A DNA stretch of 64,000 nt from positions 1,488,001-1,552,000 of the forward strand of contig NZ_CP133261.1 in NCBI RefSeq assembly GCF_030931715.1, in the 5' to 3' direction. The DNA comes from Tissierella sp. MB52-C2. GTDB lineage: Bacteria > Bacillota > Clostridia > Tissierellales > Tissierellaceae. Below, piece by piece: positions 1 through 64,000 of this stretch (positions are counted from its first letter, which is position 1; every line of letters begins with the position of its first letter). The notes beneath the pieces are model-generated. The model had not been told where the DNA came from and ran no database searches. It worked only from the letters and a program-made list of their open reading frames with translations. The position numbers were made by a program, and so were the translations under genes.

Positions 1-1
1 T

Positions 2-223
2 ATAATGGAATTTGTAGAAGATATATATAACAAACAAGAATCTAAGGAAATAGATAAATCTATGGTTTCTTATGAAGATACCACATATAATGTATCCATG
101 AGAAATGATATAGATAGTATAGATCTTAAATTTATATTTACTAATATAAGTGGTAAAATAGATAATCAAAATATATTAGAAATTGGCAGTCTAGAATTTA
201 TATTATTAATTTCAGATAAATAA
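2..223 (+). CDS. hypothetical protein, C-terminal part (open at left edge)
   Basis: The frame is open to the window edge, so the gene probably begins upstream. The first ATG in the window is at 5, without a visible ribosome site. About 73 codons can be read, acidic and lysine-rich with no motif I recognise; the C-terminal third is hydrophobic/beta-like. It is followed by about 100 bases of AT-rich spacer before msrA. No function can be assigned. Confidence 0.5.
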   Translation: MMEFVEDIYNKQESKEIDKSMVSYEDTTYNVSMRNDIDSIDLKFIFTNISGKIDNQNILEIGSLEFILLISDK

Positions 224-327
224 TACGTTGAAAGATTTATAGCCCCTATTTTTTTAAAAGAATTAGTAGTATAATACTATTTATTATAATAAAATAATAT
301 TATAGAATGTTGACGGGAGGTACTAGG

Positions 328-804
328 ATGAAAGAAGTATATTTGGCAGGTGGATGTTTCTGGGGTGTGGAGGAATATATGTCAAGAATAGCTGGAGTAG
401 TAGATACAAAAGTAGGATATGCCAATGGTATAAAGGAAAATCCATCCTATGAAGAAGTATGTACAGGAACTACAGGTCATACTGAAACAACCTATGTAAA
501 ATATGATGAAAATATAATTTCTTTAGAAGAGCTATTAAATAAATTTTGGAGAATAATAGATCCAACTATGTTGAATAGACAGGGACCTGATATAGGAAAT
601 CAATATAGAACGGGAATCTATTATGTAGACCAAAATGATTTAGACATTATAAATAAAACATTGGAAGAACAGAAAACTAAATATGATAGACCAATAGTAA
701 CAGAAATTATGTCTTTGCAATCTTTCTTTAATGCTGAAGAATATCATCAGGACTATTTAAAGAAAAATCCAAGTGGATATTGTCATATAGACTTAAGTAA
801 ATAA
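328..804 (+). CDS. msrA: peptide methionine-(S)-S-oxide reductase MsrA
   Basis: Repairs oxidised methionine in proteins by reducing the S-sulfoxide, with thioredoxin as usual donor. The protein is 158 aa and opens with the family signature GGCFWG; Cys10 is the catalytic residue. The conserved GTTGHTE segment and a C-terminal GYCHID segment are present. An ATG exists at 307, but the SD motif GGGAGG at 315-320 lies 7 bases before the ATG at 328, which also starts where the family normally starts. A terminator hairpin follows directly, so the gene is probably monocistronic. A free-methionine sulfoxide reductase (4935) lies 4 kb downstream, giving this anaerobe two Met-repair activities in one region. 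Confidence 0.96.
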
Positions 805-807
805 ATG

Positions 808-830
808 GAATCCCCTAGGGGATTCTTTTA
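808..830 (+). terminator. terminator after msrA
   Basis: An 18-base perfect palindrome GAATCCCCTAGGGGATTC (808-825) is followed by TTTTA. It starts 4 bases after the msrA stop. Confidence 0.8.
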
Positions 831-849
831 ATGTATATGGAGTGGAAAG

Positions 850-1728
850 ATGAAAAAATTTAAAAAGGTATATATAGAAATAACCAACGTATGTAATCTA
901 CAGTGTGAGTTTTGCCCTAAGACTAATAGGGATAAGAGATTTATGACAATAGATGAATTCTCTTATATACTTGATGAAGTTAAAGATTTTACAGACTATC
1001 TATATTTTCATGTGAAGGGAGAGCCTTTATTGCATCCCCATATAGATGAATTTCTGGAAATATCTTATGATAAAGGATTTAAAGTCAATATAACTACTAA
1101 TGGAACTTTGCTTTCAAAGGTAGGAGATAAATTACTAAATAAACTAGCCCTTAGACAGATAAATATTTCATTACATAGTTTTGATGGAAATAATGAGATG
1201 GAAAATAAGGATAGTTATTTAGATAATATATTTAACTTTATTAAATCTGCTAGAGACAATAAGGGATTGATAATAGCTTTAAGGCTTTGGAATTTAACAG
1301 ATGATAATTTAATTAATAAAAAGGCAAATAAAAATAAAGAAATATTAGATAGAATTCAATCTGAATTTAATCTTCCTTTTAAAGTGGAAGATACAATAAA
1401 TCCTCAAAGGGGATTAAAAATAGAAGATAGAATATATTTGAACCAAGATTCTGAATTTATATGGCCAGATTTAAATAATGAAGACTTTGGCAAGGAAGGA
1501 TATTGTTATGGTTTAAGAAACCAAATGGGGGTTTTAGTAGATGGAACTGTAATTCCTTGTTGTTTAGATGGGGAAGGAAAAATATCTTTGGGAAATATTT
1601 ATAATAACTCATTGAAACAAGTTTTATCTAGTAACAGGGCTAGAGATATATATGAGGGGTTTTCTAAAAGATTAGTTGTAGAAGAAATGTGTAGAAAATG
1701 TGGTTATCGAAGAAGATTTAATTTATGA
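850..1728 (+). CDS. radical SAM/SPASM domain protein
   Basis: A 292-aa radical SAM protein. The N-terminal CNLQCEFC (CX3CX2C, from about residue 15) binds the SAM [4Fe-4S] cluster. A cysteine-containing C-terminal part (CYG, IPCC, MCRKCG) looks like a SPASM/twitch domain that binds auxiliary clusters. Proteins of this layout modify peptides or act as enzyme-maturation factors; no precursor peptide gene is visible next to it, so the substrate is unknown. It stands alone between the msrA terminator and the NrdR-controlled nrdD promoter. Confidence 0.8.
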   Translation: MKKFKKVYIEITNVCNLQCEFCPKTNRDKRFMTIDEFSYILDEVKDFTDYLYFHVKGEPLLHPHIDEFLEISYDKGFKVNITTNGTLLSKVGDKLLNKLALRQINISLHSFDGNNEMENKDSYLDNIFNFIKSARDNKGLIIALRLWNLTDDNLINKKANKNKEILDRIQSEFNLPFKVEDTINPQRGLKIEDRIYLNQDSEFIWPDLNNEDFGKEGYCYGLRNQMGVLVDGTVIPCCLDGEGKISLGNIYNNSLKQVLSSNRARDIYEGFSKRLVVEEMCRKCGYRRRFNL

Positions 1729-1760
1729 ACAAAACTTAAAGAGTTTTTATAGAGTAAAAG

Positions 1761-1790
1761 TTGACACAATATATAGTGGTTTGGTAAAAT
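1761..1790 (+). promoter_or_regulatory. nrdD promoter
   Basis: TTGACA (1761-1766), an 18-base spacer and TAAAAT (1785-1790). The spacer carries the first NrdR box, so repressor binding would block polymerase. Confidence 0.75.
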
Positions 1791-1810
1791 TGAAATACGA
1801 TATATAGAAC
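1764..1810 (+). promoter_or_regulatory. tandem NrdR operator
   Basis: Two 16-base sites match the known NrdR box (acaCwAtATaTwGtgt): ACACAATATATAGTGG at 1764-1779 (near perfect) and ATACGATATATAGAAC at 1795-1810 (weaker flanks, core conserved). Their starts are 31 bases apart, about three helical turns, the spacing typical of NrdR box pairs. This predicts dATP/ATP-responsive repression of nrdDG by NrdR, encoded elsewhere. Confidence 0.85.
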
Positions 1811-1824
1811 AAGGGGGCTTTTAA

Positions 1825-4149
1825 GTGATTACGAAAATAAGAAAAAGGGATGGAAGGGAAGTTCCTTTTAATGTGGAGAAAATTTCCAATGCAATATTTA
1901 AAGCAGCACAGGCAGCGGGTGGATATGATTATAATACTTCAATGGCTTTAGCAGAAAAGGTAATTATATTGACTAATGATAAGTATAGTGGCAAGGTACC
2001 AGGTGTGGAAGATGTACAAGATATAGTGGAGAAGGTCTTAATTGAATCAGGGCACGCTAAAACTGCTAAAGAGTACATATTGTATAGGGCAGACAGAAAT
2101 AAGGTAAGAGAAATGAATACTAGGCTTATGAGGGTATTTGAAGATCTAACTTTTAAGGATGCTAAAGATGTTGATATAAAGAGAGAGAATGCAAATATAG
2201 ATGGAGATACTCCTATGGGAACCATGTTAAAATATGGTTCTGAATCTGCTAAACAGTTCTATGATTTATTTGTATTAAATCCAGAACATTCAAGGGCTCA
2301 TAAATCAGGGGAAATCCATATACATGATTTAGACTTCCTTACATTGACAACTACCTGTTGTCAAATAGATTTAATAGAATTATTTAAGCATGGTTTTAGT
2401 ACTGGCCATGGTTTTTTAAGACAGCCTAGGGATATACACTCATATGCAGCATTAGCTTGTATTGCTATACAATCAAATCAAAATGATCAACATGGAGGAC
2501 AATCCATACCTAATTTTGATTATGCCATGGCTTTTGGAGTAAAGAAAACTTACGTTAAACAATATAGACAAAACTTAAGAAAATCAATTGAAATGTTAGT
2601 TGAAGATATAGATCTGGAAGAAAACCTTGATAACGTTTTTAAGATTCTTGAGGAAGAATATCAATTGGTTCCAACTTTAAGCAATAATAAAGAATATAAA
2701 TCAAAGGAAGCAGAGTATCTAAAGGAATTATTAAACGATGAGGAAATAGTAGAAAAGGTACAAAGATTTACTGAAAAAAATAGTTATAAAGATACTGATA
2801 AAAGAACTTTTCAAGCTATGGAAGCTTTAATCCACAACCTTAATACTATGCATTCTAGGGCAGGGGCTCAAATTCCCTTTAGTTCAATAAACTATGGAAC
2901 GGATACATCGGTAGAAGGAAGAATGGTAATTAAAAATTTACTGTTGACTACAGAAGAAGGATTGGGGGATGGAGAAACCCCAATATTCCCAATACAGATT
3001 TTCAAGGTAAAAGAAGGAATTAACTATAATAAAGAAGATATAAACTATGATTTATTTAAACTATCTTGTAAAGTAAGTGCTAAAAGGCTATTTCCTAACT
3101 TCTCATTCATAGATGCACCTTTTAATCTTAAATATTATAAGGAAGGTCATCCAGAAACAGAAATTGCATATATGGGATGCAGAACCAGAGTAATAGGAAA
3201 TGTATATGATCCATCTAGAGAGATTGTAAATGGTAGAGGTAATCTAAGTTTTACTACTATTAACTTACCACGAATAGGTCTTGAAAATAGAGGCAATATC
3301 AGTGAGTTTTATAAAAAATTAGATGAAACCATTGATTTAGTTACAGAGCAATTAATAGAAAGATTTGAAATTCAAGCAAATAAAAAAGTAAGTAATTTCC
3401 CATTTCTCATGGGGCAGGGAATATGGATGGACTCAGATAAACTATCTAGAGATGATAATATAAGGGAAGTATTAAAACATGGAACATTATCTATCGGATT
3501 TATAGGATTGGCAGAATGTCTAAAAGCATTAATAGGAAGCCACCATGGAGAAAGTAAGGAAGCCCAGATATTAGGTTTAGAAATAGTTAAACATATGAGA
3601 TATAGAATGGATGATATTAGTAATCAATATAAGATGAACTTTACTTTAATAGGTACACCTGCCGAAGGAACATCAGGTAGATTTGTAAAGATGGATAAAG
3701 AAATATTTGGAAGCTTAGAAGGTATAACAGATAGAGAATATTATACAAATAGTTTCCATGTACCAGTTTATTATAAAACTAAGGCAATAGATAAAATAAA
3801 TATAGAAGCTCCATACCATGAGTTAACAAATGCAGGACATATAACATATGTAGAAGTTGACGGAGATCCTTCTCAAAATATAGAAGCCTTTGAAAAAATA
3901 GTTAGAGCCATGAAAGAGGCTGGAATTGGTTATGGTTCCATCAATCATCCAGTAGATAGAGATCCTATATGCGGATATACAGGAATAATTGGAGATATAT
4001 GTCCTAAGTGTGGAAGGGAAGAAGGAAATATAAAGTTTGAAAGAATTAGACGTATTACAGGATACTTAGTAGGAACCCTTGATAGATTTAATGACGCTAA
4101 AAAGGCAGAAGAAAGGGATAGAGTAAAACATTTTTCTTGTTCTAATTAA
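1825..4149 (+). CDS. nrdD: anaerobic (class III) ribonucleoside-triphosphate reductase
   Basis: Makes dNTPs from NTPs without oxygen using a glycyl radical. The 774-aa protein has an N-terminal ATP-cone (about residues 1-95) for allosteric control and the long catalytic barrel. Near the C-terminus are a metal-site segment (CGYTG...CPKCG) and the glycyl-radical motif RITGYL. The first half of the metal site shows one cysteine rather than the usual CX2C. The start is GTG, with a G-rich SD at 1812-1818. The activase nrdG follows 11 bases after the stop and completes the operon behind the NrdR-type promoter. Confidence 0.97.
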   Translation: MITKIRKRDGREVPFNVEKISNAIFKAAQAAGGYDYNTSMALAEKVIILTNDKYSGKVPGVEDVQDIVEKVLIESGHAKTAKEYILYRADRNKVREMNTRLMRVFEDLTFKDAKDVDIKRENANIDGDTPMGTMLKYGSESAKQFYDLFVLNPEHSRAHKSGEIHIHDLDFLTLTTTCCQIDLIELFKHGFSTGHGFLRQPRDIHSYAALACIAIQSNQNDQHGGQSIPNFDYAMAFGVKKTYVKQYRQNLRKSIEMLVEDIDLEENLDNVFKILEEEYQLVPTLSNNKEYKSKEAEYLKELLNDEEIVEKVQRFTEKNSYKDTDKRTFQAMEALIHNLNTMHSRAGAQIPFSSINYGTDTSVEGRMVIKNLLLTTEEGLGDGETPIFPIQIFKVKEGINYNKEDINYDLFKLSCKVSAKRLFPNFSFIDAPFNLKYYKEGHPETEIAYMGCRTRVIGNVYDPSREIVNGRGNLSFTTINLPRIGLENRGNISEFYKKLDETIDLVTEQLIERFEIQANKKVSNFPFLMGQGIWMDSDKLSRDDNIREVLKHGTLSIGFIGLAECLKALIGSHHGESKEAQILGLEIVKHMRYRMDDISNQYKMNFTLIGTPAEGTSGRFVKMDKEIFGSLEGITDREYYTNSFHVPVYYKTKAIDKINIEAPYHELTNAGHITYVEVDGDPSQNIEAFEKIVRAMKEAGIGYGSINHPVDRDPICGYTGIIGDICPKCGREEGNIKFERIRRITGYLVGTLDRFNDAKKAEERDRVKHFSCSN

Positions 4150-4160
4150 GGAGTAATACT

Positions 4161-4646
4161 ATGGATAAAATAAGAATAGCAGGAATAGAAGAAGAATCTA
4201 TTGTAGATGGTCCAGGAATAAGACTAGTAGTATTCACCCAAGGGTGTAAACACAATTGTGCAGGCTGCCACAATATCTCTACCCATTCCTTCACTGGTGG
4301 AGAATTAATGGAAATAGATGATATAGTAAAGATAGTAAAAGAAAATCCTCTATTAGATGGGATTACTTTAAGTGGTGGAGATCCCTTTGAACAAGCACAT
4401 GAGTGTAGTCTTTTAGCTAAAAGTATTAAAAAACTTGGATTAGATGTGGTAACTTATACCGGATATACTTTTGAAGAAATCCTTAGAAATAAAAAGTTTA
4501 GGGAATTGCTACTGCAAACAGATATTTTAATAGATGGTAAATTTGATATATCACAGAAATCCATGATGTTACAGTTTAGAGGGTCAACAAATCAAAGAAT
4601 AATAGATGTTAAAAAATACTTAGGTGAAATAAAGAGCGACTTTTAG
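4161..4646 (+). CDS. nrdG: anaerobic ribonucleotide reductase activating protein
   Basis: Radical SAM activase that installs the glycyl radical on NrdD. It is 161 aa; the SAM cluster cysteines are C29, C33 and C36 (GCKHNCAGC), followed by the SGGDPF motif. It is co-transcribed with nrdD, 11 bases downstream. Its stop codon lies inside the loop and stem of the operon terminator, so translation end and transcription end coincide. Confidence 0.96.
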   Translation: MDKIRIAGIEEESIVDGPGIRLVVFTQGCKHNCAGCHNISTHSFTGGELMEIDDIVKIVKENPLLDGITLSGGDPFEQAHECSLLAKSIKKLGLDVVTYTGYTFEEILRNKKFRELLLQTDILIDGKFDISQKSMMLQFRGSTNQRIIDVKKYLGEIKSDF

Positions 4647-4656
4647 TCGCTCTTTA
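4631..4656 (+). terminator. terminator of nrdDG
   Basis: Perfect 10-bp stem AAAGAGCGAC / GTCGCTCTTT (4631-4640, 4646-4655) with a 5-base loop. It contains the nrdG stop codon; the T-run is short. Confidence 0.75.
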
Positions 4657-4934
4657 TAATTTTGTTCATAGGTTTAGGCATAAAGAAAAATAGAAAATTA
4701 AACTTGTCACAGGACGGCTTTGAAATAAACAAAGTCGTCACTTTTATTATTTGTTAGCATAACAGATGTTATCATAATTGATAATAAAAAAGATGCCGAT
4801 ATCAGAATGTCTATTTTTAACTCTTATGCCTAACTAGATATTTTCAGCTGAAGAATTTTGGATTTTACAACTATTGTTAAATCTAAATATATCTGTTAAT
4901 ATAAGGAAGAGAGTACTAAGAGAGGTGAGAGAGT
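4647..4934. other. intergenic, no gene seen
   Basis: 288 bases without a credible reading frame. It holds a 10-bp hairpin with one G-T pair (4713-4722 / 4730-4739, GACGGCTTTG and CAAAGTCGTC) followed by a T-rich run, possibly a second terminator. It also holds TGTTATCATAATTGATAATA at about 4764, resembling the palindrome at 32081. Confidence 0.5.
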
Positions 4935-5432
4935 ATGTTTAAATTAGATGGAATAAAGGATATGAATCAGGAAGAAAGATTGAGATATATGGTTCTTCTT
5001 GTAAAGGGACAGCTTAGTTCAGAGCAAGATGATTTAGCAAATATTTCAAATGTAACAGGTATAATAATGGCCTGTGTAGATAGATTAAATTGGGCAGGGT
5101 TTTATATGCTAAGAGATAATGAATTGGTTTTAGGGCCATTTCAGGGATTACCAGCTTGTAATAGAATAGGTATAGGTAAGGGAGTTTGTGGAAATGCAGC
5201 GGAGACTAGAGAAATTCAATTAGTGCCAGATGTACACTTGTTTCCAGGCCATATTGCCTGTGATTCTCAGTCTAATTCAGAACTTGTTATACCAATAATA
5301 AAAAATGATAAAGTCTATGGAGTATTGGATTTAGACAGTCCAGAAAAAAATAGATTTACAGAATTAGAGAAAAAGTACTTTGCTAATCTTGTAGATATAT
5401 TAAATCAAAATATAAATTGGGAAAAAATATAA
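4935..5432 (+). CDS. msrC: GAF-domain free methionine-(R)-sulfoxide reductase (fRMsr)
   Basis: Reduces free L-methionine-(R)-sulfoxide. The 165-aa single GAF domain carries the hallmark cysteines of the family in GLPACNRI, KGVCG and HIACD, the last two being the catalytic/resolving pair in characterised enzymes. The WAGFY and LDLDSP segments are also typical. The ATG is preceded by GAGAGGTGAGAG. It is a single gene, complementing MsrA upstream, which acts on protein-bound S-sulfoxide. Confidence 0.9.
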   Translation: MFKLDGIKDMNQEERLRYMVLLVKGQLSSEQDDLANISNVTGIIMACVDRLNWAGFYMLRDNELVLGPFQGLPACNRIGIGKGVCGNAAETREIQLVPDVHLFPGHIACDSQSNSELVIPIIKNDKVYGVLDLDSPEKNRFTELEKKYFANLVDILNQNINWEKI

Positions 5433-5542
5433 TATAATAAAATAACCAATTTAAGTTTAAATGTTATAAAGGATGGTAAAGATTATAATAATATATGACT
5501 GAATTAATTATTTCAGGTTATATATAAATAAGGAGGCTATAA

Positions 5543-6997
5543 ATGACAATTTTAGAAGGACTCAAGCCACAAAGGGTAATGTACTATTTTGAAGAAATGT
5601 CTAAAATACCTAGATGTTCCTATGATGAACAAAGAATAAGTGACTACTTATCTAATGTAGGTAAAGCGTTAGGGTTAGAAGTTATACAAGATAAGGCTTT
5701 AAATATAATTATAAGAAAGCCAGCTTATAAAGGGTATGAAAATAGTCCCACTGTAATATTACAAGGGCATATGGATATGGTGGGAGAAAAGACAGATAGT
5801 TCAAATCATGATTTTTCGAAAGACCCTATAAAGCTTGAGGTGGAGGGAGATTATATTATAGCTAAAGAGACTACCCTTGGAGCTGATAATGGTATTGCAG
5901 TAGCCATGGCATTGGCTATATTAGAGTCAAAGGATATACCTCATCCCCCATTGGAAGTTCTTATAACATCCAATGAGGAATCTGGTATGACTGGAGCAGC
6001 AGCCCTAGACCCAGAAAATATAACAGGAAAAATACTAATAAACATAGATTCGGAAGAAGAAGGAAAAATTCTTGTAAGTTGTGCAGGTGGTGAAAGAAAC
6101 CTAATTACTATTCCAGTAGAATGGAATGAAACATTAGATGATGAAGATATATATGAAATAGTAGTATCTGGACTTAAGGGCGGACATTCTGGAATGGAAA
6201 TTGATAAAGGCAGAGGAAATTCCAATAAGATAATGGGAAGAGTACTTGAAAGGCTAAATAGATCAATTGATATAAACTTATACCATATAGAAGGTGGTTC
6301 TAAGTCAAATGCTATTCCTAGATATGCAAAAGCAGTCATATCTATGGAAAAAGCTAATATAGAAAAGGCTAATCTAAGTATTAAAGAAATAGAAAAAGAA
6401 TTAAGGTTTGAATTACTTTCTGTTGATAAAGATATTGAATTATCCTTTACAAAAACAAAGGACAAAAAAGATAGGGCATTTTCTAAGGAGACTACAAAAA
6501 AGATAATTTCATTTTTAATGCTTTTTCCAAATGGAGTTTATACTATGAGTATGGATATTGAAGGTCTAGTAGAAAGTTCAAATAATCTAGGTGTTGTAAA
6601 AACTACTGATGATAGTGTAACTATGGAATCTGCCATAAGATCTTCAGTTGGAAGTTTAAAGACTTATATAGCAGACCAAATAAGATTGCTTGCAGAAAAC
6701 CTTGGTGCAGAGTGGGAAAGTACCTCATCTTATCCTGCTTGGGAATATAGCAGAGAATCATATATAAGAGATATATTTAAAGATGTATATAAAGAAATAT
6801 ATAATAAAGACATAAATATTGATGCTATACATGCAGGACTTGAATGTGGATTATTTAAAGAAAAGTTTGTTAATATGGATATGGTGTCCTTTGGACCAAA
6901 TATATATGGAGTACATGCACCAGGTGAAAAGCTTAGTATTTCTTCTACAGAAAGATCTTATAATTTACTTTCGAAAGTATTAGAAAAAATTCATTAA
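5543..6997 (+). CDS. pepD: aminoacyl-histidine dipeptidase (M20C family)
   Basis: A cytoplasmic zinc peptidase that splits Xaa-His and other dipeptides. At 484 aa it matches full-length PepD. Visible metal/active-site segments are QGHMDMVGEK (HXD), TLGADNGIA and TSNEESGMTGA in the first third, and a C-terminal GLECGLF segment with its metal-binding region. SD AAGGAGG stands before the ATG. With the three M42 enzymes at 38.6-41.7 kb it points to peptide/amino-acid use. Confidence 0.95.
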   Translation: MTILEGLKPQRVMYYFEEMSKIPRCSYDEQRISDYLSNVGKALGLEVIQDKALNIIIRKPAYKGYENSPTVILQGHMDMVGEKTDSSNHDFSKDPIKLEVEGDYIIAKETTLGADNGIAVAMALAILESKDIPHPPLEVLITSNEESGMTGAAALDPENITGKILINIDSEEEGKILVSCAGGERNLITIPVEWNETLDDEDIYEIVVSGLKGGHSGMEIDKGRGNSNKIMGRVLERLNRSIDINLYHIEGGSKSNAIPRYAKAVISMEKANIEKANLSIKEIEKELRFELLSVDKDIELSFTKTKDKKDRAFSKETTKKIISFLMLFPNGVYTMSMDIEGLVESSNNLGVVKTTDDSVTMESAIRSSVGSLKTYIADQIRLLAENLGAEWESTSSYPAWEYSRESYIRDIFKDVYKEIYNKDINIDAIHAGLECGLFKEKFVNMDMVSFGPNIYGVHAPGEKLSISSTERSYNLLSKVLEKIH

Positions 6998-7083
6998 TTT
7001 TATAAAATATATATGTACTTCTATAGATAAATAAGGTATTATTAGCATATAATTAATAAATATAAAGGTGAAGGAGAATGAAA

Positions 7084-7494
7084 ATGGATAATAAAAAAGA
7101 TGAAACTTTTGAATACAACGACGAGCATTGTGGTGGCTGCGGTTGTGGATGCGACTGCGATGACCATGATCATGAAGTAGATGGTTTTGACTTTGAAGAT
7201 ATGGATGAAAATGATATAATATATCTTACACTTGATGATGATACTGAATTAGAATGTAATGTTCTAGGTATATTTGAAGTTGAAGATGTTGAATATATTG
7301 CATTATTACCAATGGGCGATGATGAGGTACTACTTTATAGATATGTTGAATTAGAAGATAATGAATTTGATTTATTGCCGATTGAAAATGAAGAAGAATT
7401 TGGAACTGTATCAGAAGCTTTCGAGGCTCTATTCATCGATGATGAAGATTTTGTAGAGTATGAAAACTATGATGAGTTAGATGACGAAGAATAG
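7084..7494 (+). CDS. DUF1292 protein with Cys/His-rich N-terminus
   Basis: A small very acidic protein (136 aa). The C-terminal 90 residues match the DUF1292 pattern (IYLTLDDDTELECNVLGIFEVE). The first 30 residues hold six Cys in CGGCGCGCDC followed by DDHDHE, which looks like a metal-binding tail not found in every DUF1292 protein. ATG at 7078 touches the SD (AAGGAG, 7071-7076); ATG at 7084 has a 7-base spacing and is preferred. The family's role is unknown. Confidence 0.85.
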   Translation: MDNKKDETFEYNDEHCGGCGCGCDCDDHDHEVDGFDFEDMDENDIIYLTLDDDTELECNVLGIFEVEDVEYIALLPMGDDEVLLYRYVELEDNEFDLLPIENEEEFGTVSEAFEALFIDDEDFVEYENYDELDDEE

Positions 7495-7500
7495 TTTTAG

Positions 7501-7533
7501 AAAGCGCTTTACCTTTGGTGAAGTGCTTTTTAT
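7501..7533 (+). terminator. terminator after the DUF1292 gene
   Basis: Stem AAAGCGCTTTACC / GGTGAAGTGCTTT (13 bp with G-T pairs), loop TTT, then a T-run. Confidence 0.8.
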
Positions 7534-7612
7534 GCATTATATTTTATAGAATATATAATAAGTTAAGATTTAATTAAAAAGGGTATTAAATCTAGGAGGA
7601 AGGGGGAGAGTT

Positions 7613-8566
7613 TTGAATCAAATAACAGTATATAATACCTATTCTAAATATTTGAGTGATAAATTTGGTGAAAAGGTATATAAACTACCTATATCTTTAC
7701 CGTTAACTTGTCCCAATAGGGATGGAACTGTGGGGAGAGGAGGTTGTATATTTTGTGGAGAGGAAGGTGGATCTTTTGAAAGCCTATCATCCTCCATATC
7801 AATAAGAGAACAGCTTGAAAAGAATAAAAAATATATAGGAGATAGATATAAAGCAAAAAAATTTATAGCCTATTTTCAAAATTTTACAAATACTTACTTA
7901 CCTTTTGAAAGCTTTAAAGAATGTATAGATCAAGTTTTATTAAAGGATATAGTTGGTATATCTATTTCAACTCGCCCAGATTGTATTAATGACAGCTATT
8001 TAGAATATTTATCAACAATTAAAGATATGCATAATATAGATATAACAATTGAATTAGGACTTCAAACAGTAAACTATTCTACTTTAGAAAAGATTAACAG
8101 AGGTCATACATTAGCTGAATTTATAGATGCAAGTATAAGGATTAAAAAATACAATTTAAGAAACTGTACACATATAATATTAAACCTGCCTTGGGATGAA
8201 GATGTTGATGTAATTGAAAATGCTAAGATATTGTCAGCCTTAGGCGTAGATGAGGTAAAACTACATGCACTATATATTGTTGATGGAACAGCTCTAGGGA
8301 CATTATATAAAAATGGAGAAATAACCTTAATATCTAAAGAAGAATATATAGAAAGAGTAATATTGTTTTTAGAATATCTTGACCCTAATATTGTAATCCA
8401 AAGAATTATAGGAAGAGCACCAGAGGAAAATTCACTATTTGTTAATTGGAATGAGTCTTGGTGGAAAATAAGAGACACAGTAATATCCTTAATGGAGTCC
8501 AGAAATTCAAAACAAGGTATTAAGTTTGATTATTTAAATGGAAAAGGAATAAGGAAGTTTCAATAA
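7613..8566 (+). CDS. ytqA: YtqA-type radical SAM protein (TIGR01212 family)
   Basis: A 317-aa radical SAM protein with the cluster motif CPNRDGTVGRGGCIFC (CX11CX2C), the FIAYFQ.FTNTY segment and the STRPDC segment typical of the YtqA/YhcC group related to the elongator radical SAM fold. The start is TTG with upstream GAGGAAGGGGGAG. Its biochemical role is not settled. In Bacillus ytqA lies beside ytqB; here the ytqB homologue is at 25942, so the pair is separated. Confidence 0.88.
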   Translation: MNQITVYNTYSKYLSDKFGEKVYKLPISLPLTCPNRDGTVGRGGCIFCGEEGGSFESLSSSISIREQLEKNKKYIGDRYKAKKFIAYFQNFTNTYLPFESFKECIDQVLLKDIVGISISTRPDCINDSYLEYLSTIKDMHNIDITIELGLQTVNYSTLEKINRGHTLAEFIDASIRIKKYNLRNCTHIILNLPWDEDVDVIENAKILSALGVDEVKLHALYIVDGTALGTLYKNGEITLISKEEYIERVILFLEYLDPNIVIQRIIGRAPEENSLFVNWNESWWKIRDTVISLMESRNSKQGIKFDYLNGKGIRKFQ

Positions 8567-8656
8567 ACTTTTATAAAAACTCTAAAAAAGAAGGAAATAA
8601 ATAAATTATGTCGAATATATAATATATAATAAAAAGAAAGGTAGAGGTGGTTAGTC

Positions 8657-9091
8657 ATGGTTAAATTAATTTTGGGTGGAAAAGGCTCAGGAAAAACAAA
8701 ATGGTTAATCGATAACGCTAACAAAGATATGAAGGCAGGTAATGGAAATATTGCTTTTATTGATGTGGATGACGACCATATTTTTACTTTAGATTATAAT
8801 GTACGACTTATTAATGCCATGGAATTCAATATAAAAGATATTGAATCTTTCTATGGCTTTTTGTGTGGCTTAATTGGCATGGATTACGATGTGGAGAAAA
8901 TCTATATAGACAGTATTTATAAAGTAATAGACTTAAATATTCCTAGTTTAGAAAAACTAATAGAAAACCTAAATATAATAGGAGAAAAATTCCAGGTAGA
9001 GTTTTTTATAAATGTTGACTACACTATGGAAAAAATACCAGAACATCTGCGAGATTATTCAATAGAGTTAGAATTTGAATATGCAGTATAA
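8657..9091 (+). CDS. small P-loop protein of unknown function
   Basis: A 144-aa protein that begins with a beta-strand and a perfect Walker A motif (residues 7-14, GGKGSGKT), followed by a hydrophobic strand ending in DVDDDH. No further NTPase motifs are obvious, so it is a minimal nucleotide-binding domain. SD AGAGGTGG stands before the ATG. It is followed by IS-derived sequence. I do not recognise a characterised homologue. Confidence 0.75.
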   Translation: MVKLILGGKGSGKTKWLIDNANKDMKAGNGNIAFIDVDDDHIFTLDYNVRLINAMEFNIKDIESFYGFLCGLIGMDYDVEKIYIDSIYKVIDLNIPSLEKLIENLNIIGEKFQVEFFINVDYTMEKIPEHLRDYSIELEFEYAV

Positions 9092-9116
9092 TAAAAGAAA
9101 ACAGGGTATTTGATAT

Positions 9117-9244
9117 ACTCCCCCTAAGGTAGACAGACTAAAAAATAAAATTCTGATACCTTAGGGGGAGTTTGTTATGTCTAAAAGAACTAAATATACA
9201 GCTCGAGCAAAGTTTAAATGGAATATTGAGCCTTGGTTATTTTA
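9117..9244 (+). mobile_element. IS3-type element remnant: two facing ends plus start of a transposase gene
   Basis: A 15-base perfect inverted repeat (9117-9131 ACTCCCCCTAAGGTA, 9157-9171 its complement) is followed 6 bases later by ATG (9178) and 22 codons reading MSKRTKYTARAKFKW..., which resembles the start of IS3-family OrfA proteins; the frame then stops at about 9243. TGTCTACC on the complement of the left copy fits an IS3-type tip. The rest of the transposase is gone. It could also be a hairpin-controlled short gene, but the N-terminal match favours a relic. Confidence 0.6.
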
Positions 9245-9292
9245 AATTTTATACTTGAAGGGTGCTGTTCAATTATCCTGTTTTTACTTATA

Positions 9293-9454
9293 TTATTTCA
9301 TAGATTTAAATGTACCGCAATCTGTTTCTTCTGCTGTAGAAGCATCTCTAGGTAATATTTCGATTTTACCAGCTGTACATAAATCTCCTGATTTATAATA
9401 GTGACAAGAATTTACTACACATTTTACGCCTTGAGTGATTTCTTCGTTATGCAT
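9293..9454 (-). CDS. DUF1540 small cysteine protein
   Basis: 53 aa on the minus strand. Reads MHNEEITQGVKCVVNSCHYY... with Cys12, Cys17, Cys26 and Cys46, the four-cysteine layout of DUF1540 (CXXXXC...C...DCXTF). The minus strand has AAAGGAGATTATC before the ATG, a good SD. These small proteins are common in spore-forming clostridia and probably bind metal; the role is unknown. It is isolated between the IS remnant and the rsuA-type gene. Confidence 0.88.
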   Translation of the reverse strand: MHNEEITQGVKCVVNSCHYYKSGDLCTAGKIEILPRDASTAEETDCGTFKSMK

Positions 9455-9584
9455 GATAATCTCCTTTCAAAAAAGTATTTTTACACTAATAGTTTTGCTA
9501 TTTTAACAAAAAATATTCCTAACTGAGTTTAAATAAAATTAAAAATAGGGTAGAATGGTATAATAGAATATGGAAGGTGATAAT

Positions 9585-10307
9585 ATGGTAAAAAAAGAAA
9601 GACTAGATAAAGTCCTTGCTAATATGGGATATGGAAGTAGAAAAGATGTAAAAAAATTTATAAAAGATGGTAAAGTAAAGGTAAATAATAGTATTATTTG
9701 TGATAATGAATTTAAGGTAAATCCTTATGAAGATAAAATTTTTTTTGGTGATGAAGAAGTTTTATATAGAGAACATATTTATCTTATGATGAATAAGCCT
9801 CAAGGGCTTGTATCATCCACTGATGATCCTAGAACTAGAACTGTAATAGACTTATTAGAAGAAGAATATTTAATTTACAAACCCTTTCCCGTAGGAAGAT
9901 TGGATAAAGATACAGAGGGACTTTTAATGATAAGTAATGACGGCAAATTAGCCCATGAATTACTATCTCCTAAAAAAGGAGTAAATAAAAAATACTATGT
10001 AGAAGTAGATGGATATGTTGAAGATAAATATATTGAAGTTTTCAAAGAAGGAGTTACTTTAGAAGACGGATATAAGACTTTACCTGCAGATCTAGAGATA
10101 ATAAATGGTAATATAGTATCTAAAGTATATTTAACTATACAGGAGGGAAAATTTCATCAAGTAAAAAGAATGTTTGAAAGCATTGGGATGAAAGTTTTAT
10201 TTCTAAAGAGAATTTCCATGGGACCATTGGTCTTAGATCAGTCGCTGGAACCAGGCACATATAGAGAGTTAACAGAAACAGAAATATCTTTATTAAAAGA
10301 GCTATAA
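9585..10307 (+). CDS. rsuA: rRNA pseudouridine synthase, RsuA/RluB family (16S-type)
   Basis: 240 aa: an N-terminal S4 RNA-binding domain (residues 1-60) and a catalytic domain with the GRLDKDTEGLL motif holding the catalytic Asp. The following HELLSPKKGVNKKY segment resembles RsuA (16S U516) more than RluB. ATG at 9570 lies upstream of the SD-like GAAGGTGA (9573-9580); ATG at 9585 fits it better. The exact target base is inferred from family resemblance only. A second paralogue (rluB type) is at 24827. Confidence 0.9.
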   Translation: MVKKERLDKVLANMGYGSRKDVKKFIKDGKVKVNNSIICDNEFKVNPYEDKIFFGDEEVLYREHIYLMMNKPQGLVSSTDDPRTRTVIDLLEEEYLIYKPFPVGRLDKDTEGLLMISNDGKLAHELLSPKKGVNKKYYVEVDGYVEDKYIEVFKEGVTLEDGYKTLPADLEIINGNIVSKVYLTIQEGKFHQVKRMFESIGMKVLFLKRISMGPLVLDQSLEPGTYRELTETEISLLKEL

Positions 10308-10368
10308 AATATGATATAATATATTGTGTTTTGTCAATAATAGTATATACATGATTTGGAGGTAGCAT

Positions 10369-11490
10369 ATGTATGTAAAGGGAATTATTAAAAAAGATAA
10401 GAAAACAAAAAAATTAGTGAATAGATTAGAGAGTAAGGATATTGCCATTATATCTCATAAAGATTTGGATGAAATAGCTGCTTTATCTCTAGTAGATAAA
10501 AAAATAGCCTGTATAATAAATACAGAAAAAACCATAAGTGGGAAGTACCCCAATAGGGGTCCAGCTATTTTAATGGAAAAAGATATACCAATATTTGAAG
10601 TTGAAACTGAAGATATATTCCACAAGGTTAAAGAAGGAGATACAATTGAAATCCTTGACGAGACAATAATGTTTGAGGGAAAAGAAATAGGAAAATGCAC
10701 ATATATTAGTCCTAGTATGATTGAAGAATTGACAAAATTAGGTTATGATAATATAGAGAGGGAATTAGACGCCTTTATTGAAAATACATTAGAATATGCA
10801 AAAAAAGAAAAAAGTCTAGTTACTGGAAATATTAAAATACCTAGAATTAATACAGAGATAAATGAAAGACACGCATTGATAGTAGTAAGAGGAAAAGATT
10901 ATAAGGTGGATTTAGCAACTATAAAATCCTACATAGAAGATGTAAAGCCAGTATTGATAGGAGTAGATGGCGGCGGAGATGCTTTGCTAGAATTTGGATT
11001 TACTCCAGATATTATAATTGGAGATATGGACAGTGTATCTGATAAGGCATTATTAATGGCAAAAGATGTAATAGTCCATGCCTACGCCAATGGAAAAGCC
11101 CCAGGATTAGAAAGAGTTAAGTCCATAGGAATAGAGCCTAAAATCTTTACATTGCCTGGAACCAGTGAAGATATAGCCTTGCTTTTAGCATATGAAAAAG
11201 GTGCCGATTTAATTGTAGCAGTAGGCACTCATACAAATATGATCGATTTTTTAGAGAAAGGCAGAAAAGGCATGTCTAGTACGTTTCTAGTGAGATTAAA
11301 GGTTGGTGGAAAACTGGTAGATGCTAGGGGTGTAAATAAACTTTATACTTCTACATTTAAACCGAAATATTTGTGGTTTATTCTAGTAGCAGCTCTTATT
11401 CCAATATCTATCTTAATTCTTATAAATCCTATTACTAGAAGTTTATTAACATTATTTAAAATTAAATTAAGATTATTTTTAGGTCAATAA
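10369..11490 (+). CDS. steA: SteA-like cell-envelope/division protein
   Basis: 373 aa. The central part resembles thiamine-pyrophosphokinase catalytic domains (GVDGGGDALLEFGFTPDIIIGDMDSVS), and a C-terminal transmembrane segment lies at about residues 335-355 (LWFILVAALIPISILILI). This architecture matches SteA, which in Actinobacteria forms a complex with SteB and acts in septal cell-wall work. The next gene has the SteB/MctB layout, which supports the assignment. SD GGAGG precedes the ATG. Confidence 0.85.
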   Translation: MYVKGIIKKDKKTKKLVNRLESKDIAIISHKDLDEIAALSLVDKKIACIINTEKTISGKYPNRGPAILMEKDIPIFEVETEDIFHKVKEGDTIEILDETIMFEGKEIGKCTYISPSMIEELTKLGYDNIERELDAFIENTLEYAKKEKSLVTGNIKIPRINTEINERHALIVVRGKDYKVDLATIKSYIEDVKPVLIGVDGGGDALLEFGFTPDIIIGDMDSVSDKALLMAKDVIVHAYANGKAPGLERVKSIGIEPKIFTLPGTSEDIALLLAYEKGADLIVAVGTHTNMIDFLEKGRKGMSSTFLVRLKVGGKLVDARGVNKLYTSTFKPKYLWFILVAALIPISILILINPITRSLLTLFKIKLRLFLGQ

Positions 11491-11501
11491 GGAGGTAAAG
11501 T

Positions 11502-12377
11502 ATGTTACCCAGTATGCGATTTTATATAATTTCTATAGTCTCCATTTTTATAGCATTGGGTATAGGAATATTCATTGGATTTACCATTGATACTCAAGAT
11601 TTTATAACTGAACAAAAAAACATAATAAGTGAAATTGTGGAATCACAGTTTGAAACTTTAATTACTGAAAACAAAGAGCTTAAATCAAATGAAGAGAAAC
11701 TTGAATTTGAAATTAAATACAGAGATGAATATATTGATGCTAGTTATGAATATTTAATCAAGGATAGACTAAAAGGATTAAATATAGGAATTATAGGAAC
11801 TAATGAAGACTATGTTACATCTGGCATAGGTAGAGATTTAGAATTAGCAGGGGCTAAAGTAACAAATGTCACTACATTAAATAATATTATGATAAATAGA
11901 GAGGATTTAAATAATTTATATAAGAGTCTAGAACTAAATATGCCTAAAAATCCAGTAGAATCTACAGTAACTATCATAACAGAATCGATAGTAAATGGAA
12001 AAAGAAATGATATACTTGATGATTTAGAAAGACGGGGATTTATAGAGACCATTGGGAATTATGAAGAAAGTGTAGATTATCTTATTATTTGTGGCGGTAG
12101 TTTAACTGAATCTTCTAAGAGGATTAATCAACTGGATAGACATATTGTTCTAACAGTTAAGGAACATGATATTCCTATATTAGGAGTAGAAAAATCTAAT
12201 GTAAATTATTCTTATATATCTGGATATAAAGACTTAGGCATATCCACAGTAGATAACGTAGATATGACCATAGGTAAGGTAGCCATGATATTAGCCATAG
12301 AGGGGATGGGTGGAAACTATGGAATTAAGGACACTTCAGAAAGTATAATTCCTCATCTTTATAATTCCATTCAATAA
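11502..12377 (+). CDS. steB: SteB/MctB-family membrane-anchored protein (copper transporter-like family)
   Basis: 291 aa with one N-terminal transmembrane helix (residues 7-27), a coiled coil (about 35-80) and an extracytoplasmic alpha/beta domain (NIGIIGTNEDYV...). The family is often annotated as outer-membrane copper transporter MctB in mycobacteria, but in Firmicutes, paired with steA, a septum-related role fits better. Strong SD GGAGGT, 11 bases after steA. The stop overlaps the region where the next gene begins. Confidence 0.8.
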   Translation: MLPSMRFYIISIVSIFIALGIGIFIGFTIDTQDFITEQKNIISEIVESQFETLITENKELKSNEEKLEFEIKYRDEYIDASYEYLIKDRLKGLNIGIIGTNEDYVTSGIGRDLELAGAKVTNVTTLNNIMINREDLNNLYKSLELNMPKNPVESTVTIITESIVNGKRNDILDDLERRGFIETIGNYEESVDYLIICGGSLTESSKRINQLDRHIVLTVKEHDIPILGVEKSNVNYSYISGYKDLGISTVDNVDMTIGKVAMILAIEGMGGNYGIKDTSESIIPHLYNSIQ

Positions 12378-12394
12378 TGAGTAGGAGAGATAAT

Positions 12395-13087
12395 ATGAAA
12401 CAAAAAGGTAGACTTGTATGTGTAGTTCCTGTTTATAATGAGTCAGATTTAATTGTAGATACAGTAGAAAATTTAAAAAAGATAGATTCAATTGATGAGA
12501 TCCTTGTGATAAATGATGGTTCACAGGATAATACGCTGGAAGTAGTCAATACTTTAGGTGTATCTGTAATTAATCTAGAAAAGAATCACGGCAAGGGCTA
12601 TGCCATGAGAAGGGCAATAGAAACCTTAGAATATGAGTATATAGCATTTATTGATGGAGACTTGGGGGAAACCAGTATTCAGACAGAAAAATTAATTCTT
12701 CCAATAATAAATGGAGAAGCAGATGTATCTATAGCCAAGTTTTCAGAACGAAGTACTATGACTAATACTAAAGGTGGATTTGGCATAGTAAAGAGATTTG
12801 CCAAAAGTGGAATCTATCTTTTTACTAAAAAGGAAATAGACACATCTTTATCGGGACAGAGGGTTTATAAAAAGCAAGTCATTGAAAAAATGAACTATAT
12901 ACCAGACAGATACGGTATAGAAGTGGCTATGACTATTCAAACTATAAATAATGGTTTTTCAATAATTGAAGTGCCAGTTACTATGAATCATAGATATAGC
13001 CAAAGAAATTTAAAGGGATTTATTCATAGAGGAAAACAATTTATGGATATATTAAAAACATTTATAGTAATGTATTTTAGAAGGTGA
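12395..13087 (+). CDS. family 2 glycosyltransferase
   Basis: 230-aa GT-A enzyme: VCVVPVYNESD at the N-terminus, LVINDGSQDNT, and AFIDGDLG, the DXD-like metal site. No transmembrane helices, so cytoplasmic or peripheral. An ATG at 12377 overlaps the steB stop, but SD AGGAGA (12382-12387) favours 12395. Position between steB and an MraY-like phosphotransferase suggests assembly of a lipid-linked envelope saccharide; donor and acceptor are unknown. Confidence 0.85.
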   Translation: MKQKGRLVCVVPVYNESDLIVDTVENLKKIDSIDEILVINDGSQDNTLEVVNTLGVSVINLEKNHGKGYAMRRAIETLEYEYIAFIDGDLGETSIQTEKLILPIINGEADVSIAKFSERSTMTNTKGGFGIVKRFAKSGIYLFTKKEIDTSLSGQRVYKKQVIEKMNYIPDRYGIEVAMTIQTINNGFSIIEVPVTMNHRYSQRNLKGFIHRGKQFMDILKTFIVMYFRR

Positions 13088-13091
13088 GTAT

Positions 13092-13907
13092 ATGAATTAT
13101 TATATAATAACTAGCTTTATAATATCTATTATTTTATCTTACATTGGTTTACCAATGGTTAGAGATTTACTATTGAATTCAAATGTTGTCTGTGAAAACT
13201 ATGAATCTAAGACTATACCAATATCCATGGGTCTATTATTTATATTTGTTCAAGTAACTACACTAGGTATCTTAGAGATAATATTTGATTTTAACAATAA
13301 CTTTAACTTGGTATATCTTTTAGGAATAAGTTTTATTGGTTTCATAGGATTGTTAGATGACTTAATAGGAGAGAAGAAAGTAAAGGGCTTAAAAGGACAT
13401 ATAAAGTCCTTTTTAAAAGGAACCCTTACGACTGGAGCTATTAAGGCTTTTATGGGGCTTTTTATTGCCTTAGTAGTTAGTTCTTTTATCTCTAATACAT
13501 TAGGTGATTTTATTATTAATTCTTTATTAATTGGTTTGTTTACTAACTTTATTAACTTATTTGATTTACGTCCTGGTAGGGCATCTAAGGTTTTTTTGAT
13601 TATCTCTGTAGTATTATTTTTGACTAGCTTTAAAAATGAAAGAAGTTATATTTTATTTTCATTTTGGGGAATACTTATACCCTATATTAGTTTAGATTTA
13701 AAGGCTAAGGTTATGATGGGAGATGTAGGCTCTAACACTTTAGGTTTTACATTAGGTATATATACCGCATCATATTTCAATACTATGACTAGACTTATAA
13801 TTTTAGTGATATTAATAATTTTTCATATTATGGCTGAAAAGGTATCTTTCTCTAAGGTAATTGATAATAATAGATTTTTAAAGTTTTTAGATAATATAGG
13901 AAGGTAG
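13092..13907 (+). CDS. MraY/WecA-like glycosyl-1-phosphate transferase (membrane protein)
   Basis: 271 aa, about eight transmembrane segments. Recognisable family motifs are GLLDDLIGEKKVKGLKGHIK (the DD catalytic region), NFINLFDLRPGR, and MGDVGSNTLGFTLG. It is shorter than MraY (about 320 aa). Predicted to transfer a sugar-phosphate to undecaprenyl-phosphate at the inner membrane face. It starts 4 bases after the glycosyltransferase and is probably translationally coupled. Confidence 0.82.
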   Translation: MNYYIITSFIISIILSYIGLPMVRDLLLNSNVVCENYESKTIPISMGLLFIFVQVTTLGILEIIFDFNNNFNLVYLLGISFIGFIGLLDDLIGEKKVKGLKGHIKSFLKGTLTTGAIKAFMGLFIALVVSSFISNTLGDFIINSLLIGLFTNFINLFDLRPGRASKVFLIISVVLFLTSFKNERSYILFSFWGILIPYISLDLKAKVMMGDVGSNTLGFTLGIYTASYFNTMTRLIILVILIIFHIMAEKVSFSKVIDNNRFLKFLDNIGR

Positions 13908-13916
13908 TGAAACAAT

Positions 13917-14987
13917 TTGATTAGCTATAAAAGTGGAATTGTAAAATCCATAATTAATGATGAAAAAGATATTACTACAGTTAATGTTAATGTTGAAGGT
14001 GAAGTATATAAAGCTGTGAATTACAAAGATTTCACAGGTGAAGTTAATGTAGAGGATGAAGTTGTATTAAATACTACAGCTGTTGATCTTTCTCTAGGTA
14101 CAGGTGGATACCATTTTATTATATATAACCATAAAAACAAAACCATGGAACTTAAAGGACCAGGGCATATAATGAAATTAAGATACACACCATATCAAAT
14201 GAGTTGTTTGGTAGCTGAGGAGGAAGATAGTCCATATCATCATATATTTAATGATTTTAAATCTTTAGATAATCATATATTTATTGTGGCTACTTTACAC
14301 AGTATGGTTGCACCTATTGCTGCCATGATTAAATATATGAATAAGGATTTAAGAATTAATTATATGATGACAGATGGTGGGGCTTTACCTATGGCCTTTA
14401 GCAATACCATCCGAGATCTAAAGGGTAAGGAAATTTTAGATAAAACCATAACTGTAGGTCACGCATTTGGTGGAGATTTAGAGACTATTAATATATATAC
14501 GGGTCTAATAGCTGCCAAGGAAATTCTAAAAGGAGATATTACAATAATATCTATGGGTCCTGGAATTGTAGGAAGTGGTACAAAATATGGTTTTACCGGT
14601 ATGGAACAGGGTTATATAATTGATGCCATAAATAATTTGGGAGGGTTAGCGGTTGCTGTGCCTAGAATAAGTTTTAAAGACTTAAGGGAAAGACATAAGG
14701 GTATTAGTCACCATACTATTACAGTTTTATCTCAGATTACCAATACTAAAGCAAATGTAGTCTTACCTTACTTAGAAGAAGAAAAAGAAGATTATCTCAA
14801 GGAACAAATAGACAAATTAAATATTAAAACAAGGCATAATATTATATTCCAAGATGGGGAAGATATTCAAAAGGCAATGGAAATGTTTAATCTAAAAACA
14901 AGCTCCATGGGAAGAACAATAAAAGATGATATAGACTATTTCATTAGCCTAGGTGCTGTAGGACAATATGTAGCTAGTCTATTTTAA
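13917..14987 (+). CDS. DUF3866 family protein
   Basis: 356 aa, TTG start 9 bases after the previous stop. The N-terminal beta-rich part (YKAVNYKDFTGEVNVEDEVVLNTTA) and the central GPGIVGSGTKYGFTGMEQG segment are typical of DUF3866. The family has no assigned function; it is conserved in sporulating Firmicutes and often sits near NUDIX and spoIIM genes, as here. Confidence 0.82.
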   Translation: MISYKSGIVKSIINDEKDITTVNVNVEGEVYKAVNYKDFTGEVNVEDEVVLNTTAVDLSLGTGGYHFIIYNHKNKTMELKGPGHIMKLRYTPYQMSCLVAEEEDSPYHHIFNDFKSLDNHIFIVATLHSMVAPIAAMIKYMNKDLRINYMMTDGGALPMAFSNTIRDLKGKEILDKTITVGHAFGGDLETINIYTGLIAAKEILKGDITIISMGPGIVGSGTKYGFTGMEQGYIIDAINNLGGLAVAVPRISFKDLRERHKGISHHTITVLSQITNTKANVVLPYLEEEKEDYLKEQIDKLNIKTRHNIIFQDGEDIQKAMEMFNLKTSSMGRTIKDDIDYFISLGAVGQYVASLF

Positions 14988-15002
14988 TAGAGGAGGATAT
15001 TT

Positions 15003-15545
15003 ATGATCTTTGAAGAAAAAACTATGAAATCAGATAAGTTGTATGAAGGGAAAATACTTAATTTAAGGGTAGATACAGTAGAAATACCAGATAAGAAATA
15101 TTCCAAAAGAGAGATTGTTGAACATCCTGGTGGAGTTGCAATAATACCTTTAACTGAAGATAATTCTATTATCCTTGTAAAACAATATAGAAAAGCAGTA
15201 GAAAAATTTCTATTGGAAATTCCTGCCGGTAAACTAGAGTTAAATGAAGAACCAAGAGAAACTGCCATAAGAGAGCTAAAAGAAGAAACAGGACTAGAAG
15301 CTAAGAAAATAGAATACATATCAGAATTCTATACTTCTCCTGGATTTTGTAATGAAAAGATATACTTGTTTTTAGCCACAGACTTAATTGAAGGAGAACC
15401 TAATTTAGATTCTGGAGAATTTGTTGAGACTGTGAAGTATAATATAGACGATCTTGTTAAGATGGTAGATAGAGGTGAAATTATAGATAGTAAAACCATA
15501 ATAGGTATTAATTTTGCAAAAAAATATTTAGATAAAAAACAATAA
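15003..15545 (+). CDS. nudF: NUDIX hydrolase, ADP-ribose pyrophosphatase
   Basis: 180 aa. The Nudix box GKLELNEEPRETAIRELKEE plus TGL at about residues 79-101 matches GX5EX7REUXEEXGU exactly. Upstream EHPGGVAIIPL and downstream YTSPGFCNE segments match the ADP-ribose pyrophosphatase subgroup. It hydrolyses ADP-ribose to AMP and ribose-5-phosphate. SD GAGGAGG precedes the ATG. Confidence 0.93.
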   Translation: MIFEEKTMKSDKLYEGKILNLRVDTVEIPDKKYSKREIVEHPGGVAIIPLTEDNSIILVKQYRKAVEKFLLEIPAGKLELNEEPRETAIRELKEETGLEAKKIEYISEFYTSPGFCNEKIYLFLATDLIEGEPNLDSGEFVETVKYNIDDLVKMVDRGEIIDSKTIIGINFAKKYLDKKQ

Positions 15546-15609
15546 GTGATATTATCCTCCTTTTTAGCATAATAATTTATAAGGCTTGTATACAAAGGGG
15601 GAAAATAAA

Positions 15610-16230
15610 TTGATATCTGTAAGAGTTAGAAATTTAAGTAAAAGACATTTTCAAGCTAATTTTATTGTATATTTTATTTTAACTGTTTGTTTTATACTAG
15701 GTATAACTGCTGGTGCATTCTTAATTAACAGATTGAATTATGAAGAAAATCTAAAGTTTGCTAATTATTTTAGCTGGATTTTTGAGTATGTACAGATAGG
15801 AAATTCTAAATCAATAGATATATTCAAGATATCTTTGTTTTCTAATATAAAAATGGTATTACTTATTTGGGTTTTAGGGTTGATTAGTATAGGAGTATTA
15901 GTCATACCATTGATTGTTTCTTTAAAAGGTGCAGCAATAGGGATTACAGTTGGATTTTTAGTTAAGGAATTTGGAATGAAAGGTTTTATATTTGCATTAT
16001 CAGGTCTTTTACCTCATTATTTAATAATTATACCTGGAATTTTGGCAATAGGTGCAATAGGATTAACCCATTCACTTTATTGTATAAAAAACAAGAAAGT
16101 CAGAACCCATGGCAATATTGTAGATTATTCAATTTTAATTTTATTATTTTTTATAGTTATTATATTAGGAGTTTTAATAGAAGGATTTTTTACTCCTTAT
16201 TTCTTGAATTTAATTGAATTAAATTTATAA
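15610..16230 (+). CDS. spoIIM: stage II sporulation protein M
   Basis: 206-aa integral membrane protein with about five hydrophobic segments, the FILTVCFILGITAGAF first helix and the GLLPHYLIIIPG segment of SpoIIM. With SpoIID and SpoIIP it forms the engulfment complex that remodels septal peptidoglycan; it is the membrane anchor. A TTG at 15586 is possible, but SD AAAGGGGGAAA at 15594-15604 points to the TTG at 15610. It sits before xerD-punA-pdp-dacF, close to the Bacillus ripX-punA-dacF order. Confidence 0.93.
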   Translation: MISVRVRNLSKRHFQANFIVYFILTVCFILGITAGAFLINRLNYEENLKFANYFSWIFEYVQIGNSKSIDIFKISLFSNIKMVLLIWVLGLISIGVLVIPLIVSLKGAAIGITVGFLVKEFGMKGFIFALSGLLPHYLIIIPGILAIGAIGLTHSLYCIKNKKVRTHGNIVDYSILILLFFIVIILGVLIEGFFTPYFLNLIELNL

Positions 16231-16260
16231 TTTTTAAAACCATTACAAAGGAGAAGTAAA

Positions 16261-17151
16261 ATGCCAGACAGTATTATGATAGATTATTTAGATTATATAA
16301 AAGAAGAGAAAAAATTAAGAAAAAATACATTAGAAGCATATAGCAGAGATATTTTACAATTCAAGGAGTACCTATTAGAACATAAAATCCAAAAATATGA
16401 GGATACAAATAAAACTATTATTATTACATATTTAATGAGCTTACAGAAAGAAGGAAAGGCAGCATCTACAATATCTAGAAGCTTAGCTTCAATTAGATGT
16501 TTCTTTCAATTTCTATTAAATAACAATATAATCAAAGAAGATCCAACATTAAATTTAAAGTCTCCAAAGGCGGAAAAAAAGATACCGTCTATTTTAACTA
16601 TTGATGAGATTAATCTTTTATTATCTCAGCCTAAGGCAAATAACTTTAAAGAAACTAGGGACAAGGCTATGCTTGAACTATTATATGCCACTGGTCTTAG
16701 GGTATCAGAGATTATCTCAATTGATATTGATGATATAGATTTAGATTTAGGATTACTTACCGTTAAAGAAAATGATAATAATCAGAGAGTTATACCTGTT
16801 GGTACATTTGCATTAGATGCATTAAATAACTATATTTCCGTATATAGGCCTAAAGAAGAATATAAAACAGAAGAGCCACTTTTTATAAATTATAGTGGAA
16901 GTAGATTGACTAGACAGGGATTTTGGAAGATAATAAAGCAATATACTAATAAAGCTAATATAGACAAAGTCATAACTCCACATACCCTGAGGCATTCCTT
17001 TGCTGTACATCTAATAGAAAATGGTGCAGATATTAAGACAGTTCAAGAAATTTTAGGTCACTCCGATATATCTACTACTCATATATATTCATTCGCATCT
17101 AATGATGAAGAATTGAGAGAAGTATACAAAAAATCACATCCAAGAGCATAG
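16261..17151 (+). CDS. xerD: tyrosine recombinase XerD
   Basis: 296 aa. N-terminal SAM-like DNA-binding domain (YLDYIKEEKKLRKNTLEAY) and C-terminal catalytic domain with the R-H-R-H-Y set: GLRVSEI (Arg about 148), HTLRHSF (about 241-244), LGHSD (about 267) and HIYSF (Tyr about 276). It resolves chromosome dimers at dif with a XerC partner. SD AAAGGAGAAG precedes the ATG. Co-transcribed with punA. Confidence 0.93.
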   Translation: MPDSIMIDYLDYIKEEKKLRKNTLEAYSRDILQFKEYLLEHKIQKYEDTNKTIIITYLMSLQKEGKAASTISRSLASIRCFFQFLLNNNIIKEDPTLNLKSPKAEKKIPSILTIDEINLLLSQPKANNFKETRDKAMLELLYATGLRVSEIISIDIDDIDLDLGLLTVKENDNNQRVIPVGTFALDALNNYISVYRPKEEYKTEEPLFINYSGSRLTRQGFWKIIKQYTNKANIDKVITPHTLRHSFAVHLIENGADIKTVQEILGHSDISTTHIYSFASNDEELREVYKKSHPRA

Positions 17152-17162
17152 GAGGAAAAGAA

Positions 17163-17981
17163 ATGGAATACATGAATAAGATTAAAGAGGCAGTTAATTT
17201 TATAACATCAAAAACTAAAGATTCACCTAAGATTGGTTTAGTATTAGGTTCAGGATTAGGAAGTCTGGCAGATAAAATTGAAAATCCTACTATAATTAAA
17301 TATACTGATATACCTAGTTTTCCTAGATCAACTGTAGAAGGCCATGCAGGACAGTTAGTAATAGGAAAGTTATCAGGTAAAATTGTTGTTGCTATGCAGG
17401 GAAGATTCCACTTTTATGAAGGTTACCCATTAAAAGATGTTACTTTTCCTATTAGAGTAATGTTTGGTTTAGGTGTAGAAAACCTTATAGTAACTAATGC
17501 AGCTGGTGGTGTAAATACAGAGTTTACTCCAGGAGATTTAATGATAATTACAGATCATATTAATTTTACAGGTCGAAATCCATTAATTGGTGAGAACCTA
17601 GATAATTTAGGACCTAGATTTGTAGATATGTCAAATCCATATAATAGAGAATATATTAAAATGACTAAAGAAATAGGAAAAAAATTAGGGTTGGAATTAA
17701 AAGAAGGAGTTTATATGTGGTTTACAGGACCTACATATGAAACCCCAGCAGAAGTGAAATTAGCTAGAATTGTAGGTGCTGATGCAGTAGGTATGTCTAC
17801 TGTACCTGAGGTAATAGTTGCAAACCATGAGAATATTAAAGTTTTAGGAATATCTTGTATAACTAATATGGCATCTGGCATACTAGATCAGCCTCTTAAC
17901 CATGAAGAGGTAGTAGAAACTTCCAATAAAGTAAAGGATAATTTTGAGAAACTGTTAATCGAAGTAATTAATAATATATAA
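17163..17981 (+). CDS. punA: purine-nucleoside phosphorylase (trimeric type)
   Basis: 272 aa; GSGLGSLAD phosphate-binding motif, STVEGHAGQ, MQGRFHFYEGYP, NAAGGVN and GADAVGMSTVPEVI identify the low-molecular-mass PNP family. It converts purine nucleosides and phosphate to free base and ribose-1-phosphate. SD AGGAGG at 17150-17155 selects this ATG. Together with pdp it forms a nucleoside salvage pair. Confidence 0.95.
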   Translation: MEYMNKIKEAVNFITSKTKDSPKIGLVLGSGLGSLADKIENPTIIKYTDIPSFPRSTVEGHAGQLVIGKLSGKIVVAMQGRFHFYEGYPLKDVTFPIRVMFGLGVENLIVTNAAGGVNTEFTPGDLMIITDHINFTGRNPLIGENLDNLGPRFVDMSNPYNREYIKMTKEIGKKLGLELKEGVYMWFTGPTYETPAEVKLARIVGADAVGMSTVPEVIVANHENIKVLGISCITNMASGILDQPLNHEEVVETSNKVKDNFEKLLIEVINNI

Positions 17982-17995
17982 TTGGAGTTGAGTTT

Positions 17996-19300
17996 ATGAG
18001 AATCTACGATATTATTAAGAAAAAAAGAGATGGTTACTCTTTAAGTACTGAAGAAATTAATTATTTTGTTGAAAACTATACAAATGGAACTATTCCAGAC
18101 TATCAAGCTTCAGCTTTATTAATGGCTATTTACCTTAATAAAATGGACAAAAGAGAAACTCTAGATTTAACCAAAGCCATGATTAATTCAGGAGATACAT
18201 TTGATTTATCCAGTATAAATGGAATAAAAGTAGACAAACATTCTACCGGTGGAGTAGGAGATAGTGTAACACTAATATTAGGGCCTATGGTTGCAGCTTG
18301 CGGCGTTCCCTTTGTTAAAATGTCTGGTAGAGGATTAGGTCATACTGGTGGTACTTTAGATAAATTGGAGTCTATTAAAGGCTTTAGAGTTGAATTAAGT
18401 AAAGATGAGTTTGTAAGAAATACTAATGATATTAATATTTCTATTTGTAGTCAAACTGGCAACATTACTCCGGCTGATAAAAAACTATATGCTTTAAGAG
18501 ATGTTACAGCTACAGTTGAAAATCTATCTTTAATAGCTGGAAGTATTATGAGTAAAAAACTTGCCATAGAGTCAGACGCCATAATCTTAGATGTAAAGGT
18601 TGGTTCTGGGGCGTTTATGAAAAATATAGAAGATGCTATTTCTTTAGCTAATGAAATGGTTGCAATTGGTAATTCTTATGGTAGAAAAACCATAGCTGTA
18701 GTTACAAATATGGATGAACCCTTAGGTAAAGCCATAGGAAATGCTTTAGAAGTAAGGGAAGCTATAGAAACTTTACAAGGTAATGGACCAGATGATTTAT
18801 ATGAACTTTGCTTAAAACTAGGATCTAAATTACTTGTCCTTGCTAAAAAAGTCGATAATGAAGAAGATGGAAGAAATATTTTAATAGATGCTGTGAAATC
18901 AGGGAAGGCTTATGAGAAATTAATAGAATTAGTAGAACACCAAGATGGGGATATCTCCTATATAAAAAATACTGATTTACTTCCTAAGGCTAAATATATA
19001 TTAGAAGTTAAATCTAAAGTAGAAGGATATGTGAAATCTATAGATGCAGAAGAAATAGGTAAGGCTGCCTTATATTTAGGAGCAGGAAGAGAAACTATAG
19101 AATCTAAACTAGATTTAGCTGTAGGTATTATTTTAAACAAAAAGGTAGACGATAAAGTAGAATTAGGTGAAGCTTTAGCCTATATACATTCAAATGATAT
19201 GGAAAAGGCTAAAGAAATAGAAGAAAGACTACAGGAAATATACCTTATTGGTAATAAAAATATTGACGAAAAAGAGTTAATTTATAAAGAAATAGAATAA
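17996..19300 (+). CDS. pdp: pyrimidine-nucleoside phosphorylase
   Basis: 434 aa; KHSTGGVGDSVTL is the thymidine/pyrimidine phosphorylase signature, followed by MSGRGLGHTGGTLDKLES and the SIMSKKLA motif. It cleaves uridine, thymidine or deoxyuridine with phosphate. It starts 14 bases after punA in the same operon. Confidence 0.95.
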   Translation: MRIYDIIKKKRDGYSLSTEEINYFVENYTNGTIPDYQASALLMAIYLNKMDKRETLDLTKAMINSGDTFDLSSINGIKVDKHSTGGVGDSVTLILGPMVAACGVPFVKMSGRGLGHTGGTLDKLESIKGFRVELSKDEFVRNTNDINISICSQTGNITPADKKLYALRDVTATVENLSLIAGSIMSKKLAIESDAIILDVKVGSGAFMKNIEDAISLANEMVAIGNSYGRKTIAVVTNMDEPLGKAIGNALEVREAIETLQGNGPDDLYELCLKLGSKLLVLAKKVDNEEDGRNILIDAVKSGKAYEKLIELVEHQDGDISYIKNTDLLPKAKYILEVKSKVEGYVKSIDAEEIGKAALYLGAGRETIESKLDLAVGIILNKKVDDKVELGEALAYIHSNDMEKAKEIEERLQEIYLIGNKNIDEKELIYKEIE

Positions 19301-19393
19301 GCTTTTTCCAATTAATGTAAATAACTTAGACATTGCATAACTAAAGATTTTGTGGTTAATATAAAAGCAAACATATGAAATGGAGGTAATAGC

Positions 19394-20554
19394 TTGAAAA
19401 GGAAACTTATATCTGCCATATTATTGCTTTTAATTGTAATCACTTCTATTCCAACGGAGATCTACGCAGAGGAAGATTTGAAGATTAATGCTAAATCTGC
19501 AGTACTTATGGATGTTAATACAGGGGCTATTCTTTATAAATTAAATGAGAATGAAAAGCTGGCTCCAGCTAGTATAACTAAGATAATGACCATGGTACTA
19601 GGTATGGAAGCCTTAAGTAAGGGTAAGATCACTTTAGATGATAAGGTAATGGTAAGTGAATATGCTGCTGGAATGGGCGGCTCTCAAGTGTTCCTAGAGG
19701 CAGGAGAAGTTCAAACAATAGAAAATTTATTTAAGGCCATTGCCATAAGATCTGGAAATGATGCTGCTGTAGCTTTAGCTGAGCATATAGCTGGTTCAGA
19801 AGATATTTTTGTAAAGATGATGAACAATAAGGCTAAAGAATTAGGTATGCTAAATACTCAATTCCATAATGCTAGTGGATTACCTAATAATGACCATTAT
19901 ATTTCTGCATATGATGTTGCTTTAATGTCTAAAGAGTTATTAAAATACGAAAAAGTTCATGAATGGCTGACTACTTATATGGAAGATTTGACAGTAGGAA
20001 AAAATAAGAATAGTATACAAACCATGGTGAATACCAATAGATTGCTTAAGGAATATGATGGAACTACTGGTGTGAAAACTGGATCAACAAATGAAGCAGG
20101 TTTTTGCTTATCTGGTTCTGCAAAGCGAGGTAATTTAGAGTTAATAGCAGTAATTATGGGAGCTACCGACTCCAAGACTAGATTTAATGAAGCCAAAAGA
20201 ATGTTAGACTATGGATTTGCAAACTATGATTCTGCCGAAATTGGTAAAAAGGGAGACGTTTTAGCTACAATTCCTGTGGAAAAAGGTAAATTACAGGAAG
20301 TGGAAGTTATGCTTTCTAAAGATTCTTATATATTATTAGCTAAGGGTAAGAAGGGTAATATTGAAAAAGAATTAGTCCTACCAGATATTATTCATGCACC
20401 TATATTAGCAGGAGATGAAATAGGAGAACTAATAATAAAAATAGATGGAAAAGAAATAGATAAAGTCAAACTTATTTCTAAGTCTGATGTGGAAAAAGCA
20501 AATCTATTTAATATTTTAAATAAAACTATAAATAGTTATCTAAGAGGAAGATAA
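19394..20554 (+). CDS. dacF: D-alanyl-D-alanine carboxypeptidase DacF (PBP5-type)
   Basis: 386 aa, TTG start with SD TGGAGG. Signal peptide residues 1-25 (cleavage after YA). Penicillin-binding motifs: S60-I-T-K63, SGN (in RSGNDAAVA) and KTG (VKTGST). The C-terminal beta domain ends in an amphipathic tail suited to membrane anchoring. It trims pentapeptide side chains; the position downstream of spoIIM-xerD-punA-pdp matches sporulation-specific dacF of Bacillus, although spoIIA does not follow here. Confidence 0.93.
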   Translation: MKRKLISAILLLLIVITSIPTEIYAEEDLKINAKSAVLMDVNTGAILYKLNENEKLAPASITKIMTMVLGMEALSKGKITLDDKVMVSEYAAGMGGSQVFLEAGEVQTIENLFKAIAIRSGNDAAVALAEHIAGSEDIFVKMMNNKAKELGMLNTQFHNASGLPNNDHYISAYDVALMSKELLKYEKVHEWLTTYMEDLTVGKNKNSIQTMVNTNRLLKEYDGTTGVKTGSTNEAGFCLSGSAKRGNLELIAVIMGATDSKTRFNEAKRMLDYGFANYDSAEIGKKGDVLATIPVEKGKLQEVEVMLSKDSYILLAKGKKGNIEKELVLPDIIHAPILAGDEIGELIIKIDGKEIDKVKLISKSDVEKANLFNILNKTINSYLRGR

Positions 20555-20581
20555 ATTAATTTAATATAAAGATTCTTATAG

Positions 20582-20612
20582 AACCTCGACTTTAGTGAGT
20601 CGAGGTTGTATA
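20582..20612 (+). terminator. hairpin after dacF
   Basis: Perfect 10-bp stem AACCTCGACT / AGTCGAGGTT (20582-20591, 20598-20607) with a 6-base loop. The trailing T-run is poor, so termination strength is uncertain. Confidence 0.6.
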
Positions 20613-20651
20613 ATGTTATAATATAGATTAATAGAAAGAAGGGTGTTAATA

Positions 20652-21242
20652 ATGGATATAATTTATAATTTACCGGGACTTTTTACAGCTATTATATTTC
20701 ATGAATTAGCTCATGGGTTTGTAGCCTATAAGTTAGGGGATTCTACAGCAAAAGATGCAGGAAGATTAACTTTAAACCCTTTTAAACATCTGGATTTAAC
20801 AGGATTTGTTTTTCTACTTTTATTTAGATTTGGATGGGCCAAGCCTGTTCCCATAAATTCCTTTAACTTTAAGAATAGGAAACTAGGTACTATAATGGTT
20901 TCTTTAGCAGGTCCAGTGTCTAATTTTATAATAGCTATTATTGTTGGATTTATTCTTTCCTTAGATTTGATTACTAACGCCATAGTATTTAAAATATTAT
21001 TTATAACTCTATGGTATAATGTTATGCTAGGTGTATTTAACTTACTTCCTTTTCCCCCATTAGATGGATCAAAGATAGTAGCATCTTTACTTCCTAAAAA
21101 ACTAGAATATTATTTCTATAAATATGAAAGATACTTTTATCTAATTCTTATTATTTTAATAGCCACTAATACTGTAGATAAGTTAATGAGGCCTATTATA
21201 GACGCAGTATTAAATTTATTGATTTTGATATTAGGATGGTAA
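20652..21242 (+). CDS. site-2-protease-family membrane metalloprotease (M50)
   Basis: 196 aa with four to five membrane segments. The zinc motif HELAHG (HEXXH) lies in the first helix region and the partner metal motif NLLPFPPLDGSKI in the second half. It is the short cytosolic-type S2P relative without a PDZ domain. SD AAGAAGGGTG favours ATG 20652 over GTG 20643. It lies immediately upstream of scpAB, a common arrangement in clostridia. Confidence 0.9.
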   Translation: MDIIYNLPGLFTAIIFHELAHGFVAYKLGDSTAKDAGRLTLNPFKHLDLTGFVFLLLFRFGWAKPVPINSFNFKNRKLGTIMVSLAGPVSNFIIAIIVGFILSLDLITNAIVFKILFITLWYNVMLGVFNLLPFPPLDGSKIVASLLPKKLEYYFYKYERYFYLILIILIATNTVDKLMRPIIDAVLNLLILILGW

Positions 21243-21247
21243 AATAG

Positions 21248-21991
21248 ATGAATTATAAAGTAATGATAGACGCCTTTGAAGGTCCTATGGATTTATTGCT
21301 TCATCTTATTGATAAGGCTGAAATAGATATATATGATATACCTATCAGTCTTATAGCAGAACAATTTGTTCAATATATACATCAAATGGAAGAGTTGAAT
21401 TTAGAAGTAACTGGAGAGTTTTTAGTAATGGCAGCTACACTTTTAGAAATTAAATCTAAATTACTTCTTCCAAATAAGACTTCTTCAGAAGATATGCAGT
21501 TAGAGCTTGAAGAAATAGATCCTAGGGTAGAATTAGTAAGAAAGTTAGTAGAATATAAAAAATATAAGAATGCAGCAATGGAATTAAAGAATTTAGAAAA
21601 TATTTATTCTAAAGTTTATTATAAGCCAAAAGAGGATTTAATAGAATTTGAAGATGACGAATTTCAACTTGAAGGGTTAAATATAGAGATATTATTAAAG
21701 TCGATAAATAATATTATTAAGAAAAGAAGTAGGATAACATTAAGCTTAGATGTTGGAGAAATTCAAAGGGAAGAATATACATTAGAAGAATGTATGGAAA
21801 AAATTAAAAACCATATATCAGCAGGAGAAGTGCTTAAGTTTAGTTCTTTAATTAATGAAGAGAGTACTAAAAACGAGATAATAACTTATTTTTTATCTGT
21901 ACTAGAATTAATTAGAATGAAGCATATAAATGTATTTCAAGAAGAAGATTTTTCTGACTTGAATATTAGTAGAAGAATAGAAGAGGAGTAA
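21248..21991 (+). CDS. scpA: segregation and condensation protein A
   Basis: 247-aa kleisin subunit of the bacterial SMC complex. N-terminal FEGPMDLLLHLIDKAEIDIYDI signature is present, an acidic linker follows, and a C-terminal winged-helix closes the protein. It partners ScpB, encoded next, and SMC (not in this window) for chromosome compaction. Starts 5 bases after the protease gene. Confidence 0.95.
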   Translation: MNYKVMIDAFEGPMDLLLHLIDKAEIDIYDIPISLIAEQFVQYIHQMEELNLEVTGEFLVMAATLLEIKSKLLLPNKTSSEDMQLELEEIDPRVELVRKLVEYKKYKNAAMELKNLENIYSKVYYKPKEDLIEFEDDEFQLEGLNIEILLKSINNIIKKRSRITLSLDVGEIQREEYTLEECMEKIKNHISAGEVLKFSSLINEESTKNEIITYFLSVLELIRMKHINVFQEEDFSDLNISRRIEEE

Positions 21992-21996
21992 TATAT

Positions 21997-22542
21997 ATGG
22001 ATTCTAGAGAGATAAAATCTATTATTGAAGCCTTATTATTTACTTGGGGTGATCCTTTAGAAGCTAAGGACATAGCTTCAATCTTAGAGTTAAATAAAGA
22101 AGAAGTATCTAATATTATGGATGAAATGATAGATGAGTTTGATTATAATATGAGGGGAGTCAAAATAATAAAAATAAAAGATTCCTATCAATTAGGAACA
22201 AGGCCTGAACATTTTTCATGGATAAAGAAACTGTCTAATCCTAAAACAGTAAAGGGATTATCTAATGCAGCATTGGAGACTCTATCCATTATCGCCTATA
22301 GGCAACCTATTATTAAATCTGATATAGAAGCCATAAGAGGTGTAAGATGTGATAAAGCAGTAGAAACACTAATGGATAGAGAATTGATCAAAGAAATTGG
22401 AAGACTTGAACGGGTAGGACGGCCAATACTATATGGTACTACTGATGACTTTCTAAGGGCCTTTGGATTGGAAACATTGGAGAATTTACCGCCATTAAAT
22501 GAACTTATGGATAATTTAGATAATATAGAAGAGGAAGAATAA
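21997..22542 (+). CDS. scpB: segregation and condensation protein B
   Basis: 181-aa ScpB: paired winged-helix domains, with the family segments EALLFTWGDPL, ALETLSIIAYRQPI and GRPILYGTTDDFL. It dimerises and binds ScpA. Five bases after scpA. Weak hairpin AATACTAAA/TTTAGTATT plus T-rich run follows at 22541-22576. Confidence 0.95.
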   Translation: MDSREIKSIIEALLFTWGDPLEAKDIASILELNKEEVSNIMDEMIDEFDYNMRGVKIIKIKDSYQLGTRPEHFSWIKKLSNPKTVKGLSNAALETLSIIAYRQPIIKSDIEAIRGVRCDKAVETLMDRELIKEIGRLERVGRPILYGTTDDFLRAFGLETLENLPPLNELMDNLDNIEEEE

Positions 22543-22611
22543 TACTAAATTTTAGTATTATTTTCTTTTTTTTGGAAATATTACTTAGTAACCTAAAAAG
22601 GAAGTGATGAA

Positions 22612-23187
22612 GTGATATATATTATTATCTTTCTATCTTTAGTTTTATTACTATTATTTCTTATACCTATAAAAGTAAAGATGTACTATGAATTTGCTGA
22701 AAAGTCTAGATATAAAGTAACAATTACATATTTGTTCGGACTTATAAAAAAAGAAATTGATTCCACAAGAAAGGAAAATATAGATAAAGAAGTAGATGAT
22801 GAATTTAATATTAAAGGAAATCATAAATCCTACGTACAATATATAATCGATAAAGGTCATATAAAAAAAATGGATTTTAAAGTGAATATCGGATTTGAAG
22901 ATCCTAGTTTGTTGGGCATGTCCTTCGGTATTGTTTGGGCAATAGTTAATGTTGTACTTAGTTATATTCTTAGAAACAAAGATATAAACAAAATTGAAGA
23001 AAAAGATATACAGATAAACCCTTTATTTAACATGGATATTTTTGAAATGTTTTTTTTATGTATAATTAACGTAAATTTGGTTTATATTATTATTGCATAC
23101 ATTAGAACTTTAAAAGAAATTAGAGAAGGTGGGGAGAGTATTGCCAGAACATCCAATAGAAGGATTAATGAAAACTACAATGAATAA
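22612..23187 (+). CDS. DUF2953 membrane protein
   Basis: 191 aa, GTG start with SD AAAGGAAGTGA. N-terminal transmembrane helix (residues 2-18), then a soluble basic domain with TYLFGLIKKE (typical of DUF2953), and a second hydrophobic stretch near the C-terminus. Overlaps the next gene by 47 bases. In Firmicutes DUF2953 genes are regularly found directly upstream of ytfJ, as here, hinting at a sporulation-linked role; function unknown. Confidence 0.8.
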   Translation: MIYIIIFLSLVLLLLFLIPIKVKMYYEFAEKSRYKVTITYLFGLIKKEIDSTRKENIDKEVDDEFNIKGNHKSYVQYIIDKGHIKKMDFKVNIGFEDPSLLGMSFGIVWAIVNVVLSYILRNKDINKIEEKDIQINPLFNMDIFEMFFLCIINVNLVYIIIAYIRTLKEIREGGESIARTSNRRINENYNE

Positions 23188-23569
23188 TTTAAAGGAAATG
23201 GTAGATGTAAATACTATAGTAGGTGATGCCGTACATGCGGCAGATGGCTCTGTGATAATACCAGTGTCTAAAATCTCTTTTGGATTTGCATCAGGTGGTA
23301 GTGAGTTCAATATGGGAAAAAACAATCCACAAGAAGAGAAACTTCCTTTTGGTGGTGGAAGTGGAGCGGGAGTTTCAGTATCTCCTGTAGGCTTTATTGT
23401 AGTTGGTAATGAACAAATAAAATTATTAACAGTAGATGAAGGTAGTAGTGCTTTAACAAATTTATTTGGATTCGTTGAGAAAATGGCTGATAATTTACAG
23501 CAATCATTCGGTAATAAAAACGACACTATGAGTACTCAAGGAAGCACAAATACTACTGAAATGCAGTAA
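23141..23569 (+). CDS. ytfJ: sporulation/germination protein YtfJ (GerW family)
   Basis: 142 aa. The N-terminus PEHPIEGLMKTTMNNLKEM and the segments VIIPVSKISFGFASGG and GGGSGAGVSVSPVGF are diagnostic of YtfJ/GerW. In Bacillus it is a sporulation protein needed for a normal germination response. GTG at 23129 is possible, but TTG at 23141 sits after GGTGGGGAGA and gives the family's usual N-terminus. Overlaps DUF2953. Confidence 0.92.
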   Translation: MPEHPIEGLMKTTMNNLKEMVDVNTIVGDAVHAADGSVIIPVSKISFGFASGGSEFNMGKNNPQEEKLPFGGGSGAGVSVSPVGFIVVGNEQIKLLTVDEGSSALTNLFGFVEKMADNLQQSFGNKNDTMSTQGSTNTTEMQ

Positions 23570-23652
23570 AAGTTTATAAATAATTTTCAATAGGAGCAGG
23601 ATATAATATCTTGCTTCTTTTAAATTATTCTATATTTTAAGGAGGTTATTAT

Positions 23653-24753
23653 ATGAAGAAAAAAATATGTCTTATTATAATTATAATAATGACTTTAAGC
23701 TCTAGTATAGTGTTTGGTCAAGAGTTGAGCTTAAGCGGACAATCATATATATTAATGGATGCTGAGACTGGAAGAGTTTTGTATGAAAGAAATGCACATA
23801 AAAAGATGCCTATGGCAAGTACTACTAAGATAATGACTGCTTTAGTTGCCTTAGAAAATGGAAAATTAGATGATAAAATAGTTGCCAAGGGTGAGTGTAT
23901 TGGAGTAGAAGGATCTAGTATATATCTAAAAGAAGGAGAAGTTATTTCATTAAAGGATATGCTCTATGGATTGATGTTAAGATCAGGAAATGATTCATCT
24001 GTAGCTATTGCCAATCATATAGGAGGTTCTTTAGATGGCTTTGTATCTTTAATGAATAAAAAAGCAGAGTCCATAGGAGCAGTAAATACTAATTTTGCTA
24101 ACCCACATGGATTACATGACGATTCACATTATTCCACAGCATATGATTTGGCGTTAATAACCAAAGAAGCCTTTTCCTATGAAGAATTTGGCAATATAGT
24201 AAAGTCTAAATCCTATACTGCAGATAGAGAGGAAAACAATTATTTTTACAATAAAAATAAAACTCTTTGGGAATATACTGGTGGAGATGGGGTAAAAACT
24301 GGATATACTATGAGATCAGGTAGGTGTTTAGTTTCATCTGCTACGAGGAACGGTATGCATCTTATAGCTGTATCTTTAAATGCAGGGGATTGGTTTAATG
24401 ATAATTATAAGTTATTAAACTATGGATTCGATAATTATAGTAGATTATTTGTATATGATAATAATCAGTTTATTGAAAGAATTGATGTTGAAAACGGAAA
24501 TAGAGATTATCTCAACCTAGTCACTGAAAACAGCTTTTTTTATCCTTTTAAAGAAGGGGAAAGAGAAAGCATAAAGCTTAGTATCGATGTACCTGATACT
24601 ATAGAAGCACCCATAGAAAAAGGAGATAAAATAGGATCCATTTATACTTATCTTGATGGCAAACTAGTACACGAAGGTAATTTAGTGGCAAAGTCAACTA
24701 TAAAGAGAATCAATAAATTGGAAAAACTCCTTAATAATCTTAAAATCAAATAA
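23653..24753 (+). CDS. D-alanyl-D-alanine carboxypeptidase, second copy
   Basis: 366 aa with a signal peptide ending near Gly22, active-site S56-T-T-K59, SGN (RSGNDSSVA) and KTG (VKTGYT). Similar domain plan to dacF at 19394 but clearly diverged. Located after ytfJ, like the spore-cortex D,D-carboxypeptidase genes of clostridia; DacB-type role is inferred. Hairpin follows at 24741. Confidence 0.92.
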   Translation: MKKKICLIIIIIMTLSSSIVFGQELSLSGQSYILMDAETGRVLYERNAHKKMPMASTTKIMTALVALENGKLDDKIVAKGECIGVEGSSIYLKEGEVISLKDMLYGLMLRSGNDSSVAIANHIGGSLDGFVSLMNKKAESIGAVNTNFANPHGLHDDSHYSTAYDLALITKEAFSYEEFGNIVKSKSYTADREENNYFYNKNKTLWEYTGGDGVKTGYTMRSGRCLVSSATRNGMHLIAVSLNAGDWFNDNYKLLNYGFDNYSRLFVYDNNQFIERIDVENGNRDYLNLVTENSFFYPFKEGERESIKLSIDVPDTIEAPIEKGDKIGSIYTYLDGKLVHEGNLVAKSTIKRINKLEKLLNNLKIK

Positions 24754-24776
24754 AAAAATATTTGATTTTACATTTT
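24741..24776 (+). terminator. terminator after the second carboxypeptidase
   Basis: Perfect 12-bp AT-rich stem TAAAATCAAATA / TATTTGATTTTA (24741-24752, 24759-24770), loop of six A-rich bases, then CATTTT. It includes the gene's last codons. Confidence 0.6.
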
Positions 24777-24826
24777 AATGGAAAAAAGGTAATATAGTAG
24801 TACAAGATGTTGAAAGGGGCTTTAAA

Positions 24827-25534
24827 ATGAGACTACAAAAATATATTGCATTATGTGGAATAAGTTCAAGAAGAAAAGCAGAACAATTAATAATAGATGG
24901 TAAAGTAATGGTAAACAATAAAGTAATTACAGAATTAGGAACTACAATAGATCCTAATAAGGACGTAGTTAAAGTAGATAATAAGAAAATAAAGGCAGAA
25001 AAAAATAAGGTTTATATTATGTTAAATAAACCTATTGGATTTGTAACTACTTTAAAAGATGAAAAAGATAGGAAGATAGTTACAGATTTAATAGAGGGTG
25101 TCAAAGAAAGAATTTATCCAGTAGGAAGGTTGGATGCTGATACTACTGGATTGCTTTTATTGACAAATGATGGAGATATGGCATATAAGCTTACTCATCC
25201 AAGTAACGAGATAATGAAAAAGTATATAGCCATAGTAGAAGGAGTTCCAAATAAGGCTGAATTAGAAAAGTTTAGACGTGGATTAGTGATAGATGGAAAG
25301 AAGACTTCTAATGCATATATAAAAATAGCGAAAAGATATGATACTGAATCTATTCTTGAGATTGTAATCCATGAAGGTAGAAATAGACAAGTAAAGAAAA
25401 TGTGTGAGGCGATAAATCATCCTGTTAAAAAACTAAAAAGAGTTTCCATAGGAGAAATCCAAATAGGTGGTTTAGATATAGGAAATTGGAGATATTTAGA
25501 CGATGAAGAAATCAAATATTTAAGAAGCATATAA
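24827..25534 (+). CDS. rluB: rRNA pseudouridine synthase, RluB type
   Basis: 235 aa: S4 domain (LQKYIALCGISSRRKAEQLI) then catalytic GRLDADTTGLLLLTNDG and HEGRNRQVKKMCEAI. The TTGLLLLTNDGDMAYKLTHP wording is typical of RluB (23S U2605 region). Start ATG follows GAAAGGGG. It begins a short operon with the GNAT-like protein and mnmM. Confidence 0.92.
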   Translation: MRLQKYIALCGISSRRKAEQLIIDGKVMVNNKVITELGTTIDPNKDVVKVDNKKIKAEKNKVYIMLNKPIGFVTTLKDEKDRKIVTDLIEGVKERIYPVGRLDADTTGLLLLTNDGDMAYKLTHPSNEIMKKYIAIVEGVPNKAELEKFRRGLVIDGKKTSNAYIKIAKRYDTESILEIVIHEGRNRQVKKMCEAINHPVKKLKRVSIGEIQIGGLDIGNWRYLDDEEIKYLRSI

Positions 25535-25547
25535 CGATGGAGGAAGT

Positions 25548-25952
25548 ATGTTATTATTAAGAAGATATTTAGAAAGTGAGAAAGATAAGATACAAGAAAT
25601 TCTAGCTAAAGAAAATATAAAAGATTTATCTTTAGATGGTGTTATATATATAGGATTAGAAAATGAAGATTTATTTGGAGTGGCAAAGGCAGAGGAAGAA
25701 GAAAATAAATGGGTATTGAAATATTTAGTAATTAAGGATTCTAAGCGAGGAGAAAATCTAGGAGATGGACTCTTTAGATCAATAGTTAATTATCTCTATA
25801 ATCAGGGAACTCATAGGGTTTATTTTAAATCTAAAGACACTTATTTTCTTAAAAAAGGATTTTTTGTAAATAAAGATGATGAATTAGAGTTAAATATACC
25901 TGAATTCTTTAGTAAAGGCTGCAATAGTTGTGGAGGTTGTAATGAGGTATAG
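25548..25952 (+). CDS. GNAT-like protein with C-terminal Cys cluster
   Basis: 134 aa. The core (LKYLVIKDSKRGENLGDGLFRSIVNYL) has the spacing of a GNAT acetyl-CoA site (R/Q-X-X-G-X-G/A in relaxed form), and the end carries CNSCGGC. Substrate unknown. SD GGAGG before the ATG, 13 bases after rluB. Its last 11 bases overlap the start of mnmM, so the two are probably translationally coupled. Confidence 0.65.
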   Translation: MLLLRRYLESEKDKIQEILAKENIKDLSLDGVIYIGLENEDLFGVAKAEEEENKWVLKYLVIKDSKRGENLGDGLFRSIVNYLYNQGTHRVYFKSKDTYFLKKGFFVNKDDELELNIPEFFSKGCNSCGGCNEV

Positions 25953-26526
25953 TGAAATTATAAATACTTTAAAGATAGTTAAAGATATGATTTATAAATG
26001 CGTGAAAGATGGACAAGTTGTAGTAGATTGCACCGTAGGTAATGGAAATGATACTATATTACTGGCAAGACTAGTAGGAAAAACTGGAAGAGTATATGGT
26101 TTTGATATTCAAAAAAAAGCTTTAGATATAACAAAAGAAAGTTTAGCTTGTGAAAACCTAGACAATGATGTAAGATTAATACATGATGGTCATGAAAACA
26201 TTGATTTATATATTAAAGAAAAAGTTGATTTTATTATATATAATTTAGGGTATCTACCAAAGGGTAATAAAAATATAAAGACTAATAAAGATACTACTCT
26301 TAAATCTTTACGAAAGGCAATAAATATATTAAATGATAATGGTATAATATTGATTACTTGTTATATTGGACATGAAGGTGGTTTAGAGGAAAAAGAAGAA
26401 GTGGAAAGATTCTTAAAGAGTTTAGACCAAAAACAATTTAATGTAGTAAAATATGATTTTATTAATCAAATAAATTATCCGCCTATTTTATATGGCGTAG
26501 AGAAATCTAAAACTAGGAGGGAGTAA
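25942..26526 (+). CDS. mnmM: tRNA 5-(aminomethyl)-2-thiouridine methyltransferase MnmM (YtqB)
   Basis: 194-aa Rossmann methyltransferase of the rRNA_methylase/YtqB family: SAM motif VVDCTVGNGNDTILLARLVG, acidic ribose-binding FDIQ, and the family-specific NLGYLPKGNK. YtqB of Bacillus was shown to methylate nm5s2U to mnm5s2U at the tRNA wobble position. A GTG at 25930 precedes the SD GGAGG (25931-25935); ATG 25942 is the better start. The gene ends 1 base before the carboxyltransferase gene. Confidence 0.87.
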   Translation: MRYSEIINTLKIVKDMIYKCVKDGQVVVDCTVGNGNDTILLARLVGKTGRVYGFDIQKKALDITKESLACENLDNDVRLIHDGHENIDLYIKEKVDFIIYNLGYLPKGNKNIKTNKDTTLKSLRKAINILNDNGIILITCYIGHEGGLEEKEEVERFLKSLDQKQFNVVKYDFINQINYPPILYGVEKSKTRRE

Positions 26527-26527
26527 A

Positions 26528-27928
26528 ATGTCAGGCATAAAGATTACAGATACAATTTTAAGAGATGCACATCAGTCTTTAATAGCCACAAGAATGAAAC
26601 TAGAGGATATGCTGCCTATAGCAGAAAAACTTGATAATGTTGGGTTTTATGCTCTTGAAGTATGGGGAGGAGCTACCTTTGATTCTTGTTTAAGATTTTT
26701 AAATGAAGATCCTTGGGAAAGATTAAGAGCATTAAGAAAGGCTTTTAAAAAGACAAAGCTTCAAATGTTATTAAGAGGACAAAACCTTTTAGGATATAGA
26801 CATTATCCAGATGATGTTGTAGAAGAGTTTGTTAAAAAGTCGATAGAAAATGGTATAGATATTATTAGAGTATTTGATGCATTAAATGATCTTAGAAATA
26901 TAAAAACATCTATAGAAGCTACGAAAAAATACGGTGGTCATGCACAGGCTGCTATTTCATACACTACTAGCCCTATACACAATACTGCTTATTATGTAGA
27001 GTTAGCTAAAGATATGGAAAAAATGGGTGTAGATTCTATATGTATTAAAGATATGTCAGGTATTTTATTACCTTATGCAGCTGAAACATTAGTTAAGGAA
27101 ATGAAAAAAGTTGTGAAAGTTCCTATAGAAATTCATTCACACTTTACTAGTGGGTTGGCAAATCAAACTTATATGAAAGCTATAGAAGCTGGAGCAGATA
27201 TAATAGATACGGCGATTTCACCATTGGGAAATGGAACTTCTCAGCCGGCTACTGAACCAATGATTGCATCATTACAAGGTTCTCCATATTATCCAGAGGA
27301 TATTAATATGGAATTATTACTAGAAGTTTCAGATTACTTTAAGAAGTTAAGAGACAAGTATTTAGAGGAAGGTCTACTTAATACTAAGGTGTTAAATGTA
27401 GATGTAAATACTTTAGTATATCAAGTACCAGGTGGAATGCTTTCAAACTTAGTATCTCAGTTAAAAACTCAAGGGAAAGAAGATAAATTTGATGAAGTAT
27501 TACAGGAAGTACCTAGAGTAAGGGAAGATTTTGGTTATCCGCCTTTAGTAACTCCAATGAGTCAAATGGTAGGAACTCAAGCAGTATTTAATGTTATACT
27601 TGGAGAAAGATATAAAATGGTTCCAACAGAGGCTAAAAATTATGTTAAGGGTTTGTATGGAAAACCTACTCTACCTATTTCTGAAGAAATTAGAAAGAAG
27701 ATAATAGGAGACGAAGAAGTATTTACAGGTAGACCTGCTGATTTAATGGAGCCACAATTAAAAGAATTTAGAGATGAAATAAAACAATATATTGAGCAAG
27801 AGGAAGATATATTGACATATGCATTATTCCCACAGATTGCCATAGAGTTTTTTAAACAAAGACAGGCAGCAAAATATAAAATAGAAAATGATTTATTAAA
27901 TCAAGAATATCAAACTCATCCAGTATAA
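26528..27928 (+). CDS. oxaloacetate decarboxylase alpha / pyruvate carboxylase B-type carboxyltransferase, no biotin domain
   Basis: 466 aa. HMGL-like TIM barrel with DTILRDAHQSL (metal Asp), GGATFDSCLRFLNEDPWERL and the conserved second domain (PGGMLSNL...). The family's usual C-terminal biotinyl domain with a K in MKM is missing; the protein ends after the PYC/OADA conserved domain. It therefore needs a separate biotin carrier, like the 5S subunit of transcarboxylase. Neighbouring genes give no carrier; the carrier or decarboxylase membrane subunits must lie elsewhere. Confidence 0.88.
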   Translation: MSGIKITDTILRDAHQSLIATRMKLEDMLPIAEKLDNVGFYALEVWGGATFDSCLRFLNEDPWERLRALRKAFKKTKLQMLLRGQNLLGYRHYPDDVVEEFVKKSIENGIDIIRVFDALNDLRNIKTSIEATKKYGGHAQAAISYTTSPIHNTAYYVELAKDMEKMGVDSICIKDMSGILLPYAAETLVKEMKKVVKVPIEIHSHFTSGLANQTYMKAIEAGADIIDTAISPLGNGTSQPATEPMIASLQGSPYYPEDINMELLLEVSDYFKKLRDKYLEEGLLNTKVLNVDVNTLVYQVPGGMLSNLVSQLKTQGKEDKFDEVLQEVPRVREDFGYPPLVTPMSQMVGTQAVFNVILGERYKMVPTEAKNYVKGLYGKPTLPISEEIRKKIIGDEEVFTGRPADLMEPQLKEFRDEIKQYIEQEEDILTYALFPQIAIEFFKQRQAAKYKIENDLLNQEYQTHPV

Positions 27929-27948
27929 AAAGAAGCCTTAAATAAATG

Positions 27949-28001
27949 AAAAGCACCTCCAAAAGTTAGATAATAAACTTAACTTTTGGAGGTGCTTTTG
28001 T
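27949..28001 (+). terminator. long hairpin after the carboxyltransferase gene
   Basis: 20-bp perfect stem (27949-27968 and 27980-27999, core GCACCTCCAAAAGTTA) with an 11-base loop. It can terminate transcription. The arm sequence TAACTTTTGGAGGTGC also resembles IS3-family tips, so it could be two fused IS ends. Confidence 0.65.
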
Positions 28002-28420
28002 ATAGTCATCCAACATCATAATAAAAAATACACGTTCGGCTGTTTCGAATATGGGTAACTCCTACAATTCATTCAGCTATAAAATCCGTAAAGAAATTTA
28101 TAGCTCCATTCATTGGGAGTAGTATCCAATGAAACAAGGGATAGCAAAGTTGAATTGTAGATACTACCCCTGTCAGGGTTGGCGAGATTTGCACCGACTG
28201 TAAGGAGGTTCAAGTGCGCAACCTACGGCTGGAGTTATTCCATATTCTGCAAATGCACTCTCTTAGTATTTTTTATTATGAATTCGTGTTGGATGCCTAT
28301 ACAATTAAACTTGTTATAAAGATTATCAATGTGAAGTTAAACTTGCAAAAATATATTAATTGGTTAAAAAATGAAATAAATCTTGCAATAGATATTTTGT
28401 TTTGATATTATTATATTAAC
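28002..28420. other. intergenic block with a structured, GC-richer centre; no gene seen
   Basis: 419 bases without a convincing coding frame. The part from about 28030 to 28250 is richer in G+C than its neighbours and has several small stems: TTCATTGG/CCAATGAA (about 28110-28136), AGGTT/AACCT (28205-28225) and GTAGTATC...GATACTAC (28117-28168). It does not match riboswitch or housekeeping RNA classes that I know. The right part (28260-28420) is plain AT-rich spacer leading to kor. Confidence 0.5.
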
Positions 28421-28446
28421 AAATAATGTATAAGGGGGAAATAGAA

Positions 28447-28647
28447 TTGCCAACCAAGACTGATAAATCTCTTACAGTAGATAAAAACTGGTGTAAAGGC
28501 TGTGGAATATGTGTTGCATTTTGTCCTAAAAGTGTACTTGAGATGAAAGATGGCAAGGTTAATATTAAGGATTTAGAATCATGTATACAATGTGGACAGT
28601 GTGAGCTTAGATGTCCTGATTTTGCTATTTATTTGGGAGGTAAATAA
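28447..28647 (+). CDS. korD: 2-oxoacid:ferredoxin oxidoreductase, delta (ferredoxin-like) subunit
   Basis: 66-aa 2[4Fe-4S] protein with two cluster motifs: CKGCGICVAFCP and CIQCGQCELRCP. It carries electrons out of the KorAB core. ATG 28426 has no SD; AAGGGGG (28432-28438) sits 8 bases before the TTG at 28447. First gene of the four-subunit korDABC operon. Confidence 0.88.
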   Translation: MPTKTDKSLTVDKNWCKGCGICVAFCPKSVLEMKDGKVNIKDLESCIQCGQCELRCPDFAIYLGGK

Positions 28648-28648
28648 T

Positions 28649-29806
28649 ATGGCTGATAAAACGATTAAATTAATGCAAGGAAATGAAGCTTGTGTAGAAG
28701 GTGCTATAGCTGCTGGTATGAGATTTTATGCAGGATATCCTATTACCCCATCTACTGAAATTGCAGAATTATCTGCAGAGAAACTGCCTAAAATAGGTGG
28801 TAAATTCATTCAGATGGAAGATGAAATAGCAGGTATTTCTGCCGTTATAGGTGCTTCCATAGCTGGAGAGAAGGTCATGACAGCAACTAGTGGTCCAGGA
28901 TTTTCTTTAAAGCAAGAAGGCTTAGGTTATGCAGTTATAACTGAAGCACCATGTGTAATAGTCAATGTACAAAGAGGTGGACCAAGTACTGGATTACCTA
29001 CTGCTCCTGCTCAAGGAGAGATTATGCAAGCAAGATGGGGAACTCATGGTGATCATTCTATTATAGCCTTATATCCTTGGTCAGTTAAAGAAATATATAA
29101 TACTACTATTAAAGCATTTAACTTGGCAGAAAAATATAGAACTCCAGTTATTCTTTTAATGGATGAAGTTATTGCCCATATGAGAGAAAAAATTGAGATA
29201 CCTAATAATACTGAATTAGAAGTATATAATAGGAAAAAACCAACTTGTTCACCAGAAAACTATAAGCCTTATGAAGTCAAAGAAGGGGATCTGGTTCCAG
29301 AAATGGCTGGATTTGGTGAAGGATATAGGTTCCATGTGACGGGATTAGTACATAGTGAATCAGGTTTCCCCTCTGGAAATGAAAAGGTAGCAGAAAACTT
29401 AATCAACAGACTAATAGATAAAATAGAAGATAATAAGGATGATATAGTTGAAGTAAGCGAATACCTTACTGAGGATTCAGATATTGCCATAGTAGCCTTT
29501 GGTGCAACAGCACGTTCTGCTAAATCAGCAGTAGATACCTTAAGAGAAGATGGTATAAAGGCAGGGTTATTTAGACCTATAACAATTTGGCCATTAGCTG
29601 AAAAAGAATTACTTGAGCTATCAAAGAAAGTAAAACGTATAGTAGTAGTAGAGATGAACATGGGACAATATTATTTAGAAGTTGATAGAATTGCCGGTAA
29701 GTTTACTAAAGTAGAGAAATACGGACGTCTTAATGGGGAGCTAATAACTCCTGAAGAGATTATTTCTTTTGTTAAGGAGGATCAATATGCCAAGTCAACT
29801 AATTAA
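28649..29806 (+). CDS. korA: 2-oxoacid:ferredoxin oxidoreductase, alpha subunit
   Basis: 385 aa. Opens with KLMQGNEACVEGAIAAGMRF and AGYPITPSTEIAE, the pyrimidine-binding domain signature of 2-oxoglutarate/2-oxoisovalerate oxidoreductases, and has the TSGPGFSLKQEG segment. The complex oxidatively decarboxylates a 2-oxoacid to acyl-CoA using ferredoxin. SD GGGAGG; 1 base after korD. Overlaps korB by 20 bases. Whether the substrate is 2-oxoglutarate (Kor) or branched 2-oxoacids (Vor) cannot be told. Confidence 0.9.
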   Translation: MADKTIKLMQGNEACVEGAIAAGMRFYAGYPITPSTEIAELSAEKLPKIGGKFIQMEDEIAGISAVIGASIAGEKVMTATSGPGFSLKQEGLGYAVITEAPCVIVNVQRGGPSTGLPTAPAQGEIMQARWGTHGDHSIIALYPWSVKEIYNTTIKAFNLAEKYRTPVILLMDEVIAHMREKIEIPNNTELEVYNRKKPTCSPENYKPYEVKEGDLVPEMAGFGEGYRFHVTGLVHSESGFPSGNEKVAENLINRLIDKIEDNKDDIVEVSEYLTEDSDIAIVAFGATARSAKSAVDTLREDGIKAGLFRPITIWPLAEKELLELSKKVKRIVVVEMNMGQYYLEVDRIAGKFTKVEKYGRLNGELITPEEIISFVKEDQYAKSTN

Positions 29807-30608
29807 TGAATTTTTTAGAACGGAAAATTTACCGCATATATGGTGTCCAGGTTGTGGTAATGGTATAGTTACAAGAGCTATAGTTAAGGCAATTGATAAT
29901 TTGGGATTAGATAAAGATAAAGTATGTGTAGTATCTGGAATAGGATGTTCTTCAAGGGCTTCAGGATATTTAGATTTTAACACTATGCACACTACTCATG
30001 GCAGGGCTCTAGCTTTTGCTACAGGAATAAAACTTGCAAAGCCAGAATTAACAGTAATAGTTATAACAGGAGATGGAGATTGTTCTGCCATAGGCGGAAA
30101 TCATTTAATTCATGCAGCAAGGAGAAATATAGATATAACTACTATTGTATTCAATAATAGTACTTATGGAATGACAGGGGGACAATATTCTCCTACTACT
30201 CCTACTGGAGATAAGGGAACCACAGCACCTTATGGAAATATTGATATGAATTTTGACCTATGCGAGCTTGCAAAAGCGGCAGGTGGAACTTATGTAAGTA
30301 GAGGAACTATATTTACTGCAAATATGTTAATTAAACAAGTAGAGGAAGGAATTAAGAATAAGGGATTCTCTTTTATAGAGGCTCTTACGACTTGCCCTAC
30401 TTATTATGGTAGAAAGAATAAAAAGGGTGAAGCTGTGGATATGATGAATTATTTAAAAGAAAATGCCATAAATATTGCAGCATATGATAAATTAACAGAT
30501 GAACAGAAAGATGGTAAATTTGTGGTTGGTGAGTTATATAAAAACACTAGAGCTGAGTATGTTGAAGAATATCAAAAAATAATTGAATCTTTTTCAAAGG
30601 AGCGATAA
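29787..30608 (+). CDS. korB: 2-oxoacid:ferredoxin oxidoreductase, beta subunit
   Basis: 273 aa, thiamine-diphosphate subunit: CPGCGNGIVTRA near the N-terminus and GDGDCSAIGGNHLIHAARRN...NN, the TPP/Mg motif. Start ATG 29787 follows AAGGAGG and lies inside the end of korA. One base separates it from korC. Confidence 0.92.
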   Translation: MPSQLINEFFRTENLPHIWCPGCGNGIVTRAIVKAIDNLGLDKDKVCVVSGIGCSSRASGYLDFNTMHTTHGRALAFATGIKLAKPELTVIVITGDGDCSAIGGNHLIHAARRNIDITTIVFNNSTYGMTGGQYSPTTPTGDKGTTAPYGNIDMNFDLCELAKAAGGTYVSRGTIFTANMLIKQVEEGIKNKGFSFIEALTTCPTYYGRKNKKGEAVDMMNYLKENAINIAAYDKLTDEQKDGKFVVGELYKNTRAEYVEEYQKIIESFSKER

Positions 30609-30609
30609 T

Positions 30610-31173
30610 ATGGTACGTCAAGAGTTAAGATTAACTGGTTCAGGAGGTCAAGGACTTATACTAGCAGGAATTATATTAGCAGAAGCAGCCTTATATGATG
30701 GTATGAATGTAGTTCAATCTCAATCTTACGGTCCTGAAGCTAGAGGGGGAGCCAGTAAAGCTGAAGTAATAATTAGCGAAGAAAAAATAAATTATCCCAA
30801 GGTTAATGATTGTGATATAATGCTTACTTTAACACAGGTTGCCTGTGATAAATATATACAATCATTAAAATCAGGCGGAGTATTAATAATGGATAAATCT
30901 TTAGAGAGATTACCTGAAAGAGATGATATAAAAATATATAGAGTTCCTATATTAGAAACTGCAATAGATAAGCTTGGTAAGCCAATGGTAGCTAATATAA
31001 TAGCTTTGGGCAGCATATATGAGCTAACTAAAATAGTAACAAGAGATTCTCTTGAAAGGGCTGTACTTGATAGGGTACCAAGGGGCACAGAAGAGCTTAA
31101 TAAAAGAGCCTTAGAAGAAGGCTTTAATCTAATAGCGGAACATAAGGAAGATTGTTATGGAGATGTATGTTGA
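30610..31173 (+). CDS. korC: 2-oxoacid:ferredoxin oxidoreductase, gamma subunit
   Basis: 187 aa; RLTGSGGQGLILAG at the start and QSYGPEARGGASKAEVIIS are the gamma-domain signatures. SD AAAGGAGCG. Its end overlaps the following RpiR regulator by 17 bases, which ties the regulator to the operon. Confidence 0.92.
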   Translation: MVRQELRLTGSGGQGLILAGIILAEAALYDGMNVVQSQSYGPEARGGASKAEVIISEEKINYPKVNDCDIMLTLTQVACDKYIQSLKSGGVLIMDKSLERLPERDDIKIYRVPILETAIDKLGKPMVANIIALGSIYELTKIVTRDSLERAVLDRVPRGTEELNKRALEEGFNLIAEHKEDCYGDVC

Positions 31174-32047
31174 TTTGATTAAAAATATTCAAAATAGCTT
31201 TAATAGCTTAAGTAAAGGGCAAAGGCTTATAGCTGAATTTATTATAAATAATTATGATAAAGCAGCTTTCATGACTGCTGCAGCTCTTGGAGAAGCAGTT
31301 AACGTAAGTGAATCTACCGTCGTAAGATTTGCAAATACATTGGGTTACGATGGATACAGAGAACTCCAGAAGGAATTGCAGGAACTAGTTAAAAATAAAC
31401 TCACCACAGTTCAAAGACTTACAATGGTGAATAAATATTCAAGCAAAGAAAGTGCATTGAAAAAAGTCATGGAAAAGGATACAGCAAATATAGAAAAGAC
31501 TATAAATGAAATAGAATATGGTGCATTTCAAGAAGCCACAGACTTAATATTGCAGGCAGAAAATGTTTATATTCTTGGATTAAGATCCTCATCATTTTTA
31601 GCAGGATACTTAGGATTTTATCTTAATTTTTTAATTAAAAGAGTTGCGGTAATTACTTCAGGGCCTAATGATGTATTTGAACAATTATTAAAGGCTGATT
31701 CAAAAGATGTAATTATTGGAATTAGTTATCCAAGATATTCTAAAAGAACTCTAGAAGCTTTAGAATTTTGCAAGGACAAAGAATGTAAAATTATTAGTAT
31801 AACTGATAGTTTACTTTCTCCGGCTTCTAAGTATGCTGATATTGCATTGATTGCCAGTAGTGATATGCTTTCCTTTGTAGACTCATTAGTAGCTCCAATG
31901 AGTCTAATAAATGCCTTAATAGTAACCATTGGTATGGAAAAAAGAGACGATATACAATCATCCTTTGAAGACCTAGAAAGCATATGGAAAAGATTTAATG
32001 TATACAACATAAATAATAAAGAATCATCAAATAAAAACGATATTTAA
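31157..32047 (+). CDS. MurR/RpiR-family transcriptional regulator
   Basis: 296 aa. N-terminal helix-turn-helix (FMTAAALGEAVNVSESTVVRFANTLGY region) and C-terminal SIS sugar-phosphate-binding domain (VYILGLRSSSFLAGYLG...IGISYPRYSKRTLEAL). Overlaps korC, so it is co-transcribed. Members sense phosphosugars or related ligands. A 26-base inverted repeat lies 34 bases downstream of its stop and is a candidate operator. Confidence 0.9.
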   Translation: MEMYVDLIKNIQNSFNSLSKGQRLIAEFIINNYDKAAFMTAAALGEAVNVSESTVVRFANTLGYDGYRELQKELQELVKNKLTTVQRLTMVNKYSSKESALKKVMEKDTANIEKTINEIEYGAFQEATDLILQAENVYILGLRSSSFLAGYLGFYLNFLIKRVAVITSGPNDVFEQLLKADSKDVIIGISYPRYSKRTLEALEFCKDKECKIISITDSLLSPASKYADIALIASSDMLSFVDSLVAPMSLINALIVTIGMEKRDDIQSSFEDLESIWKRFNVYNINNKESSNKNDI

Positions 32048-32061
32048 TATATCGTTTTTAT
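32033..32061 (+). terminator. terminator of the korDABC-rpiR operon
   Basis: 11-bp stem AAAAACGATAT / ATATCGTTTTT around the stop codon (32033-32043, 32049-32059), loop of 5, followed by AT-rich sequence. Confidence 0.75.
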
Positions 32062-32080
32062 TTGATATAATATATCATAA

Positions 32081-32108
32081 TAAATGTTATCATAAATGAT
32101 AACATTTA
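32081..32108. promoter_or_regulatory. 26-base inverted repeat, candidate operator
   Basis: Perfect 13-bp arms TAAATGTTATCAT / ATGATAACATTTA around AA. It lies upstream of the phosphatase gene's -10 (TTGTTATAAT at 32123-32132). Size and perfect symmetry suit a dimeric repressor; the adjacent RpiR regulator is one candidate. The sequence is not a Rex, Fur or PerR consensus I can match. Confidence 0.55.
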
Positions 32109-32172
32109 TTTATAGATAAAATTTGTTATAATATAAATACTATTACAAAAGAAAATTATAGAGGTGATACGA

Positions 32173-32787
32173 TTGACTAAAATATTTTTAATAAGACATG
32201 GACAATCAGAATGGAATAAATTGAATAAAATTCAAGGACAGAAAAATACCATATTAACAGAACTTGGAGAAAAACAAGCTGCCCATATGGGAAATAGGTT
32301 AATTGAGGAAAACATAGACATAATATATAGTAGTGATTTAAAGAGAGCCTATGATACGGCGAAAATCATATCTAATATAATAAATAAACCTCTAATATCT
32401 AGCGAAGCCATTAGAGAAATAAACTTTGGACAATGGGAAGGCTTAAATACAGAGGAACTACAAGAGAAGTATAAAAATCAGTATCGCACATGGACTAAAG
32501 AACCAGATAAATTAAATATGGATGGAGCTGAAACTCTAGAGGATTTAAAGCATAGGGGTATGAAATATATAGAAAATATAGTTAAGGAAAATCAAAATAA
32601 AAATATTGCAATAGTGTCTCACGGAGTTATGTTAAAGGTCATTATTCTAGGATTGCTAGGTGTTGAGATGTCACATTATAAAAATATATCTTTAAATAAT
32701 GTATCCCTTAGTATAGTAGAGTGTAGAACTTATAATAATGTCCTAACATTATTAAATGATACTTCACATTTAAAGGAGCTAATATAA
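32173..32787 (+). CDS. histidine phosphatase (phosphoglycerate mutase-like)
   Basis: 204 aa; RHG at residues 8-10 (catalytic His9), SSDLKRAYDTA, and HGVMLK with the second His. Family members include cofactor-dependent mutase-like enzymes, alpha-ribazole phosphatase and broad phosphatases; the substrate is not identifiable. GTG at 32164 lies inside the SD GAGGTG, so the TTG at 32173 is chosen. The next gene begins at the very next base after the stop. Confidence 0.85.
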   Translation: MTKIFLIRHGQSEWNKLNKIQGQKNTILTELGEKQAAHMGNRLIEENIDIIYSSDLKRAYDTAKIISNIINKPLISSEAIREINFGQWEGLNTEELQEKYKNQYRTWTKEPDKLNMDGAETLEDLKHRGMKYIENIVKENQNKNIAIVSHGVMLKVIILGLLGVEMSHYKNISLNNVSLSIVECRTYNNVLTLLNDTSHLKELI

Positions 32788-34014
32788 ATGAACAAAAGTG
32801 AAAAAATAGGAATAATAGGAGCAGGACCAGCTGGAATAATAGCGGCAGGAATTGCAGGATCTCGAGGAAAAGATGTTACTTTAATTGAAAAAAATGAAAG
32901 AATAGGTAAAAAGCTTTTTATTACAGGGAAGGGCAGATGTAATATTACTAATGATTCTCCAATTGAAGATTTTTTTGATAATGTAATGAAGAACAAGAAT
33001 TTTCTATACAGTGGGTTTTATAGCTTTAGCAATATAGATATACTAAATTTACTTCATGGCTATGGATTAAGAACAAAAGTAGAAAGAGGAAATAGAGTAT
33101 TTCCACAAAGTGATAAATCATCTGATGTAATTAAAGCTTTACAGAAATTCTTAGATCATAATAATGTCAATCTAGTTTTAAATACAAATGTAACATCAAT
33201 TTATTACAATAATTCCAAATTCATAATAAAATCAAATGATAAGGAAATGAGTTTCGATAAGTTAATAATTGCTGCTGGAGGGGCTTCTTATCCTGCAACT
33301 GGTTCAACGGGAGATGGATATAAGTTTTCTAAGAGATTAGGCCATAAGATTACTGAGTTAAAACCATCCTTAGTTCCTATTGAAGTCAATGAAGAATGGA
33401 TTAAAGAATTACAAGGCTTATCTCTCAAAAATGTAACTATATCTGCATATGCAAAAAATAAGCTTTTATATAATGAATTTGGCGAAATGATTTTCACCCA
33501 CTATGGTGTTTCAGGTCCTATTGTATTATCTATGAGTAATTCTTTGCATAACTATACAAATGGCAAGATTGATTTAAAAATTGACTTAAAACCAGCATTA
33601 GATGAAAAAAAATTAGACGACAGAATATTAAGAGATTTTCAGATATACAATAATAAATATATAAGAAATGCATTGGATGATTTATTGCCTCAAAGGCTAA
33701 TACCGACTATAATATCTTTGTCCGATATAGACCCAGAGAAGACAGTAAATCAAATTACTAAGGAGGAAAGAACAAGGCTATTAAATAATATAAAGGGGCT
33801 TACCTTTACATTCAAGTCCTTTAGACCAATAGAAGAAGCCATAATTACATCAGGAGGAGTATCTACTAAGGAGATAAATCCATCTACCATGGAATCAAAA
33901 TTAATTTCAGGACTATATTTTGCTGGAGAAGTTATTGATGTTGATGCTTTAACAGGTGGGTACAATTTACAAATTGCTTATTCCACAGGCTATTTAGCTG
34001 GAAGTAATATATAA
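32788..34014 (+). CDS. HI0933/BaiN-family NAD(P)/FAD-dependent oxidoreductase
   Basis: 408-aa flavoprotein: N-terminal dinucleotide fold GIIGAGPAGIIAAGIAG, then the family signature GKKLFITGKGRCNITN, AAGGASYPATGSTGDG, and the C-terminal GEVIDVDALTGGYNLQIA. Members are related to YtfP/YhiN; some clostridial ones (BaiN) act on bile-acid intermediates, but most are uncharacterised. Abuts the phosphatase gene without spacer. Confidence 0.88.
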   Translation: MNKSEKIGIIGAGPAGIIAAGIAGSRGKDVTLIEKNERIGKKLFITGKGRCNITNDSPIEDFFDNVMKNKNFLYSGFYSFSNIDILNLLHGYGLRTKVERGNRVFPQSDKSSDVIKALQKFLDHNNVNLVLNTNVTSIYYNNSKFIIKSNDKEMSFDKLIIAAGGASYPATGSTGDGYKFSKRLGHKITELKPSLVPIEVNEEWIKELQGLSLKNVTISAYAKNKLLYNEFGEMIFTHYGVSGPIVLSMSNSLHNYTNGKIDLKIDLKPALDEKKLDDRILRDFQIYNNKYIRNALDDLLPQRLIPTIISLSDIDPEKTVNQITKEERTRLLNNIKGLTFTFKSFRPIEEAIITSGGVSTKEINPSTMESKLISGLYFAGEVIDVDALTGGYNLQIAYSTGYLAGSNI

Positions 34015-34090
34015 AAAATAGAATACAATAAAGCTAAAACTCCTTGTCTACAGTGAGGATTTAATATATAATAATTAAGGAAGTGATATT

Positions 34091-34459
34091 ATGAAAATTG
34101 TATCTATTCGAGGTGCCATTACAGTAAAAGAAAATTCAGTTGAAAATATATTAGATAGTACTAAGGAGTTATTAACTGAAATCGAAAAGCAAAATAATTT
34201 AGATAGGGCAAAGGTTGTCAGTATAATATTTTCTTGTACTTATGATTTAGATAAAGTATATCCTGCTAGAGCTGCTAGAGATATGGGCTATATTCATGTG
34301 GGACTTATGTGTTTTAATGAGATGAAAGTAGAAGGAAACCTCAAAAAATGCATTAGAATAATGATTATTTATAATTCTGATATATCTCAAGAAGATATTA
34401 AACATATCTATTTGCGGGATGCAAAAGTTTTAAGACCTGATTTATCAAACAATCCTTAA
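34091..34459 (+). CDS. aroH: chorismate mutase, AroH type
   Basis: 122 aa; the N-terminus MKIVSIRGAITVKENS with the active-site Arg7 of AroH, FSCTYDLDKVYPARAAR, and IYLRDAKVLRPDL match monofunctional chorismate mutase. It converts chorismate to prephenate for Phe/Tyr synthesis. Weak hairpin AGCCACC/GGTGGTT plus TTATTATTTT follows (34459-34484). Confidence 0.95.
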   Translation: MKIVSIRGAITVKENSVENILDSTKELLTEIEKQNNLDRAKVVSIIFSCTYDLDKVYPARAARDMGYIHVGLMCFNEMKVEGNLKKCIRIMIIYNSDISQEDIKHIYLRDAKVLRPDLSNNP

Positions 34460-34513
34460 GCCACCCAAAGGTGGTTATTATTTTGTATTGAAGGTAATTT
34501 TAGGAGGGGTATA

Positions 34514-35176
34514 ATGAATAAGAATATTACAATTGCCATAGATGGACCAGCAGGGGCAGGCAAAAGTACAGTTGCAAAGAAAATAGCAGAGATTTTATCT
34601 TTTGAATATATAGATACAGGTGCGATGTATAGAGCTTTAACTTTTAAGGTATTAAATTTAGGTTTAGATCCTAAATCTGTTGATGATGTTATAGATACCA
34701 TGAAAAGTACTTCGATTGATTTTAGAAATAATCATATTTACCTCGATAACGTTCAAATAGATAGAGAAATAAGAGAAAACATTATAAATCAAAATGTTTC
34801 CTATGTTGCTAAAATCAAAGAAGTAAGAGAAGGAATGGTAAAGATTCAGCGCGAATTAGCTAAAACCAAATCAGTAGTTATGGACGGTAGAGATATAGCT
34901 ACAGTAGTTTTTCCCAATGCAGACTTTAAGTTTTTTATTACTGCAAGTGTTGAAGAAAGAGCTAATAGAAGATATAAAGAACTTATTGAAAAAGGTGAAA
35001 AAGATATATCATATGAAAATATAAAAAAAGAAATAGAATCTAGAGATAAAATAGATAGTACAAGAGAAATCGCCCCTTTAGTAGAGAGTAAGGATGCTTA
35101 TAGATTAGATACTACCGATAAAACTATAGATGAATGTGTAGAAGAAATAATTTCAATAGTCAGTAGTGGGAGGTAG
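34514..35176 (+). CDS. cmk: cytidylate kinase
   Basis: 220 aa; P-loop AIDGPAGAGKST, EYIDTGAMYRALT, and MDGRDIATVVFPNADFKFF are the Cmk signature. It phosphorylates CMP/dCMP. SD TAGGAGGGG. First gene of cmk-plsC-ispH/rpsA, a frequent clostridial order. Confidence 0.96.
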   Translation: MNKNITIAIDGPAGAGKSTVAKKIAEILSFEYIDTGAMYRALTFKVLNLGLDPKSVDDVIDTMKSTSIDFRNNHIYLDNVQIDREIRENIINQNVSYVAKIKEVREGMVKIQRELAKTKSVVMDGRDIATVVFPNADFKFFITASVEERANRRYKELIEKGEKDISYENIKKEIESRDKIDSTREIAPLVESKDAYRLDTTDKTIDECVEEIISIVSSGR

Positions 35177-35179
35177 GAG

Positions 35180-35794
35180 ATGAGCTTTTATAAAGTAGTA
35201 AAGACAGCAGCAGGATTTGTCTTTAAGATAATATATAGAATAGAAGTCCATGGAGAAGAAAATATTCCTATGGATGGCAGACTAGTATTATGTTCAAATC
35301 ATATACATAATTTTGATCCACTTATTTTATCTATAGTATTCCCAAGAGAAGTTTCCTGGATGGCAAAGAAACAACTATTTAAAAGTAAAACATTATCATC
35401 TTTATTAAAAAAACTAGGTGCATTTCCTGTAGATAGAGAAGAATCCGATTTATCAGCAATTAAAAATGCTCTAAAGGTTCTAAAAAAAGAAGGAGTATTG
35501 GGAATGTTTCCAGAAGGTACTAGAGTTAAAGAGTTTAATTTAAAGAACGCAAAACCAGGAATTTCATTAATAAGTATAAAATCACGTTCTAGGGTTCTGC
35601 CTGTTTATATTGAAGGGAATTATAAAATTTTTAGAAAAATTAAAGTTTATTTTGGAAAACCTATTGATTTCTCAAAATATTATGATGAAAAACTAGGTAC
35701 AGAGGAGTATAGCCGATTGAGTCAGGAAATTTTGCAATCAATATATTCAAATAAATATAAGGAGGAAGGCAAAATTGGAGATAATCATAGCTGA
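35180..35794 (+). CDS. plsC: 1-acyl-sn-glycerol-3-phosphate acyltransferase
   Basis: 204 aa; acyltransferase motif I NHIHNFDP (NHX4D), motif III MFPEGTR. Makes phosphatidic acid at the membrane. Starts 3 bases after cmk and overlaps ispH by 20 bases. Confidence 0.94.
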   Translation: MSFYKVVKTAAGFVFKIIYRIEVHGEENIPMDGRLVLCSNHIHNFDPLILSIVFPREVSWMAKKQLFKSKTLSSLLKKLGAFPVDREESDLSAIKNALKVLKKEGVLGMFPEGTRVKEFNLKNAKPGISLISIKSRSRVLPVYIEGNYKIFRKIKVYFGKPIDFSKYYDEKLGTEEYSRLSQEILQSIYSNKYKEEGKIGDNHS

Positions 35795-37751
35795 TAATGC
35801 TGGTTTTTGTTTTGGTGTTAAGAGAGCTGTAGATATGACAAATAATGAGTTGCTAAACCCTAGCAAAGACATCTATTCTCTTGGACCCTTAATTCATAAT
35901 CAACAAGCAGTGGAAAAATTAAAAGAAGAAGGCTTACAAACAATTGATGATACTAATGACATAGAAGGAATAAATAATAGTAAGATAATTATAAGAGCCC
36001 ATGGAGTAAGTAAAAGTGTTATCGATACAATCAATGAAAAAGACTTAGAGATCATCGACAGTACTTGTCCTTATGTAAAATCTGTACATAAGAGGGTTGA
36101 AGAATATGAAAATCAAGGATATAATATAATAATAATTGGAGATCCAAATCATCCTGAAATAATAGGTATAAATGGCTGGTGTAATAATAATGCATTTATT
36201 GTAAATTCTTTAGAAGAAGCAACAAATTTACCTATTATGGATAAAATATGCGTAGTTTCTCAAACTACAAATACACAAGAAAAGTTTGAAACTTTATCTG
36301 AAATCATTAAAGGAAAAGGTAAGGAAGTTAAAATATTTAATACGATTTGCAATGCAACTAATCTAAGACAAGAGTCATGTAGACAACTATCCTCACAGGT
36401 TGATGCAATGATAGTAATAGGGGGATATCATAGCTCAAATACGAGGAAATTAGCAGAAGTTAGTAAAAAATATTGTAAAAATGTATATCATATAGAAACT
36501 TCAAAAGAATTACCTTTACAAACACTATCAAAATTTAATAAAATAGGAATAACAGCAGGTGCTTCTACACCTGATTGGATAATTAAGGAGGTAGTTGAAA
36601 CAATGGACAATATCAACAACAATGAAATGATGGAAGCAATCGAGAATTCTTTTACCAAAATTCGTAGAGGAGATGTATTAAAAGGTGAAGTAATCTATGT
36701 TACTAATAACGAAGTTATGGTTAATATAAATTATAGATCAGATGGTATAGTTAATAGAGAAGAATTATCTAATGACCCAGAGGTAAAGCCTAAGGATTTA
36801 TATAAAGTTGGAGATGAAATAAATGTTTTTGTAGTTAAAATAGATGATGGTGAAGGAAACGTTGTACTTTCTGCAAAACGAGCTAATGATTTCAAAAACT
36901 GGGATGAAATCGAAGTAATGTTTAACAATAAAGACAGAGTTGAATGTAAGGTATTAAACAGCATCAAAGGTGGTCTTGCAATATTGGTAAATGGTATAAA
37001 TGGATTTATGCCGGCTTCCCAAGTTTCTACTAGTTTCGTAAGTGATTTAAGCGTATATAAGGGTAAAACATTAATAGCTAAGATTATTGATTTTGATAAA
37101 GAAAAAAGAAGAGTTATACTATCAAGAAAAGAAGTAGAAAGAGAAGAACTAAGCAATAAGAGAAAAGAATTATGGGCAAATATATCAGTAGACCAAGTAG
37201 TAGAAGGAGTAGTGCAAAGACTTACTGACTTTGGTGCATTTGTTGACTTAGGTGGAGTTGATGGATTAATTCACATATCAGATTTATCTTGGAATAGAGT
37301 TAAACATCCTTCAAATGTTGTTAAAGAAGGAGAAAAGGTTTTAGTTAAGATATTAGCTCTTGATAAAGATAAAAATAGAATTTCCTTAGGATTAAAGCAA
37401 ACTGTTGAAGAACCATGGTCTTTATTCTCTAAAAATGTAAATGTAGGAGATATAGTTGAAGGTACAGTAGTGAATTTATTGGATTTTGGTGCTTTTGTTA
37501 GATTAAATGAAGGTGTAGATGGTCTATTACATGTTTCTCAAATATCTAAAGAGCATATAAATAAGCCATCTGATGCATTAAAAGTTGGACAAAAAATTAA
37601 TGTGAAAGTTATAGATATAGATGAAGAAGGAAAGAAAGTAGGTTTAAGTTTAAAAGAAGCTTTAGAGCCAAGTGAGACAGAAGAAACAATAAGTCACAAG
37701 ATAGACGAAGAGCCAGAAATAACTATTGGAGACATTGTGGATCAAGATTAA
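35775..37751 (+). CDS. ispH: bifunctional 4-hydroxy-3-methylbut-2-enyl diphosphate reductase / S1 RNA-binding protein
   Basis: 658 aa, TTG start after AAGGAGGAAGG. Residues 1-280 are IspH (LytB), the last step of the MEP isoprenoid pathway; cluster Cys12 is in GFCFG, with further cysteines in DSTCPYV and NTICNATN. From about residue 295 four S1 domains follow (KIRRGDVLKGEVIYV, DRVECKVLNSIKGG, DQVVEGVVQRLTDFGAFVDLGG, GDIVEGTVVNLLDFGAFVRLN). The S1 part acts like ribosomal protein S1/RpsA. This fusion is known from Clostridia; the frame is continuous here. Confidence 0.95.
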   Translation: MEIIIADNAGFCFGVKRAVDMTNNELLNPSKDIYSLGPLIHNQQAVEKLKEEGLQTIDDTNDIEGINNSKIIIRAHGVSKSVIDTINEKDLEIIDSTCPYVKSVHKRVEEYENQGYNIIIIGDPNHPEIIGINGWCNNNAFIVNSLEEATNLPIMDKICVVSQTTNTQEKFETLSEIIKGKGKEVKIFNTICNATNLRQESCRQLSSQVDAMIVIGGYHSSNTRKLAEVSKKYCKNVYHIETSKELPLQTLSKFNKIGITAGASTPDWIIKEVVETMDNINNNEMMEAIENSFTKIRRGDVLKGEVIYVTNNEVMVNINYRSDGIVNREELSNDPEVKPKDLYKVGDEINVFVVKIDDGEGNVVLSAKRANDFKNWDEIEVMFNNKDRVECKVLNSIKGGLAILVNGINGFMPASQVSTSFVSDLSVYKGKTLIAKIIDFDKEKRRVILSRKEVEREELSNKRKELWANISVDQVVEGVVQRLTDFGAFVDLGGVDGLIHISDLSWNRVKHPSNVVKEGEKVLVKILALDKDKNRISLGLKQTVEEPWSLFSKNVNVGDIVEGTVVNLLDFGAFVRLNEGVDGLLHVSQISKEHINKPSDALKVGQKINVKVIDIDEEGKKVGLSLKEALEPSETEETISHKIDEEPEITIGDIVDQD

Positions 37752-37766
37752 TACAATTGATAATGA

Positions 37767-37800
37767 AGGGTTTTGATGTATGAAAATACATTAAAGCCCT
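37767..37800 (+). terminator. hairpin after ispH-S1
   Basis: 15-bp stem AGGGTTTTGATGTAT / ATACATTAAAGCCCT with two G-T pairs and a GAAA tetraloop. T-rich tract comes a few bases later (TTGTATTTTTGTTT). Confidence 0.65.
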
Positions 37801-37839
37801 ATATTGTATTTTTGTTTAAATAATTTCAGGGGGACAAGA

Positions 37840-38616
37840 ATGGCTAAATATGAAGCGTTTAAAAAAGATGTAAATAGATTGGTTAATATCGATCTAAATT
37901 ATTATAAAGAAAAACAGATGAAAAGAAGAATATCATCCCTTTTAACTAGAAATAATTTTAGAGATTTTGATGATTACTTTATTGGATTAAAAGAGAACAA
38001 AGTTCTTTTAGAACAATTTATCAATTATTTAACCATAAATGTATCTGAGTTTTATCGTAATCCTTCTCAATGGGTAGTTCTACAAAATGATATTATTCCT
38101 TCTTTAATGGATAAAAATAAAGGAGGATTAAAGATTTGGAGTTCTGCCTGCTCTACAGGAGAAGAACCTTACTCCCTAGTGATGATGTTGTCTAATTTTT
38201 TTCCTTTAAGAGATATTAAAGTATTAGCAACAGATATTGATGAAGAAGCTATGAATAAGGCTAAACTAGGACTTTATAATGAAAAATCATTGGCTAACCT
38301 ACCTAATGGATTTAAGGAAAAATATTTTACTAAAATTGAAGGATCATATAAAATCTCAGATGAAATAAAAAAATGTGTAGAATATAAGAAAATGGATTTA
38401 CTTAAAGACAGGTTTCCCTCAAATATTGATTTAATAACCTGTAGAAATGTGATGATTTATTTTACTGAGGAAGCAAAAGAACTTCTATATTCAAAGTTTT
38501 ATAATTCGCTAAATGAAAAAGGAATATTATTTGTAGGAAGTACTGAGCAGATAATTATGCCTGAAAAACATAAGCTAAAAACAGCTAAAACTTTTTTTTA
38601 TGAAAAGATAGTTTAG
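37840..38616 (+). CDS. cheR: CheR-type protein-glutamate O-methyltransferase
   Basis: 258 aa: N-terminal helical domain (YYKEKQMKRRISSLL), then the SAM-binding domain with WSSACSTGEEPYSLVM and CRNVMIYF, which are diagnostic. Methylates chemoreceptor glutamates. SD CAGGGGGA gives ATG 37840. It stands alone; no other chemotaxis gene is in the window. Confidence 0.92.
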   Translation: MAKYEAFKKDVNRLVNIDLNYYKEKQMKRRISSLLTRNNFRDFDDYFIGLKENKVLLEQFINYLTINVSEFYRNPSQWVVLQNDIIPSLMDKNKGGLKIWSSACSTGEEPYSLVMMLSNFFPLRDIKVLATDIDEEAMNKAKLGLYNEKSLANLPNGFKEKYFTKIEGSYKISDEIKKCVEYKKMDLLKDRFPSNIDLITCRNVMIYFTEEAKELLYSKFYNSLNEKGILFVGSTEQIIMPEKHKLKTAKTFFYEKIV

Positions 38617-38651
38617 TTCTTTTAAACTTATAAAATAAAGGAGGTATAAAT

Positions 38652-39707
38652 TTGGATACCAAAGTACTTTTAGAGTTACTATGTAATGGAAATGGAGTTT
38701 CAGGGTATGAGCATAATTTACAAGATGGAATAATATCAGCATTTAATAAATATGCTGATGACATTAAGACAGACAAATTGGGAAATGTTATAGCATTAAA
38801 GAAGGGATCATCTGATACAGACAATGTTAAAATAATGCTTGCTGCCCATATGGATGAAATAGGTCTAATGGTAAAGGACATTGAGGAGAATGGTTTCATT
38901 AGGTTTACTAATATAGGAGGAATTGATCCTAGAACTATATTAGGTCAAGAAGTTATAGTACATGGTAAAGAGGATTTATTTGGTGTTATAGGGTCTAAAC
39001 CACCTCATTTACAAGAACCATCTGAACATGATAAGGCAATCAAGATGGAAGATATGATTATAGATATTGGGTACTCAAAGGAAAAAGTAGATGAGCTTGT
39101 AAATATAGGAGATGTCATAACCATTAGAAGGTCCTTAACAAACCTGCAAGGTAGTAGAGTGGCATCAAAAGCATTAGATGATAGGGCTGGAGTAGCTGTT
39201 ATTTATGAGACTATAAAAGAATTAAATAAGATGAAACATGATGCTGATGTATATTTTGTATCTACAATTCAAGAGGAAGTAGGAATGGCAGGGGCTATAG
39301 TAAGTACTTTTGGAATTAATCCTGATATTGGTATAGCTGTTGATGTTGGATTTGGAGCAACTCCTGAACTTTCTAAGGCTGATTCCATAGAATTAGGAAA
39401 GGGGCCTGGTATTACTTTAGGAGGCAATATCCACCCAGGACTTAGAAAAAATCTTACAGAGGTAGCTGGGGAATATAATATTCCTTTTCAAATGGAAATC
39501 ACTCCAGGTTTAACAGGAACAGATGCTAGAGCCATGATAATGACCAAAGAAGGTGTTCCTTCTTTAGTATTATCTATACCATTGAGATATATGCATACAT
39601 CAGTAGAAGTAGTTGATATGGTTGATATAAAGCATAGTGCTAAGCTATTGGCATTCTTTATTGCTTCTATTTCTAATGAGAATTTGGAGGGATTATTATG
39701 CTACTAA
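38652..39707 (+). CDS. M42 family metallopeptidase, copy 1
   Basis: 351-aa dinuclear aminopeptidase (PepA/FrvX/glutamyl aminopeptidase group), TTG start after AAGGAGG. Metal ligands visible: AAHMDEIG (His, HXD), ALDDRAG (bridging Asp), IQEEVGMAGA (catalytic Glu-Glu) and MHTSVE. Forms large cytoplasmic aminopeptidase shells in known cases. First of three tandem, overlapping paralogues. Confidence 0.93.
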   Translation: MDTKVLLELLCNGNGVSGYEHNLQDGIISAFNKYADDIKTDKLGNVIALKKGSSDTDNVKIMLAAHMDEIGLMVKDIEENGFIRFTNIGGIDPRTILGQEVIVHGKEDLFGVIGSKPPHLQEPSEHDKAIKMEDMIIDIGYSKEKVDELVNIGDVITIRRSLTNLQGSRVASKALDDRAGVAVIYETIKELNKMKHDADVYFVSTIQEEVGMAGAIVSTFGINPDIGIAVDVGFGATPELSKADSIELGKGPGITLGGNIHPGLRKNLTEVAGEYNIPFQMEITPGLTGTDARAMIMTKEGVPSLVLSIPLRYMHTSVEVVDMVDIKHSAKLLAFFIASISNENLEGLLCY

Positions 39708-40717
39708 AACAACTAACAGAGGCTTCAGGAATTTCTGGAAATGAAAAAGAGGTTAGAGATTTAATAATCTCTGAGATAAAAGATCATGTAGAGTCTTTTA
39801 AAATAGATAGAATAGGTAATATTATTGCATATAAAAAAGGTAAAGATACTAGTAAGAAGTTAATGATAACAGCACATATGGATGAGGTTGGATTATTAGT
39901 TACAGATATTGATAATTTAGGTCTGCTTAAATTCACTACAGTAGGTGGAGTTGATAAAAGAATTTTAGTATCAAAACCTGTTCTAGTTGGAAAAGATAAG
40001 ACTGATGGGGTAATAGGTGCAAAACCAATTCATTTGCAAAAAAGACAAGAATGGACTAGGGCACTTGGTATAGATGAATTATATATAGATATAGGAGTTA
40101 ACTCTAAAGAAGAAGCTGAAAAGTTAGTTCAAATAGGAGACTATGTAACTTTCAAATCTGATTATATTGAATTTGGTGAAGACTTGGTTAAGGCAAAGGC
40201 CCTTGACAATAGAGTTGGATGTTCACTTTTAATTAATCTAATTAAAGAAGTTAAAGATATAAGCTTCTATGGAGTATTTACAGTAATGGAAGAGGTAGGG
40301 TTAGTAGGAGCTGGTCCTGCTGCTTATGAAGTTGATCCCGATATTTCATTAGTATTAGAAGGAACATTATGTTATGATATGCCAAAGCTTGATACGCATT
40401 TAGTACCTACTTATTTAAATAAAGGTCCTGCAATATCATTAATAGATAGAACGACTGTATATGATCGTAATTTTAGAGAAAAGATTACTAGTATTGCTGA
40501 AAAGAATAATATTCCATATCAATATAGAAAGACATCTATGGGTGGAAATGATTCTGGAAGGATTCATACTACTAAAGAAGGTTCAGTAACAACTACTATA
40601 TCTGTACCTTGTAGATATATACATTCACCAACATCTGTAATGAGCAAAAAGGATTATAATCATACTTATGATTTACTAAAGGCTATTTTATCTGAATTTG
40701 AAAAGGAGGAATTATAA
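39698..40717 (+). CDS. M42 family metallopeptidase, copy 2
   Basis: 339 aa; TAHMDEVG, KALDNRVG, VMEEVGLVGAG and YIHSPTSV. Overlaps copy 1 by 10 bases with GGAGGG just upstream. Diverged from copies 1 and 3 (copy 2 has Asn after the bridging Asp), so probably a different side-chain preference. Confidence 0.93.
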   Translation: MLLKQLTEASGISGNEKEVRDLIISEIKDHVESFKIDRIGNIIAYKKGKDTSKKLMITAHMDEVGLLVTDIDNLGLLKFTTVGGVDKRILVSKPVLVGKDKTDGVIGAKPIHLQKRQEWTRALGIDELYIDIGVNSKEEAEKLVQIGDYVTFKSDYIEFGEDLVKAKALDNRVGCSLLINLIKEVKDISFYGVFTVMEEVGLVGAGPAAYEVDPDISLVLEGTLCYDMPKLDTHLVPTYLNKGPAISLIDRTTVYDRNFREKITSIAEKNNIPYQYRKTSMGGNDSGRIHTTKEGSVTTTISVPCRYIHSPTSVMSKKDYNHTYDLLKAILSEFEKEEL

Positions 40718-41715
40718 TGAATATAAACTTTAACCTATTAAAGGATTTAGTTAGCGTATATGGACCAGCGAGTAATGAAGATTTAACGAGAGACTATATT
40801 ACAAATGAAATTAAAGATTTTGTAGATGAGATAGAAGTAGATGCTCTAGGAAATCTAATTGCTAGAAAAAAAGGTGCTGGAAAAAAAGTTATGATCTCTG
40901 CCCATATGGATCAAATAGGACTTATGGTAATTGATATAGATGAAAAAGGATTCTTAAGATTTACAAATGTTGGTGGAATATCCCCTGTAGTTTCTTTAAG
41001 TCAAAGGGTTATTTTTGAAAATGGCACTATTGGAATTATATATGCTGAACCTGTTGATGATATATCTAAATTAAAATTAGAAAATATGTATATAGATATT
41101 GGAGCATTTAGTAAAGAAGAAGCTGAGAGAAAAATAAGCATAGGTGATATTTGTATATACAAATCAGAATATGTGGAAAATGAAAATGTAGTATTCACTC
41201 CTTATTTAGATGATAGAGTAGGATGTTTTGTAGCAATTGAAGCTTTAAAATCTATAAAAAACCCAGCTAATGATTTATACTTTGTATTTTCAGTACAAGA
41301 AGAGGTAGGACTTAGAGGAGCTAAGACTGCTGCATATAGGATTAACCCAGATGTTGGTATAGCTCTAGATGTGACGTCTCATGGAGACACTCCTAAGGCA
41401 AAGAGATTTGCAATCGGATTAAACAAAGGGGCTGCTATTAAAGTAAAAGATAATTCTATTATTTGTCATCCAAAGGTAAAGAATTTGCTTGTTAATTTAG
41501 CTAAAGATAATAATATACCTTATCAAATGGAAGTATTAGAATTTGGTGGTACAGATTCAGGTGCTATTCATGTAAATATGGAAGGAGTTCCATCAGGAGT
41601 AATCTCTATACCTACAAGATATGTACATTCTACTGTGGAAATGGCATCTAAAAATGATATAATTAACTGTACTAAACTTTTAATAGAGTTTCTGGAGAAT
41701 GAATTAGATATTTAG
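40717..41715 (+). CDS. M42 family metallopeptidase, copy 3
   Basis: 332 aa; SAHMDQIG, YLDDRVG, VQEEVGLRGA and YVHSTVE. The start ATG shares its A with the stop of copy 2 (TAATG), so translation is coupled. Last gene of the operon before a strong terminator. Confidence 0.93.
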   Translation: MNINFNLLKDLVSVYGPASNEDLTRDYITNEIKDFVDEIEVDALGNLIARKKGAGKKVMISAHMDQIGLMVIDIDEKGFLRFTNVGGISPVVSLSQRVIFENGTIGIIYAEPVDDISKLKLENMYIDIGAFSKEEAERKISIGDICIYKSEYVENENVVFTPYLDDRVGCFVAIEALKSIKNPANDLYFVFSVQEEVGLRGAKTAAYRINPDVGIALDVTSHGDTPKAKRFAIGLNKGAAIKVKDNSIICHPKVKNLLVNLAKDNNIPYQMEVLEFGGTDSGAIHVNMEGVPSGVISIPTRYVHSTVEMASKNDIINCTKLLIEFLENELDI

Positions 41716-41743
41716 TTTTGTTCAGATTTTTAGACAAAAATAT

Positions 41744-41790
41744 AGAAAGAAGATCCATTTTTAAATAAATGGATCTTCTTTCTTTTGTTT
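41744..41790 (+). terminator. terminator of the M42 operon
   Basis: 17-bp perfect stem (41744-41760, 41767-41783; core GAAGATCCATTT), 6-base loop, then TTTGTTT. Confidence 0.88.
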
Positions 41791-41932
41791 CATTGGGATT
41801 CATGTAGTATTATGGTAGATTTTGCATTATTACAGGATAATTTGTATGAAAAAATTTTCTTTAAAATAGAGGATTTTAATCTTATATGGAGAAATATATA
41901 ATAGTAGACTGGATTTGGAAGGGGAATATACT

Positions 41933-42532
41933 ATGTTGGATTTAAATCACGAATATACCATATCAGAAGTATCTGAAATTACTGGATATGCTCCGCATGT
42001 TTTAAGATATTATGAGAAAGAATTTGAAATTGACGTTCCTAGAAATAATTCAAATCACAGATATTTTACATATAAAGAGATTGAGTTGATACAATATATA
42101 AAAACTCTACAGGATAAAGGTTTTACAAATAAACAGATAAAGCTTATTATACAATCTCCAGAAGTTATAATGAGTAATCAGGAAGAATCTGGCATAGTGT
42201 CAGCCAGTGATAATATGTACTTCGATACTTATCAATTAGCTAAGGAAATAAGCATGACTTTAGAAGAAGAGTTTTTTGAAAAATTATTAACCCATATCAA
42301 TGAAGGATCTGAAAAAAATATCAATGTAATAGAAGAATTAAAAAATGAAGTGGCAATGCTTAGGAATGAGTTGAATTCAAAAGAAAGAGATGTATTAATA
42401 TGTGAAAATGCGAAGTTAAAAATGCAAGTTAAGGAAAAAGAATTCGAAAATATTGAACTAAAAGGTAAGTTAAAAGAAATAGAAGAAAAACAAATAAGTT
42501 TTTTTAAAAGAATATTTATGAAAAATAAATAA
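41933..42532 (+). CDS. MerR-like helix-turn-helix protein with coiled coil
   Basis: 199 aa. N-terminal MerR-type winged HTH (YTISEVSEITGYAPHVLRYYEKEF, then YKEIELIQYIKTLQDKGFTNKQI) and a long C-terminal coiled coil (about residues 120-190) ending in a basic tail. No ligand-binding domain. This plan recalls RacA-like chromosome-anchoring proteins and MerR regulators; I cannot decide. TTG 41915 lies upstream of the SD GGAAGGGGA, so ATG 41933 is used. Confidence 0.78.
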   Translation: MLDLNHEYTISEVSEITGYAPHVLRYYEKEFEIDVPRNNSNHRYFTYKEIELIQYIKTLQDKGFTNKQIKLIIQSPEVIMSNQEESGIVSASDNMYFDTYQLAKEISMTLEEEFFEKLLTHINEGSEKNINVIEELKNEVAMLRNELNSKERDVLICENAKLKMQVKEKEFENIELKGKLKEIEEKQISFFKRIFMKNK

Positions 42533-42593
42533 GATAGAATATAAGTTATATATTTCTAGTGACTTTAGAATAATCTTTCTCATGGGATAAGGC

Positions 42594-42632
42594 ATAGTAT
42601 ATTACTACCAAATATAGGTAATAATATACTAT
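42594..42632. terminator. convergent hairpin between the MerR-like and aminotransferase genes
   Basis: 16-bp stem ATAGTATATTACTACC / GGTAATAATATACTAT with one G-T-type mismatch and an 8-base loop. It can end transcription from both sides. Confidence 0.55.
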
Positions 42633-42653
42633 ACCAGATAAATCCTTTTTATA

Positions 42654-43970
42654 TTATCTTTGTGACTCGTATTGTTTTAAAAGTTTAATAAAAAGTTCAG
42701 GAATTTTAACCATGTTTTCAGGTGATTCTACAAAGGAAATTCTGAACTGAGTTTTACCTGGATTTTCTTCATCATTTTCAATATCATAGAATCCCTTCAT
42801 TGGTGCAACAAGAAGAGTTGTTTCTACTCCGTCTATTACAACGGAACCCTTTCCTGCACAGTATAGAACAAAATCAATTGAATCGAAGCCTGGCTTTACA
42901 ACATTTCTTACATCAATTACTGAATAAATTGATGCATCTGGGCTTGATACTATAAGATTTGGCTCTTGTTCCTTAAGTCCGTTGTAAACCTTTATTATTT
43001 GATCTTTATAATAATCTCTCTGTTGTTTACACCATCCAAGTATATCTTCTTTACTCTCATGTGCTAACGCTCCAAAAATATATTGGCCAATTACATTTGC
43101 ACATAGATTAGCAGTATATTCTGCGATTGAACGGTTATTAAAATCTGCATTATCTGTAATTACTGCTCCTATTCTTAAACCGCAAGCATTCCATACTTTG
43201 GAAGCTGTCTCAATACTAATTCTTCTGCCTTCAATTCCTGGAATATCAGTATCTGTTAATCCCCAAATACTTACAAGTTTTTCGTTATCATCATAGTATA
43301 ATTCACGATAAGCTTCATCACTTACCATCCACATATTATATTTAACGCATAATCTTGCAAGGTCTTTTAAAGTATCATATGTGTAGTATTGACCCGTTGG
43401 GTTATCATAAGGGATTACTAAAAGTGCCCCTGGATTATTTGCTTTTATCATTTCTTCAACTTCATCCATATTTGGTAAATTGAATTTGCCGTCTTCTCCC
43501 ATATGACGTTTTATAGTTACTGTTTTACGTCCTACTCTTTCCGCAAAGGAAATATAGTTTGTATAAGCAGGGTCAATCATCATCAGAGGTCTCTCATCAG
43601 TTCCAGCTGGACCACAAACTCCCAAAATTAATAGCTCCATACCAGATGAACCACCATCTGTTATTTGAACATGAAGATTACTTGTATCGAATCCTTCACT
43701 TTCTAAGATGTTCTTAAATGCATTTTGTGCCTCAACAGTACCTGCTGTTCCTGAATATCTAATTACTCCACTAGCAAAAGGACTCTCAGGTGCATTAAGT
43801 GCAAACATTCTCTTTTGCATAGCTGGGTTTGTTGGTAAAGACACATTTCCTATTCCCACATTTATTACTGCCTCAGGCTTTACTGGACGCTCATCATATT
43901 TCATTTGAGCTAAACGAACATCTGATGGTGTTCTTGATTCAAAATGTGCTGATAATATTGGTTTACTCAT
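42654..43970 (-). CDS. PLP-dependent aminotransferase class I/II
   Basis: 438-aa fold-type I aminotransferase: GSSGMELLILG cofactor loop, DNPTGQ, SDEAYRELYY and the Schiff-base lysine in SIETASKVWNACGLRIG. Resembles aspartate/aromatic aminotransferases; amino donor unknown. A longer frame to 44012 exists, but SD GAGGGGGAG stands before the ATG at 43970. It is a single gene on the minus strand, unlike its co-directional neighbours. Confidence 0.88.
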   Translation of the reverse strand: MSKPILSAHFESRTPSDVRLAQMKYDERPVKPEAVINVGIGNVSLPTNPAMQKRMFALNAPESPFASGVIRYSGTAGTVEAQNAFKNILESEGFDTSNLHVQITDGGSSGMELLILGVCGPAGTDERPLMMIDPAYTNYISFAERVGRKTVTIKRHMGEDGKFNLPNMDEVEEMIKANNPGALLVIPYDNPTGQYYTYDTLKDLARLCVKYNMWMVSDEAYRELYYDDNEKLVSIWGLTDTDIPGIEGRRISIETASKVWNACGLRIGAVITDNADFNNRSIAEYTANLCANVIGQYIFGALAHESKEDILGWCKQQRDYYKDQIIKVYNGLKEQEPNLIVSSPDASIYSVIDVRNVVKPGFDSIDFVLYCAGKGSVVIDGVETTLLVAPMKGFYDIENDEENPGKTQFRISFVESPENMVKIPELFIKLLKQYESQR

Positions 43971-44403
43971 TACAATTCTCCCCCTCTTTTGATTTATAGA
44001 AGATTGTGCCAATAAATTTAATTAGCTACATACCTTTATTATACACTAATTTAAATTAATTTCATCTTAATCTTAAACATTTACTTAAATTATTTCCTAT
44101 TTCTGGTTTTAATATTATTTATAATTATGCATATAGTAGAAGTTAATATATTTTATATTCAATTCTACTTTTCTCTAGTTAAAACTTCTAAAATAAAAAG
44201 CAAAAAAGAAAGTTCCTAAGATTATAAATAGTGAAAATGATTTCCATAGTTTGGTATTATTAATTCAAATTATAATTATAGGAGGAGTTAGATTTCTTAT
44301 AGAATGTCCAGAAAAGGTAAATGATACAGATAATCCTTTAGTTCTATTTCTCAATGTAGATAAACAGATATATAAATATGTAATAAGATAGATATAAAAA
44401 ATA
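43971..44403. other. intergenic with possible gene relic
   Basis: The first 70 bases hold the aminotransferase promoter/leader (minus). From 44197 to 44391 the plus strand stays open for 64 codons without an ATG (possible TTG 44251). It reads a hydrophobic segment then ...CPEKVNDTDNPLVLF... This could be the tail of a lost gene. No motif recognised. Confidence 0.35.
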
Positions 44404-44448
44404 TTAAAGAGGCTGTCTCAAAATAAAATTTTGAGGCAGCCTCTTTAA
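44404..44448. terminator. strong bidirectional terminator
   Basis: 21-bp stem (44404-44424, 44428-44448; core AAAGAGGCTGTCTCAAAAT) with one G-T pair and an AAA loop. It ends the deacetylase gene on the minus strand and could end the relic on the plus strand. Confidence 0.85.
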
Positions 44449-45182
44449 TAATGTGATAGCTTTACTAGCTCAGATATGGTCACAAATTTGTAGCCTTTGT
44501 TAATCAATTCAGGTAAAATTAATTTTAAAGCTTCTACAGTATTACTAGTTTCATAGTATATATAATCATGAAATAATACAATGTCTCCATTCTCTATGTT
44601 TGAAATAGTATTAGAAACTATTTTATCCACACTTGGATTACTCCAATCTTTAGAATCTTGCCTAGAAGACCATAATACAATATCACATGATTCATCACTG
44701 ATAATTTTCATTGTATTTTCATTATAAAGTCCATAAGGTGGCCGAAAAACTTTAGATTTAGCACCCGTTAAGGAAAAAATAATACTTTGAGTCTTATCAA
44801 ATTCTTCTTTGAACGTCTGAGTAGAAGCTTTTTTGATATTTATATGCGAGTAAGTGTGATTACCAATTTCGTGCCCTTCTTCAGCCTGTCTTTTTATGAT
44901 ATCAGGATATTTTTCCGCAAATTGTCCTAAAACAAAAAAGGTAGCTTTAATGTTATATTGATCTAGCAGATCTAAGATTTCAGGAGTATATTGTGGATGT
45001 GGTCCATCATCAAAGGTTAAAGCTATAAATTTTTGTTGCTTAGAACCATTCCGTACTATATTTACATTGTAATCTTTTGATCCATTCGTGCTCACGGATA
45101 TAACATATTTAATAGAAAATGCTGAAATTGCTAAAAATGCAACTAAAAAAATAATCTTTATTCTTAGAGGTTTTTTTATCAT
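44445..45182 (-). CDS. polysaccharide deacetylase family protein
   Basis: 245 aa with an N-terminal signal anchor (residues 7-27). NodB motifs: ALTFDDGPHPQYT (catalytic Asp and metal Asp), HEIGNHTYSH (metal His pair), FRPPYG, and a C-terminal ENGDIVLFHD. Probably removes acetyl groups from peptidoglycan or another envelope glycan outside the membrane (PdaB/PgdA group). SD AAAGGA on the minus strand. Single gene. Confidence 0.9.
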   Translation of the reverse strand: MIKKPLRIKIIFLVAFLAISAFSIKYVISVSTNGSKDYNVNIVRNGSKQQKFIALTFDDGPHPQYTPEILDLLDQYNIKATFFVLGQFAEKYPDIIKRQAEEGHEIGNHTYSHINIKKASTQTFKEEFDKTQSIIFSLTGAKSKVFRPPYGLYNENTMKIISDESCDIVLWSSRQDSKDWSNPSVDKIVSNTISNIENGDIVLFHDYIYYETSNTVEALKLILPELINKGYKFVTISELVKLSHY

Positions 45183-45549
45183 TTTTATGTTCCTTTCAAT
45201 TATATACTTTATAGTTTAGTTAATATGTTGAGTTTATATACTCAATTAACAAATTTAAAAGTTACTAATTTTATGAAAAAATTCCTTATAAGAGTTTATA
45301 TACTATAATTAAATATAGTTTAAAATCAATTCCAATTATGTTTTGAAAAAATAAAATGTATAATATCTTTAATTCTTCACATAATAATTATGTAAGGTTC
45401 GTAAATAGAATTCGACTTTCAGTTTTTACTGTAAGAAAAATATGTTCTCCTTTCATAAGGTCCGTAATGGATTTTTATGAATATAGACATATTACTCGAA
45501 TCCATTACGGACCTTACTTTTTATTTTATAATAGTACTTTATCTTGCGA
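45183..45549. other. intergenic, holds one long hairpin
   Basis: The left 100 bases serve the deacetylase on the minus strand. From 45354 to 45553 the plus strand shows an open frame, but it runs straight through the hairpin at 45456-45516 and has no SD; not a gene. No other feature seen. Confidence 0.5.
45456..45525 (+). terminator. orphan 18-bp hairpin with T-run
   Basis: Perfect arms TAAGGTCCGTAATGGATT (45456-45473) and its complement (45499-45516), 25-base loop, followed by CTTTTTATTTTATA. Looks like a terminator or an attenuator, but no gene precedes it on the plus strand. Confidence 0.6.
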
Positions 45550-45579
45550 TTAACAATTCCTAGTCAATTATGTTATAAT
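45550..45579 (+). promoter_or_regulatory. clpP promoter
   Basis: TTAACA (45550-45555), 18-base spacer, TATAAT (45574-45579). Confidence 0.6.
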
Positions 45580-45659
45580 TAGTTAAATTGAAAATAGTTG
45601 ATAATAATTCTATTGTTATCATTAGACTTCAAAATACTAATTGATAGGAGAATGATACC

Positions 45660-46244
45660 ATGAACAATCAAGATCAAAAACAAGAAAAAGAGACTTCAAG
45701 TTTAGTGCTAGAAAAATTATTGCAATCTAGATCAATCATAATTTCAGGAGAAATCAATCAAGCTTTAGCGGAAAAAATAACTACACAACTCTTAATCTTA
45801 CAAGAAATGGGGAACCAGCCAATAAAATTATTTATCAACAGTCAAGGTGGTCATGTAGAAGCTGGCGATACAATTCACGATATGATTAAATTTATTAAAC
45901 CCCGTGTTATAGTGATTGGTACTGGTTGGGTTGCAAGTGCTGCTATCACAATTTATCTTGCAGCAGAGAAACAAGATCGTTATTCTTTGCCAAACACAAG
46001 ATATATGATACATCAGCCATTAGGTGGCCTAAATGGTCAAGCTACAGATATTGGAATTGAAGCAAAAGAGATATTGAGAGTACGTGAGAGAATTAATAGC
46101 ATAATAAGTGAAGCTACTGGTCAATCCTTAGGAAAAATAGAAAAAGACACAGATAGAAATTATTGGTTAAATGCATATGAAGCGATTGATTATGGAATAG
46201 TAAATCAAGTTATTTCAAAATACGAAGAGCTAACGAATCTATAA
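45660..46244 (+). CDS. clpP: ClpP-like protease with atypical triad
   Basis: 194 aa. ClpP fold segments: FINSQGGHVEAGDTIHDMI, RYSLPNTRYMIHQPLGG, and the handle helix with AKEILRVRERIN. Catalytic Ser93 (in VASAA, where ASM is usual) and His118 are present. The residue at the third position (R-D in typical ClpP, as in ERDTDRDN) is Asn167 in EKDTDRNYW. Listeria ClpP1 also has Asn there. No clpX lies next to it. It is probably an accessory ClpP that works in mixed complexes; normal ClpP is expected elsewhere. Confidence 0.85.
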   Translation: MNNQDQKQEKETSSLVLEKLLQSRSIIISGEINQALAEKITTQLLILQEMGNQPIKLFINSQGGHVEAGDTIHDMIKFIKPRVIVIGTGWVASAAITIYLAAEKQDRYSLPNTRYMIHQPLGGLNGQATDIGIEAKEILRVRERINSIISEATGQSLGKIEKDTDRNYWLNAYEAIDYGIVNQVISKYEELTNL

Positions 46245-46267
46245 TTTGTTAGGATATTAGGAAACAT

Positions 46268-46306
46268 AAAACAGCAAGCCTTATTATAAGGTTTGCTGTT
46301 TTATTG
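46268..46306 (+). terminator. terminator after clpP
   Basis: 16-bp stem AAAACAGCAAGCCTTA / TAAGGTTTGCTGTTTT with one G-T pair, followed by ATTGTTT. Confidence 0.82.
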
Positions 46307-46451
46307 TTTCTAACCGTTCAAAATCAGTTCATTAAATTTTCTATTTTAGAATGGGCTGTTCCTTAGTCTATTCTATTTCTTTTATGGTTTTAATAATAGA
46401 TATAATTATGCTATAATGTATCTAGTATAAATAAATTAATGAGGTGTAAAA

Positions 46452-47786
46452 ATGAAGGAAAACAAAGGACAAAAAACATATCTTATTAAAACCTATGGTT
46501 GTCAAATGAATGAACATGACTCTGAGAAAATTTCTTGGATTTTGGGAAATATGGGTTATAGAGAAACAGAAGATATGAATGAAGCTGATTTTATAATATA
46601 TAATACTTGTTTAGTAAGAGAAAATGCAGAACTAAAGGTATATGGTAATTTAGGAGCATTAAAGCAATTAAAAAGACAAAAACCTGATTTAATGATAGCT
46701 GTATGTGGATGTATGATGCAAAGAGAAGACGTAAGAAATGTTATTTTATCTAAACATAAACATGTAGATATAATATTTGGTACTCATAATATTCATAAAT
46801 TACCTCAATTAATAAATAACCATTTACAGACCGGTGAAACAATTGTAGATATATTTGAAGATGGTAGAGAAATAGTTGAAGATATAAATTCAAATAGGAA
46901 ATATGAATATAAAGCCTTTGTGAATATTATGTATGGCTGTAATAACTTTTGTACCTATTGTATAGTACCCTATACTCGAGGAAGAGAAATGAGCAGAGAG
47001 CCTGAAAACATAATTAAGGAAATAGAAGATTTAGCACAAAATGGGTGTAAAGAAATAACATTACTAGGGCAAAATGTAAACTCCTATGGCAAGTCTTTAA
47101 AAACAAATTATGGTTTTACAGATTTATTAAAGGATATAAATAAAATAGAGGGAATTGAAAGAATAAGATTTATGACTTCTCATCCTAAGGACTTATCAGA
47201 TGAACTAATAGAGTGTTATGCCACTTTAGATAAATTATGTGGACATTTGCATTTACCTGTTCAGTCAGGTAGTAATAAGGTTTTAAAAGAAATGAATAGG
47301 AAATACTCTAGAGAAGACTATTTAGAAATTATTAATAAATTAAAGAAAGCAGTTCCAAATATATCAATTACAACAGATATAATTATAGGATTTCCTGGCG
47401 AATCAGATGATGACTTTAATCAGACACTTGAATTAGTAAAAGAAGTAAAATATGATTCAGCTTTTACTTTCTTATATTCCATTAGAGAAGGTACTAAAGC
47501 AGCCAATATGGAAAATCAAATAGATGATAAGATTAAGCATGATAGATTTCAAAAGTTAACAAACACATTAAATGAGATTGCTTTAGAATTAAATCAAAAA
47601 TTAATAGGGGAGACCCTAGAAGTATTAGTAGAAGAAGTAAGTAAAAACAATCCTGATGTTTTAACAGGAAGATCAAGGACAAGTAAGCTTATACACTTTA
47701 AAGGAGAAGAAAGCCTTATAGGTTCTATTGTTAATGTGAAAATAGATAATGTTAAAACATTTACACTGGAAGGAAAACTAGTTTAA
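46452..47786 (+). CDS. miaB: tRNA-2-methylthio-N6-dimethylallyladenosine synthase
   Basis: 444-aa methylthiotransferase: N-terminal MTTase domain with three cluster cysteines (YGCQMNE, NTCLVRE, CGCMMQ), radical SAM CNNFCTYC (CX3CX2C), and C-terminal TRAM domain. Adds the methylthio group to i6A37 of tRNA made by MiaA, which is encoded 5 kb downstream in the same cluster. An extended -10 TGCTATAAT lies upstream at 46409. Confidence 0.96.
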   Translation: MKENKGQKTYLIKTYGCQMNEHDSEKISWILGNMGYRETEDMNEADFIIYNTCLVRENAELKVYGNLGALKQLKRQKPDLMIAVCGCMMQREDVRNVILSKHKHVDIIFGTHNIHKLPQLINNHLQTGETIVDIFEDGREIVEDINSNRKYEYKAFVNIMYGCNNFCTYCIVPYTRGREMSREPENIIKEIEDLAQNGCKEITLLGQNVNSYGKSLKTNYGFTDLLKDINKIEGIERIRFMTSHPKDLSDELIECYATLDKLCGHLHLPVQSGSNKVLKEMNRKYSREDYLEIINKLKKAVPNISITTDIIIGFPGESDDDFNQTLELVKEVKYDSAFTFLYSIREGTKAANMENQIDDKIKHDRFQKLTNTLNEIALELNQKLIGETLEVLVEEVSKNNPDVLTGRSRTSKLIHFKGEESLIGSIVNVKIDNVKTFTLEGKLV

Positions 47787-47814
47787 TACTTCTCTACTTA
47801 GGGGGAGAAATAAT

Positions 47815-50436
47815 TTGGAAAATTTAACACCAATGATGAAACAATATTTCAGTATAAAAAAACAATATGATGATTGTATATTATTCTTTAGACTCGGGGA
47901 TTTCTATGAAATGTTTTTTGAAGATGCTTTAACGGCTTCAAAGGAATTGGAAATCACTTTAACTCAAAGGGATTGTGGAATGGCTGAAAAAGCTCCCATG
48001 TGTGGTGTACCTCATCATGTTGCTGAAACTTATATATCTAGATTAGTAGAAAAGGGATATAAAGTTGCTCTGTGCGAACAAGTGGAAGATCCTAAAGTTG
48101 CTAAAGGAATTGTACAAAGGGATGTAATTAAAGTTGTTACTCCTGGTACAATAACAGACCAAGCAGTTTTAGACGAAAAAACTAATAATTATTTAGTATC
48201 TATATACTTTGATAATTTAGGTGTAGGAATTTCCTATGTAGATAATTCTACAGGAGAAATGTATACTACTGAATTCCTAGGAGAATCAAGTCAAAATAAT
48301 ACATTTTTAATAGATGAGCTTGGAAAAATACTTCCATCGGAAATCATATGTAATGATGCAATTAATAGTAACGAAAAACTTTTAAAGATTTTACAAAGGA
48401 CTATTAATCCATATATAAACGATTATAAAGAGGATGATATACGGAAAGACAATTTAGAATCCATAATTATAAATCATTTTAATGGAAAATCACTAGAAGA
48501 TTTAGGTATCGATAGCAAGATATATTCTATTATAGCAACTAGTAAACTTATAGAGTATCTATATAAGACACAAAAATCGTCTTTGGAACATATTAATAAT
48601 TTGTCTTATTATAGACCAAATAATTATATGATTTTAGATATAAATACTAGAGCAAATTTAGAGATACATGAGACTATTATAAAAAGAGATAGAAAAGGGG
48701 CATTAATTGGCCTGCTAGACAAAACCTCTACATCTATGGGTGGTAGACTTTTAAAAAAATGGTTAGAACAACCTTTAATTAATATAATAGAAATTGAAAA
48801 GAGAAATAATATTGTAGAATACTTTTTTGACAATATTGTAATTATGGATGATATAAAATCACTTTTGAGACAGATATATGATATAGAAAGACTTGCTAGT
48901 AAAATTTCTAATGGTAATTGTAATGCAAGGGATTTATTATCCTTAAGAAACTCAATCTCTGTCTTACCAGATATAAAGAAGATATTAAAGGACTTAGAAA
49001 ATCCAGAGTTAATAAATATGAGTATCAATCTAGATACACTTGATGATATTTATTCCTTATTAGCTGATTCTATCAGTGAAAACCCTCCTATTACTATAAA
49101 AGAAGGTGGAATTATAAAAGAGGGATATGATGAAAAATTAGATCAAGTTAAAGAAGCCTGTTTAAAAGGGAGAGAATGGCTTACTACATTGGAAGCTAAG
49201 GAGAAGGAAAAAACTGGTATTAGGAATTTAAAAATTGGATTTAATAGAGTGTATGGATATTATTTTGAAGTAACTAAATCTAATATATCTTTAGTTCCAA
49301 ACTATTTTATTAGAAAGCAAACTTTAACTAATTCAGAAAGATATTATACTGAAGAATTGAAAAGTATGGAAGATAAGATATTAGGATCAGAGGAAAAGTC
49401 CTTAGATTTAGAGTATGAAATATTCACTGAGATTAGAGATAAAATAAAAAAACATATAGATCGAATTCAAGCTACAAGTAAGATAATATCTCAAATTGAC
49501 GTACTAAACGCTTTCGCTCAAGTGGCATATAAATTAAATTTTGTTAAACCTAGCCTTAATACAAAGGGAATTATTGAAATCGTAGAAGGAAGGCATCCCG
49601 TTGTAGAAAGCAATATTCAAAGCAACTTATTTATACCAAATGATACCTACTTAAATACAAGTGAGAGGATGGTTCAGATTATTACTGGACCTAATATGGC
49701 TGGAAAATCTACTTATATGAGACAGGTTGCCATTATAACCTTATTAGCACATATAGGTTCATTTGTACCAGCAAGTAGTGCAAATATATCTATAGTAGAT
49801 AGAATATTTACTAGAATAGGAGCACAAGACAATCTATCACAGGGTGAAAGTACCTTTATGGTAGAAATGAATGAAGTATCTAATATTATAAGGTCGGCCA
49901 CTAAAGATAGTTTGATTATTTTAGACGAAGTAGGCAGGGGTACTAGTACCTATGATGGTTTAAGTATAGCTTGGGCCATTGTAGAATATATTACAACTAA
50001 TATAAAAGCTAAAACTCTATTTGCTACTCATTATCATGAATTAACTCAGCTGCAAAATGAAAATGATAATATAAAGAATTTAACAATTGTTGCTGAAGAA
50101 AGTGGCGACCAAATCATATTCCTAAGAAAAATAGTTGAAGGAAGTACAAATAAATCTTATGGAATAGAAGTTGCCAAATTAGCAGGTATAAATGAATCTG
50201 TTATTAATAGGGCCAACGAGATACTATCTCTTATTGAGGGTAACCATCAAATCAATATAAATAATAATATAAAAGAAGAACCAAGACAATTAAATTTAAT
50301 GGATTATAAAAAAGATTATTATGTAGATAGAATTTTAAATTTAGATATAGATAATATAACACCTAAAGAAGCCTTAAATCTTCTTTATACTTTAAAGGAA
50401 GATGCTAAAAATCTAAGGAGAGATAATAATGAGTAA
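47815..50436 (+). CDS. mutS: DNA mismatch repair protein MutS
   Basis: 873 aa, TTG start after GGGGGAG. Mismatch-binding motif FYEMF near residue 37, clamp and lever domains, Walker A GPNMAGKST at about residue 625, Walker B LIILDEVGRGTSTYDG and THYHEL. Recognises mispairs as a dimer and recruits MutL, encoded next with an 8-base overlap. Confidence 0.97.
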   Translation: MENLTPMMKQYFSIKKQYDDCILFFRLGDFYEMFFEDALTASKELEITLTQRDCGMAEKAPMCGVPHHVAETYISRLVEKGYKVALCEQVEDPKVAKGIVQRDVIKVVTPGTITDQAVLDEKTNNYLVSIYFDNLGVGISYVDNSTGEMYTTEFLGESSQNNTFLIDELGKILPSEIICNDAINSNEKLLKILQRTINPYINDYKEDDIRKDNLESIIINHFNGKSLEDLGIDSKIYSIIATSKLIEYLYKTQKSSLEHINNLSYYRPNNYMILDINTRANLEIHETIIKRDRKGALIGLLDKTSTSMGGRLLKKWLEQPLINIIEIEKRNNIVEYFFDNIVIMDDIKSLLRQIYDIERLASKISNGNCNARDLLSLRNSISVLPDIKKILKDLENPELINMSINLDTLDDIYSLLADSISENPPITIKEGGIIKEGYDEKLDQVKEACLKGREWLTTLEAKEKEKTGIRNLKIGFNRVYGYYFEVTKSNISLVPNYFIRKQTLTNSERYYTEELKSMEDKILGSEEKSLDLEYEIFTEIRDKIKKHIDRIQATSKIISQIDVLNAFAQVAYKLNFVKPSLNTKGIIEIVEGRHPVVESNIQSNLFIPNDTYLNTSERMVQIITGPNMAGKSTYMRQVAIITLLAHIGSFVPASSANISIVDRIFTRIGAQDNLSQGESTFMVEMNEVSNIIRSATKDSLIILDEVGRGTSTYDGLSIAWAIVEYITTNIKAKTLFATHYHELTQLQNENDNIKNLTIVAEESGDQIIFLRKIVEGSTNKSYGIEVAKLAGINESVINRANEILSLIEGNHQININNNIKEEPRQLNLMDYKKDYYVDRILNLDIDNITPKEALNLLYTLKEDAKNLRRDNNE

Positions 50437-52258
50437 GATTAAGGTCTTAGATAATATTACTATACAGAAAATAGCAGCTGGAGAAGTTATAGAGAGACCT
50501 GCATCCATAGTAAAAGAGCTAATAGAAAACTCTTTAGATGCCAATGCAGATCATATAACAATAGAAATCAAAAACGGTGGTAAAACTTATATTAGAGTTA
50601 CTGACAATGGAGATGGAATTGCAGGTGATGATTTGAGTTTAGCCTTTATGAGACATTCAACCTCTAAATTATCTACAGCTGAAGATTTGTATAGAATTAA
50701 GTCTTTAGGCTTTAGGGGAGAGGCTTTAGCCAGTATATCTCACGTTTCTAGGGTAGAGGTTATGACAAAAACAGAAGATGCCTTAGGGGGGATTAATGCT
50801 ATTATTGAAGAGGGTAAGATTTTATCTCAAGAGTCAATAGGGTGTCCAAAGGGTACTACAATGATAGTAAAAGACTTGTTTTACAATATACCCGTTAGGA
50901 AGGAATTCTTAAAATCTGACCTTGCTGAATCTAATCAGATTTCAGATATTGTATATAAGGTTGCATTGGGAAATCCCAAAACTTCATTTAAGTTTATAAG
51001 GGATAATAGGGTTGTTTTAAACACTTCAAAAAATAATAATATGGAGTCCCATGTCTACAGCATTCTTGGTAAGGATTTTTCTAGTAATCTAACTAAAATT
51101 GACTTTGAAGATGAAGGTATTCATGTATATGGCTATATCTCTAATAATAAATTATATAGGAGCAATAGAAGTCACCAATATATTTATGTTAACGGAAGAT
51201 ATGTAAGCAATAAAAGTCTATCAAATGTTATTGAAAATCACTATAGATCCACTATTCCATTAAATAGGTTTCCATGTTTTATTATATTTATGGATTTGGA
51301 TCCTGGTAGTATAGATGTAAATATACATCCAACAAAACAAGAGATTAAATTTGCTAATGAAGCTGAGATAATTGAAGTAGTAAATAAGGGGATAAAGGAG
51401 GTCTTGTATCCATCTTTATCTATACCTAGTATGAGTTTAAAAAATAATATGGAAGTAGATAAAAAACAGGATACTCCGACCCTATTAGTCGTGGATAGTG
51501 ATTTAGGAATAGACACTAATATTATAGTTAAAGACTTTACTAATAAAATAATATATGAAGAAAAGAATGAACCTAGGATTATAGAATCTAACCTATTTGA
51601 AGATAATGAGATCATAAGTTACGAGCCTATAAAAGAGGAAGAAGTTTATAATGAAAAAGCTTCAGATATTAAAGATATACTCTCTAAGATTAGACCTATT
51701 GGCATAGTGTTTAATACTTATATACTTTCAGTAGATGATTTGAATCAAAGTTTATACTTTATAGATCAACACGCTGCACATGAAAGGGTTATGTACGAGA
51801 AGTATTTAGAAGAATTTGGCACTGAGAATATAGTTACTCAAAATCTTTTAGCTCCAGAAATTATAGATTTAACAAATATGGAGAAAATAAATGTAATGGA
51901 GAACCTAGATATATTCAGAGATTTAGGTTTCGATGTTGAGGAATTTGGAAATAATAGTATCGCCATAAGGGCTGTTCCTCTTGTATTTGGAATGCCTAGA
52001 ATTAAAGATTTGTTTTATGAGATACTTGATAATATTAATAATGTTAAAAGCAATTATGATACTAAGCTAGAAAAGATAATGAAAATAGCATGTACTAAAG
52101 CAGTTAAAGGCGGAGATCATATGAATAATATTGAGATCAATAGTTTGATAAAACAATTAAAATTATGTGATAATCCACATAGCTGTCCTCACGGCAGACC
52201 TACTGTTTTAGAAATGACTAAAAAAGATATAGAAAAGTCATTTTTAAGAATTATTTAG
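50429..52258 (+). CDS. mutL: DNA mismatch repair protein MutL (endonuclease type)
   Basis: 609 aa. GHKL ATPase motifs: IAAGEVIERPASIVKELIENS, DNGDGI, and FRGEALASIS. The C-terminal part contains DQHAAHERVMYE (about residue 446), the metal-binding nuclease motif DQHA(X)2E(X)4E, and CPHGRP, which marks a MutL that nicks DNA itself; this fits an organism without MutH. Confidence 0.97.
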   Translation: MSKIKVLDNITIQKIAAGEVIERPASIVKELIENSLDANADHITIEIKNGGKTYIRVTDNGDGIAGDDLSLAFMRHSTSKLSTAEDLYRIKSLGFRGEALASISHVSRVEVMTKTEDALGGINAIIEEGKILSQESIGCPKGTTMIVKDLFYNIPVRKEFLKSDLAESNQISDIVYKVALGNPKTSFKFIRDNRVVLNTSKNNNMESHVYSILGKDFSSNLTKIDFEDEGIHVYGYISNNKLYRSNRSHQYIYVNGRYVSNKSLSNVIENHYRSTIPLNRFPCFIIFMDLDPGSIDVNIHPTKQEIKFANEAEIIEVVNKGIKEVLYPSLSIPSMSLKNNMEVDKKQDTPTLLVVDSDLGIDTNIIVKDFTNKIIYEEKNEPRIIESNLFEDNEIISYEPIKEEEVYNEKASDIKDILSKIRPIGIVFNTYILSVDDLNQSLYFIDQHAAHERVMYEKYLEEFGTENIVTQNLLAPEIIDLTNMEKINVMENLDIFRDLGFDVEEFGNNSIAIRAVPLVFGMPRIKDLFYEILDNINNVKSNYDTKLEKIMKIACTKAVKGGDHMNNIEINSLIKQLKLCDNPHSCPHGRPTVLEMTKKDIEKSFLRII

Positions 52259-52270
52259 AAGGATGATAAG

Positions 52271-53218
52271 ATGAAAGACAATTTATTTATTTTAATAGGG
52301 CCTACGGCCATAGGGAAGACATCTCTATCCATTGAGTTGGCTAAGAGAATGGATGGTGAGATCATATCGGCAGATTCCATGCAGATATATAAATATATGG
52401 ATATAGGTTCTGCAAAAGTATCTAAGGAAGAAATGCAGGGTATTCAACATCATTTAATAGATATAATTCTTCCTGACGAAGAATTTACTGTATCTGATTA
52501 TAAAGATCGTGCTATAACTTTAATTAAAGATATTAATGGGAAACATAAGTTGCCAATGGTTGTAGGAGGTACTGGATTATATATAAATTCTTTAGTATAT
52601 AAGTTGAATTTTACAGAGGTACCTCCACATAATGAAACTAGAACTAAATTAGAATTATTAGGAGAAAAACATGGAAATGAATATTTACATGAAATGTTAG
52701 AAAAGATAGATATAGATAGTGCGGAAAGAATAAGTGTCAATGATAGAAAAAGAATAATTAGAGCAATAGAAATATTTGAAATAACAGGCAAAACTATGAC
52801 TGAATTTAATAAGGATTTTAGGCAGCCCATAGAGGACTATAATTTAGTGATGGTTGGGCTAAATATGGATAGAGAAAAATTATATAATAGGATAAACTAT
52901 AGAGTAGATATAATGGTTGAAGAAGGGTTAATAGAGGAAGTAAAAAAACTTTTAGAAATGGGATACGATAGAAAACTTGTATCTATGCAGGGTATAGGCT
53001 ATAAGGAGATAATAATGTACTTAGAAGGAAATATCTCTTTAGATGAGTCTATAGAAAAAATAAAGCAAGGTTCAAGGAATTATGCAAAAAGACAGTTGAC
53101 ATGGTTTAGAAGAGATAATAGAATTAAATGGGTTGATGTAGATAAGTTTAATAATTTAGAAGATTTAAGTCAATATATAATTGACTATTCTAAAGATAGA
53201 TTTATAATTAATAGATAA
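52271..53218 (+). CDS. miaA: tRNA dimethylallyltransferase
   Basis: 315 aa; P-loop [35 protein letters not shown] and MQGIGYKEI are MiaA hallmarks. It prenylates A37 of tRNAs reading UNN codons; MiaB then methylthiolates. SD AAGGATGATAAG, 12 bases after mutL. Confidence 0.96.
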
Positions 53219-53231
53219 AGGAGGGGACAAA

Positions 53232-53453
53232 ATGAAACAAAACATAAACTTACAGGATATATTTTTAAATAAAGCCCGTAGGGAAAACATTGGTATTACA
53301 ATATTTTTAGTTAATGGGTATCAAATAAAAGGCCAGGTAAAGGGATTTGATAATTACACTATAATACTAGAAAGTGAAGATAGGCAGCAGTTAATTTATA
53401 AACATGCTATTTCTACAATAATACCTATGAGACAGATAGACTTAGATAATTAA
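53232..53453 (+). CDS. hfq: RNA chaperone Hfq
   Basis: 73 aa; Sm1 ([26 protein letters not shown]) and Sm2 ([11 protein letters not shown], with YKHA) motifs. Forms hexamers that bind small RNAs. Strong SD AAAGGAGGGG. Last gene of the miaB-mutSL-miaA-hfq cluster; miaA-hfq adjacency is widespread. Confidence 0.96.
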
Positions 53454-53476
53454 TTTTTATTTAAATAATTTTATTT

Positions 53477-53510
53477 AAAAAAGTCTCTGATTACAATCGG
53501 AGACTTTTTA
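53477..53510 (+). terminator. terminator after hfq
   Basis: Stem AAAAAGTCTC(TGAT) / (ATCG)GAGACTTTTT with loop ACA and a T-run at the end. Confidence 0.85.
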
Positions 53511-53517
53511 TAACGAA

Positions 53518-53550
53518 ACAAAAGCTTCTATAGAAGCTTTTGTTATTTTA
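53518..53550 (+). terminator. second hairpin after hfq
   Basis: 26-base perfect palindrome (13-bp arms ACAAAAGCTTCTA) directly after the first terminator, followed by TATTTTA. It lies just before the next gene's SD, so it may instead control that gene's leader. Confidence 0.65.
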
Positions 53551-53568
53551 TAGAGAAAGGTGATACAT

Positions 53569-54861
53569 ATGAACAAGTTGACAGAAAATATATTATGTGA
53601 ACAATTCGAGATAAAAGAGGAAGTAATTAAATTTGTACGAGAAAAAGAAAATTTAATTTTAGATAAATTTAAAGGTATTGATGATATTAAAGAATATAAC
53701 CAATATAAAGTTATAAATGCCATGCAGAAATGCAGATTAGCTTCTACAGACTTTAACTGGACAACAGGGTATGGATATGGTGATATAGGGAGAGATAAGG
53801 TAGAAGAAATATATGCCCATGTATTTAATACAGAAGATGCCTTAGTAAGACCTGCAATTGCTTCAGGTACTCATGCCATTACTTTAACTTTATCCGGTAT
53901 ATTAAGACCTGGGGATGAACTTATAGCTATAACAGGTGCGCCATATGATACTTTACAGAAGGTAATAGGAGTAAAGGATAATATGTCTGGTACTCTAATA
54001 GACTATGGAGTAAAATATAAAGAGATTCCTCTAAAAGAAAATATTATCAATACGGAAAAGGTAAAGGATGCCATATCTAAAGATACTAAAATGCTTATGA
54101 TTCAAAGGTCTACTGGATATAGTGATAGAAGGGCATTAACAATTGAAGAAATAGAAAATGCAATCAATGCTATTAGAGAATACAATAAAGATGTAATAAT
54201 TATGGTGGATAATTGTTATGGAGAATTTTTAGAGCTTAGAGAGCCTACTGATGTTGGGGCAGATGTTATGGCAGGGTCATTGATAAAAAACCCTGGTGGG
54301 GGAATTGCTTTATCTGGAGGATATATTGTAGGTAAATCTAAATTAGTTGAACAAGTTTCAAATAGGTTGACGGCACCAGGATTAGGGAAGGAATGTGGGC
54401 TTACTTTTGGAACAACCAGAAGTACGCTGCAAGGACTATTTCTGGCACCTCATATAGTGTCTGAAGCCGTTAAGGGTGCATTATTAGTTGGAATAACATA
54501 TAAAGAACTTGGATTCAAAATAGTTCCAAATATAGACGATGTAAGATCCGATATAATTCAGGGAGTAGAATTAAGGAGTCCAAAAAGAGTTGTAGAATTT
54601 TGCAGAGGAATTCAGGCAGCTTCAGTGGTAGATTCTTATGTTGTACCAGAAGCATGGGATATGCCGGGATATGAAGATAAGGTCATAATGGCAGCAGGTG
54701 GCTTTATAGAAGGTTCTTCTATTGAACTTAGTGCAGATGGCCCCATAAGAGAGCCTTATTTTGCGTATTATCAAGGTGGATTAACATATGAACACTGTAA
54801 GTTAGGAGTTATGAAATCTTTAAATAATTTATATAAAAATAAGTTAATAGATATGAAATAG
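53569..54861 (+). CDS. methionine gamma-lyase family / aluminium-resistance (YnbB) PLP protein
   Basis: 430 aa; PLP-enzyme fold with RPAIASGTHAITLTLSGILRPGDEL, MIQRSTGYSDRR, VDNCYGEFLELREPTDVGADVMAGSLIKNPGGG (Schiff-base Lys in SLIKNPGG). Annotated as aluminium-resistance or methionine gamma-lyase-like; the true substrate is not established. GTG 53560 lies within the SD AAAGGTG, so ATG 53569 is used. The family commonly follows hfq in clostridia. Confidence 0.9.
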   Translation: MNKLTENILCEQFEIKEEVIKFVREKENLILDKFKGIDDIKEYNQYKVINAMQKCRLASTDFNWTTGYGYGDIGRDKVEEIYAHVFNTEDALVRPAIASGTHAITLTLSGILRPGDELIAITGAPYDTLQKVIGVKDNMSGTLIDYGVKYKEIPLKENIINTEKVKDAISKDTKMLMIQRSTGYSDRRALTIEEIENAINAIREYNKDVIIMVDNCYGEFLELREPTDVGADVMAGSLIKNPGGGIALSGGYIVGKSKLVEQVSNRLTAPGLGKECGLTFGTTRSTLQGLFLAPHIVSEAVKGALLVGITYKELGFKIVPNIDDVRSDIIQGVELRSPKRVVEFCRGIQAASVVDSYVVPEAWDMPGYEDKVIMAAGGFIEGSSIELSADGPIREPYFAYYQGGLTYEHCKLGVMKSLNNLYKNKLIDMK

Positions 54862-55060
54862 AATAAAATTTAGTAAAATCTCATATGAAATAATAAAAGA
54901 ATATCTAAAAATGACTATAAAAATATTGATTTTTCACTTTCCTTGCTTGATGAGGCTGATTTCGGGTAATTCTTAGTTTTCCGGAAAAAAATGAGGCTCT
55001 ATTTTGCGTTTTAATAGGCTTTTGAAGGTATGCCAATGCTATTTACCCACTTATTTTAAG
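54862..55060. other. intergenic, possible IS-end relic
   Basis: About 200 bases with no gene. The stretch 54940-55060 has different base use from its neighbours (TTCGGGTAATTC, TTTTCCGGAAAA, GGTATGCCAATGC) and an eight-base direct repeat ATGAGGCT (about 54950 and 54990). It may be the end of a lost insertion sequence; I cannot name it. Confidence 0.35.
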
Positions 55061-55093
55061 AAAAAGAAGATGATTTACTCATCTTCTTTTTTT
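55061..55093. terminator. bidirectional terminator
   Basis: 13-bp perfect stem AAAAAGAAGATGA / TCATCTTCTTTTT (55061-55073, 55079-55091), 5-base loop, T-runs on both strands. The stop of the small minus-strand gene lies in the loop region. Confidence 0.82.
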
Positions 55094-55215
55094 GCAGTGT
55101 TGCTTCTTATTATTTGTAATTCAACTTCTAATGTAGCAAGTTTTTTATTTAATTCTTGAATTTTGGTATTGTATTCATCAATTTCCATCCTGTGTAAACT
55201 ATAATTTTGTTCCAT
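55075..55215 (-). CDS. 46-aa coiled-coil microprotein
   Basis: Reads MEQNYSLHRMEIDEYNTKIQ... and continues as a strongly heptad-like, charged helix to ...AKKEDE. Leucine/isoleucine spacing indicates a coiled coil over most of its length. AAAAGGAA precedes the ATG but very closely; an internal ATG (codon 10) is an alternative. The stop is placed exactly at the terminator hairpin, which supports a real gene. SlyX-like in look; no function assigned. Confidence 0.55.
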   Translation of the reverse strand: MEQNYSLHRMEIDEYNTKIQELNKKLATLEVELQIIRSNTAKKEDE

Positions 55216-55388
55216 TTCCTTTTAACGAGTTAATTTAATAATAAAAGATAATATGAACAACAATGACGATATCTATATTTGTAATATATATAGTTTCTTT
55301 GGTGGGATAAATGCTGGTGGTCAAATTTATGCATAATAAATCGAGAAGACATATCAAAATATGTCGAAAAATGAGTATAATCAATTGC

Positions 55389-55417
55389 TTGACAGTTTTT
55401 TTTATGAATGATATGCT
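55389..55417 (+). promoter_or_regulatory. promoter of the S41 peptidase gene
   Basis: TTGACA (55389-55394), 17-base spacer, TATGCT (55412-55417). It lies between the spurious upstream start codons and the SD, which supports the start at 55452. Confidence 0.6.
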
Positions 55418-55451
55418 GATTTTAGCGACAATATATGATAAGGAGTTTTTT

Positions 55452-57176
55452 ATGATAAATAAAAAAAGTAAAAATATAATATTTATATATATTATACTTA
55501 TCTTGATTATAATCACTTCTTTACTTATATTTAGAGATACAATTTTTCAAGATAAAAATAAAGATGATTTAAAAGTTTATAATCTCAAAAAACTTTGCAA
55601 AGTATGGGGCTATGTTAAATATACTCATCCTGCTTTTTTATTAGGTGAGAAAGATTGGGATGAAGAACTACTTAATTTAATCCCTATAATTGAGGAATCT
55701 AAAAATGAAAAAGAAGTTAATAATATACTTTATGATTGGTTTATAGGTCTTGGAGAAATAGACTATGGAAATTATCAAGGAAAATTCATAGAGTGGGAAA
55801 TAGCAAAAGAAGAAGATAAAATAGTACAAGTTGATACAAATTGGATTAAAGGTAAATCATATTTGGGAGATTCCCTTTCGGAGGTACTATTAGAAATAAG
55901 GGAAATTCCAGAATTAGATAGAAGTAAAGCTCCTGTATTATTTGAAAAAGGTCTATCAACTTTTTTTGAAAATGAAAAAATTTATAAAGATATGGATTAT
56001 AGTGATAGTAGATACCGTTTATTAAGCCTTTTTAGATTTTGGAATGCTATAGAATATTATTATCCCTATTTAGATATATTAGATGATGACTGGAATTTAA
56101 TATTAGAAGAATATATAGAGATTATGTTAAGTGGAATAGATAAACATAGCTATAATCGGACTCTTGCTTCACTTTCAACAAAACTTCATGATGGACATAC
56201 TTTTTTTTCAGGTACTCAATTAGAAGATGCGTTTGAATTCTATGAAATTGAATTTGGTAAATATATAGCTCCAGTATATTTAACAAAAGCTGAGGGGAAA
56301 TATGTAGTTGAAAGAATTGACAATGAATATAAAGATACATGCCCTTTATTAGCTGGTGATATACCTATAGAAATAAATGGTAAAAAGATAGAAGATGTTA
56401 TAGAAGATCTAAAGAAATATATATCTATTCCAAATAATGAAAAAATATTAAACCCAATGGGTAGCATGATTTTAATATCTCATGAAAAAATAATGAATAT
56501 AACTGTGCTAAGAGATAATGATAAAATAGAATATGAGCTTAAAGGAATGCCTTTTAATTTATATAATTACAACAATATAGAAGAAGATTATAAAATTTTA
56601 GAAAGCAATATTGGACTTATAAATCCATCTAAATTAAAATTTGATGAAGTAGATATGATTATGAAAGACTTTAAAAATACTGATGGTATAATTATTGATT
56701 TACGACAATATCCTAAGAGTAGCTTTGGTTTTTTACAAGAATATTTATTTGATAAAAGAATACCATATGCTAGTTTCAGTATTCCATCAAGAGCAGTTCC
56801 AGGTGTATTTATAAATACAGAAAGGTTTGCAGAATTTTCTACAGAACTTATATATGAAAATCCTATAGTAATATTGATGGATGAAACTACCCAAAGTGCA
56901 GGTGAAACTTCTGTTTTAAGCCTTAGAGAAGCTTCTAATGTAACTGTTATGGGAGAAAATTCTATTGGAGCAAATGGAGATGTAAGTTTCATACAGCTTC
57001 CTTGTGGAAATGCAATATCTTTTTCAGCTATTGGAGTATATACAGCTGAAGGTAAACAGACTCAAAGAATAGGACTTAGTCCAGAAATCCATATAGAAAA
57101 AACTATAGAAGGAGTAAGGGAAGGTAGAGATGAGTATATAGAAGAAGCAATTAAATATATTTTGGAAAATAAATAG
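55452..57176 (+). CDS. S41 family (C-terminal processing-like) serine peptidase
   Basis: 574 aa; N-terminal membrane anchor (residues 9-28), a linker domain with VWGYVKYTHP, a PDZ-like part (VYLTKAEGKYVVERI...GDIPIEINGKKI) and the tail-specific protease core with Ser in TTQSAGE, preceded by GIIIDLRQYP. Acts outside the membrane. The frame is open from 55311, but SD AAGGAG (55440-55445) with a 6-base gap and the upstream promoter favour ATG 55452. Confidence 0.85.
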   Translation: MINKKSKNIIFIYIILILIIITSLLIFRDTIFQDKNKDDLKVYNLKKLCKVWGYVKYTHPAFLLGEKDWDEELLNLIPIIEESKNEKEVNNILYDWFIGLGEIDYGNYQGKFIEWEIAKEEDKIVQVDTNWIKGKSYLGDSLSEVLLEIREIPELDRSKAPVLFEKGLSTFFENEKIYKDMDYSDSRYRLLSLFRFWNAIEYYYPYLDILDDDWNLILEEYIEIMLSGIDKHSYNRTLASLSTKLHDGHTFFSGTQLEDAFEFYEIEFGKYIAPVYLTKAEGKYVVERIDNEYKDTCPLLAGDIPIEINGKKIEDVIEDLKKYISIPNNEKILNPMGSMILISHEKIMNITVLRDNDKIEYELKGMPFNLYNYNNIEEDYKILESNIGLINPSKLKFDEVDMIMKDFKNTDGIIIDLRQYPKSSFGFLQEYLFDKRIPYASFSIPSRAVPGVFINTERFAEFSTELIYENPIVILMDETTQSAGETSVLSLREASNVTVMGENSIGANGDVSFIQLPCGNAISFSAIGVYTAEGKQTQRIGLSPEIHIEKTIEGVREGRDEYIEEAIKYILENK

Positions 57177-57219
57177 TTGTTTATAATAATCGTTGGAGAT
57201 ATTTGGAAAGGCACCGCCA

Positions 57220-57251
57220 GTAAAATAGCAGGATATATCCTGCTATTTTAC
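57220..57251. terminator. convergent terminator between the S41 gene and lexA
   Basis: 32-base perfect palindrome (16-bp arms GTAAAATAGCAGGATA), T-run on the plus side (ATTTTTC). Includes the lexA stop codon. Confidence 0.85.
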
Positions 57252-57865
57252 ATTTTTCTAAATAAACCTATAACTTTCCCTAATATAGATACATCTGTGC
57301 TATATATAGGTTTCATAAATTGATTTTCTGGTTGTAATCTTATTTTATCTTTTTCTTTAAAAAATCTTTTTATAGTTGCTTCTTCCTCAAGTAAAGCAAC
57401 TACAATATCACCGTTTACTGCATATTTCTGTTCTTTAACTAAAACTAGATCTCCATCTAATATACCTGCATCGATCATACTTTCACCTTGGACTTTTAAC
57501 ATAAATACATCATAATCTTTTACAAATTCCAATGGAATAGGATAAGTATCTTCAATATTTTCTACAGCTAATATAGGGGAACCAGCAGTTACCCTTCCTA
57601 CAATAGGTACATCTACAGTCTTTTTAGAAACAAGTAGAAAATCATCGTTTCTATCAAGAATTTCAATAGCTCTTGGCTTTGTAGGATCCTTTCTAATATA
57701 ACCTTTAGATTCAAGTTTTTCTAAATGACTGTGAACTGTAGAAGTAGATTTTAAATCAACACCTTTACAAATATCTCTAACTGAGGGGGGATAACCTTGT
57801 CTTTGAACCTCAGATTTTATATATAATAAGATTTCAATCTGCTTCTGAGTTAAATCTTCGTACAT
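57248..57865 (-). CDS. lexA: SOS repressor LexA
   Basis: 205 aa; winged HTH ([24 protein letters not shown]), cleavage site Ala94-Gly95 in VTAGSP, catalytic Ser129 (GESMIDAG) and Lys166 (EEATIKRF). GTG 57874 lies inside the SD, so ATG 57865 is used. Divergent from the yneA-like gene with two LexA boxes between them: the Bacillus lexA-yneA arrangement. Confidence 0.96.
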
Positions 57866-57919
57866 AAAACACACCTCTCATATCATATAATATATCAATG
57901 TAATATTTTTATTTAACTC

Positions 57920-57948
57920 ATTATACCATATTAATGAAAAAAGTTCAA
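57920..57948 (-). promoter_or_regulatory. lexA promoter
   Basis: On the minus strand TTGAAC (57948-57943), 17-base spacer, TATAAT (57925-57920). The LexA box at 57946-57959 overlaps the -35, predicting autorepression. Confidence 0.75.
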
Positions 57949-57959
57949 ACAAAGGTTCG
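57946..57959 (-). promoter_or_regulatory. LexA (DinR) box 1
   Basis: CGAACCTTTGTTTG on the minus strand; fits the Firmicute SOS consensus CGAAC-N4-GTTYG. Overlaps the lexA -35. Confidence 0.8.
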
Positions 57960-57978
57960 GTAAATTTCCAAAATACTA

Positions 57979-58007
57979 TTGACACGGAACCTATGTTTGT
58001 GTAAAAT
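57979..58007 (+). promoter_or_regulatory. yneA-like gene promoter
   Basis: TTGACA (57979-57984), 17-base spacer, TAAAAT (58002-58007). LexA box 2 fills the spacer. Confidence 0.8.
57986..57999 (+). promoter_or_regulatory. LexA (DinR) box 2
   Basis: GGAACCTATGTTTG, matching GAAC-N4-GTTT and nearly identical to box 1 (GAACCTWTGTTTG shared). Sits between -35 and -10 of the rightward promoter. Confidence 0.78.
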
Positions 58008-58050
58008 GTATTTAGAACTACTGTTCAGAACTAATGTGCGAGGTGCTATT

Positions 58051-58356
58051 ATGAAAAAAAGGTATAAAATAATTAACAAAACAAGATTTTATTCATTTAT
58101 TACTTCAGTTTGTGTCATATTACTTTTGGTGATATTTAATTTATTAACAACTAATAAAGTCCACAGCTCAGTTTATGAAGTTAAATATAAAGAAGTCCAA
58201 GTAACAGAAGGTGATACCCTTTGGACTATTGCAATGAATCATTTACCAAATAATACGGATATAAGAAAGATGATATATAATATTAAAGAATTTAATGACA
58301 TGAGTAGCAGCTACATATATCCTGGAAATGTAATAAAAATCCCTATGAATAATTAG
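58051..58356 (+). CDS. yneA: YneA-like SOS cell-division inhibitor (LysM membrane protein)
   Basis: 101 aa: basic N-terminus, one transmembrane helix (residues 13-32), short linker, and a LysM domain (about 48-98; VTEGDTLWTIA ... YIYPGNVIKIP). Same size, topology and divergent position to lexA as Bacillus YneA, which delays division during DNA damage and is degraded afterwards. LexA box in the promoter supports the role. Start ATG follows GAGGTG. Sequence identity itself is not judged. Confidence 0.85.
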   Translation: MKKRYKIINKTRFYSFITSVCVILLLVIFNLLTTNKVHSSVYEVKYKEVQVTEGDTLWTIAMNHLPNNTDIRKMIYNIKEFNDMSSSYIYPGNVIKIPMNN

Positions 58357-58362
58357 CAAATA

Positions 58363-58410
58363 AATAGAACTAATAAAAGGAATTAATTAATTCCTTTTAT
58401 TAGTTCTATT
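58363..58410. terminator. 48-base perfect palindrome, convergent terminator
   Basis: 24-bp arms (AATAGAACTAATAAAAGGAA plus TTAA, and complement) without a spacer, between yneA and the recombinase gene. It contains the recombinase's last codons and stop. Confidence 0.8.
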
Positions 58411-59361
58411 GGACAGAGGATTGCTTTTAACTGCATCTCTAAGTCTATCATCGTCTATATGGGTATAAATTTGAGTAGTAGATACTGATTCGTGCCCCAA
58501 TAGTTCTTGTAATGCACGTATATCTACGTTTCCATACTTATACATCAAGGTAGCTGCAGTATGCCTCAATTTGTGGGTGGAGTAGATGGAAGGGTCTAAA
58601 CCTGATTTCTCTAAATATCTATCAATCATATGTTGGATAGCTCTGTTGCTCATTCTATTTTTCCTTTTACTTATGAACATAGCTTTCTTATCCTTAGATT
58701 CTTTAGGTCGCACAGCAAGATAATCTTTAATGGCAAATACACAGCCATCGTTTAAGAAAACAGTTCTTTCTTTATTTCCTTTTCCAATAATAGATAGAGT
58801 ATCATTGTCCTTAATTTTATCTATATCTATACTTGCAAGTTCAGAAAGACGAAGTCCACAATTTAAAAATAACATAATAATAGCATAATCTCTTTTTCTG
58901 TATTCTTCATTTTTGTTCTCTAGTACATTATTCAATAGTAATTCCGACTGTTCTAAAGTAAGATAAACAGGATGTCTATTTTCCTTTTTCGGAAATTCTA
59001 AAGCTTCAGCAGGGTTATGGTCAATTAAACTTACCTTAGAATAGAGGTAGTCGAAAAATGATCTAAGTGAAGCAACTTTTCTAGATTTAGTATAATTATT
59101 ATTATCTCTTTTTTTATCGGCATATGAGATATATGCGTGCATATCTTGAATTCTTAATTTACTTATTAAATCTAAATCCACATCTGAAATATCAATCTGG
59201 TCAAATTCAATATCTTGTTCGACTAATCTATATCTTGTTTTAATAAATCTAAAAAAAGTTCTTAGGTCAAAAAAGTATTCTTTTACAGTATTGGGAGAAA
59301 CCCCTTTAATTGTTTCCATATAATTTAAGTAATCCTCAAGAAGTATTGGTATATCATTCAT
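58387..59361 (-). CDS. Xer-type tyrosine recombinase
   Basis: 324 aa; core-binding SAM-like domain (LEDYLNYMETIKGVSPNTVKEY), catalytic domain with CGLRLSEL (Arg), HKLRHTAATLM (His, Arg), LLGHESVSTTQIYTH (His, Tyr). Full-length and intact. May be the XerC partner of the XerD at 16261, or an independent integrase. SD GAGGGAG precedes the ATG on the minus strand. It borders the cassette-like region 61.7-64 kb and has a 20-bp inverted repeat 20 bases upstream. Confidence 0.88.
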   Translation of the reverse strand: MNDIPILLEDYLNYMETIKGVSPNTVKEYFFDLRTFFRFIKTRYRLVEQDIEFDQIDISDVDLDLISKLRIQDMHAYISYADKKRDNNNYTKSRKVASLRSFFDYLYSKVSLIDHNPAEALEFPKKENRHPVYLTLEQSELLLNNVLENKNEEYRKRDYAIIMLFLNCGLRLSELASIDIDKIKDNDTLSIIGKGNKERTVFLNDGCVFAIKDYLAVRPKESKDKKAMFISKRKNRMSNRAIQHMIDRYLEKSGLDPSIYSTHKLRHTAATLMYKYGNVDIRALQELLGHESVSTTQIYTHIDDDRLRDAVKSNPLSNRTNKRN

Positions 59362-59380
59362 TTAAGCTCCCTCTTTCCTT

Positions 59381-59422
59381 ATAACATTAGTCACAAAATA
59401 GTTATTTTGTGACTAATGTTAT
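59381..59422. repeat. 20-bp inverted repeat upstream of the recombinase gene
   Basis: Perfect arms ATAACATTAGTCACAAAATA (59381-59400) and complement (59403-59422) around GT. No T-run on the minus side, so not an obvious terminator for that strand. Could be an operator of the recombinase gene, its binding site, or a plus-strand terminator for nothing visible. Confidence 0.6.
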
Positions 59423-60017
59423 TTTACACTAAAATTATCCAAAAATCAATATCAAAAAATTAATTTATTTAAGCAAAAAATAATCGAAAAACTTACTTAT
59501 ATAACAAATTTGAATTTAACCAATGTATTAACTTCATAATTAACCTTTAAAGATTATTCATGTAAATATATTCCTATGGATAATTGAAGCCCTTAAAAAC
59601 CATTCTGAGAGGTCAAAATTTAAGAACTTATCCATTATATAATAGATAAGTTCTTAAATAGACTTTTAATATAATTATTTTATATTATCTACAAACTGAA
59701 AATTTTGTTTTACTGTTCTGTACGGAATACATACAAGAACTACTCTTCAGCTTTGTGAATTTAAAATCCTAATTGGCTGCCCTATTTTATTTTTTTAAAG
59801 TGATGTAGAATATTTTTTAAAATCCAGTTTCACCAAAAAATTAACATAATTATATTATGTATACATTTCTGGCGTTATGACTTTAAGATCTAAATAGTCG
59901 ACATATTATATTTATGTCAACTATTTAGATTAGATAATAGGCCTATGGTTAGATTTTACTGGTTATCCATATAAAATGAATTTTCGTATAATAAACTATT
60001 TAACTGTTCTACAGTTC
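59423..60017. other. non-coding stretch with two hairpins
   Basis: About 600 bases, strongly AT-rich, no plausible gene on either strand. Two hairpins: TTTAAGAACTTATC / complement (59619-59632, 59645-59658) and a 17-bp pair with one mismatch (59888-59904, 59914-59930; core TAAATAGTCGACAT) that pairs better in a minus-strand transcript. Probably decayed DNA. Confidence 0.6.
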
Positions 60018-60145
60018 ATGGAGTTGTTATCATTTTAAAGACAGGTGCTAGTTTAACTTATCCCGCCAAGTTTATGCTTATCGCCAGTATGAATCCTTGT
60101 CCATGTGGTTTTTCTGGGGACCCTCCACATGAATGCACTTGTAGA
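60018..60145 (+). pseudogene. comM: comM (Mg-chelatase-like ATPase) fragment
   Basis: The plus strand reads GASLTYPAKFMLIASMNPCPCG and continues FSGDPPHECTC, an unmistakable piece of YifB/ComM, a helicase-like AAA+ protein for natural transformation. Only about 40 codons survive, with no start, Walker A or C-terminus. It is more GC-rich than its surroundings. It directly abuts the methyltransferase pseudogene from the other strand. Confidence 0.85.
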
Positions 60146-60159
60146 ATATTGGACAAAAC

Positions 60160-60625
60160 TATATAATCATAATGTTTATTTAAATTTAATGAAAAAAAAT
60201 CTCCTTTGACAAATCTTATACTACTTACATCATTAAATTCCTTATATTCCTCTCCAATGTTACAAGGAATACATTTATCAACCACGATTACTTCACAATT
60301 AGGATTAGCCATTAAAATTGCATTAGCCCAATCCACCACTATTCCTTCCAATATCCAAAATATTTGAGTCTTTAAAATCACATATTTTACTTAAGGTATC
60401 TCTGATATCAAAACTAAAAGATCCATTTACATTATCTATAGCTTTTTGTTGTATTTCTGTTGCTACTTGTTTTGATATTTCATCCATAGCATTTTTTATA
60501 TATAAATACTTTTCAATTTTTATATATAAATACTTTTCAATATGATCCTTTCCCACTAGATCTAGCTTTGTATCTTTTATGCTGTTTATTTTCTCATCTA
60601 TCTTACTTAGTATATCTAAAAGCAT
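60160..60625 (-). pseudogene. class I SAM-dependent methyltransferase, frameshifted and truncated
   Basis: Read from 60625: a helical N-terminus, then NILDIGRNSGGLG (SAM motif I) in one frame; near 60330 the reading continues in another frame as NAILMANPNCEVIVVDK...IRFVKGDFFSLNLNKHYDYIVLSNILQ (motifs II-IV). The C-terminal third is replaced by the comM fragment. It also contains a 24-base tandem duplication. Clearly not functional as is. Confidence 0.75.
60493..60540. repeat. 24-base tandem duplication
   Basis: Two identical 24-base units (60493-60516, 60517-60540; unit core ATATAAATACTTTTCAA). In frame within the methyltransferase pseudogene (8-residue repeat IEKYLYIK). Confidence 0.9.
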
Positions 60626-60741
60626 TTACATCATCTATCACCTCTAGAGGGTCGTATGCTATGGTGACAATAATCTTTCTATGGTTGCATCACAATAAAA
60701 GCAATATGCTTTCATTTTCTCACGTCGTTATATATAATAAA

Positions 60742-60770
60742 AAATCCCACCGGGAAACTTGGTGAGATTT
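60742..60770 (-). terminator. minus-strand terminator
   Basis: Stem AAATCTCACC / GGTGGGATTT as read on the minus strand (one G-U pair) followed by TTTTATT. It ends the phage pseudogene transcript from the right. Confidence 0.65.
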
Positions 60771-60864
60771 CTTGTAATCCTTATTTATTTGACACATGAT
60801 TCATTTTGGAATAGTTTTCCATAGTATAATAATAGCACACTTAAAACGAACATGGCAAACAAGC

Positions 60865-61338
60865 TTAAGAATTACCTAAGAATCTATTATGTATCATTCT
60901 TACACTATCAGCTGTATTATTTCCACCTATACTCGCTGCCACCTGTTCCCATTCTAATCCATTTATATATCTTAATGTAAATATTTGCCGTATATTACCT
61001 TATATCATTAAAACTTTATCCATTTTTAAGTAAAATTTAGAATCATCAAGTTACTAAACTATCCCTATATTGTTTATGTAGTCATTAGTTTCTTCTACTA
61101 AGTCTATTAGCTCCTCTACCCTTCTATTCAGCTTTCTTTGCAGCCTATTTAGTTTATTATCATGTCCTTGCTAATCTACTCCTGTAATCAAGAAATCACT
61201 CTCTATATAGGGGAAATAAGGAGTAGATTCCTTTACTGGATCTGTTGTTATAGTGTAAGTAATATCTTCTATTTGTTTTTTTAGTATCTCTATTTCACTT
61301 TTTAAATATTTAAATTGCGATAATTGTTCTTTATCCAT
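60865..61338 (-). pseudogene. phage DUF1492/RinA-like transcription regulator, several in-frame stops
   Basis: One continuous frame of 158 codons on the minus strand from ATG 61338 is interrupted by stops after ...FLITGVD, ...NNIGIV (two) and ...KVLMI. The start (MDKEQLSQFKYLKSEIEILK), the coil (LNRRVEELIDLVEE) and the C-terminal sigma-like HTH (IFTLRYINGLEWEQVAASIGG followed by NNTADSVRM) are typical of phage late-operon activators. Reading frame is preserved throughout, so point nonsense mutations did the damage. Confidence 0.82.
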
Positions 61339-61343
61339 TTCTC

Positions 61344-61673
61344 CTACACCCCCTTCCTCTCTGCCTCAATCTGCTTCATAACTATATCTATATTAAGCTT
61401 AGTCTTATATATAAACTGCATATTGCTTTCATGTAAAGTCTCTGCTATATCTCTTTTTACTTTTAAATCTGCTATGTTTTCATTCCCTCGACATAGATCA
61501 GATATTATTGTTATTGGTATACCCTCCGTTCTTAATCTTAAGATTTCCTTTGCTAATTCTACTCTATAATCTCTTTCTGCTATTGCCCTATTCTTTACCC
61601 TTTCTCTTATAGCTGTAATTGCTTTGTTTAAATCACTTCTATATTTATTTAATTCTATCTGTAAATCCTGCAT
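61344..61673 (-). CDS. conserved phage-type hypothetical protein
   Basis: 109 aa, mostly helical and charged (LNKYRSDLNKAITAIRERVK...), SD GGGAGGGAGG before the ATG. Directly upstream of the DUF1492 pseudogene (5-base gap), as in Firmicute prophages. Function unknown. It begins 22 bases after a minus-strand terminator, so it may lack a promoter of its own. Confidence 0.65.
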   Translation of the reverse strand: MQDLQIELNKYRSDLNKAITAIRERVKNRAIAERDYRVELAKEILRLRTEGIPITIISDLCRGNENIADLKVKRDIAETLHESNMQFIYKTKLNIDIVMKQIEAERKGV

Positions 61674-61694
61674 ATCCTCCCTCCCAAAAAAGAA

Positions 61695-61729
61695 AAGCCC
61701 AGGGATTTTCTTTTATTATCCCTGGGCTT
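61695..61729 (-). terminator. minus-strand terminator after the VOC relic
   Basis: 12-bp GC-rich stem AAGCCCAGGGAT / complement (61695-61706, 61718-61729), 11-base loop, followed on the minus strand by TTTCTTTTTTGG. Confidence 0.85.
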
Positions 61730-61772
61730 CTAGAGCCTCTATCTATGATTTAACACTTACGATATCAATAAA

Positions 61773-61788
61773 AATACCGCTATTATCA
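61773..61788. repeat. degenerate copy of the cassette-repeat arm
   Basis: AATACCGCTATTATCA resembles the repeat arm AATACCGTATTATTCA with small changes; it lies at the 3' end of the VOC relic, where a repeat would be expected. Confidence 0.45.
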
Positions 61789-62112
61789 TTTATTTTCTGT
61801 CATCAGTTCCCATCTCATACTAAATTTATCTATTAGAGATACAAAGCAACTGCTGTATGATGTTTCTAAGAACCATACCTCCATCAATTAATATATTGTA
61901 AGCGTTCTTAACATCGCTTGAGCAGTCAAATGTTGAGTTCCTATAACCATTTCTGCATGGTATACATAGTCTCCCTATCTGATAAATATGTTTCTTGGAT
62001 TTGCGTCCTTATAGTGCATAAGTATAATTAGGCTACAATTAAATGCTTTTTGGTATAACTTTAAAGCTTCTTCACAATTACCATTAAAATGATAATTTGG
62101 GGTAACAATCAT
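61786..62112 (-). pseudogene. VOC/PhnB-like protein (glyoxalase fold), decayed
   Basis: Minus-strand ATG 62112 after GGAGG reads MIVTPNYHFNGNCEEALKLY, then QKAFNCSLIILMHYKDA, the usual start of PhnB-like VOC proteins. It is followed by a stop, then YVYHAEMVIGTQHLTA, a frame problem and finally LIDKFSMRWELMTE, which matches the family end (VDKFGISWM...). Start and end are recognisable but the middle is broken. Confidence 0.75.
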
Positions 62113-62169
62113 CTACTATCCTCCTAATACGTAATGTCTTCCTAATCTGATTAATCTAACAACAAAATC

Positions 62170-62195
62170 ATACCATATTATTCATATTTTCAAGA
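62170..62195. repeat. degenerate partial copy of the cassette repeat
   Basis: ATACCATATTATTCATATTTTCAAG resembles the left end ATACCGTATTATTCAATTTTCAAG of the full repeats; it is directly followed by full copy 1. Confidence 0.5.
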
Positions 62196-62208
62196 TAATT
62201 TTATATTT

Positions 62209-62384
62209 AATACCGTATTATTCAATTTTCAAGGTTCAAATTTCACTTTTTATATTTATGTTGCATAAATAGCTTTAGTTACTTAAAGTACAACATAAAA
62301 ATACCGTAAAACTCTTTTCTGAATAATACGGTATTTTGATTAAATATTTTATTTTAATAATTATGGCGTTTTAATATAAATTAT
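62209..62384. repeat. palindromic cassette repeat, copy 1
   Basis: Perfect 16-bp terminal arms AATACCGTATTATTCA (62209-62224) and complement (62320-62335). Inside the right end is a hairpin (ATACCGTA...TACGGTAT, 62300-62335) that, read on the minus strand, is followed by a T-run and ends the neighbouring gene. Similarity with copy 2 continues past the arm (TTGATTAAATATTT, then G-A/G-CGTTT...TATAAAT) to about 62384. Confidence 0.8.
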
Positions 62385-62416
62385 TCATCTTACCCATATA
62401 TAAATCATCATATTGA

Positions 62417-62674
62417 TTAAACTTTATTTTTATTGTTATCCATTACTGCACCTATAACTATTCCCATAAGCATTCCAAATCCAGATCCAAGAGCCAAAAC
62501 CATTGGAAATAAACTATCTCCCATTAACCCAAACACAACTCCAATAACTGCTGCAAATAAACATCCTCCTATTAATCCAACGCCAACCCCAAAACCTACA
62601 TAATGATTATTATCGTTTTCTTGATTTTTATTATTATATGAATTATCTTCATTAATATTGTTTCTCTTAGGCAT
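62417..62674 (-). CDS. small glycine-rich membrane protein
   Basis: 85 aa; Asn-rich polar N-terminus, then two glycine-zipper-like transmembrane segments (VGFGVGVGLIGGCLFAAVIG and MVLALGSGFGMLMGIVIG), basic tail. Function unknown. It lies alone between repeat copies 1 and 2 with its own promoter region (TGCTACAAT-like extended -10 at 62741-62786, minus). It is a complete single-gene unit. Confidence 0.75.
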   Translation of the reverse strand: MPKRNNINEDNSYNNKNQENDNNHYVGFGVGVGLIGGCLFAAVIGVVFGLMGDSLFPMVLALGSGFGMLMGIVIGAVMDNNKNKV

Positions 62675-62740
62675 TTTTACTCAATTCCTCTTCCTTGATT
62701 TTTCTGCACATAATCCCAATACTACGTATTACTAATATAG

Positions 62741-62786
62741 ATATTGTAGCATATGTTTAATAAATATTGTAGTATATGTTTAATGG
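62741..62786 (-). promoter_or_regulatory. duplicated 23-base promoter-like element
   Basis: Two 23-base units (62741-62763, 62764-62786) differing at three positions. On the minus strand each contains TATGCTACAAT or TATACTACAAT, an extended -10. A related TATGCTACAAT lies before the peptidase E gene at about 63820. Confidence 0.55.
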
Positions 62787-62804
62787 TAAATATAACCATT
62801 TTCC

Positions 62805-62955
62805 AATACCGTACTATTCAATTTTCAATGTTCAATCTCTATTTCCAATAATTACTTAAAAGATAAGATAAAAAATACCGCAAAATTCATTCCTGAATAA
62901 TACGGTATTTTGATTAAATATTTAGCTTTTACAACATGACGTTTATTATAAATAT
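62805..62955. repeat. palindromic cassette repeat, copy 2
   Basis: Arms AATACCGTACTATTCA (62805-62820) and TGAATAATACGGTATT (62894-62909), one mismatch. Left end continues ATTTTCAATGTTCAA and right end TTTGATTAAATATTT as in copy 1. Internal minus-strand terminator hairpin at 62873-62909 serves the peptidase E gene. Core length 105 bases versus 127 in copy 1; the centres differ. Confidence 0.8.
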
Positions 62956-63070
62956 TGTGCAAGAAACTTAATGTAGATTATGCTTATACTGTACGCGACC
63001 ATGACCTTGCCTGTTGCAGAAGTTTTGCATAAAGAAATTAATTCAGTTAAGCCATAGCCACTCACCACAA

Positions 63071-63733
63071 CTAAAGCGTCTCATCCAACTTCTGAATCTT
63101 TGAGTGAGAAATTAAATATACATTGCCTAAAATGTCGATTTTGTCTCCCTTTACGCGTACAGCACAATCTTTGTTTGACGCATAAACATTTATTTCTTCT
63201 GATAAAGGAGATAGTTCGCCTTGAATCTGCTCAATGTTATTTTCAAGATCAAAATGAGACAGGACAGAAAAATCGTCAAGGCCGATACCATCGTAAATAG
63301 AGCTTATTTCACCTTTATAGCCAGTGTATTTCGAGCATAACCATTTAGCGGACATGTTTATCGCACCAGCGCTTGTTCCCATCACAACGGCTCTGCTTTT
63401 TTTAATCAAATCCGACAATTCATATTCAATCAAAATACCGCTCTGTTCAACGGTATTTCCACCCAACAAGAAAATGACCGAAGCATTTTGAATTAATTTA
63501 TGAGCCTCTTCCTTCTGTACGCCATAATCAATTAAATGATATTCATCAAACATAATGTTGGCCTGATCAAGCCACGAACGTTCAGTGGCACCAACTTCCT
63601 CATCTTCATGAAGAAATGGATTCGCACTAATCATAACAAGCGATTTTCTATCAGTTATATCCTCATGCAACAACTTAACCAGCTTCTCAGGAAAAATATC
63701 GTTAAACCAACCTAAATAATAGTGAGTTTTCAT
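63071..63733 (-). CDS. peptidase E-like protein (S51, class I glutamine amidotransferase-like)
   Basis: 220 aa; nucleophile serine in VVMGTSAGAINM, FLLGGNTVEQ, and the C-terminal AVRVKGDKIDILGNVYL. S51 enzymes are Asp-dipeptidases or cyanophycinase-like. Intact, with SD GGAGG. More GC-rich and different in codon use from the housekeeping genes, hinting at transfer. It lies alone between repeat copies 2 and 3. Confidence 0.88.
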   Translation of the reverse strand: MKTHYYLGWFNDIFPEKLVKLLHEDITDRKSLVMISANPFLHEDEEVGATERSWLDQANIMFDEYHLIDYGVQKEEAHKLIQNASVIFLLGGNTVEQSGILIEYELSDLIKKSRAVVMGTSAGAINMSAKWLCSKYTGYKGEISSIYDGIGLDDFSVLSHFDLENNIEQIQGELSPLSEEINVYASNKDCAVRVKGDKIDILGNVYLISHSKIQKLDETL

Positions 63734-63871
63734 AAGTACCTCCGTAGTAAAGTTTATATAATATAAATAATCTGTAGTTCGCCTTATTATACGACTACGA
63801 CCTACTTATATGATAATTGTAGCATACATATCATATAACACCAATAAGTTTATGGAAATATTTTACTTTTT
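63734..63871 (-). promoter_or_regulatory. leader/promoter of the peptidase E gene
   Basis: Minus strand: TATGCTACAAT (about 63813-63823) followed by an AT-rich leader and ACGGAGGTACTT before the ATG. No other feature. Confidence 0.5.
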
Positions 63872-63905
63872 AATACCGTATTATTCAGTTTTCAAAGTCC
63901 AATTT
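63872..63905. repeat. palindromic cassette repeat, copy 3 (left end only)
   Basis: AATACCGTATTATTCA identical to copy 1, then GTTTTCAAAGTCCAATTTC, close to the inner part of copy 1. No right arm is visible before the window edge; the next gene ends 12 bases beyond. Confidence 0.7.
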
Positions 63906-63916
63906 CATGTAAATAA

Positions 63917-64000
63917 TTAACTATTCTTTTTAGTATCAATTTTAGCCTTAATCTTACATCTAGGACACACTATTTCTGCTCTCCCCTCAAGTTCAAGAAG
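63917..64000 (-). CDS. Com-like phage zinc protein, C-terminal part (open at right edge)
   Basis: The last 27 codons on the minus strand read LLELEGRAEIVCPRCKIKAK and end at the stop 63917-63919. The pattern KLL...G-AEIKCPRC is typical of Mu-type Com translational activators of phage DNA modification genes. The N-terminal CXXC half lies outside the window. Confidence 0.65.
   Translation of the reverse strand, partial: LLELEGRAEIVCPRCKIKAKIDTKKNS

Follow-up and report, generated by a model that had tools for sequence, protein, structure and literature searches.

Standardised gene cassettes with matched ends in a prophage slot of Tissierella sp. MB52-C2 and other clostridia: candidate phage morons

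Results and Discussion

A cassette array in a decayed prophage

The window, the whole 64,000-nucleotide stretch analysed here, covers C1:1488001-1552000 of the Tissierella sp. MB52-C2 genome (G000) and is taken from a single 3.89-Mb contig. Towards its right-hand end a Com-like gene, a peptidase E gene, a gene for an 85-aa membrane protein, a VOC relic and a phage gene follow one another on the minus strand. The middle three are cassettes, lying in a slot of a decayed prophage, and the array ends at 61.77 kb, ahead of the phrog_1389 gene. The features, in minus-strand order, are as follows.

63920..64000, running past the window to about 64039, minus strand: Com-like zinc-finger gene, a phage gene and the constant left border of the array; it precedes the first A element at several arrays of MB52-C2 and Tissierella sp. 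P1
63872..63901, minus strand: A element 1 (HMM A), boxA-like TGGACTTTGAAAACT and arm TGAATAATACGGTATT
63816..63824, minus strand: extended -10 element TGCTACAAT of the peptidase E cassette, downstream of A element 1
63071..63733, minus strand: gene of cassette 1, peptidase E-like (S51), 220 aa, Pfam Peptidase_S51 E = 3.7e-14
62874..62909, minus strand: B element 1 (HMM B / covariance model R1), terminator hairpin AATACCGTATTATTCAGGAATGAATTTTGCGGTATT and T-run
62835..62873, minus strand: spacer at the junction of cassettes 1 and 2, unlike the P1 spacer at the same junction, though both neighbouring cassettes match
62805..62834, minus strand: A element 2, TGAACATTGAAAATTGAATAGTACGGTATT
62743..62751, minus strand: extended -10 element TGCTACAAT of the 85-aa cassette
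62417..62674, minus strand: gene of cassette 2, glycine-rich membrane protein, 85 aa, without Pfam match
62300..62335, minus strand: B element 2, terminator hairpin
62239..62299, minus strand: spacer with a second inverted repeat, TATGTTG...CAACATA
62209..62238, minus strand: A element 3, TGAACCTTGAAAATTGAATAATACGGTATT
61790..62121, minus strand: cassette 3, decayed VOC-family gene, interrupted; 90% DNA match to the P1 VOC gene (cassette L097:7374-8610)
61770..61790, minus strand: decayed B element 3, of which the 3' arm AGCGGTATTTTT remains
61344..61673, minus strand: phrog_1389 phage gene, conserved, the right border of the slot; the same border is found in L035, L097 and L102

The arm TGAATAATACGGTATT of A element 1 is the exact reverse complement of AATACCGTATTATTCA in B element 1. 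Seven matches to AATACCGTATTATTCA with at most 3 mismatches occur in the window, all at 62169-63887, against 1.66 expected, and none of 100 shuffles gave seven or more. The repeats that an earlier note had described from this DNA are thus present in the array, in excess of the chance expectation. The note had counted four repeat-bordered units; three are cassettes, and the Com-like gene is a border rather than a fourth. Copies of the repeat do stand at the borders in general, the exception being the last B hairpin (61770-61790), which has decayed. The VOC gene was correctly called a relic, being broken in the window; its intact relative in a P1 array encodes 138 aa and matches Pfam 3-dmu-9_3-mt (VOC superfamily). 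The proposed difference in base use holds for the peptidase E gene (37.0% GC, against 29.8% for the window) and not for the other array genes. As the note had it, the two inner genes carry their own TGCTACAAT extended -10 element, an SD-like purine stretch (CGGAGG upstream of the peptidase E gene) and the 3' repeat hairpins with T-runs.

Broken copies of one methyltransferase-like gene flank the decayed prophage, at 60058-60625 and, outside the window, at L032:7373-7693 (window 67373-67693); they are perhaps a duplication, or what is left of an insertion.

Anatomy of the cassettes

Read along the gene, each unit consists of an A element (an rrn-type boxA and a 16-nt arm), an extended -10 promoter, usually one gene, and a B terminator hairpin. 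The A element is boxA plus TGAATAATACGGTATT, with boxA being GAAC[AC]TTGAAAACT in Tissierella and TGTTCTTTGAAAATTG in Clostridium, where C. tunisiense is the species compared below. The boxA of the rrn leader and spacer is GAACATTGAAAACT in the MB52-C2 genome and TTGTTCTTTGAAAATTG in C. tunisiense, and in both genomes the cassette boxA matches that of the host's own rrn operons. The B element has the form AATACCGTATTATTCA-loop-GAAT...ACGGTATTTTT, a hairpin followed by a T-run, with compensatory (both-side) changes in 6 of 12 pairs. Rfam models gave no credible match in the 56-64 kb part of the window.

The motif TGNTAYAAT lies within 120 nt of the A element on the cassette strand at 75 of 114 A sites, mostly 9 or 35-59 nt downstream, compared with 3 on the opposite strand and 2.6 after shuffling. 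There are 105 A-to-B cassettes in the first loci, and open reading frames amount to 19,446 aa on the cassette strand and 184 aa on the opposite strand. Junctions are bounded by inverted arms, beyond which the flanks are conserved toward the gene side. Junction spacers tend to be alike within one array and may differ between genomes even where the flanking cassettes match.

Distribution and cargo

Arrays occur at seven sites in all in the MB52-C2 genome, and their gene sets differ. The 16-bp arm, with at most 1 mismatch, has about 30 copies in this genome, nearly all in seven clusters; the search of the genome and related strains that the earlier note had proposed found copies clustered in arrays rather than scattered. 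An exact degenerate pattern was found in 52 stretches in named genomes of Clostridium, Tissierella, Alkaliphilus, Anaerosolibacter, Maledivibacter, Terrisporobacter and Hathewaya. A covariance model of B matched 5 of 299 genomes sampled phylum-wide, which rules out a general terminator, and the element is restricted to a limited group of genomes. In each of thirteen chosen carrier genomes the model matched 4 to 40 places, and single B copies also lie outside arrays.

Clostridium mobile has a chromosomal array of about 66 kb (L121-L125, C2:488-554 kb), with about 20 B elements, or 26 B-like ones, all on one strand, only 9 A-like elements left, and chromosomal genes as surroundings. Elements were also found on about 35 IMG/VR contigs, with 33 complete cassettes in 26 viral loci. 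Collections of phage records queried with the window array, and of phage and plasmid records queried with single junctions, gave no match; prophages and IMG/VR contigs are therefore the basis of the phage evidence.

The cargo is very diverse: 130 cassette proteins fall into 110 clusters, and 95 of the proteins are singletons. GNAT, CAAX protease, VOC, Nudix, hydrolase, DJ-1 and HTH families are the commonest that could be named. Part of the cargo may be phage defence. The cassette at L054:1242-2039 codes for an abortive-infection protein, Abi_alpha (Pfam E = 1.3e-44), and several cassette proteins match PADLOC profiles. The protein of L088:4680-5591 joins an AraC-type HTH to a Cass2 domain, a domain first named from integron cassettes.

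Movement between sites and species

In the P1 array the peptidase E protein (96% identical) and the 85-aa protein (91% identical) are also encoded side by side. The window and P1 (L097) share this pair and the phage borders, and they differ in the number and order of cassettes, the VOC gene lying downstream of the pair in the window and upstream in P1. Two MB52-C2 prophages, L036 and L037, have flanks 82-91% identical, and carry three cassettes and one, respectively. In genome G063, two single-gene cassettes that stand in separate prophages of MB52-C2 are fused into one two-gene cassette.

C. simiarum, C. hydrogeniformans and C. peptidivorans share a PhzF cassette at 96-98% identity, compared with 72-74% for their recA regions; overall, cassettes 94-98% identical were found across species with recA regions 72-77% identical. 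Such near-identity between diverged species, together with varying content within the same borders, indicates that the cassettes move. The earlier note had asked whether gene content varies between strains while the repeats stay, and its cassette reading stood up to this: repeats are constant, content and order vary between genomes, and the same cassettes are found in differing neighbourhoods and species. Ordinary conserved gene order in one vertically inherited prophage family would account for the adjacency of the peptidase E and 85-aa genes in MB52-C2 and P1, yet it can hardly be the explanation given the reversed position of the VOC gene, the different genes in the seven MB52-C2 arrays, and the share of singletons among the cassette proteins.

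Homologous cassettes from different genomes are similar from boxA or the A arm to the B hairpin or a short motif after it, and the similarity is lost in the spacer. The transferred PhzF cassette ends past the motif downstream of B in three genomes. Its copy in C. peptidivorans (L128:14753-14971) lacks boxA and has its start precisely at the A arm, beside unrelated sequence, possibly a direct view of the left end of the mobile unit. Because of the mosaic ends, the most economical guess is that cassettes are exchanged through their shared ends by homologous recombination, by RecA or phage annealing recombinases. The L128 cassette speaks against recombination through boxA.

Recombinases and recombination sites

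The nearest tyrosine recombinase on the contig of the C. mobile superarray is about 290 kb away, the array contig of C. peptidivorans (G454) has none, and the integrases beside MB52-C2 arrays belong to the prophages. The earlier note had suggested that the Xer-type recombinase at 58387 works the repeats, an idea that is not supported, no such enzyme being linked to the C. mobile or C. peptidivorans (G454) arrays. The gene in question (58387-59361) encodes a tyrosine recombinase of 324 aa, lies across a LysM-type gene from lexA, accounts for one of the genome's six PF00589 matches, and shows no apparent connection with the array. Near-perfect inverted repeats with 20-24 nt per arm surround it (58363-58410, 59381-59422 and 59618-59659) and are probably terminators. 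The junctions differ from the B. subtilis dif site at 9 or more of 28 positions, in a comparison whose Bacillus query also missed the host's own dif.

Integron cassettes, or arrays of the CALIN type, would make the repeats attC sites for an integron integrase. The tandem, like-oriented single-gene units, the very diverse cargo (110 clusters among 130 proteins), integron-like cargo families including the one Cass2 domain protein, array-specific spacers and long chromosomal arrays are all shared with those systems (IntegronFinder 2.0, PMC9024848). Against this, attC R boxes (RYYYAAC/GTTRRRY) at attC distance were found at 0 of 48 junctions (shuffled mean 0.8), promoters and terminators lie within the cassettes (75 of 114 A sites have the extended -10 element), and no integrase stands beside the two large arrays in a search for tyrosine recombinases generally. 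An integrase is absent from CALIN by definition. The hosts are clostridia, and integrons have been reported as nearly absent from Firmicutes (PMC9024848). We hold an integron origin to be highly improbable.

Covariation of the cassette ends

Across 137 cassettes, the A arm covaries with the 5' arm of the B element of the same cassette (z = 7.9, shuffled within group; z = 3.35, p = 0.001, within array). The A and B arms of the same junction showed no covariation in these comparisons (z = 1.1 within group, -0.4 within array). This bears on the MITE proposal of the earlier note, and on the reading that a MITE or terminator repeat is located between genes by chance. Inverted arms do flank the junction, and single B copies do occur outside arrays. 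The arm covaries, however, with the far end of its own cassette and not with its neighbour across the junction, so the unit is the cassette; the conserved flanks beyond the arms face the gene, and homologous cassettes are alike from boxA to the B hairpin and dissimilar in the junction spacer. We consider an origin from such repeats very unlikely.

Full 16-nt complementarity of A and B is found in only 26 of the 137 cassettes. Mismatches of the A:C type number 47 against 73.6 expected and G:U pairs 124 against 149.1, and the stronger depletion of A:C is as for RNA pairing, judging from these counts. The predicted A:B duplex beats the B hairpin in 79 of 90 cassettes (-17.6 vs -13.1 kcal/mol), and conservation within B is higher in the inner 5' arm (1.87 bits) than in the 3' arm (1.46 bits). 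Two cassettes 94% identical, in C. hydrogeniformans (L093:6595-7440) and C. peptidivorans (L129:1838-2630), differ in both end arms, and the arms of each match each other better than they match across cassettes, as if the gene had moved into another end pair. An A element lies upstream of B at 17 of 21 viral B sites, loci that were ascertained by B, whereas two chromosomal arrays, at 28 B sites, keep only 8 (p = 0.0004); counting all six large arrays weakens the contrast to p = 0.03, A being kept in four of the six.

The covariation could also mark the matched ends of a mobile element. The arms would then be matched terminal inverted repeats, and the cassettes non-autonomous units that an unlinked transposase or recombinase moves in trans, with the boxA likeness and the terminator both secondary. 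The A arm and the 5' arm of B form a covarying 16-bp inverted repeat around each gene, the A arm is the precise start of the PhzF cassette in one genome and its end lies past the post-B motif in three, and the 94% identical pair has differently matched arms, all as expected of such units. A transposase or recombinase is, however, absent from all ten larger cassettes examined and unlinked to two large arrays, copies lie in one phage slot and in tandem arrays with no scatter, the cassette boxA matches the host's own rrn boxA variant, and the A:C depletion is RNA-pairing-like. Terminal repeats explain the covariation, but neither the match of boxA to the host rrn nor the fixed slot, and we judge them unlikely, while still the strongest of the alternatives.

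The phage slot and a proposed function

In L037 the gene order is DnaB helicase, Holliday junction resolvase, Com, the cassette, an HNH-like protein, a phrog_36 regulator, the terminase subunits and portal. In viral loci too, the genes ahead of the slot are matches to replication families; beyond it come matches to the late-type regulators phrog_36 (10 members) and phrog_248 (activators) and to HNH and terminase small subunit families. The cassette terminators are thus placed after the early genes and ahead of the late regulator. This link to phage biology, a slot between replication genes and late regulator, goes beyond the earlier note, as does boxA.

On balance we favour the view that these are horizontally moving, standardised moron cassettes of clostridial phages with chromosomal offshoots, whose terminators would insulate in the lysogen and be cancelled on phage read-through. 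This builds on the observed anatomy, slot, promoter and terminator signals, boxA likeness, cross-gene covariation, differences in content and order, and transfer between species; the read-through function we infer from sequence. The simplest function would be insulation in the lysogen combined with antitermination in lytic growth, boxA and arm acting together. In the lysogen, the cassette gene would be on from its own promoter and B would keep the downstream phage genes silent; since this promoter sits downstream of A, its transcripts would lack A and end at B. Phage transcripts entering from the replication genes would include A. BoxA acts through NusB and S10, by which it would here tether the RNA to polymerase; the A arm would then pair with the emerging 5' arm of B, blocking folding of the terminator, and the late regulator would be reached. 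Stacked cassettes would be harmless to the phage, which would explain the co-directional arrays. The rrn boxA of E. coli acts mainly against Rho-dependent and not intrinsic termination, and this preference counts against the read-through reading, as does the incomplete 16-nt complementarity.

Relation to known systems

Phage morons are promoter-gene-terminator insertions in temperate phages. The prophage copies fit this definition as far as sequence signals tell: own promoter and terminator signals are present, and variable insertion between contiguous phage genes is found in L036 compared with L037 and in the window compared with L097. As with morons, the cargo is unrelated to phage growth and lies co-directionally between phage genes. 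Unlike them, the cassettes have ends standardised across genera, stacked arrays, a boxA and a candidate antiterminator arm in every unit, and chromosomal superarrays.

The put RNA of phage HK022 is a cis signal in the phage early operon that forms a double hairpin. Like it, and like rrn and lambda boxA antitermination, the cassettes would place a cis RNA signal upstream of terminators, with an rrn-like boxA; unlike in put, the arm is complementary to the terminator. In Tn916, terminator T1 is paired with the antiterminator RNA canT, one per element, and boxA goes unmentioned (PMC11658703). There too, a terminator insulates the genes of a mobile element and an antiterminator RNA acting in cis releases them, a function that is only proposed for the cassettes; in contrast to the single canT, every cassette has its own signal, boxA plus complementary arm. 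Temperate phages are known for relaxed homologous recombination by Rad52-like recombinases, which exchange prophage segments via short or diverged homology (PMC3945230). The Holliday junction resolvase near the slot of L037 recalls that system, and such recombination may play a role here.

No prior description was found in the open literature searched, which leaves out most subscription journals, so an earlier account is possible; as far as we found, the shared shell, the arrays, the pairing ends and the chromosomal superarrays are new. We are evenly divided on the wider proposal, that clostridia have a gene-capture platform undescribed before, in which genes circulate between phages and chromosomes in a shell with RNA-pairing ends, insulated in the lysogen and no roadblock to the phage, and from which escaped copies build superintegron-like superarrays. 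The end models A and B allow anyone to map cassettes. If true, the proposal would answer how a phage bears several terminator-ended genes upstream of its late regulator without blocking itself. If clostridia do run a cassette economy of their own, a large pool of adaptive genes would be moving unnoticed among them, including acetyltransferases, VOC and Nudix enzymes, proteases and at least one abortive-infection protein.
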